The notes under the pieces: generated by a model | Told to the model about the DNA's origin: nothing | The model's database searches: none | What the model saw: the letters and a program-made list of their open reading frames with translations, nothing else | Assembly: GCA_026197075.1 (NCBI GenBank) | Contig: JAPHQV010000025.1 | Location: 186,001-250,000, forward strand | Origin: Gammaproteobacteria bacterium | GTDB taxonomy: Bacteria; Pseudomonadota; Gammaproteobacteria; DSM-19610 | DNA: 64,000 bases | Direction of reading: 5' to 3' | Part shown: positions 1-64,000 of the stretch, in pieces | How positions within the stretch are numbered: the stretch's first letter is position 1 | Layout of the letters: the number at the start of each line of letters is the position of its first letter | Position numbers and translations under genes: made by a program

Positions 1-200
<200 letters not shown>

Positions 201-326
201 GGTTCCGGTGCAAATAATGAGGTTGTAGCACAAGCCGTTATCTGGGACATTCATGTGTGGATCCCAGGCCACCCTGGCCGGTCCTGTCCAACCTGATTCC
301 GGGAGACGCGCCAACAAGTCCGTATC

Positions 327-1844
327 ATGCCTACCGATGATGCCAACAGCCCCGGCGGCAATGGCCGATGGAAAGGCATCCATCGACTCTCGGATTCCCG
401 CTACCTTCTACCCGTCTTCGTGCTGGCCCTCACGGTCGTGCTTTGGACCGGCACACTACAGCTCATCAAGGTCGAGCGTAACAACGCCGCCGCCGCCGCT
501 ATCGCACTTACCCTCGAGCTTACCGATATCTATGAAGCCAGGATGCTGCGCGTCCTGCGTGAGATCGACCAATACCTCAAGATTATCCGCTATGCCTGCG
601 AGCAGCATGGGGTGGAACGTGCCTTGACGGAGTTGCAGGGACGCGGGCTGTTGCCGCCGGACCTGTTGTTCGATATCAGTATTCTCGATAGCGCTGGCAC
701 ATTGCTTGCCGGAACTCCCCAGGCCCAAGGACTAGTCATGGACGACGCGCGGTTGAAGGCTCACCAGGACAGTGACCAGATGCGGATTGGCCTGTCCCAT
801 GAGTCCGGGGAGGAAGGGCGTTACAGGGTCAATTTTTCACAACGACACATGGGGTCAAATGGCAGCCTGGAAGCCATCATCCAGTTCGGGATCGATGCGG
901 AGTTCTTCGTCAGTACCTATGACAGCAAGCGCATGGGCGATAAGGGGTTGCTCGGATTTCTTTCTGATGATGGCCTGTATCTCGCGCGCAGGAGTGGCAA
1001 GGTTTTTTCGGCGGGTCACCGTCTCGATGCCGCGGTATTGCCACTGGGCCTGGATCTGCAGGAACGCATGGCGACGACGCTGGTATCGCCGCTGGATGGG
1101 GTCGAGCGATACATCAGCATACGGGAGCTCTACGGTTTTCCTCTCGGTGTAGTGGTCGGCCTGTCAACAGAGGAGCAACTCGCTGCCGCCGATGAAATGG
1201 CTCGAACCTACCTGCAACGGGCGATCTATGCCAACCTCCTGTTGCTGCTGGTTGGCGGGCTGTTCTGGCATATGAGCCATAGCCTGGCCGAGAGCCGACA
1301 CCGGGAAACCGAGGCGCGCCAGGCCCAGGCGGAAAAAGTGGAGTACCTGGCCTACCATGACAGCCTGACGGGACTGGCGAACCGCAGGCTGCTCAGCAGC
1401 CTGCTGGGGCAGGTCATCCACCAGGCCCATCGCAGGAAGGGTCGCCTTGCCATATTGTTTCTGGATCTCGATCACTTCAAGGATATCAACGACACCCTGG
1501 GTCATGACGCGGGAGATGAGCTGCTGTGTGAAGTGGCGAGACGGTTGCAGATATGCCTGCGCGAGAGTGACCTGGTGGCGCGTGTTTCCGGAGATGAATT
1601 CATGGTGGTGCTGCCCGAGGTCGAGGACAAGGCTTTGGTGGAAACCGTAGCCAGCAAGATCATCGACATCGTGGCCCAGCCATACACAATAGCGGGCAGT
1701 AAATGCAAGGTGACTGCCAGTATCGGCATCAGCCTCTATCCGGATGATGGCAAGGATGAGGAGACACTCACGAAGCATGCCGATACGGCCATGTACCAGG
1801 CCAAGGAAGGCGGCAAGAATGCCTACCACTTTTATTCGGGATAG
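327..1844 (+). CDS. Membrane-bound diguanylate cyclase with periplasmic sensor
   Basis: This 505-residue protein has a transmembrane helix at about 26-45, a roughly 250-residue extracytoplasmic region that is probably a Cache/PDC-type sensor, a second helix at about 300-318, and a C-terminal GGDEF domain. The catalytic motif is SGDEF at 421-425, a one-residue variant of GGDEF that is often still active. An RESD tetrapeptide lies exactly five residues upstream, matching the RxxD product-inhibition I-site. The expected role is making cyclic di-GMP from two GTP in response to a periplasmic signal. No EAL domain is present. The ligand cannot be told from sequence. The 126 bases between glmS and this gene hold no obvious promoter. 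Confidence 0.9.
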   Translation: MPTDDANSPGGNGRWKGIHRLSDSRYLLPVFVLALTVVLWTGTLQLIKVERNNAAAAAIALTLELTDIYEARMLRVLREIDQYLKIIRYACEQHGVERALTELQGRGLLPPDLLFDISILDSAGTLLAGTPQAQGLVMDDARLKAHQDSDQMRIGLSHESGEEGRYRVNFSQRHMGSNGSLEAIIQFGIDAEFFVSTYDSKRMGDKGLLGFLSDDGLYLARRSGKVFSAGHRLDAAVLPLGLDLQERMATTLVSPLDGVERYISIRELYGFPLGVVVGLSTEEQLAAADEMARTYLQRAIYANLLLLLVGGLFWHMSHSLAESRHRETEARQAQAEKVEYLAYHDSLTGLANRRLLSSLLGQVIHQAHRRKGRLAILFLDLDHFKDINDTLGHDAGDELLCEVARRLQICLRESDLVARVSGDEFMVVLPEVEDKALVETVASKIIDIVAQPYTIAGSKCKVTASIGISLYPDDGKDEETLTKHADTAMYQAKEGGKNAYHFYSG

Positions 1845-1860
1845 CTGGCGCTATCTGGTT

Positions 1861-2481
1861 TCAGGGCAGAGACAGGGCCCGGCGCAACAGGCGCACCATC
1901 TCCCAGCCGGCCTCGTCGGCATCCCGGCCAAAACTGACGACTCCGTCCTGGTGACCGCCCATGGCGAGCGCGCCATGTCCATGGAAACCCTGCTCCCGGT
2001 AGAGCCTGGCCATCTCAATGGCCATCTCCGGCGTGCCGTAGGCGACCTCCGCAGCGGTAGTGGCCAGGCCCAGTGACTCGCGTGCCTGCCAGATCTCGGG
2101 TGAATGACCATGAATGATGCAGCCAATCTGCGGGTCCGCATCATAGAGCGCGGCATGGGTGAGGCTCTCCGAGGAAGGTTTTGCGGGACCTTGCGCACGA
2201 ATGTAGTTGGCCGCGCAATCCCAATTCGTGACCTGGCAGTAATCATTGGCGCCAGGCAATGGGCTGTCCGCGGTCTGGCTGGCGCTGATGGCAAAGCCAT
2301 TTCCGGCCAGACGCAGGCTGAGGTTGCCGTAGGCCAGACCGCCGTAGCGATCCGGGACGCGCCCGAGCAGGCCGAGTCCCTGCATGATGCGCTGCCAGGC
2401 GATCAGTTCGGTGAGCGGCAAGCTGCCGGGGTGTGACCCGGGCGTGAATTCCAACCGGTACTTGATGACCCCTTCTTCCAT
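1861..2481 (-). CDS. Class II aldolase/adducin family protein
   Basis: A 206-residue protein with class II aldolase/adducin features: YGNLSLR at 51-57, a SxT element near 68-70, SSES at 103-106 followed by TH, and the metal-ligand pair HGHS at 124-127. A later GGHQDG near 175-180 supplies another His. The family covers zinc-dependent sugar-phosphate aldolases, epimerases and dehydratases; the substrate here is unknown. The start is taken at the ATG at 2481; a GTG three codons upstream (2490) is equally possible because neither has a strong ribosome site. It converges on the diguanylate cyclase with a 16-base gap. The 200 bases upstream, towards sufE, show no gene. Confidence 0.8.
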   Translation of the reverse strand: MEEGVIKYRLEFTPGSHPGSLPLTELIAWQRIMQGLGLLGRVPDRYGGLAYGNLSLRLAGNGFAISASQTADSPLPGANDYCQVTNWDCAANYIRAQGPAKPSSESLTHAALYDADPQIGCIIHGHSPEIWQARESLGLATTAAEVAYGTPEMAIEMARLYREQGFHGHGALAMGGHQDGVVSFGRDADEAGWEMVRLLRRALSLP

Positions 2482-2691
2482 CGCCCACACTCACTCGCAG
2501 CTCGAAAGCCATCAGACATGATGGCAATAGCCTACTTGTCCTGCCGAACAGCGTCCACGATCAGGATCAACCCAGGTTCGCAAGAAACGGAGTGGTGACC
2601 TTCAATGAGGTGTTGAGCCAGCTTTCCGAGCTGGAAAGGCAATAGGGTCGCAGGAGGGAGCTGGGTGAATTCCTGGGCGAACCCCGGGAGT

Positions 2692-3147
2692 TCAGGCCAC
2701 GCTCCGCGCAGATGAATGCAGCTTGCGTGCCTGGGTCTTCATCAATTCCACAATGGCGTACACACCCAGGTGCCGGTTGGGGGACAGGTGCTCATCCAGG
2801 CTGAGACGGCTGAACAGCTCGTCCACATCCAGCGCGTCGATTTCCTTTTGTGTGCCGCCGCCGATCAGGTCGATGAGCAGGGCCAACACGCCCTTGATGA
2901 CGCTGGTATCGCAGTCACCGTGGAAACGGGTACGGTTGGCATGCTCGGGGTCGCGGTAGGCGCTTACCCAGACCTGGCTCATGCAGCCCTTGACCTTGTT
3001 GGCCTCGGTCTTGAGCTCTTCCGGCATGGGTGGCAGCTGCTCGCCCAGCTCGATGAGGTACTGGTAGCGCTGGTCCCAGTCCTCGAGGAGTTCAAAGTTA
3101 TCGACGATCTCGTCCAGGTTGCTCATCCCGGTATCCTGTTCATTCAT
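2692..3147 (-). CDS. sufE: SufE-family sulfur acceptor
   Basis: A 151-residue SufE protein. Family proteins accept persulfide sulfur from a cysteine desulfurase on one cysteine and pass it to the SufBCD scaffold. Cys55 in KGCMSQVW is the expected acceptor. The start at 3147 gives an ATGA overlap with sufA; a second Met seven codons in (3126) is an alternative. It is the last gene of the suf operon. The desulfurase partner SufS is not encoded here, so SufE must work with an enzyme from another locus such as IscS, or CsdA/SufS elsewhere. That partner is inference. Confidence 0.92.
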   Translation of the reverse strand: MNEQDTGMSNLDEIVDNFELLEDWDQRYQYLIELGEQLPPMPEELKTEANKVKGCMSQVWVSAYRDPEHANRTRFHGDCDTSVIKGVLALLIDLIGGGTQKEIDALDVDELFSRLSLDEHLSPNRHLGVYAIVELMKTQARKLHSSARSVA

Positions 3148-3470
3148 ACGCTGAAGGATTCGCCGCAACCACAGGCATCCTTCACGTTCGGGTTGCGGAA
3201 CTCGAAGCCCTGGTTGATGGCATTGGTGCGGATGTAGTCCACTTCGGTGCCATCGAGTGCCGGCAAGCTGTTCTTGTCCACCACCACCTTGACGCCGTGG
3301 CTTTCGAACACCAGGTCGTCCTCGTTTTGGCTGTCGGCGTACTCCACTACGTAGGCAAAACCGCTGCAGCCGGATTTTCGGGTCGCCAGGCGCAGGCCCA
3401 GGCCATGGCCGCGCTTTGCGAGCATGGCCTGTACATGATTTGCCGCATTGGATGTCAGTTCAACTGCCAT
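3144..3470 (-). CDS. sufA: A-type iron-sulfur carrier (SufA/IscA/ErpA family)
   Basis: A 108-residue HesB-like protein with the three conserved cysteines of A-type carriers: Cys35 in SGCSGF and Cys100/Cys102 in ACGCGESF. These proteins bind a transient Fe-S cluster or iron and hand clusters to apo-enzymes. It lies 15 bases after sufT and overlaps sufE by four bases. Paralogues in this family are hard to separate by sequence, so the sufA name rests on its place in the suf operon. Confidence 0.9.
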   Translation of the reverse strand: MAVELTSNAANHVQAMLAKRGHGLGLRLATRKSGCSGFAYVVEYADSQNEDDLVFESHGVKVVVDKNSLPALDGTEVDYIRTNAINQGFEFRNPNVKDACGCGESFSV

Positions 3471-3485
3471 GGTGCATACCTCTTG

Positions 3486-3866
3486 TTAAAACAAACCCAG
3501 GGAAAGCTTGGCCTCGTCGCTGATGCGATCCTGGTCCCAGGGCGGATCCCAGACGAGGGTTACTCGCGCTTCCTGTACCCCATCGACCGCGCGAACCGCA
3601 TCCTCCACCTGGCGTGGCAGGATACCGGCCACCGGGCAACCCGGTGCGGTCAGCGTCATGTCGATATCGACCTTGCCCTTGTCATCGATGTCGATGGCGT
3701 AGATCAGGCCCAGGTCGTAGATGTTCACCGGGATTTCCGGATCATAGACCGTACTCATCGCCGCGATGATCCGCTCGCGCAAGGGTGCATCGGGGGGCAG
3801 GCTTGCTGGTTTCGGCTCTGTGTCCGGTGCCAATGGTTCCCGAAAACGTACGGCTTTCACATCCAT
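3486..3866 (-). CDS. sufT: Fe-S maturation protein SufT (MIP18/DUF59 family)
   Basis: A 126-residue protein whose MIP18 domain starts near residue 28, with the signature DPEIPVNIYDLGLIY (about 42-56) and Cys77 in TAPGCPVAG. SufT is an auxiliary Fe-S maturation factor in many SUF operons and becomes important when Fe-S demand is high. The N-terminal 27 residues are Pro-rich and probably flexible. It lies five bases after sufD, exactly where sufS would be expected in the common sufBCDS-T order. Confidence 0.92.
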   Translation of the reverse strand: MDVKAVRFREPLAPDTEPKPASLPPDAPLRERIIAAMSTVYDPEIPVNIYDLGLIYAIDIDDKGKVDIDMTLTAPGCPVAGILPRQVEDAVRAVDGVQEARVTLVWDPPWDQDRISDEAKLSLGLF

Positions 3867-3871
3867 GACGG

Positions 3872-5209
3872 TTACTCCAGAGTCTCGGTTGCGGTACGTA
3901 TGGTGGCGGTCAGGCGTTCCATGGCCTGCTCGCGCAGAATCGGTACCTCGATGGTGTCGATGATCTCACCGGCAAAACCCAGGCACAGCATGCGGCGCGC
4001 GGAGTCCGTGTCGATACCGCGCGAGCGCAGGTAGAAGACCTGTTGTGGGTCCAGCTGGCCGACCGTGGTGCCATGGCTGCACTGTACATCGTCGGCGTGG
4101 ATCTCGAGCTGTGGCTTGGTATCCACCTCGGCATCACGCACCAGCATCAGGTTGTCGTTGCGCAGTTGCGCATCGCTTTTCTGCGCCTGCTTTTCCACCA
4201 GGATGCGACCATCGAAAACGGCCCGACCCTTGCCGAAGAGGATACCCTTGAAGCGCTCGCGGCTGGTGCAGTTCGGGACGCTGTGACGGATATCCAGGTG
4301 GAAATCGGTCAGCTGCCCCTTACCCACGGTGTAGAGGCCATTCAGCTCGCACTGGGCCGCCTCGTGCTGGAAGCGGGCCTGGTATTCGGTGCGTGCCCAG
4401 CGCCCGCCGAAGGACAGGCTGGTGCCCTGGTAGCGGCTGTGTGCATCCTGGGAGAGGTAGAGGCTGGCCAGGTGCCAGGATGCCCGGCTCTCTTCCTGCA
4501 TGCGGTAGTGTCGCAGCTCGGCACCTTCCTGCAGCACCAGCTCGGTGACCTGGTTGTGGAAATACACCGCCTCCTCGGCGCCGATGAAACGTTCCACCAG
4601 GGTGGCGCTGGCGCCGGGTTCCAGCACCACCAGGTTGCGCGGCTGGTTGAGCAGTGCCTTGTCCTGTTCCAGGTTCAGGTAGACCACTTCGATGGGACGG
4701 TCGAGCTCCACATCGGCCGCGATGTGCAGCAGCAGGCCGTCATGGATCAGGGCGGTGTTGAGGGCGCTGAACAGGTGTTCTTCATGGGCACCGGTATGGT
4801 TCAGCCAGGTGGCCAGCAGCTTGGGGTCTGTGCCCAGGGCGGCGCGCAGGCTGCCCAGGGTCACGCCCGTGGGCAGCTCGAGTCCTGTGGCCAGGCGCGG
4901 GATACACTGGCCATTGACGAATACCAGGCGGTAGACGTCCGCGGCCGGACCGAGCCAGGGTTCCAGTTCCTCGTGGGTCCAGGTGCGCCCCTGTTCCACG
5001 GCCGGTGTGAATTCCTGCTGCAGCAGGCCTTCTATGCTGGTGTAGCGCCAGGCCTCGAGTTTACGGTTGGGCACCGGGAGCTCGCGAATGGCGTCACGGG
5101 CGAGAACGCGGGTATTGCGCAGCCAGTCCGGTTCCGGCCCGGACTGTTCGGGTTCGGAACTGCTGGCCAGGGCACTGAACCAGCCGCGTTGTTCCGTCAG
5201 GGTGCTCAT
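3872..5209 (-). CDS. sufD: Fe-S cluster assembly protein SufD
   Basis: A 445-residue SufB/SufD-type beta-helix protein. The C-terminal region carries the family signature around ADDVQCSHGTTVGQLD and FYLRSRGIDTDSARRMLC. SufD pairs with SufB and two SufC ATPases to form the SufBC2D scaffold on which Fe-S clusters are built in the cytoplasm. It begins four bases before the end of sufC (ATGA overlap), so the pair is translationally coupled. Length is normal for the family. Confidence 0.95.
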   Translation of the reverse strand: MSTLTEQRGWFSALASSSEPEQSGPEPDWLRNTRVLARDAIRELPVPNRKLEAWRYTSIEGLLQQEFTPAVEQGRTWTHEELEPWLGPAADVYRLVFVNGQCIPRLATGLELPTGVTLGSLRAALGTDPKLLATWLNHTGAHEEHLFSALNTALIHDGLLLHIAADVELDRPIEVVYLNLEQDKALLNQPRNLVVLEPGASATLVERFIGAEEAVYFHNQVTELVLQEGAELRHYRMQEESRASWHLASLYLSQDAHSRYQGTSLSFGGRWARTEYQARFQHEAAQCELNGLYTVGKGQLTDFHLDIRHSVPNCTSRERFKGILFGKGRAVFDGRILVEKQAQKSDAQLRNDNLMLVRDAEVDTKPQLEIHADDVQCSHGTTVGQLDPQQVFYLRSRGIDTDSARRMLCLGFAGEIIDTIEVPILREQAMERLTATIRTATETLE

Positions 5210-5964
5210 GCCGCGGCCTCCTCTTCGATCCAGCCATAGCCCTTTTCCTCGAGCTCCAGGGCCAGATCCTTGTCTCCGGAACGCAGGATGCGTCCGCCCA
5301 CCAGCACATGGACATGATCCGGCTGGATGTATTCCAGCAGACGCTGGTAATGCGTAATCAGGATGATGGAGCGGTCCGGGGTACGCAGGGCGTTGACGCC
5401 ATCGGAGATGACACGCAGGGCATCGATATCCAGACCCGAATCGGTTTCATCCAGGATCGCCAGGCGTGGCTCCAGCATGGCCATCTGCAGGATCTCGTTG
5501 CGTTTCTTCTCGCCGCCGGAAAAGCCCGAGTTGACGTTGCGCTTCAGCAGTTGCTCGTCGAGTTTGAGATGTCGCGCCTCTTCCTTCACCCGTTTCATGA
5601 ACGCAACCGCATCCAGTTCCGGTTCGCCGCGGGCACGACGGTTGGCATTCATGGCTTCACGCATGAAAGTCATATTGTTGACGCCCGGCAACTCCACGGG
5701 ATATTGCATGCCGAGGAAGATGCCGCGGTGGGCACGCTCCTCGGTGGCCAGGGCCAGCAGGTCCTCGCCGTCGAAACGGACCTGGCCGCCCGTGACCTCG
5801 TAGCCGTCCCGTCCCGCCAGTACATGGGACAGGGTACTCTTGCCCGAGCCATTGGGGCCCATGATGGCGTGCACCTCGCCGGGGGCCACCTCCAGGTTCA
5901 GCCCCTGCAGTATGGTCTTGCCGTCGATGCCGGCGTACAGATCCTTGATGGATAGCATGTTCAT
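5206..5964 (-). CDS. sufC: Fe-S cluster assembly ATPase SufC
   Basis: A 252-residue ABC-type ATPase. Walker A is GPNGSGKST at 36-44, the ABC signature is in FSGGEKKRNEILQMA, and Walker B with its catalytic residue is in LAILDETDSGLD. SufC powers conformational change of SufBD during cluster assembly; it is cytoplasmic and not a transporter. The start at 5964 follows an AGGAG motif four bases upstream. A Met two codons later (5958) is also possible. An open frame continues upstream of the start, but it runs into sufB and is not coding. Confidence 0.96.
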   Translation of the reverse strand: MNMLSIKDLYAGIDGKTILQGLNLEVAPGEVHAIMGPNGSGKSTLSHVLAGRDGYEVTGGQVRFDGEDLLALATEERAHRGIFLGMQYPVELPGVNNMTFMREAMNANRRARGEPELDAVAFMKRVKEEARHLKLDEQLLKRNVNSGFSGGEKKRNEILQMAMLEPRLAILDETDSGLDIDALRVISDGVNALRTPDRSIILITHYQRLLEYIQPDHVHVLVGGRILRSGDKDLALELEEKGYGWIEEEAAA

Positions 5965-5978
5965 GATTCTCCTGTTGC

Positions 5979-7427
<1,449 letters not shown>

Positions 7428-7446
7428 AAGGTTACCCGTCTCCTGC

Positions 7447-7475
7447 TAATACCAGAGTAATTTACTCGGGTATTA
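7447..7475. promoter_or_regulatory. Candidate IscR/Rrf2-type operator of the suf operon
   Basis: The arms TAATACCAGAGTAA (7447-7460) and TTACTCGGGTATTA (7462-7475) are inverted repeats matching at 13 of 14 positions around one central base. The inner 25 bases (7449-7473) agree at 22 of 25 positions with the E. coli IscR type 1 consensus as I recall it (ATASYYGACT, RWWWY, AGTCRRSTAT). The mismatches include the symmetric swap of GACT/AGTC to GAGT/ACTC. Two weak promoter fits exist on the minus strand: TTGTAA with TGGTAT inside the palindrome, or TTGAAA (7498-7503) with TGTAAT spaced 20 bases. Either way the palindrome would sit on or just past the promoter, consistent with repression. Protein identity is inference. 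Confidence 0.7.
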
Positions 7476-7578
7476 CAATGGACCCCCTGGAGGCGGATTT
7501 CAAGACCCTATCGGGCAGGGCTTTTATCCGGTACAAACCCTGTGGCGATTGGCTAAACTATTGATCTTTCCAATAAAT

Positions 7579-7607
7579 TTGAGTTTTGTTCGGGATTCTG
7601 GTATGAT
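7579..7607 (+). promoter_or_regulatory. Sigma70 promoter with extended -10
   Basis: TTGAGT (7579-7584), a 17-base spacer and TATGAT (7602-7607), with TGG just before the -10 giving an extended -10 element. Transcription should start near 7614 and read rightward into a leader of about 170 bases before the small cysteine protein at 7783. It is one of the best promoter matches in the window and is divergent from the suf promoter. Confidence 0.75.
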
Positions 7608-7613
7608 TCCGCT

Positions 7614-7782
7614 TCCTTTCCTTCATCCAGCGGGTTCCGCCGCGGATGCCGAAGGTTCCTTCGCCCACCGGGGGAATCTCGACGGAACGGTCCTGGTACC
7701 GTACACCACGAAGCGATCGTGACCTGAACGTAATGGCGCGCCCGACCATTACTCATTTGGCTTCTCGACAAGGAGAATGATT
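7614..7782 (+). ncRNA. Long, foldable 5' leader upstream of the four-cysteine protein
   Basis: Between the predicted start site and the ribosome site lie about 170 bases with several stems. GTTCCG (7634-7639) pairs with CGGAAC (7683-7688) and encloses CGAAGG-TT-CCTTCG (7650-7663). Further on, GTAATGG (7730-7736) pairs with CCATTAC (7746-7752) around a nine-base loop, 18 bases before AAGGAG. A 15-codon reading frame starts at 7733 and stops at 7780, overlapping an ATG at 7777 by four bases; it has no clear ribosome site. I do not recognise a known riboswitch class. This could be a regulatory leader or simply a stable UTR. Confidence 0.4.
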
Positions 7783-8067
7783 GTGAGCAAGGAACTGATG
7801 TTCTACTGCATCCCCCAGCAGGCCTATATGCGTACCACCAATTGCGAAAACCTGCGCAAGCGCCCAGTGGGCAAGGCGCCCGCCGGTGCCCAGCCCAAGC
7901 TGCGTGCCTGTGAGCGCTGCACCATGTATCCGCTTGTGGACGGTCGCAAGGTTCCCACCGTCACCCTCGAACAATACCTGGGCGGCGACAAGCCAAAGGT
8001 CTCCAACCTGCAGACCGTGGCCAACAAGAAAATCATCCAAGAACATCTGGCCCGGCAGGCCAGCTGA
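7783..8067 (+). CDS. Small four-cysteine protein of unknown function
   Basis: A 94-residue protein I do not recognise. Cysteines are at 9, 21, 43 and 46, with the last two in ACERC (CxxC), a spacing compatible with metal binding or redox function. The rest is basic and polar with no signal peptide or membrane helix, so it is probably cytoplasmic. The GTG start at 7783 is preferred because AAGGAG lies seven bases upstream; the ATG at 7777 is too close to it. The gene is divergent from sufB and has its own strong promoter and long leader, which suggests real expression. A link to Fe-S or sulfur metabolism is only suggested by location. Confidence 0.75.
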   Translation: MSKELMFYCIPQQAYMRTTNCENLRKRPVGKAPAGAQPKLRACERCTMYPLVDGRKVPTVTLEQYLGGDKPKVSNLQTVANKKIIQEHLARQAS

Positions 8068-8206
8068 CCCTCGTCTTTGATCGGAACCGGGCGCCGAGCC
8101 TGGTTTCGCCTCACGACCATCTCTTTCCTTTCCCTGCGCCCTGAAGCCACTGGGCAGTTTGGGTATACTCGAGGCATGCCCGGGAAGACCCTGCGTCAAT
8201 CCAATC

Positions 8207-8238
8207 CCCGTCATTCCGGCGCAGGCCGGAATGACGGG
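8207..8238. repeat. Dispersed palindromic repeat, CGTCATTCC type
   Basis: Perfect 14-base inverted arms, CCCGTCATTCCGGC (8207-8220) and GCCGGAATGACGGG (8225-8238), separated by GCAG. The same CGTCATTCC core recurs at 46441-46470. It lies between the small cysteine protein and the sucrose cluster and could form a strong RNA hairpin. Such palindromes are common extragenic repeats in proteobacterial genomes. Confidence 0.8.
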
Positions 8239-8316
8239 TGCATCAGGGTTTCTCCGGATTTCGTATTGCCCGCAACACGGGCAGTGCCTGAACGGTAACC
8301 TGATGAAAGCACTGTG

Positions 8317-9234
8317 ATGACGACAATTTCTGCAGAACAGACACGTCCGGTCATCTTTGGCGAGGTCCTGTTCGATCACTTTCCGGATGGACAGCGGGTA
8401 CTGGGCGGCGCTCCCTTCAATGTCGCATGGCATCTGCAGGGCTTCGGCCTGAGGCCCCTGCTCATCAGCCGCGTTGGCCATGACGACAGCGGCAATGCCG
8501 TGCTGGAGCGCATGGAGCAGTGGGGCATGGACCTGCGGGGAATGCAGCAGGATGACCGGTATCCCACCGGCACGGTCGAGGTGCGCATGCGCGATGGCGG
8601 CCATGACTTCGCCATCCTGCCTGACCAGGCCTACGACTACATCCAATCGGAACCAGCGCTGCAACTGCTGGAAGGCAACGGCCACAGCATGTTGTACATG
8701 GGTAGCCTGGTGGGACGTGGCGCCGTCTCACGCGCCAGCCTGGACAGCCTGCTGCGGCGTCTGCGCATGCCCATCTTCGTGGATATCAACCTGCGCCCGC
8801 CCTGGTGGAACCTGGCCAGGGTGGAGGGCGCTCTGGCGCGGGCGCGCTGGGCCAAGCTCAATGACGAGGAACTGCGCGAGCTGGTGGGCCGGGGAGCGGA
8901 CGACGACGAGGAGCGCCAGGTACAGGCGGAGCTGCTGCGCACCCGCTATGATCTGGAACTGGTGATCCTGACCCTGGGTGCCCGGGGCGCCGACTTCATC
9001 AGCGCGGGCAGCCGTATTCACGGTGCACCGGTACCGGTTACACAATTGGTGGATACGGTGGGCGCGGGGGATGCCTTCAGTGCCGTGACCTTGCTGGGCC
9101 TGGCTCACGACTGGCCACAGGAGCAGATCCTGCAACGCAGCCTTGCCTTCGCCAGCCGTATCTGCGCCCAGCGTGGCGCCACAGCCGCCGATGAGGAGTT
9201 GTACCGGGACTTCCGCCGGGAATGGAACCTATGA
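8317..9234 (+). CDS. PfkB-family carbohydrate kinase, probable fructokinase
   Basis: A 305-residue ribokinase/PfkB-family kinase. The N-terminal sugar-binding motif GGAPFN is at 30-35 and the ATP/catalytic motif DTVGAGDAF at 246-254, with Asp252 as the expected base. Fructokinase is the likely activity because the gene is coupled to sucrose-phosphate synthase and sucrose synthase. It would phosphorylate the fructose released by sucrose cleavage. The start is taken at the ATG at 8317; a GTG directly before it (8314) is possible. A TATACT hexamer at 8164-8169 is a weak candidate -10. The stop overlaps the next start (ATGA). Confidence 0.88.
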   Translation: MTTISAEQTRPVIFGEVLFDHFPDGQRVLGGAPFNVAWHLQGFGLRPLLISRVGHDDSGNAVLERMEQWGMDLRGMQQDDRYPTGTVEVRMRDGGHDFAILPDQAYDYIQSEPALQLLEGNGHSMLYMGSLVGRGAVSRASLDSLLRRLRMPIFVDINLRPPWWNLARVEGALARARWAKLNDEELRELVGRGADDDEERQVQAELLRTRYDLELVILTLGARGADFISAGSRIHGAPVPVTQLVDTVGAGDAFSAVTLLGLAHDWPQEQILQRSLAFASRICAQRGATAADEELYRDFRREWNL

Positions 9235-11393
9235 CGCAGGGGCAGCAAGGGCACTACATCGTCCTGATCAGTATCCACGGCCTGATTCGAGGCCACAACC
9301 TGGAATTGGGTCGTGATGCCGATACGGGTGGCCAGATCCAGTATGTCGTTGAACTGGCCAAGGCGCTGGCGGCCCGCGAGGATGTCTGGCGCGTGGACCT
9401 GCTCACCCGACAGGTGGTGGATCCCAAGGTGTCGGCGGACTATGCCGAGCGCATGGAGCCCATCGCCGACAAGGCCTTCATCGTGCGCCTGCCCGCCGGC
9501 CCGCGCCGCTACCTGCGCAAGGAAGTGCTCTGGCCCTACCTCGACAGCTTCACCGATCATGCCCTGCAGCATGTGCGCCGCATCGGCAAGGTACCCGATA
9601 TCATTCACAGCCACTATGCCGATGCCGGCTATGTGGGCTCGCGCCTGTCCTCCCTGCTGGGTGTGACCCTGGTGCACACCGGCCATTCCCTGGGCCGGGT
9701 CAAGCGCGAACGCCTGCTGGAGCAGGGTGTGAAGCCCGAGGTCATCGAGACCCAGTACAACATCGGCCAGCGCATCGAGGCGGAAGAGGTGGCGCTGGAC
9801 CATGCCAGCATGGTGGTGGCCAGCACACGCCAGGAAGTCGAGGAGCAATACAGCACCTACGACAACTACCAGCCCAAGCGCATGCAGGTGATCCCGCCGG
9901 GCGTGGACCTGCGCCGCTTCCGGCCGGCCACGGCCACCGAGCTGAGACCGCGCGTCTGGCAATCCCTGCGACGCTTCCTCACCCATGAGAAACGTCCCAT
10001 CATCCTCGCCCTGTCACGCGCCGACGAACGCAAGAACATCCAGACCCTGGTGCGCGCCTATGGCGAACGCCCCAGCCTGCGCGAACTGGCCAACCTGGTG
10101 ATCGTGGCCGGCAATCGCGATGACATCCAGGCCATGGAACGGGGGCCGCGCCAGGTGCTGACGGAGCTGCTGTTGCTCATCGATCGCTATGACCTGTGGG
10201 GATCGGTGGCCATCCCCAAGCACCACGAGCCGGATGACGTGCCGGACCTGTACCGCCTGGCGACGCGTTCCGGCGGGGTGTTCGTCAACCCGGCCCTCAC
10301 CGAACCCTTCGGCCTGACCCTGATCGAGGCGGCGGCCTGCGGTCTGCCCCTGGTGGCCACCCACGACGGCGGTCCCAAGGACATCCTGCGCCACTGCAAA
10401 AACGGCGTGCTCATCGATCCCCTGGAGGCCGACGCCATGGGCCAGGCCCTGGAGGAGGCCATCAGCGACCGCCGTCGTTGGAAGCAGTGGTCGCGCAACG
10501 GCCTCACCGGCACGCGCAAGCACTATGCCTGGGCCAGCCACGTGGATAAATACCTGCGTGCCGTGCGCAAGACCTGGGGCGGGGTGCACAAACAGCGCCT
10601 GGTGGAGAGCGAGCGCAGTCGACTGCCCACCATCGACCGCCTGCTGGTCTGCGACGTGGACGACACCCTGCTCGGCGATCGCGAGGCACTGGAGGAACTC
10701 CTGGAACGACTGCGCCAGGCCGGCCCCCACGTGGGCTTCGGCATCGCCACCGGCCGCTCCCGAGAAAACCTGGAGAAGCTGCTGAAACGCTACCGCATAC
10801 CCGAACCGGATCTGCTGATCACCTCGGTCGGTGCCGAGATCCACTACGGCAAGAAACGGGTTACCGACCAGCGCTGGCAGGAGCATCTGGATTACCGCTG
10901 GGATCCCAAGGCACTGCGCGCTGCCATGGCGGACATGCCCGGCCTGCGGCTGCAACCGAAGAGCGAACAGCATCCCTTCAAGATCAGTTATTTTCTTGAT
11001 AAGGAAGAGGCGCCCTCGTTGCGTGACATGGTGCGCTTCCTGCGCAAGCGCGACCTGCACGCCAATGTGATTCGATCCCATTGCATGTTCCTGGACCTGC
11101 TTCCGGTGCGTGTTTCCAAGGGGCTGGCCCTGCGCCATGTGGCGGTGCGCTGGGGCCTGAACCCGGAACGCTTCCTCGTGGTGGGCGGCTCTGGTAATGA
11201 CGAGGGTATGCTGCGCGGCAATACCCTGGGCGTGGTGATTGGCAACCACAGCACCGAGCTCGAACGACTGCGGGGCGAACCACGCATCTATTTTGCCGAG
11301 GGTGAACATGCCCGTGGCGCCCTGGAGGGAATCGATCACTACGATTTCCTGGGCGAGTTCCGAATTCCCGAGGAAGAAAGCCAGGAGACGTGA
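9231..11393 (+). CDS. Sucrose-phosphate synthase fused to a sucrose-phosphatase-like HAD domain
   Basis: A 720-residue bifunctional-type protein. Residues 1 to about 460 form a GT4 glycosyltransferase with GRDADTGGQ at 27-35 and the donor-site stretch [19 protein letters not shown]. This half should make sucrose-6-phosphate from UDP-glucose and fructose-6-phosphate. From about 470 there is a HAD phosphatase domain with nucleophile motif DVDDT at 475-479. The acidic motif reads GGSGND at 652-657, where the first Asp of the usual GDSGND is replaced by Gly, so phosphatase activity is plausible but not certain. The start at 9231 overlaps the kinase stop by four bases; an in-frame ATG at 9222 is less likely. 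Confidence 0.93.
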
Positions 11394-13786
11394 TGGAAGC
11401 CTTTGCCCAGTATCTGGAGGAGCACCGCCACAAGGTCCATGCCCTGTTGCGCCATTACCTGAAAGAGGAACGCGTGTTCCTGTTGCACTCGGACCTGTGG
11501 GACGGCTTCGAGGCCTTCTGTGCCGAGGAGGAGAACGGCGCCATTTGCGACAGTGGACTGGCGCAGGGTATCGCCCTTGCACAGGAGGCGGTGCTGGAGG
11601 CGCCCTGGGTCTACCTGTCCATACGGCCGTCTCTCGGGCGCTGGCTGTATTTCCGCTTCCACGTGGAGGCCATGGAACATGAGGAGATCGACGTATCCGC
11701 CTTCCTGGCGTTCAAGGAACGCCAGGTGCACAAGGATGGGGATGGCGGTTTCCGCGAATGGCCGCTGGAAGTGGACCTCGGCCCCTTCAACCGGGAATTT
11801 CCCAAGCTGCAGGAGGCGCGCTCCATCGGCCGCGGTGTGGAGTTCCTGAACCGGCGCCTGTCCAGTACCCTGTTCGACAAGCTCGGCAAGGGCGACCGCA
11901 GCCTGCTGGATTTCCTGCGCGTACACCAGTGCCGTGGTGTGCAATTGATGCTCAACGACCGTATCAATGACACCAAGGCGCTGCGTTCGGCCTTGCGCCG
12001 CGCCGAGGACTACCTCGCGGAGCAGGATCAGCAGGCCGGCTGGGAGCAGGTCGGGCATGTGCTGCAGGATTTCGGTTTCGAGCCGGGTTGGGGCCGCGAG
12101 GTGGCGCGCATGCGGGAGACCCTGCACCTGTTGTCCGACATCCTCGAGGCACCCGAACCGGGTAACCTGGAGCGCTTCCTGTCGCGCATCCCCATGATCT
12201 TCAATCTGGTGATCCTGTCGCCCCATGGTTTCTTCGGCCAGGCCAATGTGCTGGGCATGCCCGACACCGGTGGCCAGGTGGTGTATATCCTCGATCAGGT
12301 GCGCGCCCTGGAGAAGGAGATGCGCCAGCGCATCGCGATCCAGGGCCTCGATATCGAGCCCCAGATCATCGTCATCAGCCGCCTGATCCCGGAGGCGCGC
12401 GGCACCACCTGCGACCAGCGTCACGAGTCCATCGTCGGCACGGAGCATGCCCGCATCCTGCGCATTCCCTTCCGCGAGGAGGACGGCAGCGTGGTTCCCC
12501 AGTGGATCTCGCGCTTCGAGATCTGGCCCTACCTGGAGCGTTTTGCCTTCGACGCCGAGCAGGAACTGCTGGCGGAGATGGGCGGCCGTCCCGACCTGAT
12601 CATCGGCAATTACTCCGACGGCAACCTGGTGGCCACCATCCTCGCCCACCGTCTGCACGTGACCCAGTGCAATATCGCCCATGCCCTGGAAAAGACCAAG
12701 TACCTCTATTCGGACCTGTTCTGGGCCGACAACGAAGAGCAATACCACTTCTCGGCCCAGTTCACTGCCGACCTGATCGCCATGAACGCCGCGGACTTCA
12801 TCATCACCAGCACCTACCAGGAGATCGCCGGCGACAAACGCACCATCGGCCAGTACGAAAGTTACCAGTCCTTCACCATGCCGGGGCTGTACCGGGTGGT
12901 GAACGGCGTGAACGTCTTCGATCCCAAGTTCAATATCGTCTCACCCGGCGCCGATGCCGAGGTGTATTTCCCCTTCATGGAGACCGAACGGCGCCTGCGT
13001 GACCTGCAACCGGGTATCCGCGAGATGATCCGGGGCGCCCCCGACGCCGAAGCCCGTGGCCAGCTCGCCGCGCCGGACAAGCCCATCCTGTTCAGTATGG
13101 CGCGCCTGGACACGATCAAGAACCTGACCGGGTTGGTGGAATGGTACGGCGCCAGTTCGCGCCTGCGCGAAGCGGCCAACCTGGTGCTGGTGGCCGGACA
13201 TGTGGACCCGGGCCAGTCCGGGGACCGCGATGAACAGGAACAGATCGGTCGTATGCATGCCCTCATGGACCAGTACCAGCTGGATGACCAGCTGCGTTGG
13301 CTGGGTAAGCGCCTTGACAAGGGCCAGAGTGGCGAACTCTATCGCACCATCGCCGATGCCAGGGGGGTGTTCGTGCAGCCGGCCCTGTTCGAGGCCTTCG
13401 GCCTGACGGTCATCGAGGCCATGAGTTCGGGACTGCCCACCTTCGCGACCTGCTACGGTGGACCGCTGGAGATCATTGTCGACGGCGTCTCCGGTTTTCA
13501 CATCGACCCGAACCATGGCGATGCCGCGGCGGACAAGCTGGCGGACTTCTTCGAGCGCTGCGACCGGGAGCCCGACTACTGGCAGGAACTGTCCCGGGGC
13601 GGCATCGAACGGGTCCAGGCGCGCTATACCTGGGAGCGCTACGCGGAGCGCATGATGACCCTGTCACGTATCTACGGTTTCTGGAAATACGTGACCAACC
13701 TGGACCGGGACGAGACGCGCCGCTACCTGGAGATGTTCTACGGCCTGCAGTTCCGGACCCTGGCCCGCCAGGTGCGTGGAGACTGA
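11393..13786 (+). CDS. Sucrose synthase
   Basis: A 797-residue GT4 enzyme of normal sucrose synthase length. The catalytic half begins near GMPDTGGQ (288-295), and the nucleotide-sugar motif has Glu667 and Glu675 in [11 protein letters not shown]. The enzyme reversibly converts sucrose and UDP (or ADP) to NDP-glucose and fructose. Its ATG shares one base with the stop of the upstream gene (TGATG), so the three sucrose genes are translationally coupled. Together they allow both synthesis and cleavage of sucrose, as known from nitrosomonads and methanotrophs. Confidence 0.95.
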
Positions 13787-13867
13787 CGGGTGCATATCAC
13801 CTAAATCTCGGGGTTCTTCTGCCGTTAATCATGAGGATAGTATGGATTTTGGGCCGGAGCTGTTCCC

Positions 13868-14305
13868 ATGTGTTTGTATCGCCTGTGTTCATTCCTTTGC
13901 CTGTTCTGGCTGCTGGGCGGACAAGTCATGGCCGAGGTCCCGGCCAGGCTGGAGGTGCCGGAGTCCATTCCCGGTGTGACCACCCTGGATGCCGAGGGCC
14001 TGATCGGGCTGGTGCAGCGCCAACCCGGCCTGGTACTGATCGATTCCCGGGTACCCGCGGACCGGCACCAGGGCTATATCCAGGGCTCCATCAGCCTGCC
14101 TGACACCCAGACCGCCTGCGCGACCCTCGGCGACCTGCTGAACGACATGGACACCCCGGTACTGTTCTACTGCAATGGCGTCAAATGCGGACGCAGCGTG
14201 ATCACGGCGGTGATCGCCCGCGATTGCGGCTACCGGAAGGTCTTCTGGTTCCGGGGCGGCTTCGAGGAATGGAAGCAGAAGGGCTACCCCTTCCTGCAGC
14301 AGTAG
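13868..14305 (+). CDS. Secreted rhodanese-like sulfurtransferase
   Basis: A 145-residue single-domain rhodanese with an N-terminal signal sequence; the hydrophobic stretch spans about 7-20 and cleavage is likely after QVMA (around residue 22). The active loop is YCNGVKCGRS, with Cys102 as the expected persulfide-bearing residue and Cys107 nearby. Rhodaneses move sulfane sulfur or bind oxyanions; the substrate is unknown. A GGAG motif lies eight bases before the ATG. It ends five bases before a diguanylate cyclase gene, so the two are probably co-transcribed. Confidence 0.85.
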   Translation: MCLYRLCSFLCLFWLLGGQVMAEVPARLEVPESIPGVTTLDAEGLIGLVQRQPGLVLIDSRVPADRHQGYIQGSISLPDTQTACATLGDLLNDMDTPVLFYCNGVKCGRSVITAVIARDCGYRKVFWFRGGFEEWKQKGYPFLQQ

Positions 14306-14310
14306 CCCGC

Positions 14311-15822
14311 ATGCTGCGCCAGCCCATTTCCCTGCGCACATTGACTGGACTGGTGGTGCTGGTGATGGGCGTGCTCGGCATGTCGCTGGCACTGGTGACC
14401 GGCGGCATCTACCATCGCCTGACCCTGGAGAACCAGCGCCAGGGCCTGGCCGGGTTGGTGGAACTGGCGGTTGCCGAGGCCCTCGCGCGCCAGGAGCAGA
14501 AATCCCGGGCCCTGGGCCTCAGCCTGCAGAGTGAACCGGCCTTCGAGCGGGCCCTCGCCGCAGGAGACCATGCCGCCATCCGGCTCCTGCTCGATGACCA
14601 GTTCCACCAGTACTTCGTCACCGCCGGCGAGATTCGCCTGCTGCAACTGCGCCTGTTCAGTCCCGACTTCCGCCTGCTGGCCGAGGCGGGCGAGGGCCGT
14701 GCCGATTTCGCGCCCGACAGCGGAGCCTGCCCCGGCCTGATCGAACGCGCAGACCGTCGCGAGGGCCCCCAGCGGCTACAGTTCCTTACCGCGCTGTGCG
14801 CGGACCCCATGCCACTGCACAGCCTGCTGGTGCCGGTGGGCGGTTTGTTCCTGCACGGCTATCTCGAGGTGGTGGTGGATCCCTCCCTGGGCCTGGAAGG
14901 TCTGGAGCAGGTATTGGGTATGCCGCTGCGCCTGCGTGCCATCGATGACGAGGTGCTACACCAGTCCGATGCCTGGCCGGTGGACGGCGTCGGACGCGAA
15001 GCCCTGGCGGTGGACTACGTCCTGCGTGGCGACTGGGATCGCGAGATACTGCGCATCACTATGTTGCACGATGTCTCGGAACTGCAGAAAAAACTGGACG
15101 AGACGCGACGCAATATACTGATCGTCGCCACCCTCCTGACCTTGTGGGTGGCACTGATGATGTACTGGGTGCTGCGCCGCACGGCGCTGGAGCCCATCGC
15201 CGGTCTGCTGCACCGGCTGGAGCACTACCGCCACGGCGAAACCGGCGCAAGCGAGGCGGCCCCGGCGGTCGCCATTCGCGAGTTCCATGCCCTGCAGGAT
15301 CTCTATGACACCCTCGACCAGCTGGCCCACACCGATCCCCTGACCCTGCTGCCCAATCGCACCCAGTTCCGCGATTGCCTGGAAAACTACACCACGGGAG
15401 ACCAGCGCGATCAGAAAGGCTTTGCGCTCATGATCATGGATCTCGATGGCTTCAAGCAGGTGAATGATTGCCATGGTCACCAGACAGGCGACATGCTGCT
15501 GCACCAGGTGGCGGCGCGTATGCTGACGTCGAAACGGCGAGGGGATATCCTCGCGCGCCTGGGTGGCGATGAGTTCGGTATGCTGCTGCCGGAGATAACC
15601 TCGCGGGAGGTGAGCGGTGCCGTGGCGGAAAAGCTGGCCGCTTTGCTGGCCGAGCCTTTCCATCTCGGCAATCATGAGTGCAGCGTAGGAATGAGTATCG
15701 GCATTGCCTTCCACCCGACCGATGCCATCGACCCGGACAGCCTCATCAGGCTGGCGGACGCGGCCATGTACGAGGCCAAGCGCAACGGCAGCGGCTACGC
15801 CTACGCCAGGTCGTCCCAGTGA
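14311..15822 (+). CDS. Membrane-bound diguanylate cyclase
   Basis: A 503-residue protein with membrane helices at about 10-33 and 268-288, a roughly 230-residue periplasmic sensory region between them, and a C-terminal GGDEF domain. The motif is canonical GGDEF at 418-422, and RRGD lies five residues upstream as an RxxD inhibitory site. It should make cyclic di-GMP under control of a periplasmic signal. Pairing with a periplasmic rhodanese raises a sulfur or redox signal as an untested idea. The ATG at 14311 is chosen because the membrane anchor follows directly; the ribosome site is weak. The 3' end overlaps ycgN on the other strand by 22 bases. Confidence 0.92.
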
Positions 15823-16250
15823 ATCAGATGCTCCTCCAGTTCCTCGGGCTCGACCTCCAGTTCCGACACCGCCATGCCGGCGACGCAGATGCCTGCGTCC
15901 CAGACCGATTGTGCCGTGCCGGTGCGCAGGGGATGCCAGTCCGGTAGTGGTTTGCCCTCCGCCAGCAGGCGGTAGGCACAGGTATCCGGCAGCCAGTTCT
16001 CCTTGGCGACCTCCGGGGTCACCTTCACGCAGTCGGGCACCAGGATACTGCGGCGCTCGTACTGGGTGCAGCGGCATGCCCCCTGGTCCAGGTAGCGGCA
16101 CACCACGTTGGTGAAAAATATCTCGCCCGTATCCTCATCCTCCAGCTTGAACAGGCAGCAGCGCGCGCAGCCGTCACACAGGGATTCCCATTCGGCGGGC
16201 GTCATCTCCTCGAGGGTCTTGCGTTCCCAGAAAGGTTTTTCAGGTGTCAT
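15801..16250 (-). CDS. YcgN-family cysteine cluster protein (UPF0260)
   Basis: A 149-residue protein of the YkgJ/YcgN zinc/iron-chelating family. Cysteines cluster at 25, 28, 31 and 32 (CDGCARCC), followed by further Cys in [21 protein letters not shown] and TCAYRLL. The family is widely conserved, but its biochemical role is not established. It overlaps rsmJ by 11 bases, indicating translational coupling, and converges with the diguanylate cyclase. Confidence 0.88.
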
Positions 16251-17022
16251 GGGCGAGGACCTTGGTCACGTAGACATCGTAGCGGTGCTGCTTGCCCTTG
16301 ATGGACATGGTGGGCGGCTGATGGTTCAGTGCCTCGGCACCCATGGGACGTTTCACCACCACCCGCTGGCGGGCGGCCGCCAGGGCGACGGGCAGCAGCT
16401 CACCGGCATGAGGATCCTTGCCCAACAGTTCCTGCAGGGCGCGCATCTCCTTTTTCACCAGGCTGGACTTGCGCCGTTCCGGGTACATGGGGTCGAGGTA
16501 TACCACATCCGGGCGCTCCGACGCCGGCAGCGCGGCCAGCCACTGGCGGGCATCGCCATGGATTACGCGCATGCGCTCGCGCACCAGTGCGCCGATTTCC
16601 GCATCGGCACAGGCGCGTCGCCAGCCGTCCTGGAGCAGGGCCGCCACCGCGGGATGGCGTTCGAGCAGCGTCACCCGGCAGCCCAGGCAGGCCAGCACAA
16701 AGGCATCGCGCCCAAAGCCGGCGGTGGCATCCAGCACCGTCGGTGTGGCCCCGGCCTTGAGTCCCACGGCCCGCGCGAGGGGCTGGCCGCGCCCGCCACC
16801 GAACAGCCGGCGATGGGCCGCCGCGCCGCCAGCCCAGTCCACGAACACGGACCCGCTGCGGGGATCTTTCCGAGAACAGAGTTCCAGCCGTTCCCCGGTC
16901 AGGCGCAGTACATACTCCTGATCCGGCGCCGGGTCCAGGCGGAAGCCCCACTCGGCGGCCAGTGCCCGCGCGGCATCCCGCAGCTCCGTTGCCTCCGCCT
17001 CGATGGCCAGGAGTTCAGTCAT
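16240..17022 (-). CDS. rsmJ: 16S rRNA (guanine1516-N2)-methyltransferase
   Basis: A 260-residue SAM-dependent methyltransferase. Landmarks are the SAM motif [19 protein letters not shown], the catalytic [11 protein letters not shown] element and the C-terminal HRYDVYV. These are characteristic of RsmJ (YhiQ), which methylates G1516 in helix 45 of 16S rRNA. It sits between ycgN (11-base overlap) and a membrane protein gene (8-base overlap) in a minus-strand operon. Confidence 0.92.
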
Positions 17023-17680
17023 GGGCCTGGTGCGCGCGCCGGTGCAGGGTGATATCCAGCGCGATCTTCAAGACGACCAGTGCGATCAGCAGCACCAGCG
17101 GGGAGCCGAGCGCCTGGATGCCCCAGCCACCGGCGATGATGGCCACGTGCAACACGGCGATGCGTTTGTAGGGCGCGGACATGAGGGTATTGATTTTGCT
17201 GTGTCGATATTCGCCGCCCTGGAAATAATTCAGCACCAGCGACAGTCCATGGGACAGGAACAGGCCCAGCCAGGCCAGCACCACGCCGGGTGCGGCCGTA
17301 TCCAGAATATGCTGTACGGCTCGCACCAGCATCTGGATGAACACCAGGTGTGCCGGCCAGCTGTCCTCGCCGGACGGGAACAGCTGGTCGCCCAGTCCCT
17401 CGCCACCCGTGAGGGTCAGCACGAAGATCCCGTGCACACCACAGAAGGCACCATAGTGCAGGCAGAAGAATGCCGCGGGGAACAGCGCGCCCAGGCCCTG
17501 CAGGTGCAGCATCTTCAAAATGGTGTAGAAACCGATGACCAGGTTTTCCAGCCAGTAGAGGATGATGATGGAGGCCAGGTCCCACTCAAGCCAGAGCACA
17601 CCCGCGATGGGGATCAGGTTCACCGCCACCAGGAAGGCGAGGGCGATGCGGTCGCGGGGCAGGTTCCCGTCGGAAGGCAT
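17015..17680 (-). CDS. Multi-pass membrane protein, DUF6498-like
   Basis: A 221-residue hydrophobic protein with about five or six predicted membrane helices. The segment IILYWLENLVIGFYTILKM near residues 39-57 matches what I recall of the DUF6498 family; function is unknown. It is the first gene of a minus-strand set with rsmJ and ycgN, overlapping rsmJ by eight bases. The family assignment rests on one motif and needs a profile search. Confidence 0.7.
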   Translation of the reverse strand: MPSDGNLPRDRIALAFLVAVNLIPIAGVLWLEWDLASIIILYWLENLVIGFYTILKMLHLQGLGALFPAAFFCLHYGAFCGVHGIFVLTLTGGEGLGDQLFPSGEDSWPAHLVFIQMLVRAVQHILDTAAPGVVLAWLGLFLSHGLSLVLNYFQGGEYRHSKINTLMSAPYKRIAVLHVAIIAGGWGIQALGSPLVLLIALVVLKIALDITLHRRAHQAHD

Positions 17681-17727
17681 AATTAGGTTTCAGCCGCTGG
17701 GGTGGCGATTAGCCAGGCATTGATGGC

Positions 17728-17970
17728 TCAATCATTCTCGCTGGGTTTGGAAACGCCAGTGAACTTGAAGATGAGTTTGTTCATGTATCTTTCGGTCGGA
17801 CGAAAAACATACGCTGCTGCCGCAGGCATTATGGTGAAGAAAAACCGCTCTTCATTGTCTCCTGCGACAAAGAGCACCAATACGACGATCAGGACAACCG
17901 TGATTAGCGCATAGATGGCCCAGGCTCTTTTAAGATAGGACTGATATTTACCGTTTTGGATATTTTTCAT
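17728..17970 (-). CDS. Small membrane protein of unknown function
   Basis: An 80-residue protein with one clear membrane helix (about 17-37, AIYALITVVLIVVLVLFVAG) and a possible second hydrophobic patch near 46-57. It is Lys/Asn-rich with AT-rich codons, unlike its neighbours, which points to recent acquisition or relaxed selection. No good ribosome site is visible before the ATG at 17970, so expression is uncertain. No function can be assigned. Confidence 0.5.
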   Translation of the reverse strand: MKNIQNGKYQSYLKRAWAIYALITVVLIVVLVLFVAGDNEERFFFTIMPAAAAYVFRPTERYMNKLIFKFTGVSKPSEND

Positions 17971-18238
17971 AATTTGTGTGATACATGGTCTCGCTGATTG
18001 TGGCTATGTCTCTACGAAATATATCGGCTTTTAATATGTAACGATCGAGGCGAATGGCGCACATCTTTTGCGCCTCTGGCCCTCCTGACTTGCTATATGC
18101 CCATTGGCATAAATATCAGCATTACAACATTCTTCTTGTGCCTCCAGGGTATTGTTCCTCGTTGCTGGTTTTATGCCTTTTTATGCTCATCTGGTGCAGG
18201 GGTCAATATTAGAGGGCGCGAGGGCGGATAAATTCCAT
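17971..18238. other. AT-rich non-coding stretch
   Basis: About 268 bases between the small membrane gene and bioD, clearly lower in GC than the rest of the window. An open frame on the plus strand (17998-18231) has no family resemblance, no ribosome site and no sensible amino acid pattern. I see no tRNA, terminator hairpin or repeat. Together with the preceding small gene it looks like a remnant of foreign DNA. Confidence 0.5.
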
Positions 18239-18904
18239 TCATCGCCAGTTCAGCTCTGCCATCAGGTCCGCCGTGATGTCTCCCTGGTATGGCATCATGC
18301 CCAGCAATGGCATTCCGATGCGCGCCCCAATACTGGCGATATTGTCCGCGCTGCGCGCGTAGTCTCCATGTGCGTGGTTGGCGATCCAGCCGGCCAGGGG
18401 CAGGCCGCGGGCGGCGATGGCCTGGGCACTGAGCAGGGCGTGGTTGATGCAACCGAGGCGGATGTCCACCACCAGTAGCACGGGCAGGCCGAGGGCGGCA
18501 GCGAGATCACTCATGTCCTGGTCGTCATTCAATGGCACACGCCAGCCACCGGCGCCTTCGACGACCACGCTGTCCACTTGTGCGGCGATGTCCTGGTAGG
18601 CCGCCAGGATCCGCCCGATCTCGATGGTGACACCCGCATCGCGCGCCGCCAGGTGCGGGGCGATGGGCGGTGCGAAGGCATAGGGGTTCAGTGTTTCATA
18701 GGGCAGCGCCGCCGAGGACGCGGCCTGCAAGGCCAGGGCGTCTTCGTTGCGCAGTCCTTCCGCGGTTTTTTCACAGCCGGCGGACACCGGTTTCATACCG
18801 GCCACGCGCAGGCCCTGCTGTCGCAGCCTGTGCAGCATGGCGACACTGACGCGGGTTTTGCCCACCTCGGTGTCGGTGCCGGTGATGAAATAGCCGCTGC
18901 TCAT
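18239..18904 (-). CDS. bioD: Dethiobiotin synthetase
   Basis: A 221-residue ATPase that closes the ureido ring of dethiobiotin from diaminopelargonic acid, CO2 and ATP. The P-loop GTDTEVGKT is at 9-17, and VVVEGAGGWRVPL is the second family signature. The start at 18904 is chosen so that the P-loop sits at the usual distance; the frame extends upstream but overlaps bioC. It is the last gene of the biotin operon, four bases after bioC. Confidence 0.95.
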   Translation of the reverse strand: MSSGYFITGTDTEVGKTRVSVAMLHRLRQQGLRVAGMKPVSAGCEKTAEGLRNEDALALQAASSAALPYETLNPYAFAPPIAPHLAARDAGVTIEIGRILAAYQDIAAQVDSVVVEGAGGWRVPLNDDQDMSDLAAALGLPVLLVVDIRLGCINHALLSAQAIAARGLPLAGWIANHAHGDYARSADNIASIGARIGMPLLGMMPYQGDITADLMAELNWR

Positions 18905-18908
18905 GGCT

Positions 18909-19784
18909 TCAGCGTCGCCGCAGGGCATCCAGCGGAATGTGTACTGCGCCATCCCGGGTTACCTGGGATGGCGCACGCGGTACCGACCAGGCATGGCCAT
19001 GCACCACCTCGTAGCTGGCGGGCAGGCGTCCGTCCTGGCGAAAACCTTCATAGGCCTCCAGCATGCGCTGCAGTTTGCGCGGTCCGGTCAGGGCGTGGTT
19101 ACGCCCGGCGGTGACGTTGTGAGCACCCAGTTCCTTGAGGTCGCGCATCAGCCCGCGTACATCCTGGTAGGTGACCGCCATGCGTTCCACGTCCATGACC
19201 GGTTCGGCCAGCCCGGCGCGCAGCAGGGCATCGCCGATGTCATGCATGTCGAGGAAGGCGTTCACATGGGTGTGGTCATCCACCTGGCGCCAGCTGTGGC
19301 GCAGTTCCTTGAGGGTGTCGGGGCCGAAGGTGGTGAACAGCAACAGGCCGCCCGGCGCCAGCACACGACGAAATTCCGCGAAGGCACTGTCGAGGTCCTG
19401 GCACCATTGCAGCATGAGGTTGGAGATCAGCAGTTCGAAACTGTGATCGGCGAAAGGCAGTCGCTCGGCATCGGCGCACACCGCTGTGGGTCGGCGCAGC
19501 CAGCCGCCGCGCCTGCGACTGCGCTGGGCCATGGTGAAGGCGATATCCAGCGAGACCACCCGGGCCTTGCGGTAACGGCGCAGTAAGGCGTGGCTGATGT
19601 CGCCGGTGCCGCTGCCGAGGTCCAGCACCCGTGTCGGTTGCAGCTTCACCAGGTCGAGGCGTTCCAGCAGTTGTGCCCCCACCTCGCGCTGCAAGGCCGC
19701 CGCGCGATCATAGGTGTCCGCCGCGTGCGCGAAGGAGCGTCGTGTCCAGGCCTTGTCGATGCGGTAGCGTTCGTCAGCCGCCAT
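18909..19784 (-). CDS. bioC: Malonyl-ACP O-methyltransferase
   Basis: A 291-residue SAM-dependent methyltransferase with motif I VLDLGSGTGDIS and the C-terminal BioC-type region. BioC methylates malonyl-ACP so that fatty acid synthesis can build the pimeloyl chain of biotin. It overlaps bioH by 11 bases. The start at 19784 gives the typical N-terminus with a SFAHAADTYDRAA-like stretch that BioC proteins share. Confidence 0.94.
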   Translation of the reverse strand: MAADERYRIDKAWTRRSFAHAADTYDRAAALQREVGAQLLERLDLVKLQPTRVLDLGSGTGDISHALLRRYRKARVVSLDIAFTMAQRSRRRGGWLRRPTAVCADAERLPFADHSFELLISNLMLQWCQDLDSAFAEFRRVLAPGGLLLFTTFGPDTLKELRHSWRQVDDHTHVNAFLDMHDIGDALLRAGLAEPVMDVERMAVTYQDVRGLMRDLKELGAHNVTAGRNHALTGPRKLQRMLEAYEGFRQDGRLPASYEVVHGHAWSVPRAPSQVTRDGAVHIPLDALRRR

Positions 19785-20568
19785 GGTGACACGCCTCCCG
19801 GGCTTGGGTCGCGGGCAGGAAGGGGCGCAATGCCGCGAGGAATTCCCGTGGATGGGACAGGAAGGGTGCGTGGCCGGCGCCCGCGATCAGGTCCAGTTGC
19901 GCGGTCGTCGCACGCGCGGCGCATGCTCGCGCCGCGGCCGGCGGGATCAGGGTGTCCCGTTCCCCCATGATGAACTGCAGCGGCAGGCTCATGTCCTCCA
20001 GTTCCGGGCGCAGGTCCGCATCGCGCAGGATGGCCAGCCCGGCAGCCAGCGCCACCGGGTCCGGCTCGCCATGGGCGAACAACTGGTGGCGCAAGGTGCG
20101 CAGGGTGTCACCGGCCGCCGTACTGCCGCGCACCTGCAGGGCCAGGAAACGGTTCAGGGTGGCGCGGTAATCCTGTTGCAGTTCGTCGAGGAATTGCGCC
20201 AGCACGGCGGCCGGCACCGCATGGGGCCAGTCGGGGGACTGCACGAAGCGCGGACTGCTGGCGACCAGGGTCAGGCTCGTGATGCACTCCGGTGCCGACT
20301 GCGCAACATGCAGGGCCAACTCGCCGCCCAGGGACCAGGCGATCCAGTGGGCCTGGGCTGGCGCGGCTTCGCGCAGCGCGCGGCTGGCGCTGTCCAGGTC
20401 GAAGCTTCCGCCCGGACTGCGGCCATGACCGGGCAGATCCACGGCGGTGACGCGGTAGTCCGCCTCCAGGGCCGTGCGCACACCCGACCAGATGGCGCCG
20501 CTCAGTCCCCAGCCGTGGACGAGGAACAGGTCGGGGCCGGTGCCGGTGGTTTCGGTGTAGAGTTTCAT
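19774..20568 (-). CDS. bioH: Pimeloyl-ACP methyl ester carboxylesterase
   Basis: A 264-residue alpha/beta hydrolase. The catalytic triad is visible as Ser79 in AWSLGG, Asp205 in GERDT and His233 in GAGHAPF, with the oxyanion-loop HGWGLSG near the N-terminus. BioH removes the methyl group from pimeloyl-ACP methyl ester, ending the chain-building phase started by BioC. It overlaps bioF by four bases (ATGA) and bioC by 11. Confidence 0.95.
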
Positions 20569-21722
20569 GGGCCTGGAATGATTTCTTCCAGCACCTCCAG
20601 TAACCGGTCCACCTGGCGCTCCTCGTGCAGGGCGGAGAAGGTGATGCGCAGCCGCGCCGTGCCGGCCGGAACCGTGGGTGGACGGATGGCGGTGACCAGG
20701 ATGCCGCGCGCCAGCAACTCTTCGCTCAGGCGCACGGCGGTAGCGGCATCGCCCACCAGCAGGGGCTGGATGGGGGTTCGTGAATCCAAGAGCTGCAGGC
20801 CCAGCTCATCCGCGCCTGCACGAAAGCGCGCCACCAGGGCACGGAGTTTTTCCCGTCGCCACTCTTCCGCACGCACGATGCGCAGTGACTCCAGGGTGGC
20901 CCAGGCCAGGGCCGGCGGCGTGGCGGTGGTGTAGACATAGGTGCGCGCCTGCTGGATGAGGGTCTCGATCAGCTCTTCGCTGCCCGCCACGAAGGCGCCG
21001 GCGGTGCCCAGGGCCTTGCCGAGGGTGCCCATCAGGATCGGCACATCTTTGATGCCCAGTCCGGCCGCGTCCAGAGAACCACGGCCCTGTTCGCCCAGCA
21101 CTCCGATGCCGTGGGCATCGTCCACCAGCAGCCAGGCGTCCTGTTGCCGGCAGTGTCGTGCCAGCTCCACCAGCGGGGCTGCGTCCCCGTCCATGCTGAA
21201 CACACCGTCGGTGGCCACCAGGCGTTCACCCTGGCCGGTGCCGGCGAGCTGGTCCGCCAGGCTGTCGGCATCGGCATGCCCGTAGCGGTGCAGCTTCGCC
21301 CCGCTCAGTTTGGCGGCATCGAGCAGGGAGGCATGGTTGTAGCGATCCTCGAAGACATGATCGTGGCGGCCGAGCAAGGCCTGCAGGATGCCGAGGTTGG
21401 CCATGTAGCCGGTGGAGAACAGCAGCGCGCGCGGTCGGCCGGTGAAGTCCGCCAAGGCTTCCTCGAGTTCGTGATGGGCGCGGCTGTGGCCGGAAATCAG
21501 GTGGGCGGCACCGCTGCCCACGCCGAAGCGTTCGGCGCCGTCCTTCAGTGTCGCCACCAGGCGCGGGTCACTGGCAAGACCGAGGTAGTCGTTGCTGCAG
21601 AAGCTGAGTACCGTTTGGCCGTCCAGCGTCAGTTCCACGCCCTGCGGGCCGTCCACCGTGCGCCGTCTCCGGTACAGCTGGTCGGCCTGGCGCTGGGCGA
21701 GGGCGGTGGCGAGGTCCTGCAT
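20565..21722 (-). CDS. bioF: 8-amino-7-oxononanoate synthase
   Basis: A 385-residue PLP enzyme that condenses pimeloyl-ACP with alanine. Landmarks are [10 protein letters not shown] at 41-50, [10 protein letters not shown] at 201-210 and the PLP lysine Lys236 in GTLGKALG. The start at 21722 gives the standard length; the frame is open upstream into bioB but lacks BioF features there. It lies 13 bases after bioB. Confidence 0.96.
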
Positions 21723-21735
21723 GGTGCAAGGACTC

Positions 21736-22713
21736 CTAGACGGGATGGATGCCGAGGCGATCGAACAGGGCAAGATCCCGTTCCGTGTCGGGGTTGCCGG
21801 TGGTGAGCAGCTTCTCGCCATAGAAGATGGAATTGGCGCCGGCGAAGAAACACAGGGCCTGCATCTCGTCGCTCATTTCGCTGCGCCCGGCGGACAGGCG
21901 CACATGGGAGCGCGGCATCAGGATACGGGCGATGGCCACGGTGCGCACGAACTCGAAGGGATCCAGTTCTGCCACCTCACCCAGGGGCGTGCCCGGCACG
22001 CGCACCAGCTGGTTGATGGGCACGCTTTCGGGGTGGCGCGGTTCGTTGACCAGGGCGCGCAGGAAGGAGGCGCGGTCGGCGCGGGTCTCGCCCATGCCGA
22101 GGATGCCGCCGGAGCAGACATGGATGCCGGCGTTGCGCACATGCTCCAGGGTGTCGAGGCGGTCCTGGAAGCTGCGGGTGCCGATGATGGTGCCGTAGAA
22201 CTCCGGCGAGGTGTCCAGGTTGTGGTTGTAGTAGTCCAGCCCGGCCTCCTTCAGTTGCGCGGCCTGGTCCTGGTCGAGCATGCCCAGGGTGGCGCAGGTC
22301 TCCAGACCCAGCTCACGTACCTCGCGCACCATGTCCAGCACGCGCTCGAAGTTCCGGCCCCTGGGATTGCGCCAGGCGGCACCCATGCAGAAGCGGCTGG
22401 CGCCGGCCTCCTTGGCGGCGCGGGCGGCGTCCAGCACCTCCTGCATCTTGAGCAGTGCTTCCGGTTCCAGGTCGGTGTTGTGGTGCACGCTCTGGGAGCA
22501 GTACTTGCAGTCCTCGGGGCAGCCGCCGGTCTTGATGCTGAGCAGGGTGCTCACCTGCACGGCGTTGGGATCGAAGTTCGCCCGGTGTGCCGTGTGGGCG
22601 CGGTGCAGCAGGTCGTTGAAGGGCAGTGCGAACAGGGCCAGGATCTCGTCCCGGGTCCAGTCGTGGCGCAGTTCGTCCTGCGGCTGTTTCGCCAGCGGCG
22701 CGGGGTTACTCAT
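21736..22713 (-). CDS. bioB: Biotin synthase
   Basis: A 325-residue radical SAM enzyme that inserts sulfur into dethiobiotin. The 4Fe-4S cluster motif is Cys65-x3-Cys69-x2-Cys72 in [12 protein letters not shown]. Other family landmarks are [20 protein letters not shown] and [10 protein letters not shown]. It depends on Fe-S supply such as the suf system in this window. It overlaps the upstream membrane protein gene by eight bases. Confidence 0.97.
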
Positions 22714-23116
22714 GGTGGGGTTCCTCTATGTTCACTTCCATATCGAGCCATTCATCGCGGGCGATGCGCACCAGGTCGAGGATCGACCAGGGGATCAGCA
22801 CCAGGGCGGCGGCGCCCCAGGCGATGAGGTAGTAGCGCAGGCCGCTGCCGGGAATGAAAGTGGCGGCGGCCACGAAGAAACCGGTGATGCCATAGAAACG
22901 GTAGGCCGCCTGCTGGGTGTAGTGGCCGACTTTCTCATTGGGATGGTGGCGGTTCATGGCATACACCAGCATGGACACGCCCACCCACAGGATGCCCAGG
23001 GGCACGGGCAGCAGGATGGCGAGGATATTGCCGTAATTGAACAGGGCGGCGGCGGCGCGGGCGCGGCGCCCGGTGCACAGGTGGGTGGCCGGTACGGCGG
23101 ACAGGGAATCGGACAT
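22706..23116 (-). CDS. Membrane protein of unknown function, first gene of the biotin operon
   Basis: A 136-residue protein with about three hydrophobic segments (roughly 28-53, 72-88 and 94-112) and an acidic C-terminus ending in EEPHHE. I do not recognise the family. It overlaps bioB by eight bases and lies directly after a BirA-type operator and promoter, so it should be expressed with biotin synthesis. It does not look like BioY or another known biotin transporter. A role in biotin metabolism is inferred from position only. Confidence 0.75.
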
Positions 23117-23155
23117 GAAACAAGGACCTGGGCTACAATACGGAACGGACAGGGC

Positions 23156-23184
23156 ATCATGGCGTGGCGCCGGAACACTGTCAA
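23156..23184 (-). promoter_or_regulatory. Sigma70 promoter of the biotin operon
   Basis: Read on the minus strand: TTGACA (plus coordinates 23179-23184), a 17-base spacer and CATGAT (23156-23161). It points into the unknown membrane gene and bioB, with a leader of about 33 bases. The -35 hexamer lies inside one half of the BirA-type operator, so operator occupancy would block RNA polymerase. Confidence 0.7.
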
Positions 23185-23210
23185 CCGGAAAGGATTCCGA
23201 TGGTTTACAA
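23178..23210. promoter_or_regulatory. BirA-type biotin operator
   Basis: CTGTCAACC (23178-23186), 15 bases, then GGTTTACAA (23202-23210). The known BirA consensus is TTGTAAACC-N14/15-GGTTTACAA; here the right half is perfect and the left matches seven of nine, with correct spacing. One half covers the -35 of the bio promoter and the other overlaps the comF start codon. Biotinoyl-5'-AMP-bound BirA is the expected repressor; birA itself is not in this window. Confidence 0.8.
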
Positions 23211-23916
23211 CTGGCTAAACAAGCTACAGGACACGCTGTTCCCGCCGCGCTGTCGGCTGTGTGGCGGTGCCGGGGCGGGACGCCGGGACCTCTGCCCCGG
23301 CTGCCATGCCGACCTGCCCTGGCTGGGGGCGGCCTGTGTGCGCTGCGCCCTGCCGCTGGCCAGCGACGGCCAGCTGTGTGGCCACTGCCAGCAGCAGCCC
23401 CCGGCCTTCGACCGGGTGATCGCCCCCTTCCGCTATGCCCCGCCCCTCGATTACCTGGTTCAGCGCCTCAAGTTCCACCAGGACCTGGCCATGGGCCGGC
23501 TGCTGGGCCAGTTGCTGGCGGAGACGCTGGCGACCCTGGACGGCCCGCGACCGGCGGTCATCCTGCCCGTGCCCCTGCATCGTCGCCGCCTGGCGGAACG
23601 CGGCTTCAACCAGGCCCTGGAGATCGGCCGCCCGCTGCGTGACACCCTGGGCATCCCTCTGGAGCCAGGCCTGGCACAACGGGTGCGGCCCACCGAGACC
23701 CAGTCGCGTCTGCCGGCGCGGCAACGCCAGCGCAACCTGCGGCGCGCCTATGCCCTGGGTGCGGCCCCGCTGCCGGACCACATCGCCATCCTCGATGACG
23801 TGATGACCACCGGCACCACGGTGAACGAATTGGCGCGGCTGCTCAAGGGCGCCGGCGTGACGCGGGTGGAAGTCTGGGTGCTGGCGCGCACAGGTACTCA
23901 GGAAGACGGTGGATAA
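23200..23916 (+). CDS. comF: ComF family phosphoribosyltransferase-like protein
   Basis: A 238-residue protein with N-terminal zinc-ribbon CxxC pairs (Cys18/21, 32/35, 46/49, 60/63) and a C-terminal PRTase domain with the PRPP-binding stretch AILDDVMTTGTT. ComF/GntX proteins are linked to uptake of transforming DNA, though the reaction is not known. AAGGA lies before the ATG at 23200. It diverges from the biotin operon, a common arrangement in gammaproteobacteria, and its first codons lie within the BirA-type operator. Confidence 0.92.
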   Translation: MVYNWLNKLQDTLFPPRCRLCGGAGAGRRDLCPGCHADLPWLGAACVRCALPLASDGQLCGHCQQQPPAFDRVIAPFRYAPPLDYLVQRLKFHQDLAMGRLLGQLLAETLATLDGPRPAVILPVPLHRRRLAERGFNQALEIGRPLRDTLGIPLEPGLAQRVRPTETQSRLPARQRQRNLRRAYALGAAPLPDHIAILDDVMTTGTTVNELARLLKGAGVTRVEVWVLARTGTQEDGG

Positions 23917-23917
23917 T

Positions 23918-23980
23918 CCGTCATTGCGAGCGCAGCGAAGCAATCTTTGCGGGATTGCTTGGCTGCGCTCGCAATGACGG
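23918..23980. repeat. Dispersed palindromic repeat, CGTCATTGCG type
   Basis: A 63-base element starting CCGTCATTGCGAGCGCAGCG and ending with its inverted copy, CGCTCGCAATGACGG, with an inner AAGCAATC/GATTGCTT pairing. This element type recurs in many bacterial genomes. It lies between the converging comF and ubiA genes, two bases after the comF stop, and may end both transcripts. Confidence 0.85.
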
Positions 23981-23996
23981 AGGGTTACTGGGAGAA

Positions 23997-24869
23997 CTAG
24001 CCCGCCCGCGCCAGGTAATCGAGAAAAATCCCCGCAAACACTGCCGCCCCGAACCAGTTGTTGTTGAGGAAGGCCTGGAAACACTGGGCCGGGGCGCGGT
24101 CGCGGATGAGGTATTGCTGGTAGACCATGAGCGCGGTGCCGACCAGCAGACTGAAGTGGTAGTAGAGACCGAGCTCGGCGTTGTGGCCCACCAGCAGCAG
24201 GGCCAGCAGCAGCATGACCTGCAGGATGCCGATGATCAGCCGGTCCGCCGAGCCGAACAGGATGGCGGTGGATTTGACCCCGATCTTGAGGTCGTCGGCG
24301 CGGTCCACCATGCCGTACTGGGTGTCGTATACCGTGGCCCAGATCACGTTGGTGATGAACAGCAGCCAGGCGACGCGGGTCAGCTCGCCGGCCTGGGCGG
24401 CGAAGGCCATGATGATGGCCCAGCCAAAGGCGGCACCCAGGTAGACCTGGGGCAGCTGGGTGTAGCGCTTCATGAAGGGATAGCTGGCGGCCAGCAGCAC
24501 ACCCACCAGGGACAGGGCGATGGTGAACCAGTTCATGAGTAGCACCAGCGCGAAGGAGACCGCGCACAGCACCGCGAACAGGATCAGCGCCTCGCGTTCG
24601 CTCACCCGGCCGGCGGCGATGGGCCGGTCTTTCGTGCGCGCCACGTGGGGGTCGAAATGGCGGTCGGCATAATCATTGATGACACAGCCCGCCGAGCGCA
24701 TCAGCACCACGCCGGCGACGAATACGAACAGCACCAGCGGATCGGGCCAGCCGCCGGCGGCGATCCACAGGGCCCACAGGGTGGGCCACAGCAGCAGCAG
24801 GATGCCGATGGGGCGGTGCAGCCGCATCAGCCGGGCGTACTGGATCCATTGCTGGCGGGGAAGGGTCAT
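23997..24869 (-). CDS. ubiA: 4-hydroxybenzoate polyprenyltransferase
   Basis: A 290-residue integral membrane prenyltransferase with about eight helices. The first Asp-rich site is [19 protein letters not shown] and the second is [12 protein letters not shown]. UbiA attaches the polyprenyl tail to 4-hydroxybenzoate in ubiquinone synthesis. The partner enzyme UbiC is encoded about 2.6 kb away (27495-28121), separated by gndA and zwf. Ubiquinone use fits a proteobacterium. Confidence 0.96.
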
Positions 24870-24911
24870 GAGGACGACATTTCAGCACAAAACCCGGACT
24901 CAAACCTAGAC

Positions 24912-24929
24912 TTGACACTATCATTGACA
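24912..24929 (+). promoter_or_regulatory. Tandem TTGACA hexamers upstream of gndA
   Basis: Two TTGACA hexamers (24912-24917 and 24924-24929) are separated by CTATCA in the 174-base gap between ubiA and gndA. Each is a perfect sigma70 -35, but no convincing -10 lies 16-18 bases downstream of either. They could be alternative -35 elements or a direct-repeat regulator site. Confidence 0.3.
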
Positions 24930-25043
24930 GCGAAAAGCACGCTATCGTTGGCCGGGAGGCAACCTTGTGCGCATGCCCCTCGGCATAGGACTGGTTGTCG
25001 GTGACTCGGAACCATACCTGGAATCCTGCTTGGAGAGCCGTCT

Positions 25044-25976
25044 ATGAAACTGGCCATGATTGGTCTGGGGAAAATGGGCGCCAATATGGCGCGACGATTG
25101 GCACGCGACCGGCATGAAATCCTCGCCTATGACCTGGATGCCCAGGCCGCGGCCGGCCTGCAGCGGGAAATGCCGGGTATCACGGCCATCGCCAGCCTGG
25201 CGGAACTGGTACAGGCCCTGCCCAGGCCGCGCGCCATCTGGCTGATGGTGCCACACCAGTTCGTGGACGACAGTATCGCGCAATTGCTGGCCGCCGGTGT
25301 CGATGCCGGCGACCTGATCATCGACGGCGGTAATTCCAACTACAAGCAGAGCCAAAGACGAGCGCAACAACTGCTGGAGCAGGGTGTGCACTTCGTGGAT
25401 GCCGGGACCTCGGGCGGTGTCTGGGGGCTGGAGAACGGTTACAGCATGATGGTCGGCGGCAGTGACGAGGCCGTGGCCATGATCCGGCCGGCCCTGGAGA
25501 CGCTGGCGCCGACCCCCGCCAGCGGCTGGGGGCATGTCGGGCCCGCGGGTGCCGGGCATTATGTGAAGATGGTCCATAACGGCATCGAATACGGCATGAT
25601 GCAGGCCTTCGCCGAGGGCTTCGAACTCATGGAATCCAGGAAGGAACTGGAGCTGGACATGCACCAGATCGCCGGCATCTGGCAGCATGGCAGTGTCGTG
25701 CGCTCCTGGCTGCTGGACTTGATCGCGGACGCCCTGGCCGATACGGGCGCGGTGGAACGACTGAGCGATTACGTGGAAGATTCCGGCGAAGGTCGCTGGA
25801 CCATCGAGGACGCCATCGAAAACGCGGTCCCCACACCGGTATTGAGCCTGGCCCTGCAAATGCGCTTTCGCAGCCGGCAATCACCTTCCTACGCCGGCAA
25901 GCTGCTCAATGCCATGCGCGCGGGCTTTGGCGGACACGGTATCCGCCAGTCAAAAATCCTCGGGAAGGACGAATGA
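25044..25976 (+). CDS. gndA: 6-phosphogluconate dehydrogenase, short NAD-type
   Basis: A 310-residue decarboxylating 6-phosphogluconate dehydrogenase of the short class (about 300 rather than 470 residues), often NAD-dependent. The Rossmann motif is GLGKMGANMARRL at 7-19; GGNSNY is at 95-100, and Lys175 and Glu182 in HYVKMVHNGIEYG are the catalytic pair. It makes ribulose-5-phosphate and CO2. The stop overlaps the zwf start by four bases, so both oxidative steps of the pentose phosphate pathway are coupled. No pgl gene is present between them. Confidence 0.93.
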   Translation: MKLAMIGLGKMGANMARRLARDRHEILAYDLDAQAAAGLQREMPGITAIASLAELVQALPRPRAIWLMVPHQFVDDSIAQLLAAGVDAGDLIIDGGNSNYKQSQRRAQQLLEQGVHFVDAGTSGGVWGLENGYSMMVGGSDEAVAMIRPALETLAPTPASGWGHVGPAGAGHYVKMVHNGIEYGMMQAFAEGFELMESRKELELDMHQIAGIWQHGSVVRSWLLDLIADALADTGAVERLSDYVEDSGEGRWTIEDAIENAVPTPVLSLALQMRFRSRQSPSYAGKLLNAMRAGFGGHGIRQSKILGKDE

Positions 25977-27472
25977 TGTCCAGCAAAGACAACCCGAGCC
26001 CGCGCGGCGAAAGCACCGAACCGACGAACATCGTGATCTTTGGCGCCACCGGCGACCTGACCAAGCGCAAGCTCATGCCGGCCCTGATCAAGATGGTCGA
26101 ATATGGCCTGGTTCACCCGCAGAGTCGCATCATCGGCGTCGCCAACAACAACACGGAAGCGGAATGGCGCGACCTGGTCAAGGAGAGCCTGGATAAATAC
26201 CTTGATGATGGCGCCATGAGCGAAGCACGCTGGCGATCGTTTTCCGCGATGCTCAAGATGGTCCCCGGTGATCTCGCCGATGAGGATACCTATGTGCGGC
26301 TGGCGGAATCCATCGAGACCCTGGGTGGCAGGAAGAATGCGATGTTTTATTGCGCGATTCCGCCCCAGTGGTATCCCGCGGTCACCCGCGGTCTGCTGCA
26401 GGCCGGTCTGGTCAAGGAGCAGGAAGGCTTTCGTCGCATCGTCATCGAAAAGCCATTCGGCATGAACCTGCAGAGCGCCCGGGAGCTGAACGGGGAATTG
26501 CAATCGGCATTCGATGAATCACAGATCTATCGAATCGACCACTACCTCGGCAAGGAGAGCGTGCAGAACCTGCTGGTGTACCGCTTTGCCAACAGCATCA
26601 TGGAACCGTTGTGGAATCGTAACTACATCGATCATATCCAGATTTCCGCCGCGGAGACCCTGGGCATGGAGTACCGGGCGAAATACTACGAAAATTCCGG
26701 TGCCCTGCGTGACATGATTCAGAGCCACTTGATGCAGGTCATGACCCTGGTGGCCATGGAGCCACCCGTGGAGTTTACCGCCAACGCGGTGCGCGATGAA
26801 AAGATCAAGGTACTGCGTGCCATTCGCGCCATTGCTCCCGAGAATATCGACAGAATGGCCGTGGGCGCGCAATACGCCTCCGGCGTGGTCGATGAGGAAA
26901 AGGTGCCGGCCTATGTGGCGGAACAGGATGCGTCTCCGGATTCCGCCACGGAAACCTTCGCCGCCGTGCGCTTCTATATCGATAACTGGCGCTGGCAGGG
27001 AGTGCCGTTCATTCTGTGGACCGGCAAGCGCATGAAAAGGCGCGCCTCGGAGGTCATGATCCGCTTCCGCGTGCCGCCCTTCAACCTGTTCGACAGCCAT
27101 GCGTCGCCGCCCAAGGCCAATGCCCTGGTCTTCAGACTCCAACCCGATGAAGGTATCGTGCTGCGCATGAACGCCAAGATGCCCGGCCTGACCACGGACG
27201 TGCAGCGCATGGTGATGCGCGCGCCCTACGCGCGCGATGACATGTATGTGCCAGAGGCCTATGAAACCCTCCTGCAGGACGTGCTGCTGGGGGATGCCAC
27301 CTTGTTTTCACGCGCCGACGAAGTGGAGGAGTCCTGGGAGATCGTCGAGCCGATCCTCGAAAAATGGAAAGACCGCTTTTCCATCAGTCGCTATCGCGCG
27401 GGCACCTGGGATGTACCGGAGATGGACCATTTGCTGGAGGGCTGCGTCGGCGGCTGGCACAAGCCCACCTGA
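25973..27472 (+). CDS. zwf: Glucose-6-phosphate 1-dehydrogenase
   Basis: A 499-residue G6PDH with the NADP-binding GATGDLTKRK at 24-33 and the substrate/catalytic signature RIDHYLGKE at 187-195. It oxidises glucose-6-phosphate to 6-phosphogluconolactone and supplies NADPH. The ATG at 25973 overlaps the gndA stop; the very next codon is also ATG (25976) and sits better relative to the AAGGA upstream. It converges with ubiC across only 22 bases. Confidence 0.96.
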   Translation: MMSSKDNPSPRGESTEPTNIVIFGATGDLTKRKLMPALIKMVEYGLVHPQSRIIGVANNNTEAEWRDLVKESLDKYLDDGAMSEARWRSFSAMLKMVPGDLADEDTYVRLAESIETLGGRKNAMFYCAIPPQWYPAVTRGLLQAGLVKEQEGFRRIVIEKPFGMNLQSARELNGELQSAFDESQIYRIDHYLGKESVQNLLVYRFANSIMEPLWNRNYIDHIQISAAETLGMEYRAKYYENSGALRDMIQSHLMQVMTLVAMEPPVEFTANAVRDEKIKVLRAIRAIAPENIDRMAVGAQYASGVVDEEKVPAYVAEQDASPDSATETFAAVRFYIDNWRWQGVPFILWTGKRMKRRASEVMIRFRVPPFNLFDSHASPPKANALVFRLQPDEGIVLRMNAKMPGLTTDVQRMVMRAPYARDDMYVPEAYETLLQDVLLGDATLFSRADEVEESWEIVEPILEKWKDRFSISRYRAGTWDVPEMDHLLEGCVGGWHKPT

Positions 27473-27494
27473 GCGGGTTCTCCGGCTGGATCGA

Positions 27495-28121
27495 TCAGCG
27501 CCCGTCGTGCACCATCAGCCCGTGACGTTCACGCGGCAGGTCCGGCAGGAAGATCTCCGCCACCAGCAGCGGCTTGCCCGCCAGCCGGAACACCGAGCGA
27601 CGGCCCCAGATTTCCCGCGGACGGGTACGCCGGTCGCGACACGCCGCCTCGTACAGGGGCTGGCCGCGCAGGATGCGCGCTACCTGCACCGGCCCGCGCC
27701 GCATGCCGGGGTCGGCGAACAGCACCGCGCCCAGGGGTCGGTTGCCCAGATGGGCCAGGCGGCGCTGGCGCCCGGTAAGGGTGGCGTGGGGAATGACGGT
27801 ACGGGCGTATACCCACACCTGCTGGTCGCAGCGCAGCTGCACCTGGCGGATCAACGCGCGCTCATTGGCGCGCATGCCCAGGGCGGCGATCTCGTCCCGG
27901 CGTGGCCGTCCCCAACCCTGTTCCAGCACCCGTACCCGGAAAGCACCGTCGCAGGCCAGTTGGATGCGGCGGGTGAGGGAGGCGGTGTCCAGCAGCCAGT
28001 CCAACAAGCCCTCCGGCACCTGGCTGCGCAGCACCTGGCGCGCAGGTTTCCAACGCAGACGGTAGACGAGCGTGTTGTTGGCGCGGGGACGGTTCAAGGG
28101 AATGTCATCTATTGTTGCCAC
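27495..28121 (-). CDS. ubiC: Chorismate pyruvate-lyase
   Basis: A 208-residue protein matching the UbiC family: the LTRRIQLACDGAFRVRVLEQG region, VWVYARTVIP, a GNRPLGAVLF stretch and the C-terminal RRSVFRL...LLVAEIFLP. UbiC splits chorismate into pyruvate and 4-hydroxybenzoate, the substrate of UbiA encoded nearby. It follows recG by 50 bases in the same direction. Confidence 0.93.
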   Translation of the reverse strand: MATIDDIPLNRPRANNTLVYRLRWKPARQVLRSQVPEGLLDWLLDTASLTRRIQLACDGAFRVRVLEQGWGRPRRDEIAALGMRANERALIRQVQLRCDQQVWVYARTVIPHATLTGRQRRLAHLGNRPLGAVLFADPGMRRGPVQVARILRGQPLYEAACRDRRTRPREIWGRRSVFRLAGKPLLVAEIFLPDLPRERHGLMVHDGR

Positions 28122-28171
28122 AATGGGGTGGGATTATCGCACAGGCGTGATCAGCAGGACTCGAGGCAGGT

Positions 28172-30307
28172 TCATACCGCTCCATACTGTTCCGCCTGTC
28201 CCAGCCAGCGGCGGATCAGATGCGGCACATGGTCGGGATGTTGCTGCAGCAGCTGCTCCGCCACCCGTTCCACCGGTTCCAGCAGGGCCGCGTCGCGCAG
28301 CAGGTCGGCGATGTGGAATTGCGCCAGCCCGGTCTGGCGTGTGCCCAGTACCTCGCCGGGGCCGCGCAGCTCCAGGTCCTTCTGCGCCACCAGGAAACCG
28401 TCGTTGGTCTCGCGCATGGTATTGATGCGGACCTTGGCGGTGCGCGACAACGGTGTCTGGTAGAGCAGCACACAGCTGCTTTTGGCGGCGCCACGGCCCA
28501 CCCGGCCGCGCAGCTGGTGCAGCTGTGACAGGCCCAGACGCTCGGCGTTCTCGATGATCATCAGTGAGGCATTGGGCACGTCCACGCCCACCTCGATCAC
28601 CGTGGTGGCCACCAGCAGGTCCAGCTCGCGCTGCTGGAAGGCGCGCATGACGGCCTCCTTCTCCGCCGCCTTGAGGCGGCCATGTACCAGGCCGATGCGC
28701 AGTTCCGGCAGTTGCTCGCGCAGCAGTTCGGCGGTGTCGGCTGCGGCCTCGCACTGCAGCACTTCGGATTCCTCGATCAAGGTGCAGACCCAGTAGGCCT
28801 GGCGGCCGGCTGCACAGGCCTCGCGCACCCGTGCCATGACCTCCGGCCGGCGCGTGCCGGGAATGGCCACTGTCTGCACCGGCGTGCGGCCCGGCGGCAG
28901 CTCGTCGATGACCGAGCTGTCCAGATCCGCGTACAGGGTCATGGCCAGGGTGCGCGGAATGGGCGTCGCGGTCATGACCAGCTGATGGGGGTGCAGGCCG
29001 TTCTTGCGTCCCTTGTCGCGCAGGGCCAGGCGCTGGTGCACGCCGAAACGATGTTGTTCATCGACGACCACCAGCCCCAGGTGCGCAAAGGTCACCTCGT
29101 CCTGGAACAGGGCATGGGTGCCCACCACCAGTTGTGCCGTGCCGGACTCGATGGCCGTCAGGGTGGCACTGCGCGCCTTGCCCTTGATGCGGCCCGTAAG
29201 CCAGGCCACCGTAACGCCCAGCGGCTCCAGCCAGGCGGCGAAGTTACGATAGTGCTGTTCGGCCAGCAGTTCCGTCGGCGCCATTACCGCCGCCTGGCAG
29301 CCGGCCTCGATGGCCTGCAGCACGGCCACCGCGGCCACCAGCGTCTTGCCGGAACCCACGTCGCCCTGTACCAGGCGCAGCATGGGATGGGACTGGCGCA
29401 GGTCGCTCGCGATCTCCGCGCCGACGCGTCGTTGCGCCGCCGTGAGCTGGAAGGGCAGGTTCGCGAGCAGGGCAGCGCGCAGTGCACCATCGCCCTTCAG
29501 TACCGGTGCGTGCTGGGCACGTGCCTCGTGGCGTAGCCGCCGCAGGCTCAGGTGATGGGCCAGCAGTTCCTCGAAGGCCAGGCGTTGCTGGGCGGGATGC
29601 CGGCCCTCCAGCAACTGGGCCACGGAGGCCTCGGGCGGTGGACGGTGCACGTAGCGAATGGCCTCCGCCAGGCCGGTGAAGGGGAAACCGGTCAGCAATT
29701 CGGGCGGTAGCCAGTCGGGCAGCACCTGCTCGTGCGAACCTTCGAGGGCTTGCAGGGCCTGGTCGGCCAGGCGGCGCAGGGTCAGCTGATGCACGCCCTC
29801 GGTGGCGGGATAGACGGGCGTGAGGCTTTCTTCAACAGCGGGCGCGACCTCTTCCTCCAGGCGCTGGTATTCGGGGTGCACCATCTCCAGGGTCACGGCG
29901 CCGGGGCGCGCCTCGCCATAACAGCGGATGCGCGTGCCACGCTGGAAACCCTGCTGCTGCAGTTTGCTGAAATGGAAGAAGCGCAGGGTGAGCGCTCCGG
30001 TTCCGTCGCTGATGCGCACCAGCAACGAACGACGCTTGCCGAACTTCACCTCGGCCAGGTCCACCTGGCCTTCCACCACGGCCCACTGGCCGGCGCGCAG
30101 CGCGCCCATGGCCACCACCCGGGTGCGGTCCTCGTAGCGCAGCGGCAGGTGAAAGAGCAGGTCCTGTACCGTCTCCAGACCGAGCTTGTGCAGCTTGGGC
30201 GCGCTGCGCGGCCCGACGCCCTTCAGCGCGGTGACGGGAATGCGGTCGAGGCGGGTGGCGGGCGCGTCCATGGGCCGGGCACCGGAAGCTGACCGGGACT
30301 CAGCCAT
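28172..30307 (-). CDS. recG: ATP-dependent DNA helicase RecG
   Basis: A 711-residue superfamily 2 helicase that remodels stalled forks and Holliday junctions. An N-terminal wedge/OB domain is followed by Walker A in GDVGSGKT, the DEQH box in [10 protein letters not shown], and motif VI in QLRGRVGRG. The start at 30307 has GGAG four bases upstream and overlaps the ridA stop by eight bases; another Met lies 12 codons in (30271). Gene order spoT-ridA-recG resembles pseudomonads and relatives. Confidence 0.96.
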
Positions 30308-30686
30308 CCAGCTCCAGGATGGCATCCATCTCCACACCGGCACCGCGCGGCAGGGAAGCCACGCCGATGGCGGCCCGTGCCGGGTAGGGCTGCTGGAAAT
30401 ACTCGGCCATGATCTCGTTCACCAGCGGAAAGTGGGCGAGGTCGGTAAGGAAGATATTGAGCTTGGCGACATCGGCGAGACTGCCGCCGGCGGCCTGCGC
30501 CACGGCGGCGAGGTTGTCGAACACGCGGCGGATCTGCGCCTGCATATTGCCTTCCACCAGTTCCATGGTGTCGGGGACCAGCGGGATCTGGCCAGACATG
30601 TATACGGTGGAGCCGGTCTTCACCGCCTGGGAATAGGTGCCGATGGCCTGCGGGGCCTGGTCGGTATGGATGATTTCACGGGCCAT
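30300..30686 (-). CDS. ridA: Reactive intermediate deaminase RidA
   Basis: A 128-residue YjgF/YER057c/UK114 protein. Landmarks are [20 protein letters not shown] and the C-terminal arginine-containing [20 protein letters not shown]. RidA hydrolyses reactive enamines/imines such as 2-aminoacrylate made by PLP enzymes. AAGGAG lies six bases before the ATG at 30686. It sits between spoT and recG, a conserved position. Confidence 0.95.
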
Positions 30687-30781
30687 GCCATGCTCCTTGA
30701 GGACTTTGTGGGCGCCATTGTGCCACAGGGCGGGGAATACGAAACACCGGTTGCGCAGCCTACCCTGTGCGCGGCCGTGCG

Positions 30782-30836
30782 CCTGTAGGAGCGGGCTCTG
30801 CCCGCGAACATTCGCGGCCAAGGCCGCTCCTACAGG
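30782..30836. repeat. REP-type palindrome, GTAGGAGCGG family
   Basis: Outer arms CCTGTAGGAGCGG (30782-30794) and CCGCTCCTACAGG (30824-30836) are perfect inverted repeats, and an inner CCGCGAA-CA-TTCGCGG hairpin lies between. It resembles the REP sequences typical of Pseudomonas and relatives. Related copies are at 45038-45070 and 61061-61083 in this window. It occupies the spoT-ridA gap. Confidence 0.85.
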
Positions 30837-30860
30837 GTGGGCACGAGGAATGACAGACCC

Positions 30861-33029
30861 CTACCGCCGCCCCCGGCTGATGCGCATCACCTCGGGGATG
30901 TTGCGCACCCTGCGCATGACCCGCGCCAGGTGCTGACGGTCACGCACCAGGATGGTGAAGCTCATGCTGGTGTCGAGGCCGTCACGCTCCTCGATGGAGA
31001 CGTTCTCGATATTGGAGCCGGTCTCGGAGATGGCGGCGGCGATGGTGGCCAGCACGCCGCGCTGGTTCATCACTTCCATGCGTACATCGGCAGCGTACTC
31101 ACCGCCCACATTCGGTTCCCAGGCCACGTCCACCCACTTGTCCGGGCGGTCGCGCAGTTCCATCAGGTTGTTGCAGCCTTCACGGTGGATCACCAGGCCG
31201 CGACCGGCGCTGATGAAGCCGACGATCTTGTCGCCGGGGATGGGATGGCAGCAGCGCGGGAAATTGACCACCATCCCTTCGGTGCCGCGGATGGCGAGCG
31301 GGAGGGTGGTGCCGGTGGAGGTGGAGACGGCCGTCTGCCCGCCCTCCGCGCTTTGCGCGGCGAGCAGGCTGCGTGCCACCAGGGCGGCGGTGCGGTTGCC
31401 CATGCCGATGTCCACGAACAGATCCTCGGGCCGGGCGATATTGCACTCCTGCAGCAGCTGCGTCCATTGTTCCTCCTGCAGTGCATCGAGGGACATGCCC
31501 TGGCCGGCCATGGCCTTTTCCAGTAGTCGCCGGCCCAGGCTTTCCGCCTCGTTCTGCTTGAGGTTCTTGAGGTAGGCACGCACGTTGGAGCGGGCCTTGG
31601 CGGTGACAACGTAGTTGAGCCAGGCGGGATTGGGATGGGCGCCGGGCGCGGTGATGACTTCAACGGTCTGGCCGTTGAGCAGCGGCGTGCGCAGCGGCGA
31701 CAGGCGTCGGTCGATCTTGGTGGCGATGCAGGTATTGCCGACATCGGTGTGCACTGCATAGGCGAAGTCCACGGCGGTGGCGCCGCGCGGCAGGTTCATG
31801 ATGTCGCCGGCGGGCGTGAACACGTAGACCTCGTCGGGGAACAGGTCGATCTTGACGTTCTCGAGGAACTCCAGTGAATTGCCCGCCTTCTGTTGCATCT
31901 CCAGCAGTCCGCGCAGCCATTCGCGGGCGCGTGTGGCGGCGCTGTTGCTGCTGCCATCGCCGGTCTTGTACAGCCAGTGGGCGGCAATACCCGCCTCGGC
32001 GACGCGGTCCATGTCCTCGGTGCGGATCTGCGCCTCGATGGGCACGCCGTAGGGGCCGAACAGCACCGTGTGCAGCGACTGGTAGCCGTTGGCCTTTGGG
32101 ATGGCGATGTAATCCTTGAAGCGGCCGGGCACCGGCTTGTAGAGATTGTGCATCATGCCCAGCACCCGGTAGCAGTCGTCCACCCGCGCAACCCGGATGC
32201 GGAAGGCATAGACATCCATGACCTCGGAGAAGGACAGGGACTTGCCGCGCATCTTTTTATAAAGGCTGTAGAGATGCTTTTCGCGGCTGGAGATGCTGCA
32301 GTTCATGTGCTCCTGCTCGAGCCGGTTGCGGATGGCCGATTCGATCTTGTTGAGGATCTCCTTGCGGTTGCCGCGCGCCTTGCGCACCGCCTCGCGCAGC
32401 ACCCGGTAGCGCACCGGGTACATGGCCTCGAAACCCAGTTCTTCCAATTCCAGACGCATGGCGTTGATGCCGAGGCGATTGGCGATGGGGGCGTAGATGT
32501 CGAGGGTCTCGCGGGCGATGCGGCGGCGCTTGTCGGGACGCATGACACCCAGGGTGCGCATGTTGTGCAGGCGGTCGGCGAGTTTCACCAGGATGACGCG
32601 GATGTCGCGCACCATGGCCAGCATCATCTTGCGGAAGTTTTCCGCCTGGGCCTCGGCCTTGCTCTCGAAGCTGATCTGGGTGAGCTTGGATACCCCGTCC
32701 ACCAGTTCGGCCACTTCCTCGCCGAACAGGCGCGCCACCGTTTCCTTGGAGCTCTGGGTGTCCTCGATCACATCATGGAGGATGGCCGCCATGATGCTCT
32801 GGTGGTCCATGTGCATCTCGGCGAGGATCTGCGCCACGGCGATGGGGTGGTAGATGTAGGGTTCGCCGGACTTGCGGTGCTGGCCTTCGTGGGCCTCGGC
32901 GCTGAACAGGTAGGCGCGGTAGACGTCCTGCACCTGGTCAGGTTCCAGGTAGGTCTCCAGGCTGCGGCACAGGTCGCTGATCAGAAAGCGCGGCTTGTCC
33001 TCATGCAGACGTTCCGGTTCCCCTGTCAT
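30861..33029 (-). CDS. spoT: Bifunctional (p)ppGpp synthetase/hydrolase SpoT
   Basis: A 722-residue RSH protein. The N-terminal HD hydrolase is intact with AAILHDVIEDT, the synthetase domain has KANGYQSLHTVLFGP, and TGS and C-terminal ACT domains follow. An intact HD motif argues for SpoT rather than RelA. It adjusts the alarmone ppGpp during starvation. Placement next to rpoZ (145 bases) matches E. coli, and omega is a ppGpp-binding subunit of RNA polymerase. The start at 33029 is the first Met consistent with family length. Confidence 0.96.
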   Translation of the reverse strand: MTGEPERLHEDKPRFLISDLCRSLETYLEPDQVQDVYRAYLFSAEAHEGQHRKSGEPYIYHPIAVAQILAEMHMDHQSIMAAILHDVIEDTQSSKETVARLFGEEVAELVDGVSKLTQISFESKAEAQAENFRKMMLAMVRDIRVILVKLADRLHNMRTLGVMRPDKRRRIARETLDIYAPIANRLGINAMRLELEELGFEAMYPVRYRVLREAVRKARGNRKEILNKIESAIRNRLEQEHMNCSISSREKHLYSLYKKMRGKSLSFSEVMDVYAFRIRVARVDDCYRVLGMMHNLYKPVPGRFKDYIAIPKANGYQSLHTVLFGPYGVPIEAQIRTEDMDRVAEAGIAAHWLYKTGDGSSNSAATRAREWLRGLLEMQQKAGNSLEFLENVKIDLFPDEVYVFTPAGDIMNLPRGATAVDFAYAVHTDVGNTCIATKIDRRLSPLRTPLLNGQTVEVITAPGAHPNPAWLNYVVTAKARSNVRAYLKNLKQNEAESLGRRLLEKAMAGQGMSLDALQEEQWTQLLQECNIARPEDLFVDIGMGNRTAALVARSLLAAQSAEGGQTAVSTSTGTTLPLAIRGTEGMVVNFPRCCHPIPGDKIVGFISAGRGLVIHREGCNNLMELRDRPDKWVDVAWEPNVGGEYAADVRMEVMNQRGVLATIAAAISETGSNIENVSIEERDGLDTSMSFTILVRDRQHLARVMRRVRNIPEVMRISRGRR

Positions 33030-33174
33030 CGCGGCCCTGTTCCTGTCCTCGTGGTAGTGGCGCGCCAGGTTGGTGCGGCCATGGTTCGAGGGACCCATCA
33101 TAGGGTAAACCCGTTCACTGCAACACCGGTCATGGAGGGGCTGGCCCGGGCGGTGGACCCGGGTCGGGGAAGGC

Positions 33175-33459
33175 TTATTCGGCGGGCGGGGCGGCCGGGG
33201 GTTCCTGGTCGAGGTCCAGGTCGGCGGCCAGGTCAAGGACGATCTCCGGCTCTTCGCGGACGGGCTCGTCGAGGATCGCGGGGCCGACATGGCCCTCGGC
33301 GATCTCGCGCAGGGCGGCCACGGTGGGCTTGTCGTTTTCCCAGGCTACGAAGGGCTCGGCGCCATTGGCGAGTTGGCGGGCGCGCTTGGTGGACACCAGC
33401 ACCAGCTGAAAGCGGTTATCAACGTTTTCCAGGCAATCTTCTACGGTAATACGGGCCAT
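33175..33459 (-). CDS. rpoZ: RNA polymerase omega subunit
   Basis: A 94-residue omega subunit beginning [20 protein letters not shown] and continuing with RARQL and an ALREIAEG stretch. It stabilises the beta' subunit and forms a ppGpp site in proteobacteria. The C-terminal tail from about residue 64 is acidic and Pro/Ala-rich, as is common. It lies between gmk and spoT. Confidence 0.96.
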
Positions 33460-33511
33460 ATTCCACCTGAGTTCGGGTCTGTGCAGCGGGCCGCAGAGTG
33501 TAACCGAATCG

Positions 33512-34186
<675 letters not shown>

Positions 34187-35053
34187 TTATTCCACATTCT
34201 GCACCTGCTCCCGCATCTGCTCGATCAGTACCTTGAGCTCCACCGCGGTGCGGGTGGTGTCGGTATCGGCGGACTTGGAGCCCAGGGTGTTGGCCTCGCG
34301 GTTGAATTCCTGCATGAGGAAATCCAGCCGTCGGCCCACGGGTTCCGGTCGCTCCAGCACCCGGCGTACCTCGGCGATGTGGCCCTCCAGGCGGTCCAGC
34401 TCCTCGTCCACATCCATTTTCTGGGCCAGGAACACCAGTTCCTGTTCCAGCCGGTCCTGGTCCACCTGGGCCTGCAGTTCCGCCAGCCGGGCGCCGAGCT
34501 TGTCGCGCAGGCGGGCCCGTACCTGGGGCAACCGGGCCCGCTCCGCGGCCACCAGTTCCTCCATGGTGGCACAGCGGCTGGTCAGCAGCTCGTGGATCTG
34601 CGCGCCTTCGCGTTCACGGGTGGCGCGCAATTCCTCCAGGGCCTGGTCCAGCAGGTCGCCGGCGGCCTCGGCCAGGGGGGTGAGGTCGCGCTCGGTGTCG
34701 CGCTGCACGCCAGGCCAGCGCAGCAATTCCAGGGGATTCAGGGGCTGGATCTGGCCGAGCTGGGCGGCGAGCTCGGCACAGGCGCGCCCCACCCGTTCCA
34801 CCGCCTCCGGATCGAGCTGCAGCGGGGCGTTGGTGTCGGCGGCGGGACGGTAACGCAGGCTGCAGTCCACCTTGCCCCGGCCCAGGGCCCGGCCCACCCG
34901 TTCCCGTACCGCCGGCTCCAGGCCGCGCAGTTCCTCGGGCAGCCGCAGGCTGACTTCCAGGTAACGATGGTTGACGGAGCGCAATTCCCAGGCGAGGGCG
35001 CCGAGATCGGTGTCCGCTTCGGCGCGGGCGAAGGCGGTCATGCTGCGGATCAT
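34187..35053 (-). CDS. yicC: YicC family endoribonuclease
   Basis: A 288-residue protein starting MIRSMTAFARAEAD and ending with LMQEFNREANTLGSKS and an ELKVLIEQMREQVQNVE tail, all typical of YicC. E. coli YicC has been described as an endoribonuclease. It is the first gene of the yicC-gmk-rpoZ-spoT group and diverges from the kinase gene across 102 bases. Confidence 0.93.
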   Translation of the reverse strand: MIRSMTAFARAEADTDLGALAWELRSVNHRYLEVSLRLPEELRGLEPAVRERVGRALGRGKVDCSLRYRPAADTNAPLQLDPEAVERVGRACAELAAQLGQIQPLNPLELLRWPGVQRDTERDLTPLAEAAGDLLDQALEELRATREREGAQIHELLTSRCATMEELVAAERARLPQVRARLRDKLGARLAELQAQVDQDRLEQELVFLAQKMDVDEELDRLEGHIAEVRRVLERPEPVGRRLDFLMQEFNREANTLGSKSADTDTTRTAVELKVLIEQMREQVQNVE

Positions 35054-35155
35054 CTCAAGTCCCTCATTCCGCTGGCCGATGAAGAGGGAATGGTAAGCCT
35101 TCCCGGGCGTCCAGGGAACCGGGCCCGGCCCCGGTCGCGCCCGCTACGGAGTTTC

Positions 35156-36097
35156 ATGAGCAAGTCACTGCAAAGTCTGCCCGCCGGCACCGAACTGGAC
35201 GGCTATCGTTTCGAGCGTGTGCTGGGCGGCGGCGGTTTCAGCATCGTCTACCTGGGCACCGAGCTGGCCAATGGCCAGGTGGTGGTCATCAAGGAGTACC
35301 TGCCCACCCGGCTGGCCGAGCGCGACGCCGCCGGCCAGGTCGTGCCCCTGGGCGAGGCGGAGGCGGACAAGCTCAATCGCGGCCGTAAGCTGTTCTTCCA
35401 GGAGGCCAGCACCCTGGCCAACCTCAAACACGCGAACATCGTACAGGTACTCAACTTCTTCCAGGACAACGGCACGGTGTACATGGTCATGCCCTTCGAG
35501 GAGGGCAAGAACCTGCAGGATTACCTGCAGGCGCGCAAGGGCCGGCTCAGCGAGCGTTTTCTGCGCACCGTGTTCCCGCCCCTGCTGGACGGGCTTGCGC
35601 TGCTGCATTCGCGCGATATCCTCCACCTGGACATCAAGCCCGGCAACATCCATATTCGGCCTGGCGGTCAACCGCTGTTACTGGACTTCGGCGCCGTTCA
35701 CGGCTTTGGTGAAAGCCGGCGGGCGCAGCCGGGCCAGGTGATCAGTCCCGGTTTCTCGCCCGTGGAGCAGTATGAGCCCAATGGCTACGTGGGTCCCTGG
35801 ACGGACATCTATGCCATTGGCGCCACCATGCGGGCCTGTATCGAGGGCCGCGCCCCGGTCGACGCCCGCGAGCGGCGCGTGCGTGACGAGCTCAAACCCG
35901 CCAGCCTGGCCTTTCGCAAACGTTATTCGGACGAATTGCTGCAGGCCATCGACTGGGCCATGGAGGTGGATCCCTTGTTGCGTCCCCAGAATGTCGCCAC
36001 CCTGCAGGAGCTGTTGCGCAAGGAAGTGGAGCCGCCGGCGGATGAGCCGGCCTCGACCCTGGGCAAACTGGCCAGCACCCTGCTGGGCAAGAGCTGA
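35156..36097 (+). CDS. Hanks-type Ser/Thr protein kinase
   Basis: A 313-residue cytoplasmic protein kinase without membrane helix or PASTA repeats. The Gly-rich loop GGGGFS is at 24-29, the ATP lysine is Lys46, the catalytic loop HLDIKPGN is at 157-164 (Asp159) and DFG is at 177-179. SPGFSPVEQY forms the P+1/APE-like region. A PP2C phosphatase gene follows after 17 bases, so the two form a reversible phosphorylation pair. Substrates are unknown, and no type VI secretion genes are nearby. GGAG lies five bases before the ATG. Confidence 0.9.
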   Translation: MSKSLQSLPAGTELDGYRFERVLGGGGFSIVYLGTELANGQVVVIKEYLPTRLAERDAAGQVVPLGEAEADKLNRGRKLFFQEASTLANLKHANIVQVLNFFQDNGTVYMVMPFEEGKNLQDYLQARKGRLSERFLRTVFPPLLDGLALLHSRDILHLDIKPGNIHIRPGGQPLLLDFGAVHGFGESRRAQPGQVISPGFSPVEQYEPNGYVGPWTDIYAIGATMRACIEGRAPVDARERRVRDELKPASLAFRKRYSDELLQAIDWAMEVDPLLRPQNVATLQELLRKEVEPPADEPASTLGKLASTLLGKS

Positions 36098-36114
36098 GCG
36101 ACGGTAGCCGGGCG

Positions 36115-36984
36115 ATGCGCTACCAGTACGCACTGACCAACCGCCTCGGGAATCGCGCCAGCAACCAGGATCGTTGTGTCATCCGCCATGGCGAGGAGCG
36201 CGCCCTGCTGGTGGTGGCCGACGGCATGGGAGGTCACGCACGGGGCGACCTGGCGGCGCAGACGACGGTGGACACCCTGAGTCGCCTGTTTCGCGAGCAG
36301 GACGGCCCCATCCCGAACCCGCAAGCCTTCCTGGATCGCGCCCTGGCGCGTGCCCATGAGCAGGTGGTACGGGTGGGCCAGGCCCAGCAGCCGCCCATCG
36401 AGCCGCGCACCACCTGCGTGGCCTGCCTGGTACAGGGCTGCTCCGCCTGGTGGGCCCACGTGGGTGACAGCCGCCTGTACCTGCTGCGCGAAGGCCAGTT
36501 GCTGCTGCGCACCCGTGACCACGCCTATGTGGAGGAACTGTTGCAGCGTGGCGAGATCAGCGAGGCCGAGGCCCGTCATCACCCCATGCGCAACAGTGTG
36601 AGCCAGTGCCTGGGTGGCAGCAGCAGCCTGCCCGAGGCCAGTTTCGGCCAGCTCGACGAATTGCACCGTGATGACTGCCTGCTGCTGTGTTCAGACGGCC
36701 TGTGGGCGGCCTTGCCCGAAAACCTGCTCCTGACCCTCTACGACAAGCCGGACCTCAACCGGGCGCTGGAGAAACTCGCCGAGGACGCCGAGCATGCCAG
36801 TTATCCGCGCAGCGACAACATCAGCGCCGTCGCCCTGCGCTGGCTGGAGCACAAGGCGGCGCGGCCCGACCCCGAGCCCGCGCGCGAGCAGGCGGAGCCC
36901 CGCGACCCCCTCGATGCCGCCATCGACGAGATCCAGCGCGCCATCGCTGAATATGGCGGTGAGCTGGAGCCCGGGCGCAAATAG
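36115..36984 (+). CDS. PP2C-family Ser/Thr protein phosphatase
   Basis: A 289-residue metal-dependent phosphatase. Conserved metal-binding elements are visible: NQDR with Asp19, VVADGMGGH with Asp36, [17 protein letters not shown] and the final SDNISAV. The C-terminal 40 residues are acidic and Pro-rich. It should reverse phosphorylation by the kinase encoded just upstream. rph begins 70 bases later; TATACT near 37011 is a possible -10 for it. Confidence 0.92.
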
Positions 36985-37054
36985 CCGCCGTTCCCCGCGA
37001 CACGATCCGTTATACTGGGCGGGTTTTCATCATGCCGCCCCGAAGGATATCCCC

Positions 37055-37771
37055 ATGCGTCCCAGCGAACGCGCGCCCGATGCCATGCGCTCCGTCAAGA
37101 TCACCCGTCACTACACCAAGCATGCCGAGGGTTCGGTACTCATCGAGTTCGGGGATACCAAGGTGTTGTGTACCGCCTCGGTGGAGGAACGGGTACCGGG
37201 CTTCCTGCGTGGCAAGGGCCAGGGCTGGATCACCGCCGAGTACGGCATGCTGCCCCGTTCCACCGGCAGCCGCATGGACCGCGAGGCGGCGCGTGGCAAG
37301 CAGGGCGGGCGCACCATGGAGATCCAGCGCCTGATCGGCCGTTCCCTGCGGGCTGTGGCGGACCTGAAGGCTCTGGGCGAGCGCAGCATCACCATCGACT
37401 GCGATGTCATCCAGGCCGATGGCGGCACCCGTACCGCGAGCATCACCGGCGGTTACGTGGCGCTGGCCGATGCCGTTGCCCACTTGCGTAAGGAGGGCCT
37501 GATCAGCAGCGATCCCCTGCGTCAGTACGTGGGCTCCGTCTCGGTGGGCATCTACCAGGGCACGCCGGTACTGGACCTGGACTATGCCGAGGACTGTAAT
37601 GCCGAGACGGACATGAACGTGGTCATGAACGATGCCGGCCAGTTCATCGAGGTGCAGGGTACGGCGGAAGGACACCCCTTCTCCCAGGACGAACTGAACG
37701 CCATGCTGACGCTGGCCAAGAAGGGCATCGGCGAACTGATCGAACGGCAGCGGGCGGCGCTGGCGGAATGA
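37055..37771 (+). CDS. rph: Ribonuclease PH
   Basis: A 238-residue phosphorolytic exoribonuclease that trims tRNA 3' ends. Landmarks are [20 protein letters not shown], the [16 protein letters not shown] stretch and [18 protein letters not shown]. The start at 37055 follows GAAGGA at a suitable distance. It overlaps rdgB by four bases (ATGA), a widely conserved pairing. The reading frame appears intact. Confidence 0.96.
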
Positions 37772-38379
37772 GCAGGATCGTGCTTGCCAGCAATAACCCG
37801 GGCAAGGTGCGGGAGTTCAACGAACTGCTGGCCGGCGCGGAACTGCAGGTGGTGCCGCAGTCGGAATTCGGCGTGCCCGAAATCGAGGAAACCGGCCTGA
37901 CCTTCGTGGAGAATGCCATCCTCAAGGCGCGCAATGCCACCGCTCACACCGGCCTGCCCGCCATCGCCGACGACTCGGGCCTGGAGGTGGACGCCCTGCA
38001 TGGTGCGCCGGGCATTTACTCGGCGCGCTATGCTGGCACCGGTGCCGACGACGAAGCGAACCTGCGCAAGTTGCTCGTCACATTGCAGGACGTCGCGGAG
38101 ACGCAACGCACGGCACGTTTCCAGTGCCTGATGGTGTACCTGCAGCACGAACTGGATCCCACACCACTGATCTTTCAGGGTACCTGGGAAGGGCGCATCC
38201 TGTTCGAACCCCGGGGCGACAACGGTTTCGGCTACGACCCGGTGTTCTACGTACCGGAACAGGATTGCGCCTCCGCCGAGCTGCCGCCGGAGGTGAAGAA
38301 CCGGCTCAGCCACCGCGGCCAGGCCCTGCGGGCGCTGGTGGCAGCGTTGAAGTCGGGGGTTAGAGACTTCGTATTGTGA
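37768..38379 (+). CDS. rdgB: dITP/XTP pyrophosphatase (RdgB/HAM1)
   Basis: A 203-residue Ham1-like nucleotide pyrophosphatase. The N-terminal [10 protein letters not shown] binding loop, the [10 protein letters not shown] motif and the [11 protein letters not shown] signature are all present. It removes non-canonical purine nucleotides such as dITP before they enter DNA. It is coupled to rph by a four-base overlap and followed by hemW after 25 bases. Confidence 0.96.
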
Positions 38380-38404
38380 TCACCGAAAAGGGGCTGTTAC
38401 ACCC

Positions 38405-39586
38405 ATGACCCCCATGTTCCACTTCACCTCCACCCCGCCGCTGGCGCTCTACATCCACATCCCCTGGTGTGTGCGCAAATGCCCCTATTGTGATTTCAAT
38501 TCCCACGAAGCGAAGTCGGGCCTGCCGGAGCGCGAGTACGTGGCGGCATTGTTGCGCGACCTGGAGCAGGAACTGCCGGCGGTGTGGGGTCGCGTGGTGG
38601 ACACGGTGTTCATCGGCGGTGGCACGCCGAGCCTGTTTTCGCCGGAAAGTATCGATGCCCTGCTGGCCGGGGTGCGGGCACGCGTGACCCTGAAGCCGGA
38701 TGCGGAAATCACCCTGGAGGCCAACCCCGGGACCCTGGAGCAGGGTCGCTTCGCCGAGTTTCGTGCCGCCGGCATCAATCGCCTGTCCATCGGCGTGCAG
38801 AGTTTTCGCGATGACGCATTGGAGCGCATCGGCCGCATCCACGACCGGCGTGCCGCCATCCGCGCCGCCGAGGCCGCCCACGACGCGGGCCTGGACAATT
38901 TCAATTTGGACCTGATGTTCGGCCTGCCGGACCAGACCCTGGGCCAGGCGCTGGAGGACCTGCGCACCGCCGTGGCCCTGGAGCCGGCCCATCTGTCCTG
39001 GTACCAGCTCACCATCGAGCCCAATACCTGGTTCGCCCACCACCCGCCGTTATTGCCCGACGACGATGCCCTGTGGGAGATGCAGGAACAGGGCCAGGTG
39101 CAACTGGCGCAGGCTGGCTATACTCAGTATGAGATCTCCGCCTATGCCCGCGACGGGCGCCAGTGCCGCCACAATCTTCATTACTGGCGCTTCCACGACT
39201 ACCTGGGCATCGGTGCCGGTGCCCACGGCAAGATCACCGATGCCCAGGCGCAACGCATCCGGCGGCGTTGGAAGCAGAAACACCCACAGCGTTACCTGGA
39301 GCAGGTCGGCAGCGAGGCCGTGCTCGGCGGGGTCTCGGAGCTGACGCCCGCCGACGCGCGCTTCGATTTTGCCCTGAACCTGTTCCGGCTCCACGAAGGC
39401 ACCGACCGGGCGGCCTTCACGGCCACTACCGGCCTGCCCCCGGACTACCTGCAGGCACCCCTTGAACGGGCCCTGGAGTTGGGGCTGCTGGAGGAGAGCC
39501 GGGAGCGGATCCAGACCACGGAGCAGGGACGGCGTTTTCTCAACGACTTGCTGGCGCTGTTCCTGCCGGAGGAGAAGGAAACATGA
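38405..39586 (+). CDS. hemW: Radical SAM heme chaperone HemW
   Basis: A 393-residue radical SAM protein with the cluster motif Cys22-x3-Cys26-x2-Cys29 in CVRKCPYCDFNS, followed by FIGGGTPSLF and LEANPGTLEQGRF. HemW-like proteins lack the extra conserved residues of oxygen-independent coproporphyrinogen oxidase (HemN) and bind heme for insertion into respiratory enzymes. The rdgB-hemW order is conserved in proteobacteria. It overlaps the next small gene by four bases. Confidence 0.93.
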   Translation: MTPMFHFTSTPPLALYIHIPWCVRKCPYCDFNSHEAKSGLPEREYVAALLRDLEQELPAVWGRVVDTVFIGGGTPSLFSPESIDALLAGVRARVTLKPDAEITLEANPGTLEQGRFAEFRAAGINRLSIGVQSFRDDALERIGRIHDRRAAIRAAEAAHDAGLDNFNLDLMFGLPDQTLGQALEDLRTAVALEPAHLSWYQLTIEPNTWFAHHPPLLPDDDALWEMQEQGQVQLAQAGYTQYEISAYARDGRQCRHNLHYWRFHDYLGIGAGAHGKITDAQAQRIRRRWKQKHPQRYLEQVGSEAVLGGVSELTPADARFDFALNLFRLHEGTDRAAFTATTGLPPDYLQAPLERALELGLLEESRERIQTTEQGRRFLNDLLALFLPEEKET

Positions 39587-39771
39587 TCGAGGCAACCCGG
39601 ATCCAGTGTCCCTACTGTGGTGAGTCCTTCGACATCACCCTGGATGCCTCGGCGGGGACCCAGTCTTATATCGAGGATTGTGAGGTCTGTTGCCGGCCCA
39701 TCGAGTTGCGTGTCGATTTCGATGGCGAGGGGGAGCTGGCCGGCATCCAGGTACGGCGTGACGATGAGTGA
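39583..39771 (+). CDS. CPXCG motif-containing cysteine-rich protein
   Basis: A 62-residue protein with two cysteine pairs, Cys9/Cys12 in CPYCG and Cys33/Cys36 in CEVCCRP, most likely a zinc ribbon. The family (CPXCG) is widespread and uncharacterised. It overlaps hemW by four bases and the Rof-like gene by eight, so all three are translationally linked. Confidence 0.88.
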   Translation: MIEATRIQCPYCGESFDITLDASAGTQSYIEDCEVCCRPIELRVDFDGEGELAGIQVRRDDE

Positions 39772-40000
39772 GTACACACCCATCGATTGCGAACTCTACA
39801 ACCAGTATGAACTGGCCATCCTCCACCACCGCCGTCTGCGCGTGTGCTGGCGCGACACCCGGGATGAGACCCATATCGCCATGCTGACCCCCCGCGACCT
39901 GCAGACCCGCGAGGGTGCCGAGTTCATGATCGCCGAGGACCAGGACGGCCAGTCCCTGGAGCTGCGCCTGGACTGGATCCAGCACGTGGAAATGCTGTAG
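39764..40000 (+). CDS. rof: Rho-binding antiterminator (Rof/YaeO family)
   Basis: A 78-residue protein with the Rof pattern: an N-terminal YTPIDCELYNQYELAILHH stretch, then a short beta-rich Sm-like fold ending LELRLDWIQHVEML. E. coli Rof binds Rho and inhibits Rho-dependent termination. The ATG lies within the end of the CPXCG gene (eight-base overlap). The assignment rests on motif and length; similarity to E. coli Rof is modest. Confidence 0.78.
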   Translation: MSEYTPIDCELYNQYELAILHHRRLRVCWRDTRDETHIAMLTPRDLQTREGAEFMIAEDQDGQSLELRLDWIQHVEML

Positions 40001-40026
40001 GGAAGGCATTTCGGTACACTGCGTCC

Positions 40027-41505
40027 ATGAACGATCGTCACGATCTCGAACTGGTATTGCGCTCCCATGTGCCCATCGTGGTGCTGGAGACCCATGATGA
40101 AGCCCGGGTGCTGGACCAGTTCCGCCAACTGGCGGTGCGCCTGGGCAAGCCGGTGCTGGCCTGGACCGTCACCACCGGGCTGCGGCGCATCGACCTGGAT
40201 CTCGAGGTCACCGGTCCCGTCAGCGAACCCCGTGCCCTGCTGGAACAGGTCCGTGACACGGAGGCGCCGGGCATCTACCTGCTGCTGGATTTCCATCCCT
40301 ATCTCGACGATCCCGTTCATGTGCGCCTGCTGAAGGAAATCGCCTTGCGCAGCGACCCGGGCGGCCACACCCTGGTGCTGGTCAGCCATGCCCTGGACCT
40401 GCCGCCGGAGTTGCGCGGTTTCACGGCGCGGGTGGAGATGGCGCTGCCCGATGCCAAGGCTCTCGAGAGCCTTATCCGCGAAGAGGCCAAGGCCTGGTCC
40501 GGCGCCAATGGCGGGCGGCGGGTCGCCACCGACAATCGCACCCTGGAATTGCTCATCCGTCACCTCGGGGGGCTGACGGCGGCCGATGCCCGGCGCCTGG
40601 TGCGCCATGCCATCCAGGAGGATGGCGCCATCACCCAGGAGGATCTGCCCCAGGTGATGCAGGCCAAGTACCGGCTACTGGATCGCGGCGGGGTGCTGAG
40701 CTTCGAATTCGACACCGCCCACTTTGCCGATGTGGGCGGCCTGACCCGGCTCAAGCGCTGGTTGCAGCAGCGGCAGACGACCTTTCTGGAACGCGAGTCG
40801 GGACTGGAGCCGCCACGCGGCATCCTGCTGGTGGGGGTGCAGGGCGCGGGCAAGAGCCTGGCGGCCAAGGCGGTGGCGGGACTCTGGGGGTTGCCGCTGC
40901 TACGGCTGGACTTCGGTACCCTCTACAACAAGTTTCACGGTGAGACCGAACGCAACCTGCGCGAGTCGCTGGCGGCGGCGGAGGCCATGGCCCCCTGCGT
41001 GCTCTGGGTCGACGAGGTCGAAAAAGGCGTGGCCGCCGACCAGCACGATGGCGGCACCTCGCAACGGGTGCTGGGTACCCTGCTGACCTGGATGGCGGAG
41101 CGCAAGGCGCCGGTGTTCCTGGTGGCCACCGCCAATGCCATCGAACGGCTGCCGCCGGAACTGATCCGCAAGGGACGCCTGGACGAGATCTTTTTCGTGG
41201 ACCTGCCCGATGCCCGGGTACGCGAGGATATCTTTGCCATCCACTTGCGCAAGCGTGAACAGGATCCTGCCGCGTTCGACCTGCCCGCCCTGGCCGCCGC
41301 CGCGGAACAGTTTTCGGGTGCGGAGATCGAACAGGCGGTGGTGGCGGCCCTCTACCTGGCCCGGGAGCAACGTGTCCCCCTGGAAACCCTTCACCTGCTG
41401 ACCGAGCTGGGCCAGACTCGTCCCCTGGCGCGGGTCATGGTCGAGAAAATTTCCGCTTTGCGGAACTGGGCGCGGGACCGGACCGTACCCGCCAATGGGG
41501 ACTGA
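40027..41505 (+). CDS. Ycf46-like AAA+ ATPase
   Basis: A 492-residue protein. The N-terminal 230 residues resemble an inactive P-loop fold (VLETHDEARVLDQF, LLLDFHPYLDDP). A full AAA+ module follows, with Walker A GVQGAGKS at 270-277, Walker B VLWVDE with Asp329/Glu330, sensor 1 in LVATAN, and an arginine in LIRKGRLDEIFFVDLP. This architecture matches chloroplast/cyanobacterial Ycf46 and its bacterial relatives, whose function is not settled. It lies 26 bases after the Rof-like gene and ends the plus-strand cluster. Confidence 0.85.
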   Translation: MNDRHDLELVLRSHVPIVVLETHDEARVLDQFRQLAVRLGKPVLAWTVTTGLRRIDLDLEVTGPVSEPRALLEQVRDTEAPGIYLLLDFHPYLDDPVHVRLLKEIALRSDPGGHTLVLVSHALDLPPELRGFTARVEMALPDAKALESLIREEAKAWSGANGGRRVATDNRTLELLIRHLGGLTAADARRLVRHAIQEDGAITQEDLPQVMQAKYRLLDRGGVLSFEFDTAHFADVGGLTRLKRWLQQRQTTFLERESGLEPPRGILLVGVQGAGKSLAAKAVAGLWGLPLLRLDFGTLYNKFHGETERNLRESLAAAEAMAPCVLWVDEVEKGVAADQHDGGTSQRVLGTLLTWMAERKAPVFLVATANAIERLPPELIRKGRLDEIFFVDLPDARVREDIFAIHLRKREQDPAAFDLPALAAAAEQFSGAEIEQAVVAALYLAREQRVPLETLHLLTELGQTRPLARVMVEKISALRNWARDRTVPANGD

Positions 41506-41958
41506 AAGGGCTTTTCCACGGTCTGCCGGTGCCTGCGTGGTCGCGCCGGAGCCACGCCCGGGCCTGGCAGGGGTCGCGGATGGTCGGAATTCTATACAAA
41601 GTTTTCAACAGCGGACCCCGTTTCCGCGGCGTCGCGGCGCCGGAATCCCGGCACTCCTTGCCGGGGATTGTAAGTCATTGTAATAATTCCTCTATAAGTA
41701 TTCCTTTCTATTCCGGGAGCGGGCGGCAAATGGCGTTGCGCCAAGCAGTTAGCTGGTCTTTTCAGGATTGTTCCACAGAGTTATCCACACCCTGGCTGAA
41801 TTTCTCAAATCTCCCGATGACACGGGTACTTAGCCCGGGATAATGGGCTAACAGGTGGATCGGGCAGGCATTTGTCGAAAAGCTGTGGTAGTTTTTCCCC
41901 AGGGACAACAACAAAAACAGTGTGGCACGGGAGCCACCCAAATCAGGCGGAGGGTACC
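41506..41958. other. 453-base gap with an AT-rich segment and a DnaA-box-like pair
   Basis: No reading frame here looks coding. The middle (about 41675-41725) is AT-rich relative to its surroundings and may hold a promoter. TTATCCACA at 41781-41789 is a perfect DnaA box, and TGTTCCACA at 41769-41777 is a two-mismatch relative on the same strand, 12 bases away. No dnaA, dnaN, gidA or parAB genes are present, so an origin is unlikely. A structured small RNA cannot be excluded. Confidence 0.35.
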
Positions 41959-42330
41959 ATGCCCGATTCGTACTCCACCCGGCAGGGGCACTTCGACTTC
42001 GAGCAGTGGTCGAGCCTCGCCACCCTGGACCCCGAGGCCTTCGAGGCCCGGCGTCATGCGCTGATCGAGGAGGTGATTCGCAGCGCCCCGCTGCACCGCC
42101 AGCCGCGGCTGCGCGGCCTGCAATGGCGCCTGGACCGGATGCGGGAGCGCTCCGGCACCCCGCTGGCGGCCTGCATCCGCATGAGCGAGATGATGTGGGA
42201 GGCCCTGCTGGGGGAAGGCGGGCTGCGCGATTCCCTGGAGAGCCTGACCCAGGCGAGGCCGGAACCGACGCGCCGCCCGGCTGCACGGGTGCTCTACCTG
42301 GATGCCGCGCGGCGCCATCGTACCCAGTAG
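41959..42330 (+). CDS. DUF3135-type small protein
   Basis: A 123-residue soluble protein with the N-terminal pattern FDFEQWSSLATLDPEAFEAR, which I associate with the DUF3135 family of gammaproteobacteria. It is rich in Arg and Glu, probably helical, and has no signal peptide. GGAGG lies just upstream of the ATG at 41959. Function is unknown; it precedes rpmE by 111 bases. Confidence 0.7.
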   Translation: MPDSYSTRQGHFDFEQWSSLATLDPEAFEARRHALIEEVIRSAPLHRQPRLRGLQWRLDRMRERSGTPLAACIRMSEMMWEALLGEGGLRDSLESLTQARPEPTRRPAARVLYLDAARRHRTQ

Positions 42331-42441
42331 GCCGGGCTTGTCCCGGACCGCGGCTTCCCGTATCATCCCCGGTCTTTCCCGGCCTGACTGGCCGCGGGAC
42401 AGGGCCGGCAGGCCCGCGAAACCGAATCTGAGGATCGACCC

Positions 42442-42651
42442 ATGCAAGCGGAAATTCATCCGGCCTACAAGGAAATCAACGTCAGCTGCAGCTGTGGCGG
42501 TACGTTCAAGACCCGTTCCACCGTCGGCCATGACCTGCAGATCGAAGTCTGCTCCCAGTGTCATCCCTTCTTCACCGGCAAGCAGAAGATGCTGGATACC
42601 GGCGGGCGCGTGGACAAGTTCCGCCGCAAGTACGGCGGTATGGGCAAGTAA
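42442..42651 (+). CDS. rpmE: 50S ribosomal protein L31, zinc-binding form
   Basis: A 69-residue L31 beginning [20 protein letters not shown]. Cysteines at 16, 18, 37 and 40 make it the zinc-containing (C+) form, which can be replaced by a C- paralogue under zinc starvation in some bacteria. It is followed 35 bases later by a strong intrinsic terminator that lies inside the next gene. Confidence 0.97.
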
Positions 42652-42661
42652 GCCCATCGTT

Positions 42662-43474
42662 GTGCTGGCGCGTCGAGCGCGGAAAAGGGCGCCCCTGGGG
42701 GGCGCCCTTTTTGCTTTCTGGCTGCTGGTCGGAGTCGCCCAGGCCTGCGACCTGGCTACACCAGATGACCGGGTACGGGTGCGCCATGTGCACGATGGCG
42801 ACAGCCTGGTGCTGGAGGATGGCCGTCGGCTGCGGGTGATGGGCATCAATGCGCCGGAACTGGGCCGCGATGGCGCCGCCGACGAGCCCTTCGCGATCGC
42901 GGCCCGCGACGCCCTGCGCCGGGAACTGTTCCGCTCGGGGCAGGTGGTGGGCCTGCGTTACGGGGTGGAGCGCCAGGATCACTATGGACGCACCCTGGCC
43001 CATATCTTCGGTGCCGATGGCGAGAACCTGGGCGCGGCCCTGCTGCGCCAGGGTCTGGTCATGGCCATCGTCATTCCCCCGGACCTGTGGGGCCTGGACT
43101 GTTACCCGGATGCGGAGCGGGAAGCGCGCGAAGCCGGGCGTGGCCTCTGGGCTCATCCCGATTTCCAGCCACGCGAAAGCCGCAGCCTCGGCCTGCGCGA
43201 CGAAGGCTTCATGCTGGTCCGGGGCCGGGTGGAGCGCATCGGCCGCAGCCGGGATGCCCGTTGGATCAACCTTGAAGGTCGCGTGGCGTTGCGGGTCCCC
43301 GAGGAGAGCCTGGGATATTTCGAAACACCGCTGGAGTCCCTGGTCGGCCAGCGGATCGAGGCCCGGGGCTGGTTCCACCTGCAGCGCAACGAGCTGCGTG
43401 CCACCCTCCATCATCCCGCCGCCTTGCAACGCCTCGATCCCCCACCCCGCGACGCGGAACCGCGGACACCGTAG
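42662..43474 (+). CDS. Secreted thermonuclease-family (SNase-like) nuclease
   Basis: A 270-residue protein with an N-terminal signal sequence (basic start, then GALFAFWLLVGVAQA, cleavage near residue 28) and a staphylococcal-nuclease-like domain. Catalytic positions appear intact: Asp45/Asp47 in HDGDSL, Arg58 and Glu66 in RLRVMGINAPE, and Arg110 in HYGRTLAHIF. The start is inferred as GTG at 42662, 10 bases after rpmE, because no ATG precedes the catalytic region. Codons 9-17 coincide with an intrinsic terminator. The C-terminal part (about 180-260) looks like an OB-type extension. Confidence 0.82.
   Translation: MLARRARKRAPLGGALFAFWLLVGVAQACDLATPDDRVRVRHVHDGDSLVLEDGRRLRVMGINAPELGRDGAADEPFAIAARDALRRELFRSGQVVGLRYGVERQDHYGRTLAHIFGADGENLGAALLRQGLVMAIVIPPDLWGLDCYPDAEREAREAGRGLWAHPDFQPRESRSLGLRDEGFMLVRGRVERIGRSRDARWINLEGRVALRVPEESLGYFETPLESLVGQRIEARGWFHLQRNELRATLHHPAALQRLDPPPRDAEPRTP
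42687..42712 (+). terminator. Intrinsic terminator after rpmE, inside the nuclease gene
   Basis: GGGCGCCCC (42687-42695) and GGGGCGCCC (42699-42707) form a perfect nine-base GC-only stem with a three-base loop, preceded by AAAA and followed by TTTTT (42708-42712). This is the best intrinsic terminator in the window. It falls within the signal-peptide codons of the nuclease, so nuclease mRNA must be made by readthrough from rpmE. Confidence 0.9.
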
Positions 43475-43549
43475 AATGCCCGGGAACAGGAAACGGGCAG
43501 GCGCTGACCTGCTCCGTGGGACAGGGTCGGGGTCGCGGGAGGTGATGCC

Positions 43550-45001
43550 ATGAACAGGATTGCATTGAAGCACTGGCTTTACGGCATGGTCTGTGCCGTA
43601 CTGCTGGCATTGTCCGGCTGTGCCGTCAACCCGGTCACCGGCAAGCAGGATTTCGTCCTGCTCAGCGAGGACGAAGAAATCGCCTTGGGCCGGCGCATGC
43701 ATCCCCAGCTGCTTGAGCAGATGCCGCCCTACGAGGATCCGGCCCTGCAGGCTTATGTGCGAGAGGTGGGCGAACGCCTGGCCCAGGTCAGCCACCGTTC
43801 CAACCTGATCTATCGCTTTACGGTGCTGGACAGCAGCCAGGTAAATGCCTTCGCCACCCCCGGCGGCTACATCTATATCACCCGCGGCCTGCTGGCCTAC
43901 CTCAATAGCGAGGCCGAGCTGGCCGCCGTGCTGGGTCACGAGATCGGCCATGTCACTGCCCGCCACTCGGTACGCCAGCACAGTGCGTCCACCGCCACCG
44001 GCCTGCTGGCGGCGGTGATCGGCGCCGCCAGTGGCGTGCAGGGTGCCGGTGATCTTGCCAACATCGCCGGCACCGCGGTGGTACGCGGCTATGGCCGTGA
44101 ACATGAGCTGGAATCGGACCGCCTGGGCGCCGAGTACCTGGCCAAGTCGGACTATGACCCGCGCGCCATGCTGGCGGTCATCGGCGTGCTCAAGGACCAG
44201 GAGACCTACGAGATACAGCGCGCCAGGGAAGAAGGGCGCGAGCCGCGCAGCTATCATGGTCTTTTCGCCACCCATCCCGCCAATGACACGCGCCTGCAGG
44301 AAACGGTCCTGGCGGCGGATCGTTTCCTGGGCCAGGGCGGTGATCGCGGCGACAACCGCGAGACCTTTCTGCGCCACCTCGATGGCCTGACCTTCGGCGA
44401 CGGTGAGCAGGACGGCGTATTACGCGGTAGCCGTTTCTATCACAAGCCCATGAACTTCACCCTGGAGTTTCCCGCCGGCTGGCGAGTGGAAAACCAGCCG
44501 GCCGCCCTGGTGGCCCAGCTGCCGAACGACAAGGGCATCATGAAGGTGGAAGTCCGGGACCTGAACAAGCGGGAGTCGCCACGCGAGTTCATGCAAGGCC
44601 TCGGTATCAAGGAAATGCGCGCCGAACAATCCCTGACCGTGGCGGGCCTGCCCGGCTATACCGCCCTGGTCCCGGGCAATACCCCGCAAGGCGAGCAATG
44701 GATACGCGTGGCGGTGCTGTATTATGGCGACCAGGTCTTCATCTTCAGCGGTTTTCACGAAGGCGAGCACGCGGCGGTGCTGAGCACGGTGCGCAGTTTC
44801 CGGCCCCTCACCGAAGCCGAGAAGGTACTGGCCGAAGCACAACGTATCAAACTGATCCGTGCCGATACCAATACCCGCTATGATCGGCTGGCGGCCCGTT
44901 CCCCCATCCAGTTCCACGCCGAGGAACAGCTGCGTCTGCTCAACGGCAAGTATCCAAGCGGGCAACCGGTAGCGGGGCAGTTGCTCAAGATCGTCGAATA
45001 A
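43550..45001 (+). CDS. M48 family metalloprotease lipoprotein (BepA/LoiP-like)
   Basis: A 483-residue lipoprotein with lipobox LSGC (Cys24) and the zinc-protease motif HEIGH at 130-134; the third zinc ligand is expected in ELESDRLGAEYLAK. The catalytic domain spans about 30-260, followed by a 200-residue C-terminal region of unknown fold in place of the TPR repeats of E. coli BepA. It is likely anchored in the outer membrane facing the periplasm, with a role in envelope protein quality control by family analogy. Confidence 0.88.
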   Translation: MNRIALKHWLYGMVCAVLLALSGCAVNPVTGKQDFVLLSEDEEIALGRRMHPQLLEQMPPYEDPALQAYVREVGERLAQVSHRSNLIYRFTVLDSSQVNAFATPGGYIYITRGLLAYLNSEAELAAVLGHEIGHVTARHSVRQHSASTATGLLAAVIGAASGVQGAGDLANIAGTAVVRGYGREHELESDRLGAEYLAKSDYDPRAMLAVIGVLKDQETYEIQRAREEGREPRSYHGLFATHPANDTRLQETVLAADRFLGQGGDRGDNRETFLRHLDGLTFGDGEQDGVLRGSRFYHKPMNFTLEFPAGWRVENQPAALVAQLPNDKGIMKVEVRDLNKRESPREFMQGLGIKEMRAEQSLTVAGLPGYTALVPGNTPQGEQWIRVAVLYYGDQVFIFSGFHEGEHAAVLSTVRSFRPLTEAEKVLAEAQRIKLIRADTNTRYDRLAARSPIQFHAEEQLRLLNGKYPSGQPVAGQLLKIVE

Positions 45002-45037
45002 GCCGGCGCATTCACAGATTGCGCCCTGGCGTGCAGG

Positions 45038-45070
45038 CTTGCAGGAGCGGGCGGAGTCCGCTCCTGCAAG
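45038..45070. repeat. REP-type palindrome, GCAGGAGCGG variant
   Basis: Perfect 13-base inverted arms CTTGCAGGAGCGG (45038-45050) and CCGCTCCTGCAAG (45058-45070) with a seven-base loop. It is related to the GTAGGAGCGG repeats at 30782 and 61061 and lies between the M48 protease and malic enzyme genes. Confidence 0.82.
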
Positions 45071-45103
45071 TGTATAGGTTTACCTCACAGGAATTTTCAA
45101 ACC

Positions 45104-46351
45104 ATGTTCGAAGACCTCAAGAAGTCCGCCCTCGAGTATCATGCCCTGCCGGAACCCGGCAAGATCGCCATCGCCATCACCAAGCCCACCGAAACCCAGG
45201 AGGATCTGGCGCTGGCCTATACCCCCGGCGTCGCGGAGCCGGTGCGCATGATCGCCGCCGATCCCGCCGCCGCCTATGACTACACCGCCAAGGGCAACCT
45301 GGTGGCGGTGATCACAGACGGCAGCGCCGTGTTGGGACTGGGTAATGTGGGCGCGCTGGCGGGCAAGCCGGTGATGGAAGGGAAGGCGGTGCTGTTCAAG
45401 CGCTTCGCCAATGTCGATGTATTCGATATCGAAGTCGATGCGACCGACCCCCAGGTATTCATCGACACGGTGGCACGCATTGCCGGTGGCTTCGGCGGCA
45501 TCAACCTGGAGGATATCGCGGCGCCGGCCTGCTTCGCCATCGAGCGCGCACTGATCGAGAAGCTGGACATCCCGGTGTTCCACGATGACCAGCATGGCAC
45601 TGCCATCATCATCGCCGCCGGCCTGCTCAATGCCCTGGAATTGCAGGGCAAGACCCTGGAGCAGGCGCGCATCGTCTGTCTCGGCGCCGGTGCCGCCGGT
45701 ATTGCCTCCATGCACCTGCTGCGCGCCATGGGTGCGAGCCGCGACAACATCCTGATGGTGGATCGCAAGGGTGTGGTCCATGCGGATCGCGATGACCTGA
45801 ATGAACACAAGCTGGACTTCGCCATCACCACCGAGCGACGCACCCTGGCGGACGCCATGCGTGATGCAGACGTGTTCATCGGGGTATCCGGCCCCGACCT
45901 GGTCACCCCGGACATGCTCGCCGCCATGGCGCCGAAGCCGATCGTATTTGCCCTGTCCAATCCGGATCCAGAGATCCGCCCGGCGGTGGCGCTGGCGGTG
46001 CGCGACGACCTGATCATGGCCACCGGGCGCAGCGACTACCCCAACCAGGTGAACAATGTGCTGGGCTTTCCCTTCATCTTTCGCGGTGCACTGGACGTAC
46101 AGGCCAGCGGCATCAACCGCGAAATGCAGATCGCCGCGGTGCATGCCCTGCGTGACCTGACCCGCGAACCGGTACCGGCGGAAGTCCTCAAGGCCTACAG
46201 GCTGAAGACGCTGGCATTCGGACCCGACTACATCATTCCCAAGCCACTGGATCCACGCCTCATGGACTATGTCCCTTCGGCCGTGGCGCGCGCCGCCGTG
46301 GACACGGGCGTGGCACGTCGTCCCTATCCGGCCCACTACCCCGAGGCTTGA
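45104..46351 (+). CDS. Malic enzyme, short form
   Basis: A 415-residue malic enzyme that converts malate to pyruvate and CO2 with NAD(P) reduction. Landmarks are LAYTPGVAEP, the metal-binding VFHDDQHGTA, the dinucleotide motif LGAGAAGIAS and FALSNPDPEI. It lacks the C-terminal phosphotransacetylase-like domain of MaeB (about 750 residues). It stands beside gltA, linking two TCA/anaplerotic steps. Cofactor preference cannot be read from the sequence. Confidence 0.94.
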   Translation: MFEDLKKSALEYHALPEPGKIAIAITKPTETQEDLALAYTPGVAEPVRMIAADPAAAYDYTAKGNLVAVITDGSAVLGLGNVGALAGKPVMEGKAVLFKRFANVDVFDIEVDATDPQVFIDTVARIAGGFGGINLEDIAAPACFAIERALIEKLDIPVFHDDQHGTAIIIAAGLLNALELQGKTLEQARIVCLGAGAAGIASMHLLRAMGASRDNILMVDRKGVVHADRDDLNEHKLDFAITTERRTLADAMRDADVFIGVSGPDLVTPDMLAAMAPKPIVFALSNPDPEIRPAVALAVRDDLIMATGRSDYPNQVNNVLGFPFIFRGALDVQASGINREMQIAAVHALRDLTREPVPAEVLKAYRLKTLAFGPDYIIPKPLDPRLMDYVPSAVARAAVDTGVARRPYPAHYPEA

Positions 46352-46440
46352 CGCGACGGAAGGCAGTCGCCAAGCTGTGACATCTTTTCAGTGTAAGCGG
46401 TTTGGGATGCTTTGATTTTCGTCATGCCCGCGTATTTCTT

Positions 46441-46470
46441 CGTCATTCCCGCGAAGGCGGAAATGACGGG
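46441..46470. repeat. Dispersed palindrome, CGTCATTCC type (imperfect)
   Basis: CGTCATTCCCGC (46441-46452) pairs imperfectly with GCGGAAATGACGGG (46457-46470). A partial extra copy, CGTCATGCCCGCG, begins at 46420. It belongs with the element at 8207-8238 and lies in the 167-base gap before gltA. Confidence 0.7.
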
Positions 46471-46518
46471 CAGGACATCAATCAGCGCTTCCTCGGTGCC
46501 AAACAGAGTAAAAAATCC

Positions 46519-47814
46519 ATGAGCGAGAAAAAACTCATCCTGAAGGATCCCGCCAGCGGGAAAGAACTGGAATTACCGGTGAAGGAAAGCACCATCGGTC
46601 CCGGCGCCGTGGATCTCGGCAAGCTCTATCGCAAGCTCGGCTATTTTTCCTATGATCCGGGCTTCCTCGCCACCGCCAGTTGCGCCAGCCGCATCACCTA
46701 TATCGACGGCGAGGCAGGCACACTGCTCTATCGCGGCTACCCCATCGAGCAGCTGGCGGAAAAAAGCACCTTCATCGAGGTGGCCTACCTGCTGATGTAC
46801 GGAGAGCTGCCCAACCAGGAACAACTGGCCTCTTTCCAGGGCATCATCCTCCACCACACAATGCTCAACGAGAACCTGAAGAAGTTCTATGGCGGCTTTT
46901 ACCATGACGCGCACCCGATGGCGGTCATGGTGGGCGTGGTGGGATCACTTTCGGCTTTCTACCATGATTCCACCGACGTGGAGAACCCGCGTCATCGCGA
47001 AATCAGCGCCCAGCGCCTGGTGGCCAAGATGCCCACCATCGCCGCCGCCGTCTACAAGCGCAGCATCGGCGAGCCCTTCATGTATCCCCGCAATGAACTG
47101 AGCTACTGCGGCAACCTGTTGCGCATGATGTTCGGCGTGCCCTGCGAGGAATACGAGGTCGACCCGCTCATGGAGCGTGCCCTGGATCTGCTGTTCATCC
47201 TGCATGCCGACCACGAGCAGAACGCCAGCACCGCAACCGTGCGCCAGGCGGGCAGTTCCGGCGCCGATCCCTTTGCCTGCGTGGCGGCCGGCATCGCCTC
47301 CCTGTGGGGACCGGCGCACGGCGGCGCCAATGAGGCGGTGCTGGACATGCTGGCCGAGATCGGCGACGTGAAGAACATCCCCAAGTACATCGAGATGGCC
47401 AAGGACAAGGAGTCGGGTTTCCGCCTGATGGGCTTCGGCCACCGCGTCTACAAGAACTACGACCCGCGCGCCAAGATCATCCGCGACGTCTGCCACCAGC
47501 TGTTGAAAAAGATGGGTAACACCCATGACCCCATGTTCGAGCTGGCCCTGCGGCTGGAGGAGATCGCACTCAGCGACGAGTATTTCATCGAGCGCAAGCT
47601 GTATCCCAACGTGGATTTCTATTCCGGGATCATCTATCGGGCCATGGGCCTGCCGAACAACATGTTCACGGTGATGTTCGCCATCGCCCGCACCGTGGGC
47701 TGGGTGGCGCACTGGATGGAGATGATGTCCGATCCGGCCCAGAAGATCGGCCGACCGCGCCAGGTCTACCTGGGCCCGGGAAAACGCGACTACACCGGCA
47801 TCGGCCAGCGCTGA
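46519..47814 (+). CDS. gltA: Citrate synthase (type II)
   Basis: A 431-residue hexameric-type citrate synthase. Active-site elements are visible: His in [10 protein letters not shown], His/Arg in [13 protein letters not shown], and the Asp-containing [14 protein letters not shown]. It condenses oxaloacetate and acetyl-CoA. The start at 46519 gives the typical N-terminus; the frame upstream runs through a repeat and is not coding. The ribosome site is weak. Confidence 0.96.
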
Positions 47815-47833
47815 TCCGGCCGCTCCAAAGCGT

Positions 47834-47925
47834 TGGGGTCAGGTCTTGCAATCCAGCACGAGTGGCAGGCAGGGTAGATAATATACCGTCACCAGGCTCG
47901 TGCTGGATTGCAAGACCTGACCCCA
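47834..47925. repeat. 92-base MITE-like element with perfect 29-base inverted arms
   Basis: The left arm (47834-47862) begins TGGGGTCAGGTCTTGCAATC and the right arm (47897-47925) is its exact inverted copy, ending GCAAGACCTGACCCCA. They flank a 34-base AT-richer centre. TGGGGTCAGGTCTTGCA sequences are familiar to me as ends of REP-associated (Y1/TnpA-REP) elements, though this is from memory. It lies between gltA and the convergent nucleotidyltransferase-like gene and probably ends both transcripts. Confidence 0.85.
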
Positions 47926-47954
47926 GCTTCTCCGGTTTCACCTTGAGGTCGCTC

Positions 47955-48593
47955 CTACGGGGTGGATTCCGGTCCCTGTTCCCATTCCTGCGCGAGCAAT
48001 TCCTCCACCCGGGCCAGGCTGGCGCGTTCCATGGGCCGGCCATTCACGGGGCTGAGGGGCGCCTGGCGGATGCCGTTGGCAGGGAAGATCAGCGCCTCGA
48101 TGGTCTGTTCGCCAGCCAGGAACCGCACCGAAGGGATGTCGCCGCTGGTTTCCCGGTTCAGGCGCAGGCGTCGCAGGCCCACCTCAAAGGGAATGCCGGC
48201 CCCCATCAGGAACAGATTCACTTCTTCCGGTGCGTCGACAAACAGGTGCAGGTTCACGTCCGAATGGGCGCCGGCCGTGCCGGTCAACACCGAGCCTGCC
48301 AGGCGCGGCTCGAAGGGTGCGAAGAAACGCATGGCCTGCACCGCGGCCTCGCGCAGCCGCCGCAACTGCTCCGCCCCTTCCGCGCCCAGGAACAGGCGCT
48401 GGTAATCCTGCAGGGCTTCCTCGATCTCCTTGTTGCGGGGCATGTTCTGGGTATTGGGGGCGCCGAGGCGTTCGGCGGCCTTGCGCTTGGCGGTGAAGAA
48501 ATTCTGTACCCCTTCCTCGGCCATGAGCCGCGCGGCCTCCTGGGCGAGGCGCTGGCGCATATGCTTGTCCTTGGTGGGGATGCGGATGGCCAT
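47955..48593 (-). CDS. Nucleotidyltransferase-like protein of unknown function
   Basis: A 212-residue soluble protein. The middle segment GSVLTGTAGAHSDVNLHLFV resembles the start of a nucleotidyltransferase fold (G-S-x-x-x-G-T-x-x-x-S-D), and IPFEVGLRRLRL may be the later strand. The N-terminal half is helical and basic (LAQEAARLMAEEGVQNFFTA). It may be an inactive or specialised member, since the usual second acidic residue is not clear. It lies 17 bases after mrcA in the same direction. Confidence 0.65.
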   Translation of the reverse strand: MAIRIPTKDKHMRQRLAQEAARLMAEEGVQNFFTAKRKAAERLGAPNTQNMPRNKEIEEALQDYQRLFLGAEGAEQLRRLREAAVQAMRFFAPFEPRLAGSVLTGTAGAHSDVNLHLFVDAPEEVNLFLMGAGIPFEVGLRRLRLNRETSGDIPSVRFLAGEQTIEALIFPANGIRQAPLSPVNGRPMERASLARVEELLAQEWEQGPESTP

Positions 48594-48610
48594 GGCTGCG
48601 GGATGGATTC

Positions 48611-51085
48611 CTAGAACAGGGGTTCGGATTCGGGGGCGCCGGACTCGGTTGTATCCGGGGCCTGGTTCTCCTCCGCCATCTGCCGGGGTGCCTCGTCCAG
48701 CCGGAAGGTTTCGAACAGGGTGTTGGTCTGGCCCGGGGCCGGCAGCAGGCCGGTGGATGGGTCGATGCGCACCGTGACCAGCCCCTCCGGGGGCGGCTGC
48801 AGTGCGCTTGGCACCCCGCGCAGGGCGGTCTCCATATAGGCGATCCACATGGGCAGGGCTGCGCGGCCACCGGTCTCCCCGCTGCCCAGGGGTTGCAGCT
48901 GGTCGAAACCGATCCAGGTGGTGGTGACCAGGGCGGCGTTGTAGCCACAGAACCAGGCGTCGCGCTGGTCGTTGGTGGTGCCGGTCTTGCCGGCCAGGTC
49001 ACCACGGCCCAGGGCACGGGCCTGGCGTCCGGTACCTTGCTGGATCACGTCCTGCATCATGGAGGTCATCAGGTAGGCATTCTGGGGGCTCAGCACCCGG
49101 GGTGCCGGCAATGGGGCCGGGGTCTCGGCCACGGGATCAGTTTGCTCGTCGAGGGGCAAGGGACTTGCCTCCACCTGGTCTTCCGCGGGTAACGTGGCGC
49201 CGTCGAGTTGCAGGTTCGATTGTTCCAGGCAGGCCTCGTCACAGACCACCCGGGGGCGCGTCGCCTCCAGCAATTCACCCTCGGCGTCCAGCACCCGCTC
49301 GATCAGGTAGGGCTCGACCAGGTACCCGCCGTTGGCGAACACGGCATAGCCACGCGCCATCTCCAGGGGCGTGGTGGTGCCGCTGCCCAGGGCCAGGGAC
49401 AGGTTGCGGGGCAGGCTGGCGGTCTCGAAGCCGAAGCGCCGGGCATGTTCGATGGCGAAAGCGGGGCCGATGCTTTGCAGCAGGCGCACCGACACCAGGT
49501 TGCGGGAGTGGGTGAGGGCCTCGCGCAGACGCGTGGGGCCATAGAAGCGCCCACTGTAGTTGACGGGACGCCAGGTGGTTTCCAGCGCCGGGTCGTCGAA
49601 CACCACCGGTGCGTCGTTGATGATGCTGGCGGTGCTGAAGCCGCGCTCCAGGCCGGCGGAATAGATGAAGGGCTTGAAGCTGGAGCCGGGCTGACGCTCG
49701 GCCTGCACGGCCCGGTTGAACTTGCTGCGGGAAAAATCGAAACCACCCACCAGCGCGACCAGGGCGCCATCGCCAGGCAGCAGGGACACCAGGGCCCCTT
49801 CCACTTCGGGCACCTGTGCCAGTTGCCACTCGCCGGCCGCGCCCTCCCGCAGGCGGATGATATCGCCTGCCTGGAGTACATCGGCCGGCCGGGTCGGGGC
49901 CGCGCCGCGCTGGTTGGCGCTCACGAATGGGCGTGCCCAGCGCATGCCTTCCCAGGCCAGTTCCAGCAATCCCAGGTCGCTGCTGAAGACCCGGACCCCC
50001 TCGTCGTTCACCGCCAGTACCAGTCCCGCCGGCAGGCCGCCCACGGGGGGATGATCGAGCAGCAGGGCGCGCCAGTGGAATTCATCGCCCTCCGCATCCA
50101 GTTCCAGCCGCGCTTCCGGGCCGCGGTAGCCATGGCGCTGGTCGTAGTCCAGCAGGGCGTCGCGCAGGGCGCGGGTGGCGGCTTCCTGGCGCGGGCCTTC
50201 CAGGGTGGTGTAGACCTGGTAGCCGGAGGTATAGACCTCGGGTCCATAACGGCTGACCATCTCGGTGCGGACCATTTCCGCGGCATAGCCCGCTTCCAGC
50301 TCCGCCGCCTTGGCGTGCAGGCGGGCGTTGTCAGGGGTCTCGATGGCGGCCCGGTATTCCGCCGCGTCGATGGCGCCCAGCTGGTACATGCGCGAGAGCA
50401 CGTAGTTGCGGCGCACCTCTGCCTGGCGGGGATTGCTCACAGGGTTGTCGCGCGAGGGCGCCTTCGGCAGGCCGGCGATCATGGCGATCTGGGGCAGGGT
50501 CAGCTGGTCCAGCGTGGCACCGTAGTAGACCTCCGCGGCCGCTCCGACCCCGTAGGCACGGTGGCCCAGAAAAATCTTGTTCAGGTACAGGGCAAGGATT
50601 TCTTCCTTGCTGAAGTTGCGTTCGATGCGCAAGGCGAGGAATATTTCCGTGATCTTGCGCAGGTAGGATTTTTCCGCGCTGAGGAAGTAATTGCGGGCCA
50701 CCTGCATGGTAATGGTGCTGCCGCCCTGGCGCTTCTCGCCAGTGCGGGCCAGCTCCAGGCCGGCGCGCAGAATGCCCTGGTAGTCGACGCCGGGATGCTG
50801 GAAAAAGCGGTCATCCTCGGCGCCCAGGAAGGCCTGGACCATCAGCGGCGGGATGGCCTCATAGGCCACCGGGGTACGGCGTTGCTCGCCGAATTCCGCC
50901 AGCAGGAGGCCATCGCGGCTGTAGACCCGCAGCGGAACCTGCAGCTTGATATCGCGCAGCTCTTCAGTGTCGGGCAAGTCGGACGCCACATACAGGTAGG
51001 CGCCGGCCACGGCGAACAGCACGGCAGTGAGCAGGCCGAAGGCGGAGGCCAGGGCCAGGCGAAGCAGGAGCAACCAGGATTTCAT
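48611..51085 (-). CDS. mrcA: Penicillin-binding protein 1A
   Basis: An 824-residue bifunctional peptidoglycan synthase. A membrane anchor spans about 10-33, and the GT51 transglycosylase domain has GAEDDRFFQHPGVD (EDDRFF at 90-95) and RQGGSTITMQVARN. An OB-like insert is followed by the transpeptidase with SSFK, the SRN triad and KTGTT. It polymerises and cross-links glycan at the inner membrane. Divergence from pilMNOPQ is conserved in Pseudomonas and many relatives. Confidence 0.96.
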   Translation of the reverse strand: MKSWLLLLRLALASAFGLLTAVLFAVAGAYLYVASDLPDTEELRDIKLQVPLRVYSRDGLLLAEFGEQRRTPVAYEAIPPLMVQAFLGAEDDRFFQHPGVDYQGILRAGLELARTGEKRQGGSTITMQVARNYFLSAEKSYLRKITEIFLALRIERNFSKEEILALYLNKIFLGHRAYGVGAAAEVYYGATLDQLTLPQIAMIAGLPKAPSRDNPVSNPRQAEVRRNYVLSRMYQLGAIDAAEYRAAIETPDNARLHAKAAELEAGYAAEMVRTEMVSRYGPEVYTSGYQVYTTLEGPRQEAATRALRDALLDYDQRHGYRGPEARLELDAEGDEFHWRALLLDHPPVGGLPAGLVLAVNDEGVRVFSSDLGLLELAWEGMRWARPFVSANQRGAAPTRPADVLQAGDIIRLREGAAGEWQLAQVPEVEGALVSLLPGDGALVALVGGFDFSRSKFNRAVQAERQPGSSFKPFIYSAGLERGFSTASIINDAPVVFDDPALETTWRPVNYSGRFYGPTRLREALTHSRNLVSVRLLQSIGPAFAIEHARRFGFETASLPRNLSLALGSGTTTPLEMARGYAVFANGGYLVEPYLIERVLDAEGELLEATRPRVVCDEACLEQSNLQLDGATLPAEDQVEASPLPLDEQTDPVAETPAPLPAPRVLSPQNAYLMTSMMQDVIQQGTGRQARALGRGDLAGKTGTTNDQRDAWFCGYNAALVTTTWIGFDQLQPLGSGETGGRAALPMWIAYMETALRGVPSALQPPPEGLVTVRIDPSTGLLPAPGQTNTLFETFRLDEAPRQMAEENQAPDTTESGAPESEPLF

Positions 51086-51199
51086 CTATTTGGGCAGCTT
51101 GTGATGGGGTTCAACAAAGAGGGAACGTTTCCCGTTAAACTTAACTATAAATCGTCCGATACAGGGAATCGAGCCCTGCGTGCAGGACGAAGCCATTGG

Positions 51200-51228
51200 T
51201 TGACAACCAGTTGGAGTTGTCATCTAAT
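51200..51228 (+). promoter_or_regulatory. Sigma70 promoter of pilMNOPQ
   Basis: TTGACA (51200-51205), a 17-base spacer and TCTAAT (51223-51228), with a leader of about 45 bases before the pilM start. An additional AT-rich TATAAA lies at about 51145, upstream, in the 195-base mrcA-pilM gap and may serve either strand. Confidence 0.7.
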
Positions 51229-51253
51229 CCGGTGGAACACCTATGGGTATTAA

Positions 51254-52351
<1,098 letters not shown>

Positions 52352-52352
52352 T

Positions 52353-52925
52353 ATGGCACACATCAACCTCTTACCCTGGCGCGAGGAGCTGCGCAAGCAG
52401 CGACAGAAGGAATTCGTCACCATGGCCGCCCTGGGGGTCGTGTTCGCGGTGGCCATCTGGGGCCTGGTGCACATGCAGATGCTGAATCGCATCGACGCCC
52501 AGAACCAGCGCAACGCCTACCTGGAACAGCAGATCAAGGTCCTGGACGGCAAGATCGCCAAGATCCAGGAAATCGACAAGACCCGGGCCAACCTGCTGGC
52601 GCGCATGAACATCATCCAGCAGCTGCAGAGCAGCCGCCCGGAGAGCGTACACCTGATGGACCAACTGGTGCGGACCCTGCCCGATGGCGTGCACCTTACC
52701 AGCATCAAGCAGGCGGCTACCGCGCTCACCCTGGTGGGCCAGGCCCAGTCCAATGCCCGCGTGTCCGCCTATATGCGCAACATCGACAGCTCCGAGTGGA
52801 TGACCAGTCCGCGGCTGGATTTCATCCAGACCCGCGAGGTCAATCGGCAGCGCGTGGCTGAGTTCACTCTGCGGGCGGCGCAGGTACGCGCCCAGGCTGC
52901 CACGGACGGGGAGGCGGCACAATGA
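52353..52925 (+). CDS. pilN: Type IV pilus assembly protein PilN
   Basis: A 190-residue bitopic membrane protein. The cytoplasmic N-terminus MAHINLLPWREELRKQRQKE contains the INLLPWR PilM-binding motif; a helix follows at about 25-41, then a coiled coil and a periplasmic ferredoxin-like domain. PilN and PilO form the alignment complex core. It overlaps pilO by four bases. Confidence 0.96.
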   Translation: MAHINLLPWREELRKQRQKEFVTMAALGVVFAVAIWGLVHMQMLNRIDAQNQRNAYLEQQIKVLDGKIAKIQEIDKTRANLLARMNIIQQLQSSRPESVHLMDQLVRTLPDGVHLTSIKQAATALTLVGQAQSNARVSAYMRNIDSSEWMTSPRLDFIQTREVNRQRVAEFTLRAAQVRAQAATDGEAAQ

Positions 52926-53509
52926 AGCTAGAGGACATCAACAATCTCGATTTCAACAACATCGGGAGCTGGCCGGCCGCGGGGCGTGCCGTACTCATCG
53001 GCCTGCTGATCGTCGTGGTCCTGTTCCTTGGCTATTGGTTCGACGTCAAGGATCAGGTCCAGTCCCTGGAAGCGGCCGAACGCAAGGAAACGGAGCTGAA
53101 GACCACCTTCGAAACCAAGGCTCGCAAGGCCGCCAACCTGGCCGCCTACGAGCAGCAGCTGGACGAGATGAAGGAATCCTTCGGCGCCATGCTGCGCCAG
53201 TTGCCCAACAAGACCGAGGTGGCGGACCTGCTGGTGGATATTTCCCAGACCGGTCTGGCCAGTGGGCTCGAGTTCGATCTGTTCAAGCCGCAGGGCGAAA
53301 ACCCGCGCGACTTCTACGCCGAGTTGCCCATCAGCATCAAGGTGAAGGGGCAGTACCACGAGTTCGGCAACTTTGTCAGCGGGCTGGCGGCCTTGCCGCG
53401 TATCGTTACCGTACATGACATCGCCATTACACCCCAGCCGGAAGGGGAGCTGATTATGGACCTGACGGCCAAGACCTACCGCTACCTGGACGACGAGGAG
53501 GTTCAGTAA
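52922..53509 (+). CDS. pilO: Type IV pilus assembly protein PilO
   Basis: A 195-residue bitopic protein with a membrane helix at about 23-40, a coiled coil, and a periplasmic domain including SGLEFDLFKPQGENPRDFYA, typical of PilO. It heterodimerises with PilN and contacts PilP. It shares one base with the pilP start. Confidence 0.95.
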   Translation: MKLEDINNLDFNNIGSWPAAGRAVLIGLLIVVVLFLGYWFDVKDQVQSLEAAERKETELKTTFETKARKAANLAAYEQQLDEMKESFGAMLRQLPNKTEVADLLVDISQTGLASGLEFDLFKPQGENPRDFYAELPISIKVKGQYHEFGNFVSGLAALPRIVTVHDIAITPQPEGELIMDLTAKTYRYLDDEEVQ

Positions 53510-54051
53510 TGAAGACCTTCCTCCATAATCCCCTGGCAGCGGCCGTGCTGATGGCGAGCGCGGCGGGACTGGCCGGTTGCGGCGGTGCCAATACCCAGGA
53601 CCTGGAACAATATGTCCAGGAAGTGAGTGCGCAACAGCCCACGCGTATCGAGCCCCTGCCCGAATTCAAGCCCTTCGAGACCTTCCTGTACCAGGCCGGG
53701 GATCTGCGCAGCCCTTTCCAGCCGATGGATTCAGTGCGGCCTGACCGCCAGATGGTACAGGAGGGTGGCAGCGGTATCCGACCGGATCTGCAGCGACCAC
53801 GCGAACCCCTGGAAGAAGCCCCCCTCGATGCCTTGCGCATGGTGGGCACACTGGAGCAGTTCGGTGAATCCTGGGCGCTGGTGCGCATGAACGATGGCAC
53901 CATCCATCGGGTTCAGCCCGGGAACTATGCCGGGCACAACCATGGCAAGATCACTCGCATCACCGAAGATCGCATTGAATTAACCGAAATCATACCCGAT
54001 GGGCTGGGGGGCTGGCAGGAACGCCAGGCATCTCTGGCACTGAGCGAATAA
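53509..54051 (+). CDS. pilP: Type IV pilus assembly lipoprotein PilP
   Basis: A 180-residue lipoprotein with lipobox LAGC (Cys24), a flexible linker and a C-terminal HR-type beta domain (LRMVGTLEQFGESWALVRM). PilP joins the inner-membrane PilNO complex to the outer-membrane secretin PilQ. pilQ starts 19 bases later. Confidence 0.94.
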   Translation: MKTFLHNPLAAAVLMASAAGLAGCGGANTQDLEQYVQEVSAQQPTRIEPLPEFKPFETFLYQAGDLRSPFQPMDSVRPDRQMVQEGGSGIRPDLQRPREPLEEAPLDALRMVGTLEQFGESWALVRMNDGTIHRVQPGNYAGHNHGKITRITEDRIELTEIIPDGLGGWQERQASLALSE

Positions 54052-54070
54052 TCCCATGGGGGGATCGTAC

Positions 54071-56221
54071 ATGAGCGTTGCAACAAGAAATTCCCGTATC
54101 GATCAGTCTGCGGCCCGGAGCGGCTGGCAGGGACGCCTGCAGAACCTCCTGTGGAGCACTTTGCTGTTGCTGGCCGGTTCCGGCACGGCGCTGGCGGACA
54201 ATACCATCGAGGCCATCGAGTTCTCCGGCCTGTCCGGCAACCGCGTACAGATCGTCATGCGCATGAGCCAGCCGCCCCAGGATCCGATGAGTTTCACCAT
54301 CGATAATCCGGCGCGTATCGCGCTCGATTTCCCGGCCACCACCAGCAAGCTGGATCGCCGCTCCCAGGACATCGGGGTGGGCGCCGCCAAGAGCATCACC
54401 GCGGTGGAGGCCCAGGGCCGCACCCGCGTGGTGGTGAACCTGGTGGAAATGGTCTCCTATGAAACCCGCGTGGTGGACAACCAGGTGGTGCTGACCCTGC
54501 AGGATGTGGGAGCAGGCAGTGTCGCCAGTGCGCCCGCAAGCACGGCCCCCGCGCCTTCCCCGGCGACCGCCGGGAAGCCGGCCGCAACCAGCGGTGCGGC
54601 CATCAGTAACGTGGACTTCCGTCGCGGCGACCAGGGCGAAGGCCGTATCGTCGTGACCCTGTCCGATCCCTCCATCAGCGTGGACATGCGCCAGGAAGGC
54701 GGCAAGGTGGTCGTGGACTTCATCAACAGCAGCCTGCCGGAGCGCCTGGAACGACGCCTGGATGTCACGGATTTCGCCACCCCGGTGAAGACCGTGGATA
54801 CCATCAGTCGTGGCCGCAATGTGCGTATGACCATCGACCCGATCGGTGAATATGAACACCTGGCCTACCAGACCGACGACAGGTTCACGGTGGAAATCAA
54901 ACCCACCACCAAGGAAGAATTGGAAGCCCGTCGACGCGAGGAGTTCGGCTACACGGGAGAACGCCTGTCGCTGAACTTCCAGGACATCGAGGCGCGCTCC
55001 GTACTGCAGTTGCTCGCCGACTTTACCGGCCTGAACATCGTGGTGAGTGACACGGTGACCGGCAACCTGACCCTGCGCCTGCGCAATGTGCCCTGGGACC
55101 AGGCCCTCGACATCGTCCTCAAGACCAAGGGCCTGGCCATGCGCCAGACCGGCAATGTCATGCTGGTGGCGCCGAGCGAGGAAATCAGCGCACGGGAAAA
55201 ACTCGAGCTGGAGTCCCAGAAGCAGATCAAGGAACTGGCGCCCCTGTACTCGGAGTTCGTGCAGGTCAATTATGCCAAGGCCTCCGAGATTTCCGCCCTG
55301 CTCAAGGGGGAGGCTGCCGGCCTGACCAGCGAACGCGGTTCCGTGGTGGTGGATGAACGCACCAATACCCTGCTGATCCAGGACACGGCCCAGAAGCTGG
55401 AAGAGATCCGTCGCCTGGTGACGCGCCTGGATATCCCGGTGCGCCAGGTGCTGATCGAGTCCCGCATCGTCATCGCCAACGATGACTTCGCCAAGGACCT
55501 GGGCGTCAAGTTCGGCTTCAGCCACATGGAAACGAATGAGATCAATACCGCCGTGGGCGGCGCACTGGGCGGTGATCTGGCCGTCAGCCCCGGCTTCGGC
55601 TCGACCATCTTCGAGATTCCCGGTGGTAGCGAGAATGAATCCCTGATGGTGGACCTGCCGGTCACCAACCCGGCCGGCGGCATCAACTTCCTGGCCGGTA
55701 AGGTGGGCAGTGGCATCCTGCGCCTCGAGCTGACCGCCATGCAGGCGGAAGGCAAGGGCGAAGTGATCTCCAGCCCTCGGGTCATTACCTCCAACCAGCA
55801 GACGGCGGTGATTCGCCAGGGCGTGGAGATTCCCTACCAGGAGGCCAGCTCCAGCGGCGCCACCAGCGTCTCCTTCAAGGAAGCCGTGTTGGCCCTGGAA
55901 GTCACCCCGCAGATCACCCCCGACGACCGTATCATCATGGATGTGAAGGTGAACAAGGACAGCGTGGGCCAGGTGTTCGGAGGCGTGCCGAGCATCGATA
56001 CCCGCGAGGTGAACACCCAGGTGCTGGTGGACAATGGCGAGACCCTGGTGCTGGGCGGCATCTACGAGCAGACCACCCTCAACGAAGTGGACAAGGTGCC
56101 GTTGTTCGGCGACCTGCCAGGGGTGGGCTGGATGTTCCGTACCAAGCGCGACCTGGACGAGAAGTCAGAACTGCTGATCTTCGTGACCCCGCGGATCGTC
56201 AAGGACAAGTTGAACCTCTGA
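54071..56221 (+). CDS. pilQ: Type IV pilus secretin PilQ
   Basis: A 716-residue outer-membrane secretin with a signal peptide (WSTLLLLAGSGTALA), two AMIN domains (from about 45 and 180, peptidoglycan binding), STN and N1-type periplasmic domains, and the C-terminal secretin domain with VEIPYQEASSSGATSVSFKE and LVLGGIYE. It forms the gate for the pilus. The ATG at 54071 is preferred because GGGGGA precedes it; an ATG at 54056 lacks a site. Confidence 0.96.
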   Translation: MSVATRNSRIDQSAARSGWQGRLQNLLWSTLLLLAGSGTALADNTIEAIEFSGLSGNRVQIVMRMSQPPQDPMSFTIDNPARIALDFPATTSKLDRRSQDIGVGAAKSITAVEAQGRTRVVVNLVEMVSYETRVVDNQVVLTLQDVGAGSVASAPASTAPAPSPATAGKPAATSGAAISNVDFRRGDQGEGRIVVTLSDPSISVDMRQEGGKVVVDFINSSLPERLERRLDVTDFATPVKTVDTISRGRNVRMTIDPIGEYEHLAYQTDDRFTVEIKPTTKEELEARRREEFGYTGERLSLNFQDIEARSVLQLLADFTGLNIVVSDTVTGNLTLRLRNVPWDQALDIVLKTKGLAMRQTGNVMLVAPSEEISAREKLELESQKQIKELAPLYSEFVQVNYAKASEISALLKGEAAGLTSERGSVVVDERTNTLLIQDTAQKLEEIRRLVTRLDIPVRQVLIESRIVIANDDFAKDLGVKFGFSHMETNEINTAVGGALGGDLAVSPGFGSTIFEIPGGSENESLMVDLPVTNPAGGINFLAGKVGSGILRLELTAMQAEGKGEVISSPRVITSNQQTAVIRQGVEIPYQEASSSGATSVSFKEAVLALEVTPQITPDDRIIMDVKVNKDSVGQVFGGVPSIDTREVNTQVLVDNGETLVLGGIYEQTTLNEVDKVPLFGDLPGVGWMFRTKRDLDEKSELLIFVTPRIVKDKLNL

Positions 56222-56262
56222 TTGCTTGCCTGTAGACACGGTTTCTGGCATACCTGCCCGGC

Positions 56263-56799
56263 ATGAATATGCCGGGCAGTTTGTTTCTGGTCGGTCCCAT
56301 GGGGGCCGGCAAATCCACCATCGGCCGCCAGCTCGCCAAATCCCTGTCCCGGACCTTCCTCGACAGCGACAAGGAGGTGGAGGACCGTACCGGGGTGGGT
56401 ATCCCCCTGATCTTCGAGCTGGAAGGCGAGGCCGGTTTTCGCGCCCGGGAGCGGGCGGTGATCGACGACCTCAGCCAACGCACCGATATCGTGCTCGCCA
56501 CCGGCGGCGGGGCCGTGCTGGACGCGGACAACCGCCACCACCTCCGCAGCCGCGGCCAGGTGATCTACCTGCGTACCTCGGTGGACCAGCAGCTCGCCCG
56601 CACCGCCCGTGACCGCAATCGTCCCCTGTTGCAGACGGACGATCCCCGTGCCCGGCTCGAGGAGCTGATGCGCACGCGCGAACCCCTGTACCGGGAAGTG
56701 GCCCACCATGTCATCGATACCGACGGCCGCCGGGTGCGGGAGGTGGTGGAGGACATCCTGCGCCTGATCCGGGAGGATGCGCCAAAGCCGGGGAGCTGA
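56263..56799 (+). CDS. aroK: Shikimate kinase
   Basis: A 178-residue shikimate kinase with P-loop GPMGAGKST at 11-19, shikimate-binding DSDKEVEDRTG and the ATGGGAVL loop. It phosphorylates shikimate towards aromatic amino acids and, through chorismate, ubiquinone. It lies 41 bases after pilQ; the pilQ-aroK-aroB order is highly conserved. Confidence 0.96.
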   Translation: MNMPGSLFLVGPMGAGKSTIGRQLAKSLSRTFLDSDKEVEDRTGVGIPLIFELEGEAGFRARERAVIDDLSQRTDIVLATGGGAVLDADNRHHLRSRGQVIYLRTSVDQQLARTARDRNRPLLQTDDPRARLEELMRTREPLYREVAHHVIDTDGRRVREVVEDILRLIREDAPKPGS

Positions 56800-56868
56800 C
56801 ATCGCCATTCCTGTCGCGCCGCGCGCTCCCTGATACAATGCCCCGAACCCGTGCCACATGACCAGGAT

Positions 56869-57945
56869 ATGAAAACCCTTACCGTCGAGCTTGGTGAACG
56901 CAGCTACCCCATCCACATCGGCCCCGGCCTGCTGGACGATGGCGCCCTGCTGAAGCCCCACATCACTGGCCGCCAGGTGATGGTGGTCAGCAACGAGACC
57001 GTGGCGCCCCTGTACCTGGCCCGCCTGCAGGCTTCCCTCGCGGACTTCGACCTGGACGCGGTCATCCTGCCCGACGGCGAGGAATACAAGACCCTCGAGG
57101 TGCTCAACCGCATCTACGACCGGCTGCTGGAAAGGCGCTTCAACCGCAAGTGCACCCTCGTCGCCCTGGGTGGCGGCGTGGTGGGCGACATGACCGGCTT
57201 TGCCGCCGCCACCTACCAGCGCGGTGTGAACTTCATCCAGGTGCCCACCACCCTGCTGGCGCAAGTGGATTCCTCCGTGGGCGGCAAGACCGGCGTCAAC
57301 CACCCGCGTGGCAAGAACATGATCGGGGCCTTCTACCAGCCGAGCTGCGTGCTGGCGGATACCGACACCCTGGCCACCCTCGACGAGCGCCAGCTGGCGG
57401 CGGGCATGGCGGAGGTGATCAAGTACGGCCTGATCCGCGAGCCCGGCTTCTTCGCCTGGCTGGAGGCGCACATGGATGCCCTCAACGCGCGTGACACCGG
57501 CGCGCTGATCGAGGCCATCGAACGCTCCTGTGCCTGCAAGGCCGAGGTGGTGGCCGCCGACGAACGCGAGGGCGGGCTGCGCGCCATCCTCAACCTGGGT
57601 CACACCTTCGGCCATGCCATCGAGACCGGCATGGGCTACGGCAGCTGGCTGCACGGCGAGGCGGTGGGGGCCGGCATGTACCTGGCCGCCGAGCTGTCGC
57701 GCCGCGAGGGCTGGTTGAGCACGGCCGATGTGGAACGTATCCGCGTGCTGCTGGAGCGCGCCCGCCTGCCCGTCAAGGCACCGCCCAGCATGACCGAGCA
57801 GCAGTTTCTCGACCTCATGGCGGTGGACAAGAAGGTACTGGATGGCGGCCTGCGCCTGGTGCTGCTCAAGGCCATCGGCGAGGCCGTGATCAGCGGGGAT
57901 TTCCAGCCGCGGCATTTGCACGAGACCCTGGCCGCGGCCTTATGA
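56869..57945 (+). CDS. aroB: 3-dehydroquinate synthase
   Basis: A 358-residue NAD- and metal-dependent enzyme converting DAHP to 3-dehydroquinate. Landmarks are [33 protein letters not shown] and the [20 protein letters not shown] signature. The start at 56869 gives the usual [16 protein letters not shown]-terminus; an ATG six codons upstream is less likely. It overlaps dgt by four bases. Confidence 0.96.
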
Positions 57946-59126
57946 CGTCGCTGCCCGTCACCGTCGCCACCAGCCAGTCGTTGCTGGCGCCCTACGCGGT
58001 ACGGGACAGCAACTCCCACGGCCGCGCCCACCGCGAACCGCCGCCCACCTACCGCAGCGAGTTCCAGCGCGACCGCGACCGCATCATCCATTGCGGCGCC
58101 TTCCGGCGCCTGGAATACAAGACCCAGGTGTTCGTGAACCACGAGGGCGACCTGTTCCGCACTCGCCTCACCCATTCCATCGAGGTGGCGCAGATCGCCC
58201 GCGCCATCGCCCGTACCCTGGCCCTCAACGAGGACCTGACCGAGGCCATCGCCCTGGCCCACGACCTGGGCCACACCCCCTTCGGTCATGCCGGCCAGGA
58301 TGCCCTCAACGCCTGCATGAAAGACCATGGCGGTTTCGAGCACAACCTGCAGTCGCTGCGCGTGGTGGACGAGCTGGAGGAGCGCTACGCCGATTTCACC
58401 GGCCTCAACCTGATGTTCGAGACCCGCGAGGGCATCCTCAAGCACTGCGCCCCGGCCAAGGCGGCCGAGCTGGGCGAATTGGGGCGGCGTTTCCTGGACA
58501 AACGCCAACCCAGCCTGGAGGCCCAGCTCACCAACCTGGCCGACGAGATCGCCTATAACAGCCATGATGTGGACGATGGCCTGCGTTCCGGCCTCATCAG
58601 CCTCGAACAGTTACGCGAGATCGAGCTGTTTGCCGAGCATCACGAGGCCGTGGCGCGCAGCTCCCCGGAATTGCCGGCCCGGCGCGTCATCCACGAAGTG
58701 GTGCGACGCATGATCGGCCAGCAGGTGGGTGACCTGGTGGAAACCAGTATCGCGCGCCTACGGGCGGCGGCCCCCGCGGACCTGGAAGCGGTGCGCGCCC
58801 ATGGCGAGGCGCTGATCGCCTACAGTGACTCCATGCGCGAGCGCAACCTGGAACTGAAACGCTTTCTGCGCACCAACCTGTATCGTCACTACCGTGTACA
58901 TCGCATGAGCGGCAAGGCCCGCCAGGTCATCGAATCCCTGTTCGAGGCCTTCTTCGGTGACCCGCGCCTGTTGCCTGACAAGGCCCAGGAACAGGTGCGC
59001 CTGCTGGCCGAGACCCAGGGCGAGGCCGGGCGCGCGCGCGCCGTCGCCGACTACATCGCCGGCATGACCGATCGCTATGCCATTACCGAATATGAACGGG
59101 TGTACAATCCCAGGGAACTGACCTGA
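57942..59126 (+). CDS. dgt: dGTP triphosphohydrolase-like HD protein
   Basis: A 394-residue HD-domain nucleotidase. Metal ligands are in [16 protein letters not shown] and [19 protein letters not shown], with later [10 protein letters not shown]. The family removes triphosphate from dNTPs, chiefly dGTP, and can limit phage or tune dNTP pools. It is translationally coupled to aroB by an ATGA overlap, a placement seen in other gammaproteobacteria lacking dam here. Confidence 0.9.
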
Positions 59127-59162
59127 TGCGCCACCTTGTACCCACTACCCTGATCGAATGCC

Positions 59163-59414
59163 ATGCGTATCTACATGCAAATCCCGCCCACCGACGAACG
59201 ACCGCCGCGGTTCTATCACCTGCACCTGCAGGAGGACCTCATTGACGGCTGGACCCTGCTGCGGGAATGGGGCAGCCAGGGTGCGCGCGGCCGCCTGGCA
59301 CGGGAGCATTACCCCGACTACGAGAGCGCCGAGCAGGCCATGCTCAAGGTGCGTGATGACCAGCTGCGCCGCGGCTACCGGGTGGTATTCATGCAGGCCG
59401 GCAACCAGGGGTAG
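59163..59414 (+). CDS. Stand-alone WGR domain protein
   Basis: An 83-residue protein consisting almost wholly of a WGR domain: WTLLREWGSQGARGRLAREH with WGS in place of WGR, followed by YESAEQAMLKVRDDQLRRGY. WGR domains bind nucleic acids and occur in PARPs and bacterial MolR-type proteins; single-domain versions are uncharacterised. It lies 36 bases after dgt and nine before the DamX-like gene. Met5 (59175) is an alternative start. Confidence 0.85.
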   Translation: MRIYMQIPPTDERPPRFYHLHLQEDLIDGWTLLREWGSQGARGRLAREHYPDYESAEQAMLKVRDDQLRRGYRVVFMQAGNQG

Positions 59415-59423
59415 ACGGGAACC

Positions 59424-61064
59424 ATGACGCAGCCACCGCCACAGGACGATTCCCGGGACTGGCTGACCACGCTCGGACTGGAACAGGATCCCTTCGCGCC
59501 CGGCTACCGGCCGGAATTCTTCTACGCGGAGCCGGCCTTCCTGCAGCGCCTCGACCTGCTCACCCACCTGCTGCAGTTCAGCGACAGCCTGCTGGTGGTG
59601 CTGGGCGAGCATGGCGCCGGCAAGACCACCCTGCTGCGGGAATTGAGCGAACGGGCCGGGGACAACTGGCGTATCTGTGTGCTGCGTGGCGACGAGGTGC
59701 ACAGCCTCGAGACCGCCCTGCGCCGTCTGGCGGAATGCCTGGGCCTGGAGGCCTTGCCCGCGGATGCCGAGGCCTTGCCGGAACGGTTGATGGGCCACTG
59801 CCAGGATCTGCGCGAGGCCATGGAATTGCCGATCCTGATCATCGACGATGCCGAGCAGGTGCCGCCCTCGTTGCTGCGCCGCCTGGCCAGTCTGGCCGGC
59901 GACCCCGGCGCCACGGTCCAGCGCCTGCGCATCCTGTTGTTCGGGGCGCCCGCCCTGGAAGGTCTGTTGGCCCAGGCAGGCCTGGCCCCGGGCCTGGCGC
60001 CCTTCGTGCAGACCCTGAGCGTGCCGCGTTTCAACGAGGTCCAGGCCGCGACCTACCTGATGTATCGCCTGACCGTGGCGGGCTATGGTGGTGAAAGCCC
60101 TTTTTCCTCCACCGAGGTGCGCGCCATCGCCAAGGCCTCGGGTGGGCTGCCCGGCCCCATGAATGCCCTGGCCCGGGACGCCCTGCGGACCCATGCCGGC
60201 CAGGCGGGACTGAATCTGGGTGCGGCCGGCGCGGGACGACGCTGGCTGCCCCTGTTGCTGGGAGGCCTGCTGCTGGCGGCCGGCGCCTGGTGGTGGACGG
60301 GCGGCTTCGACCGGCAATCGGCCTCGGAGTCCGTGCAATGGGCGGAGCGGCCCTTGCATGTGCCGCCCCAGCCCACCCTGGGCCGGATCGAACCCCGCGA
60401 TCCTGTCCCGGTTCCGGAGCCGGAGCCCGCCCGGGCCCCGCTGCCGGATATCACCCTGGGTGCCGAGGCCGAGCCGGAAGCCGGAGACGAGGAGGCGCAG
60501 GCGCACGAGGAGCCGGGCCCGCTGGCCGCCGTCGAGCCGGATCCGGCGCTGGATACCCCGCAAGCCCCGCCCGCCGCCGCAGCCAAGCCGGAACCCCAGG
60601 CCGAGCCGAAGCCAGAATCGGAGCCCAAGACCGAACCAGAGCCGGAGCTCAAGGCCGAGCCAAAGCCAGAACCCAAGGCGAAACCAGAGCCGCAACCGGC
60701 CGAAGCGGCCGCTCCCGAAGTGGAGGAACCCCGGCCGGATTCCGCACCTCCGCTGGACGCCCCGGCGGAGCGCGGACTGGACTGGCTGCGCGCCCAGCCC
60801 GCGGGCCGCTATACCTTGCAGCTGCTGGTCAGTCGCAGTGAGGATGCGGTGCGGGGCTTCGTCGCGCAGCATGATCTGGAGGGCGAGCTGGCCTGGTATC
60901 ACCGGGTCCAGAACGGAGAAGACCGCTATACCCTGCTGTTCGGCTCCTATCCCAGCCTTGCCGCGGCACGGGCGGCCATCGCCGGCCTGCCGGCCCAGGT
61001 GCGGCGCGACAAGCCCTGGCCACGCAGCTTCGCCTCGGTACAGGCACAACTCCCCGCCCCGTAG
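59424..61064 (+). CDS. DamX-like AAA ATPase/SPOR domain protein
   Basis: A 546-residue membrane protein. The N-terminal ExeA/GspA-like AAA domain has Walker A GEHGAGKTT at 61-69 and Walker B ILIIDDAEQ. A single membrane helix is at about 274-292. It is followed by a long Pro/Glu/Lys/Ala periplasmic linker with repeated PKPEPE-type units at about 385-435, and a C-terminal SPOR domain (YTLQLLVSRSEDAVRGFV) that binds denuded septal peptidoglycan. Family members act in cell division. Position after aroB matches damX. Confidence 0.9.
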   Translation: MTQPPPQDDSRDWLTTLGLEQDPFAPGYRPEFFYAEPAFLQRLDLLTHLLQFSDSLLVVLGEHGAGKTTLLRELSERAGDNWRICVLRGDEVHSLETALRRLAECLGLEALPADAEALPERLMGHCQDLREAMELPILIIDDAEQVPPSLLRRLASLAGDPGATVQRLRILLFGAPALEGLLAQAGLAPGLAPFVQTLSVPRFNEVQAATYLMYRLTVAGYGGESPFSSTEVRAIAKASGGLPGPMNALARDALRTHAGQAGLNLGAAGAGRRWLPLLLGGLLLAAGAWWWTGGFDRQSASESVQWAERPLHVPPQPTLGRIEPRDPVPVPEPEPARAPLPDITLGAEAEPEAGDEEAQAHEEPGPLAAVEPDPALDTPQAPPAAAAKPEPQAEPKPESEPKTEPEPELKAEPKPEPKAKPEPQPAEAAAPEVEEPRPDSAPPLDAPAERGLDWLRAQPAGRYTLQLLVSRSEDAVRGFVAQHDLEGELAWYHRVQNGEDRYTLLFGSYPSLAAARAAIAGLPAQVRRDKPWPRSFASVQAQLPAP

Positions 61065-61083
61065 GAGCGGGCTCTGCCCGCGA
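61061..61083. repeat. REP-type repeat, half-site copy
   Basis: GTAGGAGCGGGCTCTGCCCG followed by CGA, identical over 23 bases to the left part of the element at 30785-30807. Its second arm is missing here. Its first bases overlap the stop codon of the DamX-like gene. The remaining roughly 200 bases to gltB hold no clear gene or promoter. Confidence 0.75.
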
Positions 61084-61282
61084 GGGGGTCAATGATGGAA
61101 TCCCCTGCCGGAATGAGGGCATAGGGACGCACCACTGGCGCCGCAGGGCGTTCTGGATTATCCTGTCGGGCCGATTTTGCGCAGCCGGGCGGCCATCGGG
61201 CAGCCCGCGCCGGAAGCCGCCCCTGGGTGTTCACCCCGCTGTGCTGATCTCCTTAGTTCACTGAATTTTAAGAGGTCCGACC

Positions 61283-64000
<2,718 letters not shown>

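Follow-up and report, generated by a model that had tools for sequence, protein, structure and literature searches.

We propose that the near-palindrome upstream of sufB is an IscR type 1 operator that lies over the suf promoter and would repress suf, the backup set of Fe-S assembly genes, when IscR holds its cluster, a prediction to which we give a probability of about 0.8. In the window, that is, the whole 64-kb stretch of DNA analysed, the palindrome TAATACCAGAGTAATTTACTCGGGTATTA occupies positions 7447-7475; it is 29 bases long, pairs at 13 of 14 arm positions around a central T, and is separated from the sufB ATG by a gap of 19 bases (7428-7446). Coordinates and pairing were re-derived and agree with what a sequence-only reading of this DNA had described. 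The predicted operator core is the inner 25 bases (7449-7473, minus strand), which read ATACCCGAGTAAATTACTCTGGTAT on the suf strand, and the full near-palindrome adds a flanking TA/TA to it. The core was compared with ATASYYGACTRWWWYAGTCRRSTAT, the consensus for type 1 sites of E. coli IscR, which was itself checked against the sequence of the iscR promoter in E. coli. The two agree at 22 of 25 positions, the same count as in the sequence-only reading, with exactly three mismatches; no other place in the window comes within three mismatches of ATASYYGACTRWWWYAGTCRRSTAT, and none of 100 dinucleotide shuffles gave a comparable match. The mismatches include positions found to be C/G-degenerate, and once C or G is permitted at positions 9 and 17, the sufB site scores 18/19, with 14/19 for the runner-up in the 64 kb. 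Because the bare palindrome is not unique in the window, where three 29-mers, this one included, reach 13 of 14 arm pairs, the weight of the argument falls on the motif match and on conservation. The assignment to type 1 is made from sequence: the site is a ATASYYGACTRWWWYAGTCRRSTAT-like 25-bp inverted repeat, it is conserved at orthologous promoters, it recurs elsewhere in the genome, and it sits upstream of Fe-S assembly genes, where it overlaps a putative promoter.

The operon behind this site is encoded on the minus strand and starts with sufB (5979-7427; NF008773, 913.8 bits), which is followed by sufC (5206-5958; TIGR01978, 361 bits), sufD (3872-5209; TIGR01981, 268.2 bits, above the cut-off), a SUF-associated protein with a SufT-type domain (3486-3866; TIGR02945, 153.9 bits, above the cut-off), an A-type carrier resembling IscA/SufA (3144-3470; above the cut-off of TIGR00049, slightly below that of TIGR02011) and a SufE-like sulfur acceptor (2692-3168; NF006792, 110 bits, below the curated cut-off of 160). 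The suf operon (window 1861-7427, minus strand) has no sufS, and no protein in the whole genome scores above the SufS family cut-off; IscS may thus be the sulfur source for the suf genes, as one would expect if suf and isc are controlled jointly. A footprint alignment of four family members shows three main blocks of conservation ahead of sufB: TTGAAATCC, CATnnTAATAC and the operator. The first is invariant and contains a candidate -35 element, TTGAAA (7498-7503, minus strand). The second contains a candidate -10 element, CATTGT (7475-7480, minus strand), 17 bp from the -35, which adjoins and slightly overlaps the palindrome; CATnnT followed by AATAC is invariant in the four genomes, and the 17-bp spacing is kept. 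CATTGT is a weak match to TATAAT and a poor sigma-70 hexamer. Since a scan for consensus promoters found none on the suf strand, it is conservation that argues for both elements, and the arrangement suggests that the operator overlaps the -10 and the start point of the suf promoter. On the opposite strand, a 96-aa ORF (7777-8067) without any NCBIfam match is directed away from sufB, and a sigma-70-like promoter (7579-7607) lies ahead of it.

The sequence-only reading had made its proposal depend on the palindrome being kept in close relatives and on the genome encoding an Rrf2-family regulator, and it had suggested a genome-wide scan for further sites; the palindrome is kept, such regulators are present, and further sites were found. 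Within the family, a type-1-like site (17-19 of 19) stands before sufB in all eight other genomes with a readable sufB start, that is, in nine of nine with this genome counted. The closest genome of the same genus carries one extra mismatch in a half-site, ACTA instead of ACTC. Beyond the family, about nine more lineages have the site before sufB: one f2 genome, families f20, f23 and f37, Marinobacter, Alcanivorax and three MAG lineages. Overall, 19 of 107 sufB loci have a site that scores 16/19 or better, a level reached by 3 of 2140 dinucleotide-shuffled controls and by one reversed control. At two of the loci (L103 in genome G013 and L104 in G010), two type-1-like sites stand in tandem upstream of sufB, an arrangement similar to the paired sites before E. 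coli iscR.

Among the proteins of the genome are four of the Rrf2 family: three IscR paralogs and one NsrR/RirA-like protein. IscR1 (contig C57) is encoded directly before iscS and is 65% identical to E. coli IscR, with a recognition helix, ISERQGISLSYLEQLF, identical to that of the E. coli protein. IscR2 (contig C39) likewise has the three Cys and the His ligands; both proteins score above the TIGR02010 cut-off, and their Cys92/98/104-His107 ligands align with those of E. coli IscR. IscR3 (contig C2) is 47% identical to E. coli IscR and has no Cys in the ligand region. The helix motif SxSYLEQLF and the wing RGPGGGY are common to all three. Genome-wide, the strongest matches to the pattern stand before sufB, the three iscR genes, erpA and one gene of the Sfum_1244 family. 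The site of the last (C11:85076-85100, locus L006) lies between this gene and a divergent gene for a 195-aa protein of no known family. In most genomes of the family, the Sfum_1244 gene is likewise preceded by a related site, often AT[AT]CCATAST...ASTCRGGTAT, which suggests that it is an uncharacterised Fe-S-linked gene. Weaker IscR-like sites were seen 34 bp before a DsrC/TusE-type gene (C14:75536-75560, L012) and 5 bp before queD-folE2 (C27:51393-51417, L014).

We propose the following mechanism. Read along the suf strand, the -35 (7503-7498) and the -10 (7480-7475) would place the start point near 7468, within the operator, which would cover the beginning of the suf promoter. When clusters are plentiful, [2Fe-2S]-IscR would bind the operator and block transcription of sufBCD-sufT-sufA-sufE; the binder would most likely be the C57 protein from the iscR-iscS locus, or else the Cys-bearing C39 paralog. 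When clusters are scarce, IscR would lose its cluster and leave the operator, and suf would come on along with iscR-iscS, the iscR3-iscU locus and erpA, where sites of this kind are also found. According to a review, it is holo-IscR that binds type 1 sites, most of which precede genes for Fe-S assembly (isc, erpA, nfuA), and all of these are repressed; E. coli suf has a type 2 site through which apo-IscR activates, in addition to control by Fur and OxyR (PMC8593673). The best match to the type 2 pattern AWARCCCYTSNGTTTGMNGKKKTKWA upstream of sufB here is 17/24, which is at background level, since the 64-kb window has 18 places that do at least as well, and it is not conserved beyond the genus. 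The sequence-only reading had suggested that, with a type-1-like site, suf would follow holo-repression and not the type 2 logic of E. coli; the site, its conservation and the iscR genes support this, and by analogy IscR with its cluster would keep suf repressed, while a shortage of clusters would lift the repression. Binding by IscR, its dependence on the cluster and the sign of the regulation are what we infer here.

The paralog without cluster cysteines might allow a different division of labour. Its gene (genome G000, contig C2:277-729, minus strand, L004) lies directly upstream of iscU, and a Cys-less IscR is found directly before iscU in all 18 family genomes with readable downstream DNA. 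These proteins form a supported clade within the family, and the gene carries a type-1-like site of its own. In a closed genome of the family (G003), the isc genes are split into iscR1-iscS-hscB-hscA and iscR3-iscU, with hscB and hscA named from their translations only. Cys-less or nearly Cys-less iscR-like genes also stand beside iscU in three other families (f153, f101 and f37), and a literature search for a Cys-less IscR next to iscU found no paper, which is not proof of absence; for IscR2, the literature search gave nothing but ISCR insertion elements. Since the paralog retains the DNA-contacting motif and is conserved in the family with a type-1-like site of its own, it might compete with IscR for the suf site or share it, so that suf repression would be partly independent of the cluster. 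We consider this quite unlikely: in E. coli, the apo form of IscR is said to recognise type 2 and not type 1 sites (PMC8593673), and the Cys-less protein retains E43. A wider idea, speculative and on the whole unlikely, is a network of three paralogs whose single set of type-1-like operators is served both by cluster-bearing IscR and by the conserved cluster-free form that is encoded with iscU. If it were true, suf and the split isc genes would be tuned by cluster-sensing and cluster-blind versions of one regulator. In any case, a conserved IscR without a cluster ligand beside iscU makes the role of a cluster-blind IscR directly testable.

The sequence-only reading had also taken the symmetric change of the core from GACT/AGTC to GAGT/ACTC as the sign of a co-evolved variant regulator, and this does not hold. 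From relatives we compared 95 type-1-like sites that precede sufB, iscR1-3 or Sfum_1244, and found 28 with GACT/AGTC, 45 with the mixed GACT/ACTC, the commonest class, 10 with GAGT/AGTC and 10 with GAGT/ACTC. The choice of C or G at positions 9 and 17 is uncorrelated between the halves (Fisher p = 0.44, and again p = 0.44 for the 73 distinct sites), these being related and therefore non-independent sequences; the scoring of sites took C and G as equal at both positions and so introduced no bias between them. Read directly, the E. coli K-12 iscR promoter contains site A, ATACCCGACTAAATCAGTCAAGTAA, and site B, ATAGTTGACCAATTTACTCGGGAAT; the latter has the ACTC half and has 14 of 15 bases in common with the right part of the sufB site. 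Because the halves vary independently and E. coli site B has ACTC, the symmetric change is within the normal degeneracy of IscR sites, as judged from sequence; together with the unchanged recognition helix (ISERQGISLSYLEQLF, as in E. coli), this leads us to reject a co-evolved variant specificity. A regulator of altered specificity, either the Cys-less paralog or IscR2, that controls suf apart from the isc sites is likewise very improbable, even though IscR paralogs exist, one of them without cluster ligands, and the genome has two full GAGT/ACTC sites, before sufB and the Sfum_1244 gene. Genomes of the family that share the three paralogs show every C/G combination, and before sufB they have GACT/AGTC, GACT/ACTC or GAGT/AGTC; SxSYLEQLF and RGPGGGY are unchanged in every paralog. 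The sufB site is best read as an ordinary IscR site, with no pointer to a new regulator. That it serves another Rrf2 or unrelated repressor (an NsrR-type protein or Fur), or arose by chance, is hardly credible: the genome does encode an NsrR/RirA-like protein and two further 29-mers in the window are equally palindromic, but the site fits the IscR type 1 class, is conserved before sufB in different families and is seen again ahead of iscR and erpA.

At sufB loci, a type-1-like site and a neighbouring Rrf2 gene do not occur together. Of the 107 sufB loci (L017-L126), 19 have the site without a neighbouring Rrf2 gene, 61 have the gene without the site, none has both and 27 have neither; the mutual exclusion is strong (Fisher p = 8e-9), although nine of the 19 site-bearing loci come from one family, so that the number of independent lineages is nearer ten than 19. 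Five of the neighbouring Rrf2 regulators were scanned; four of them belong to the SUF regulators of TIGR02944, and the fifth resembles IscR. In this genome and its family, no Rrf2 gene lies within about 1.1 kb upstream of sufB. This suggests that control through the operator and control by an adjacent Rrf2 gene (SufR-type in four of five cases) substitute for each other, and that outside enterobacteria suf is often a plain holo-IscR-repressed operon.

Several known systems help to place this arrangement. The E. coli type 1 sites (iscR A and B, erpA) have the same 25-bp inverted repeat with ATA/TAT ends and a GA-T/A-TC core, and likewise stand before Fe-S assembly genes, the right half-site before sufB here being nearly identical to iscR site B; in E. 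coli, however, suf is under a type 2 site, whereas here a type-1-like site precedes sufB. The SufR-type Rrf2 regulator beside sufB (TIGR02944) gives local control of the suf operon in other proteobacteria, but its gene is absent at this locus and never co-occurs with the operator in the 107 loci. In Caulobacter, holo-IscR also represses the suf genes and iron starvation induces them (PMC11475020); there, iscR is the first gene of a joint isc-suf operon and the motif is another, while here a separate suf operon would be controlled in trans. In Myxococcus, one Fe-S-loaded Rrf2 protein, RisR (group IS6), represses both the isc and the suf operons through a palindrome (PMC9973013), although RisR is distant from IscR and its motif is of the type TGAC-N7-GTCC. 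Holo-type repression of suf is therefore not new as a logic, since it is known from Caulobacter (PMC11475020) and from Myxococcus RisR (PMC9973013), and it is the enterobacterial scheme that probably does not apply here.
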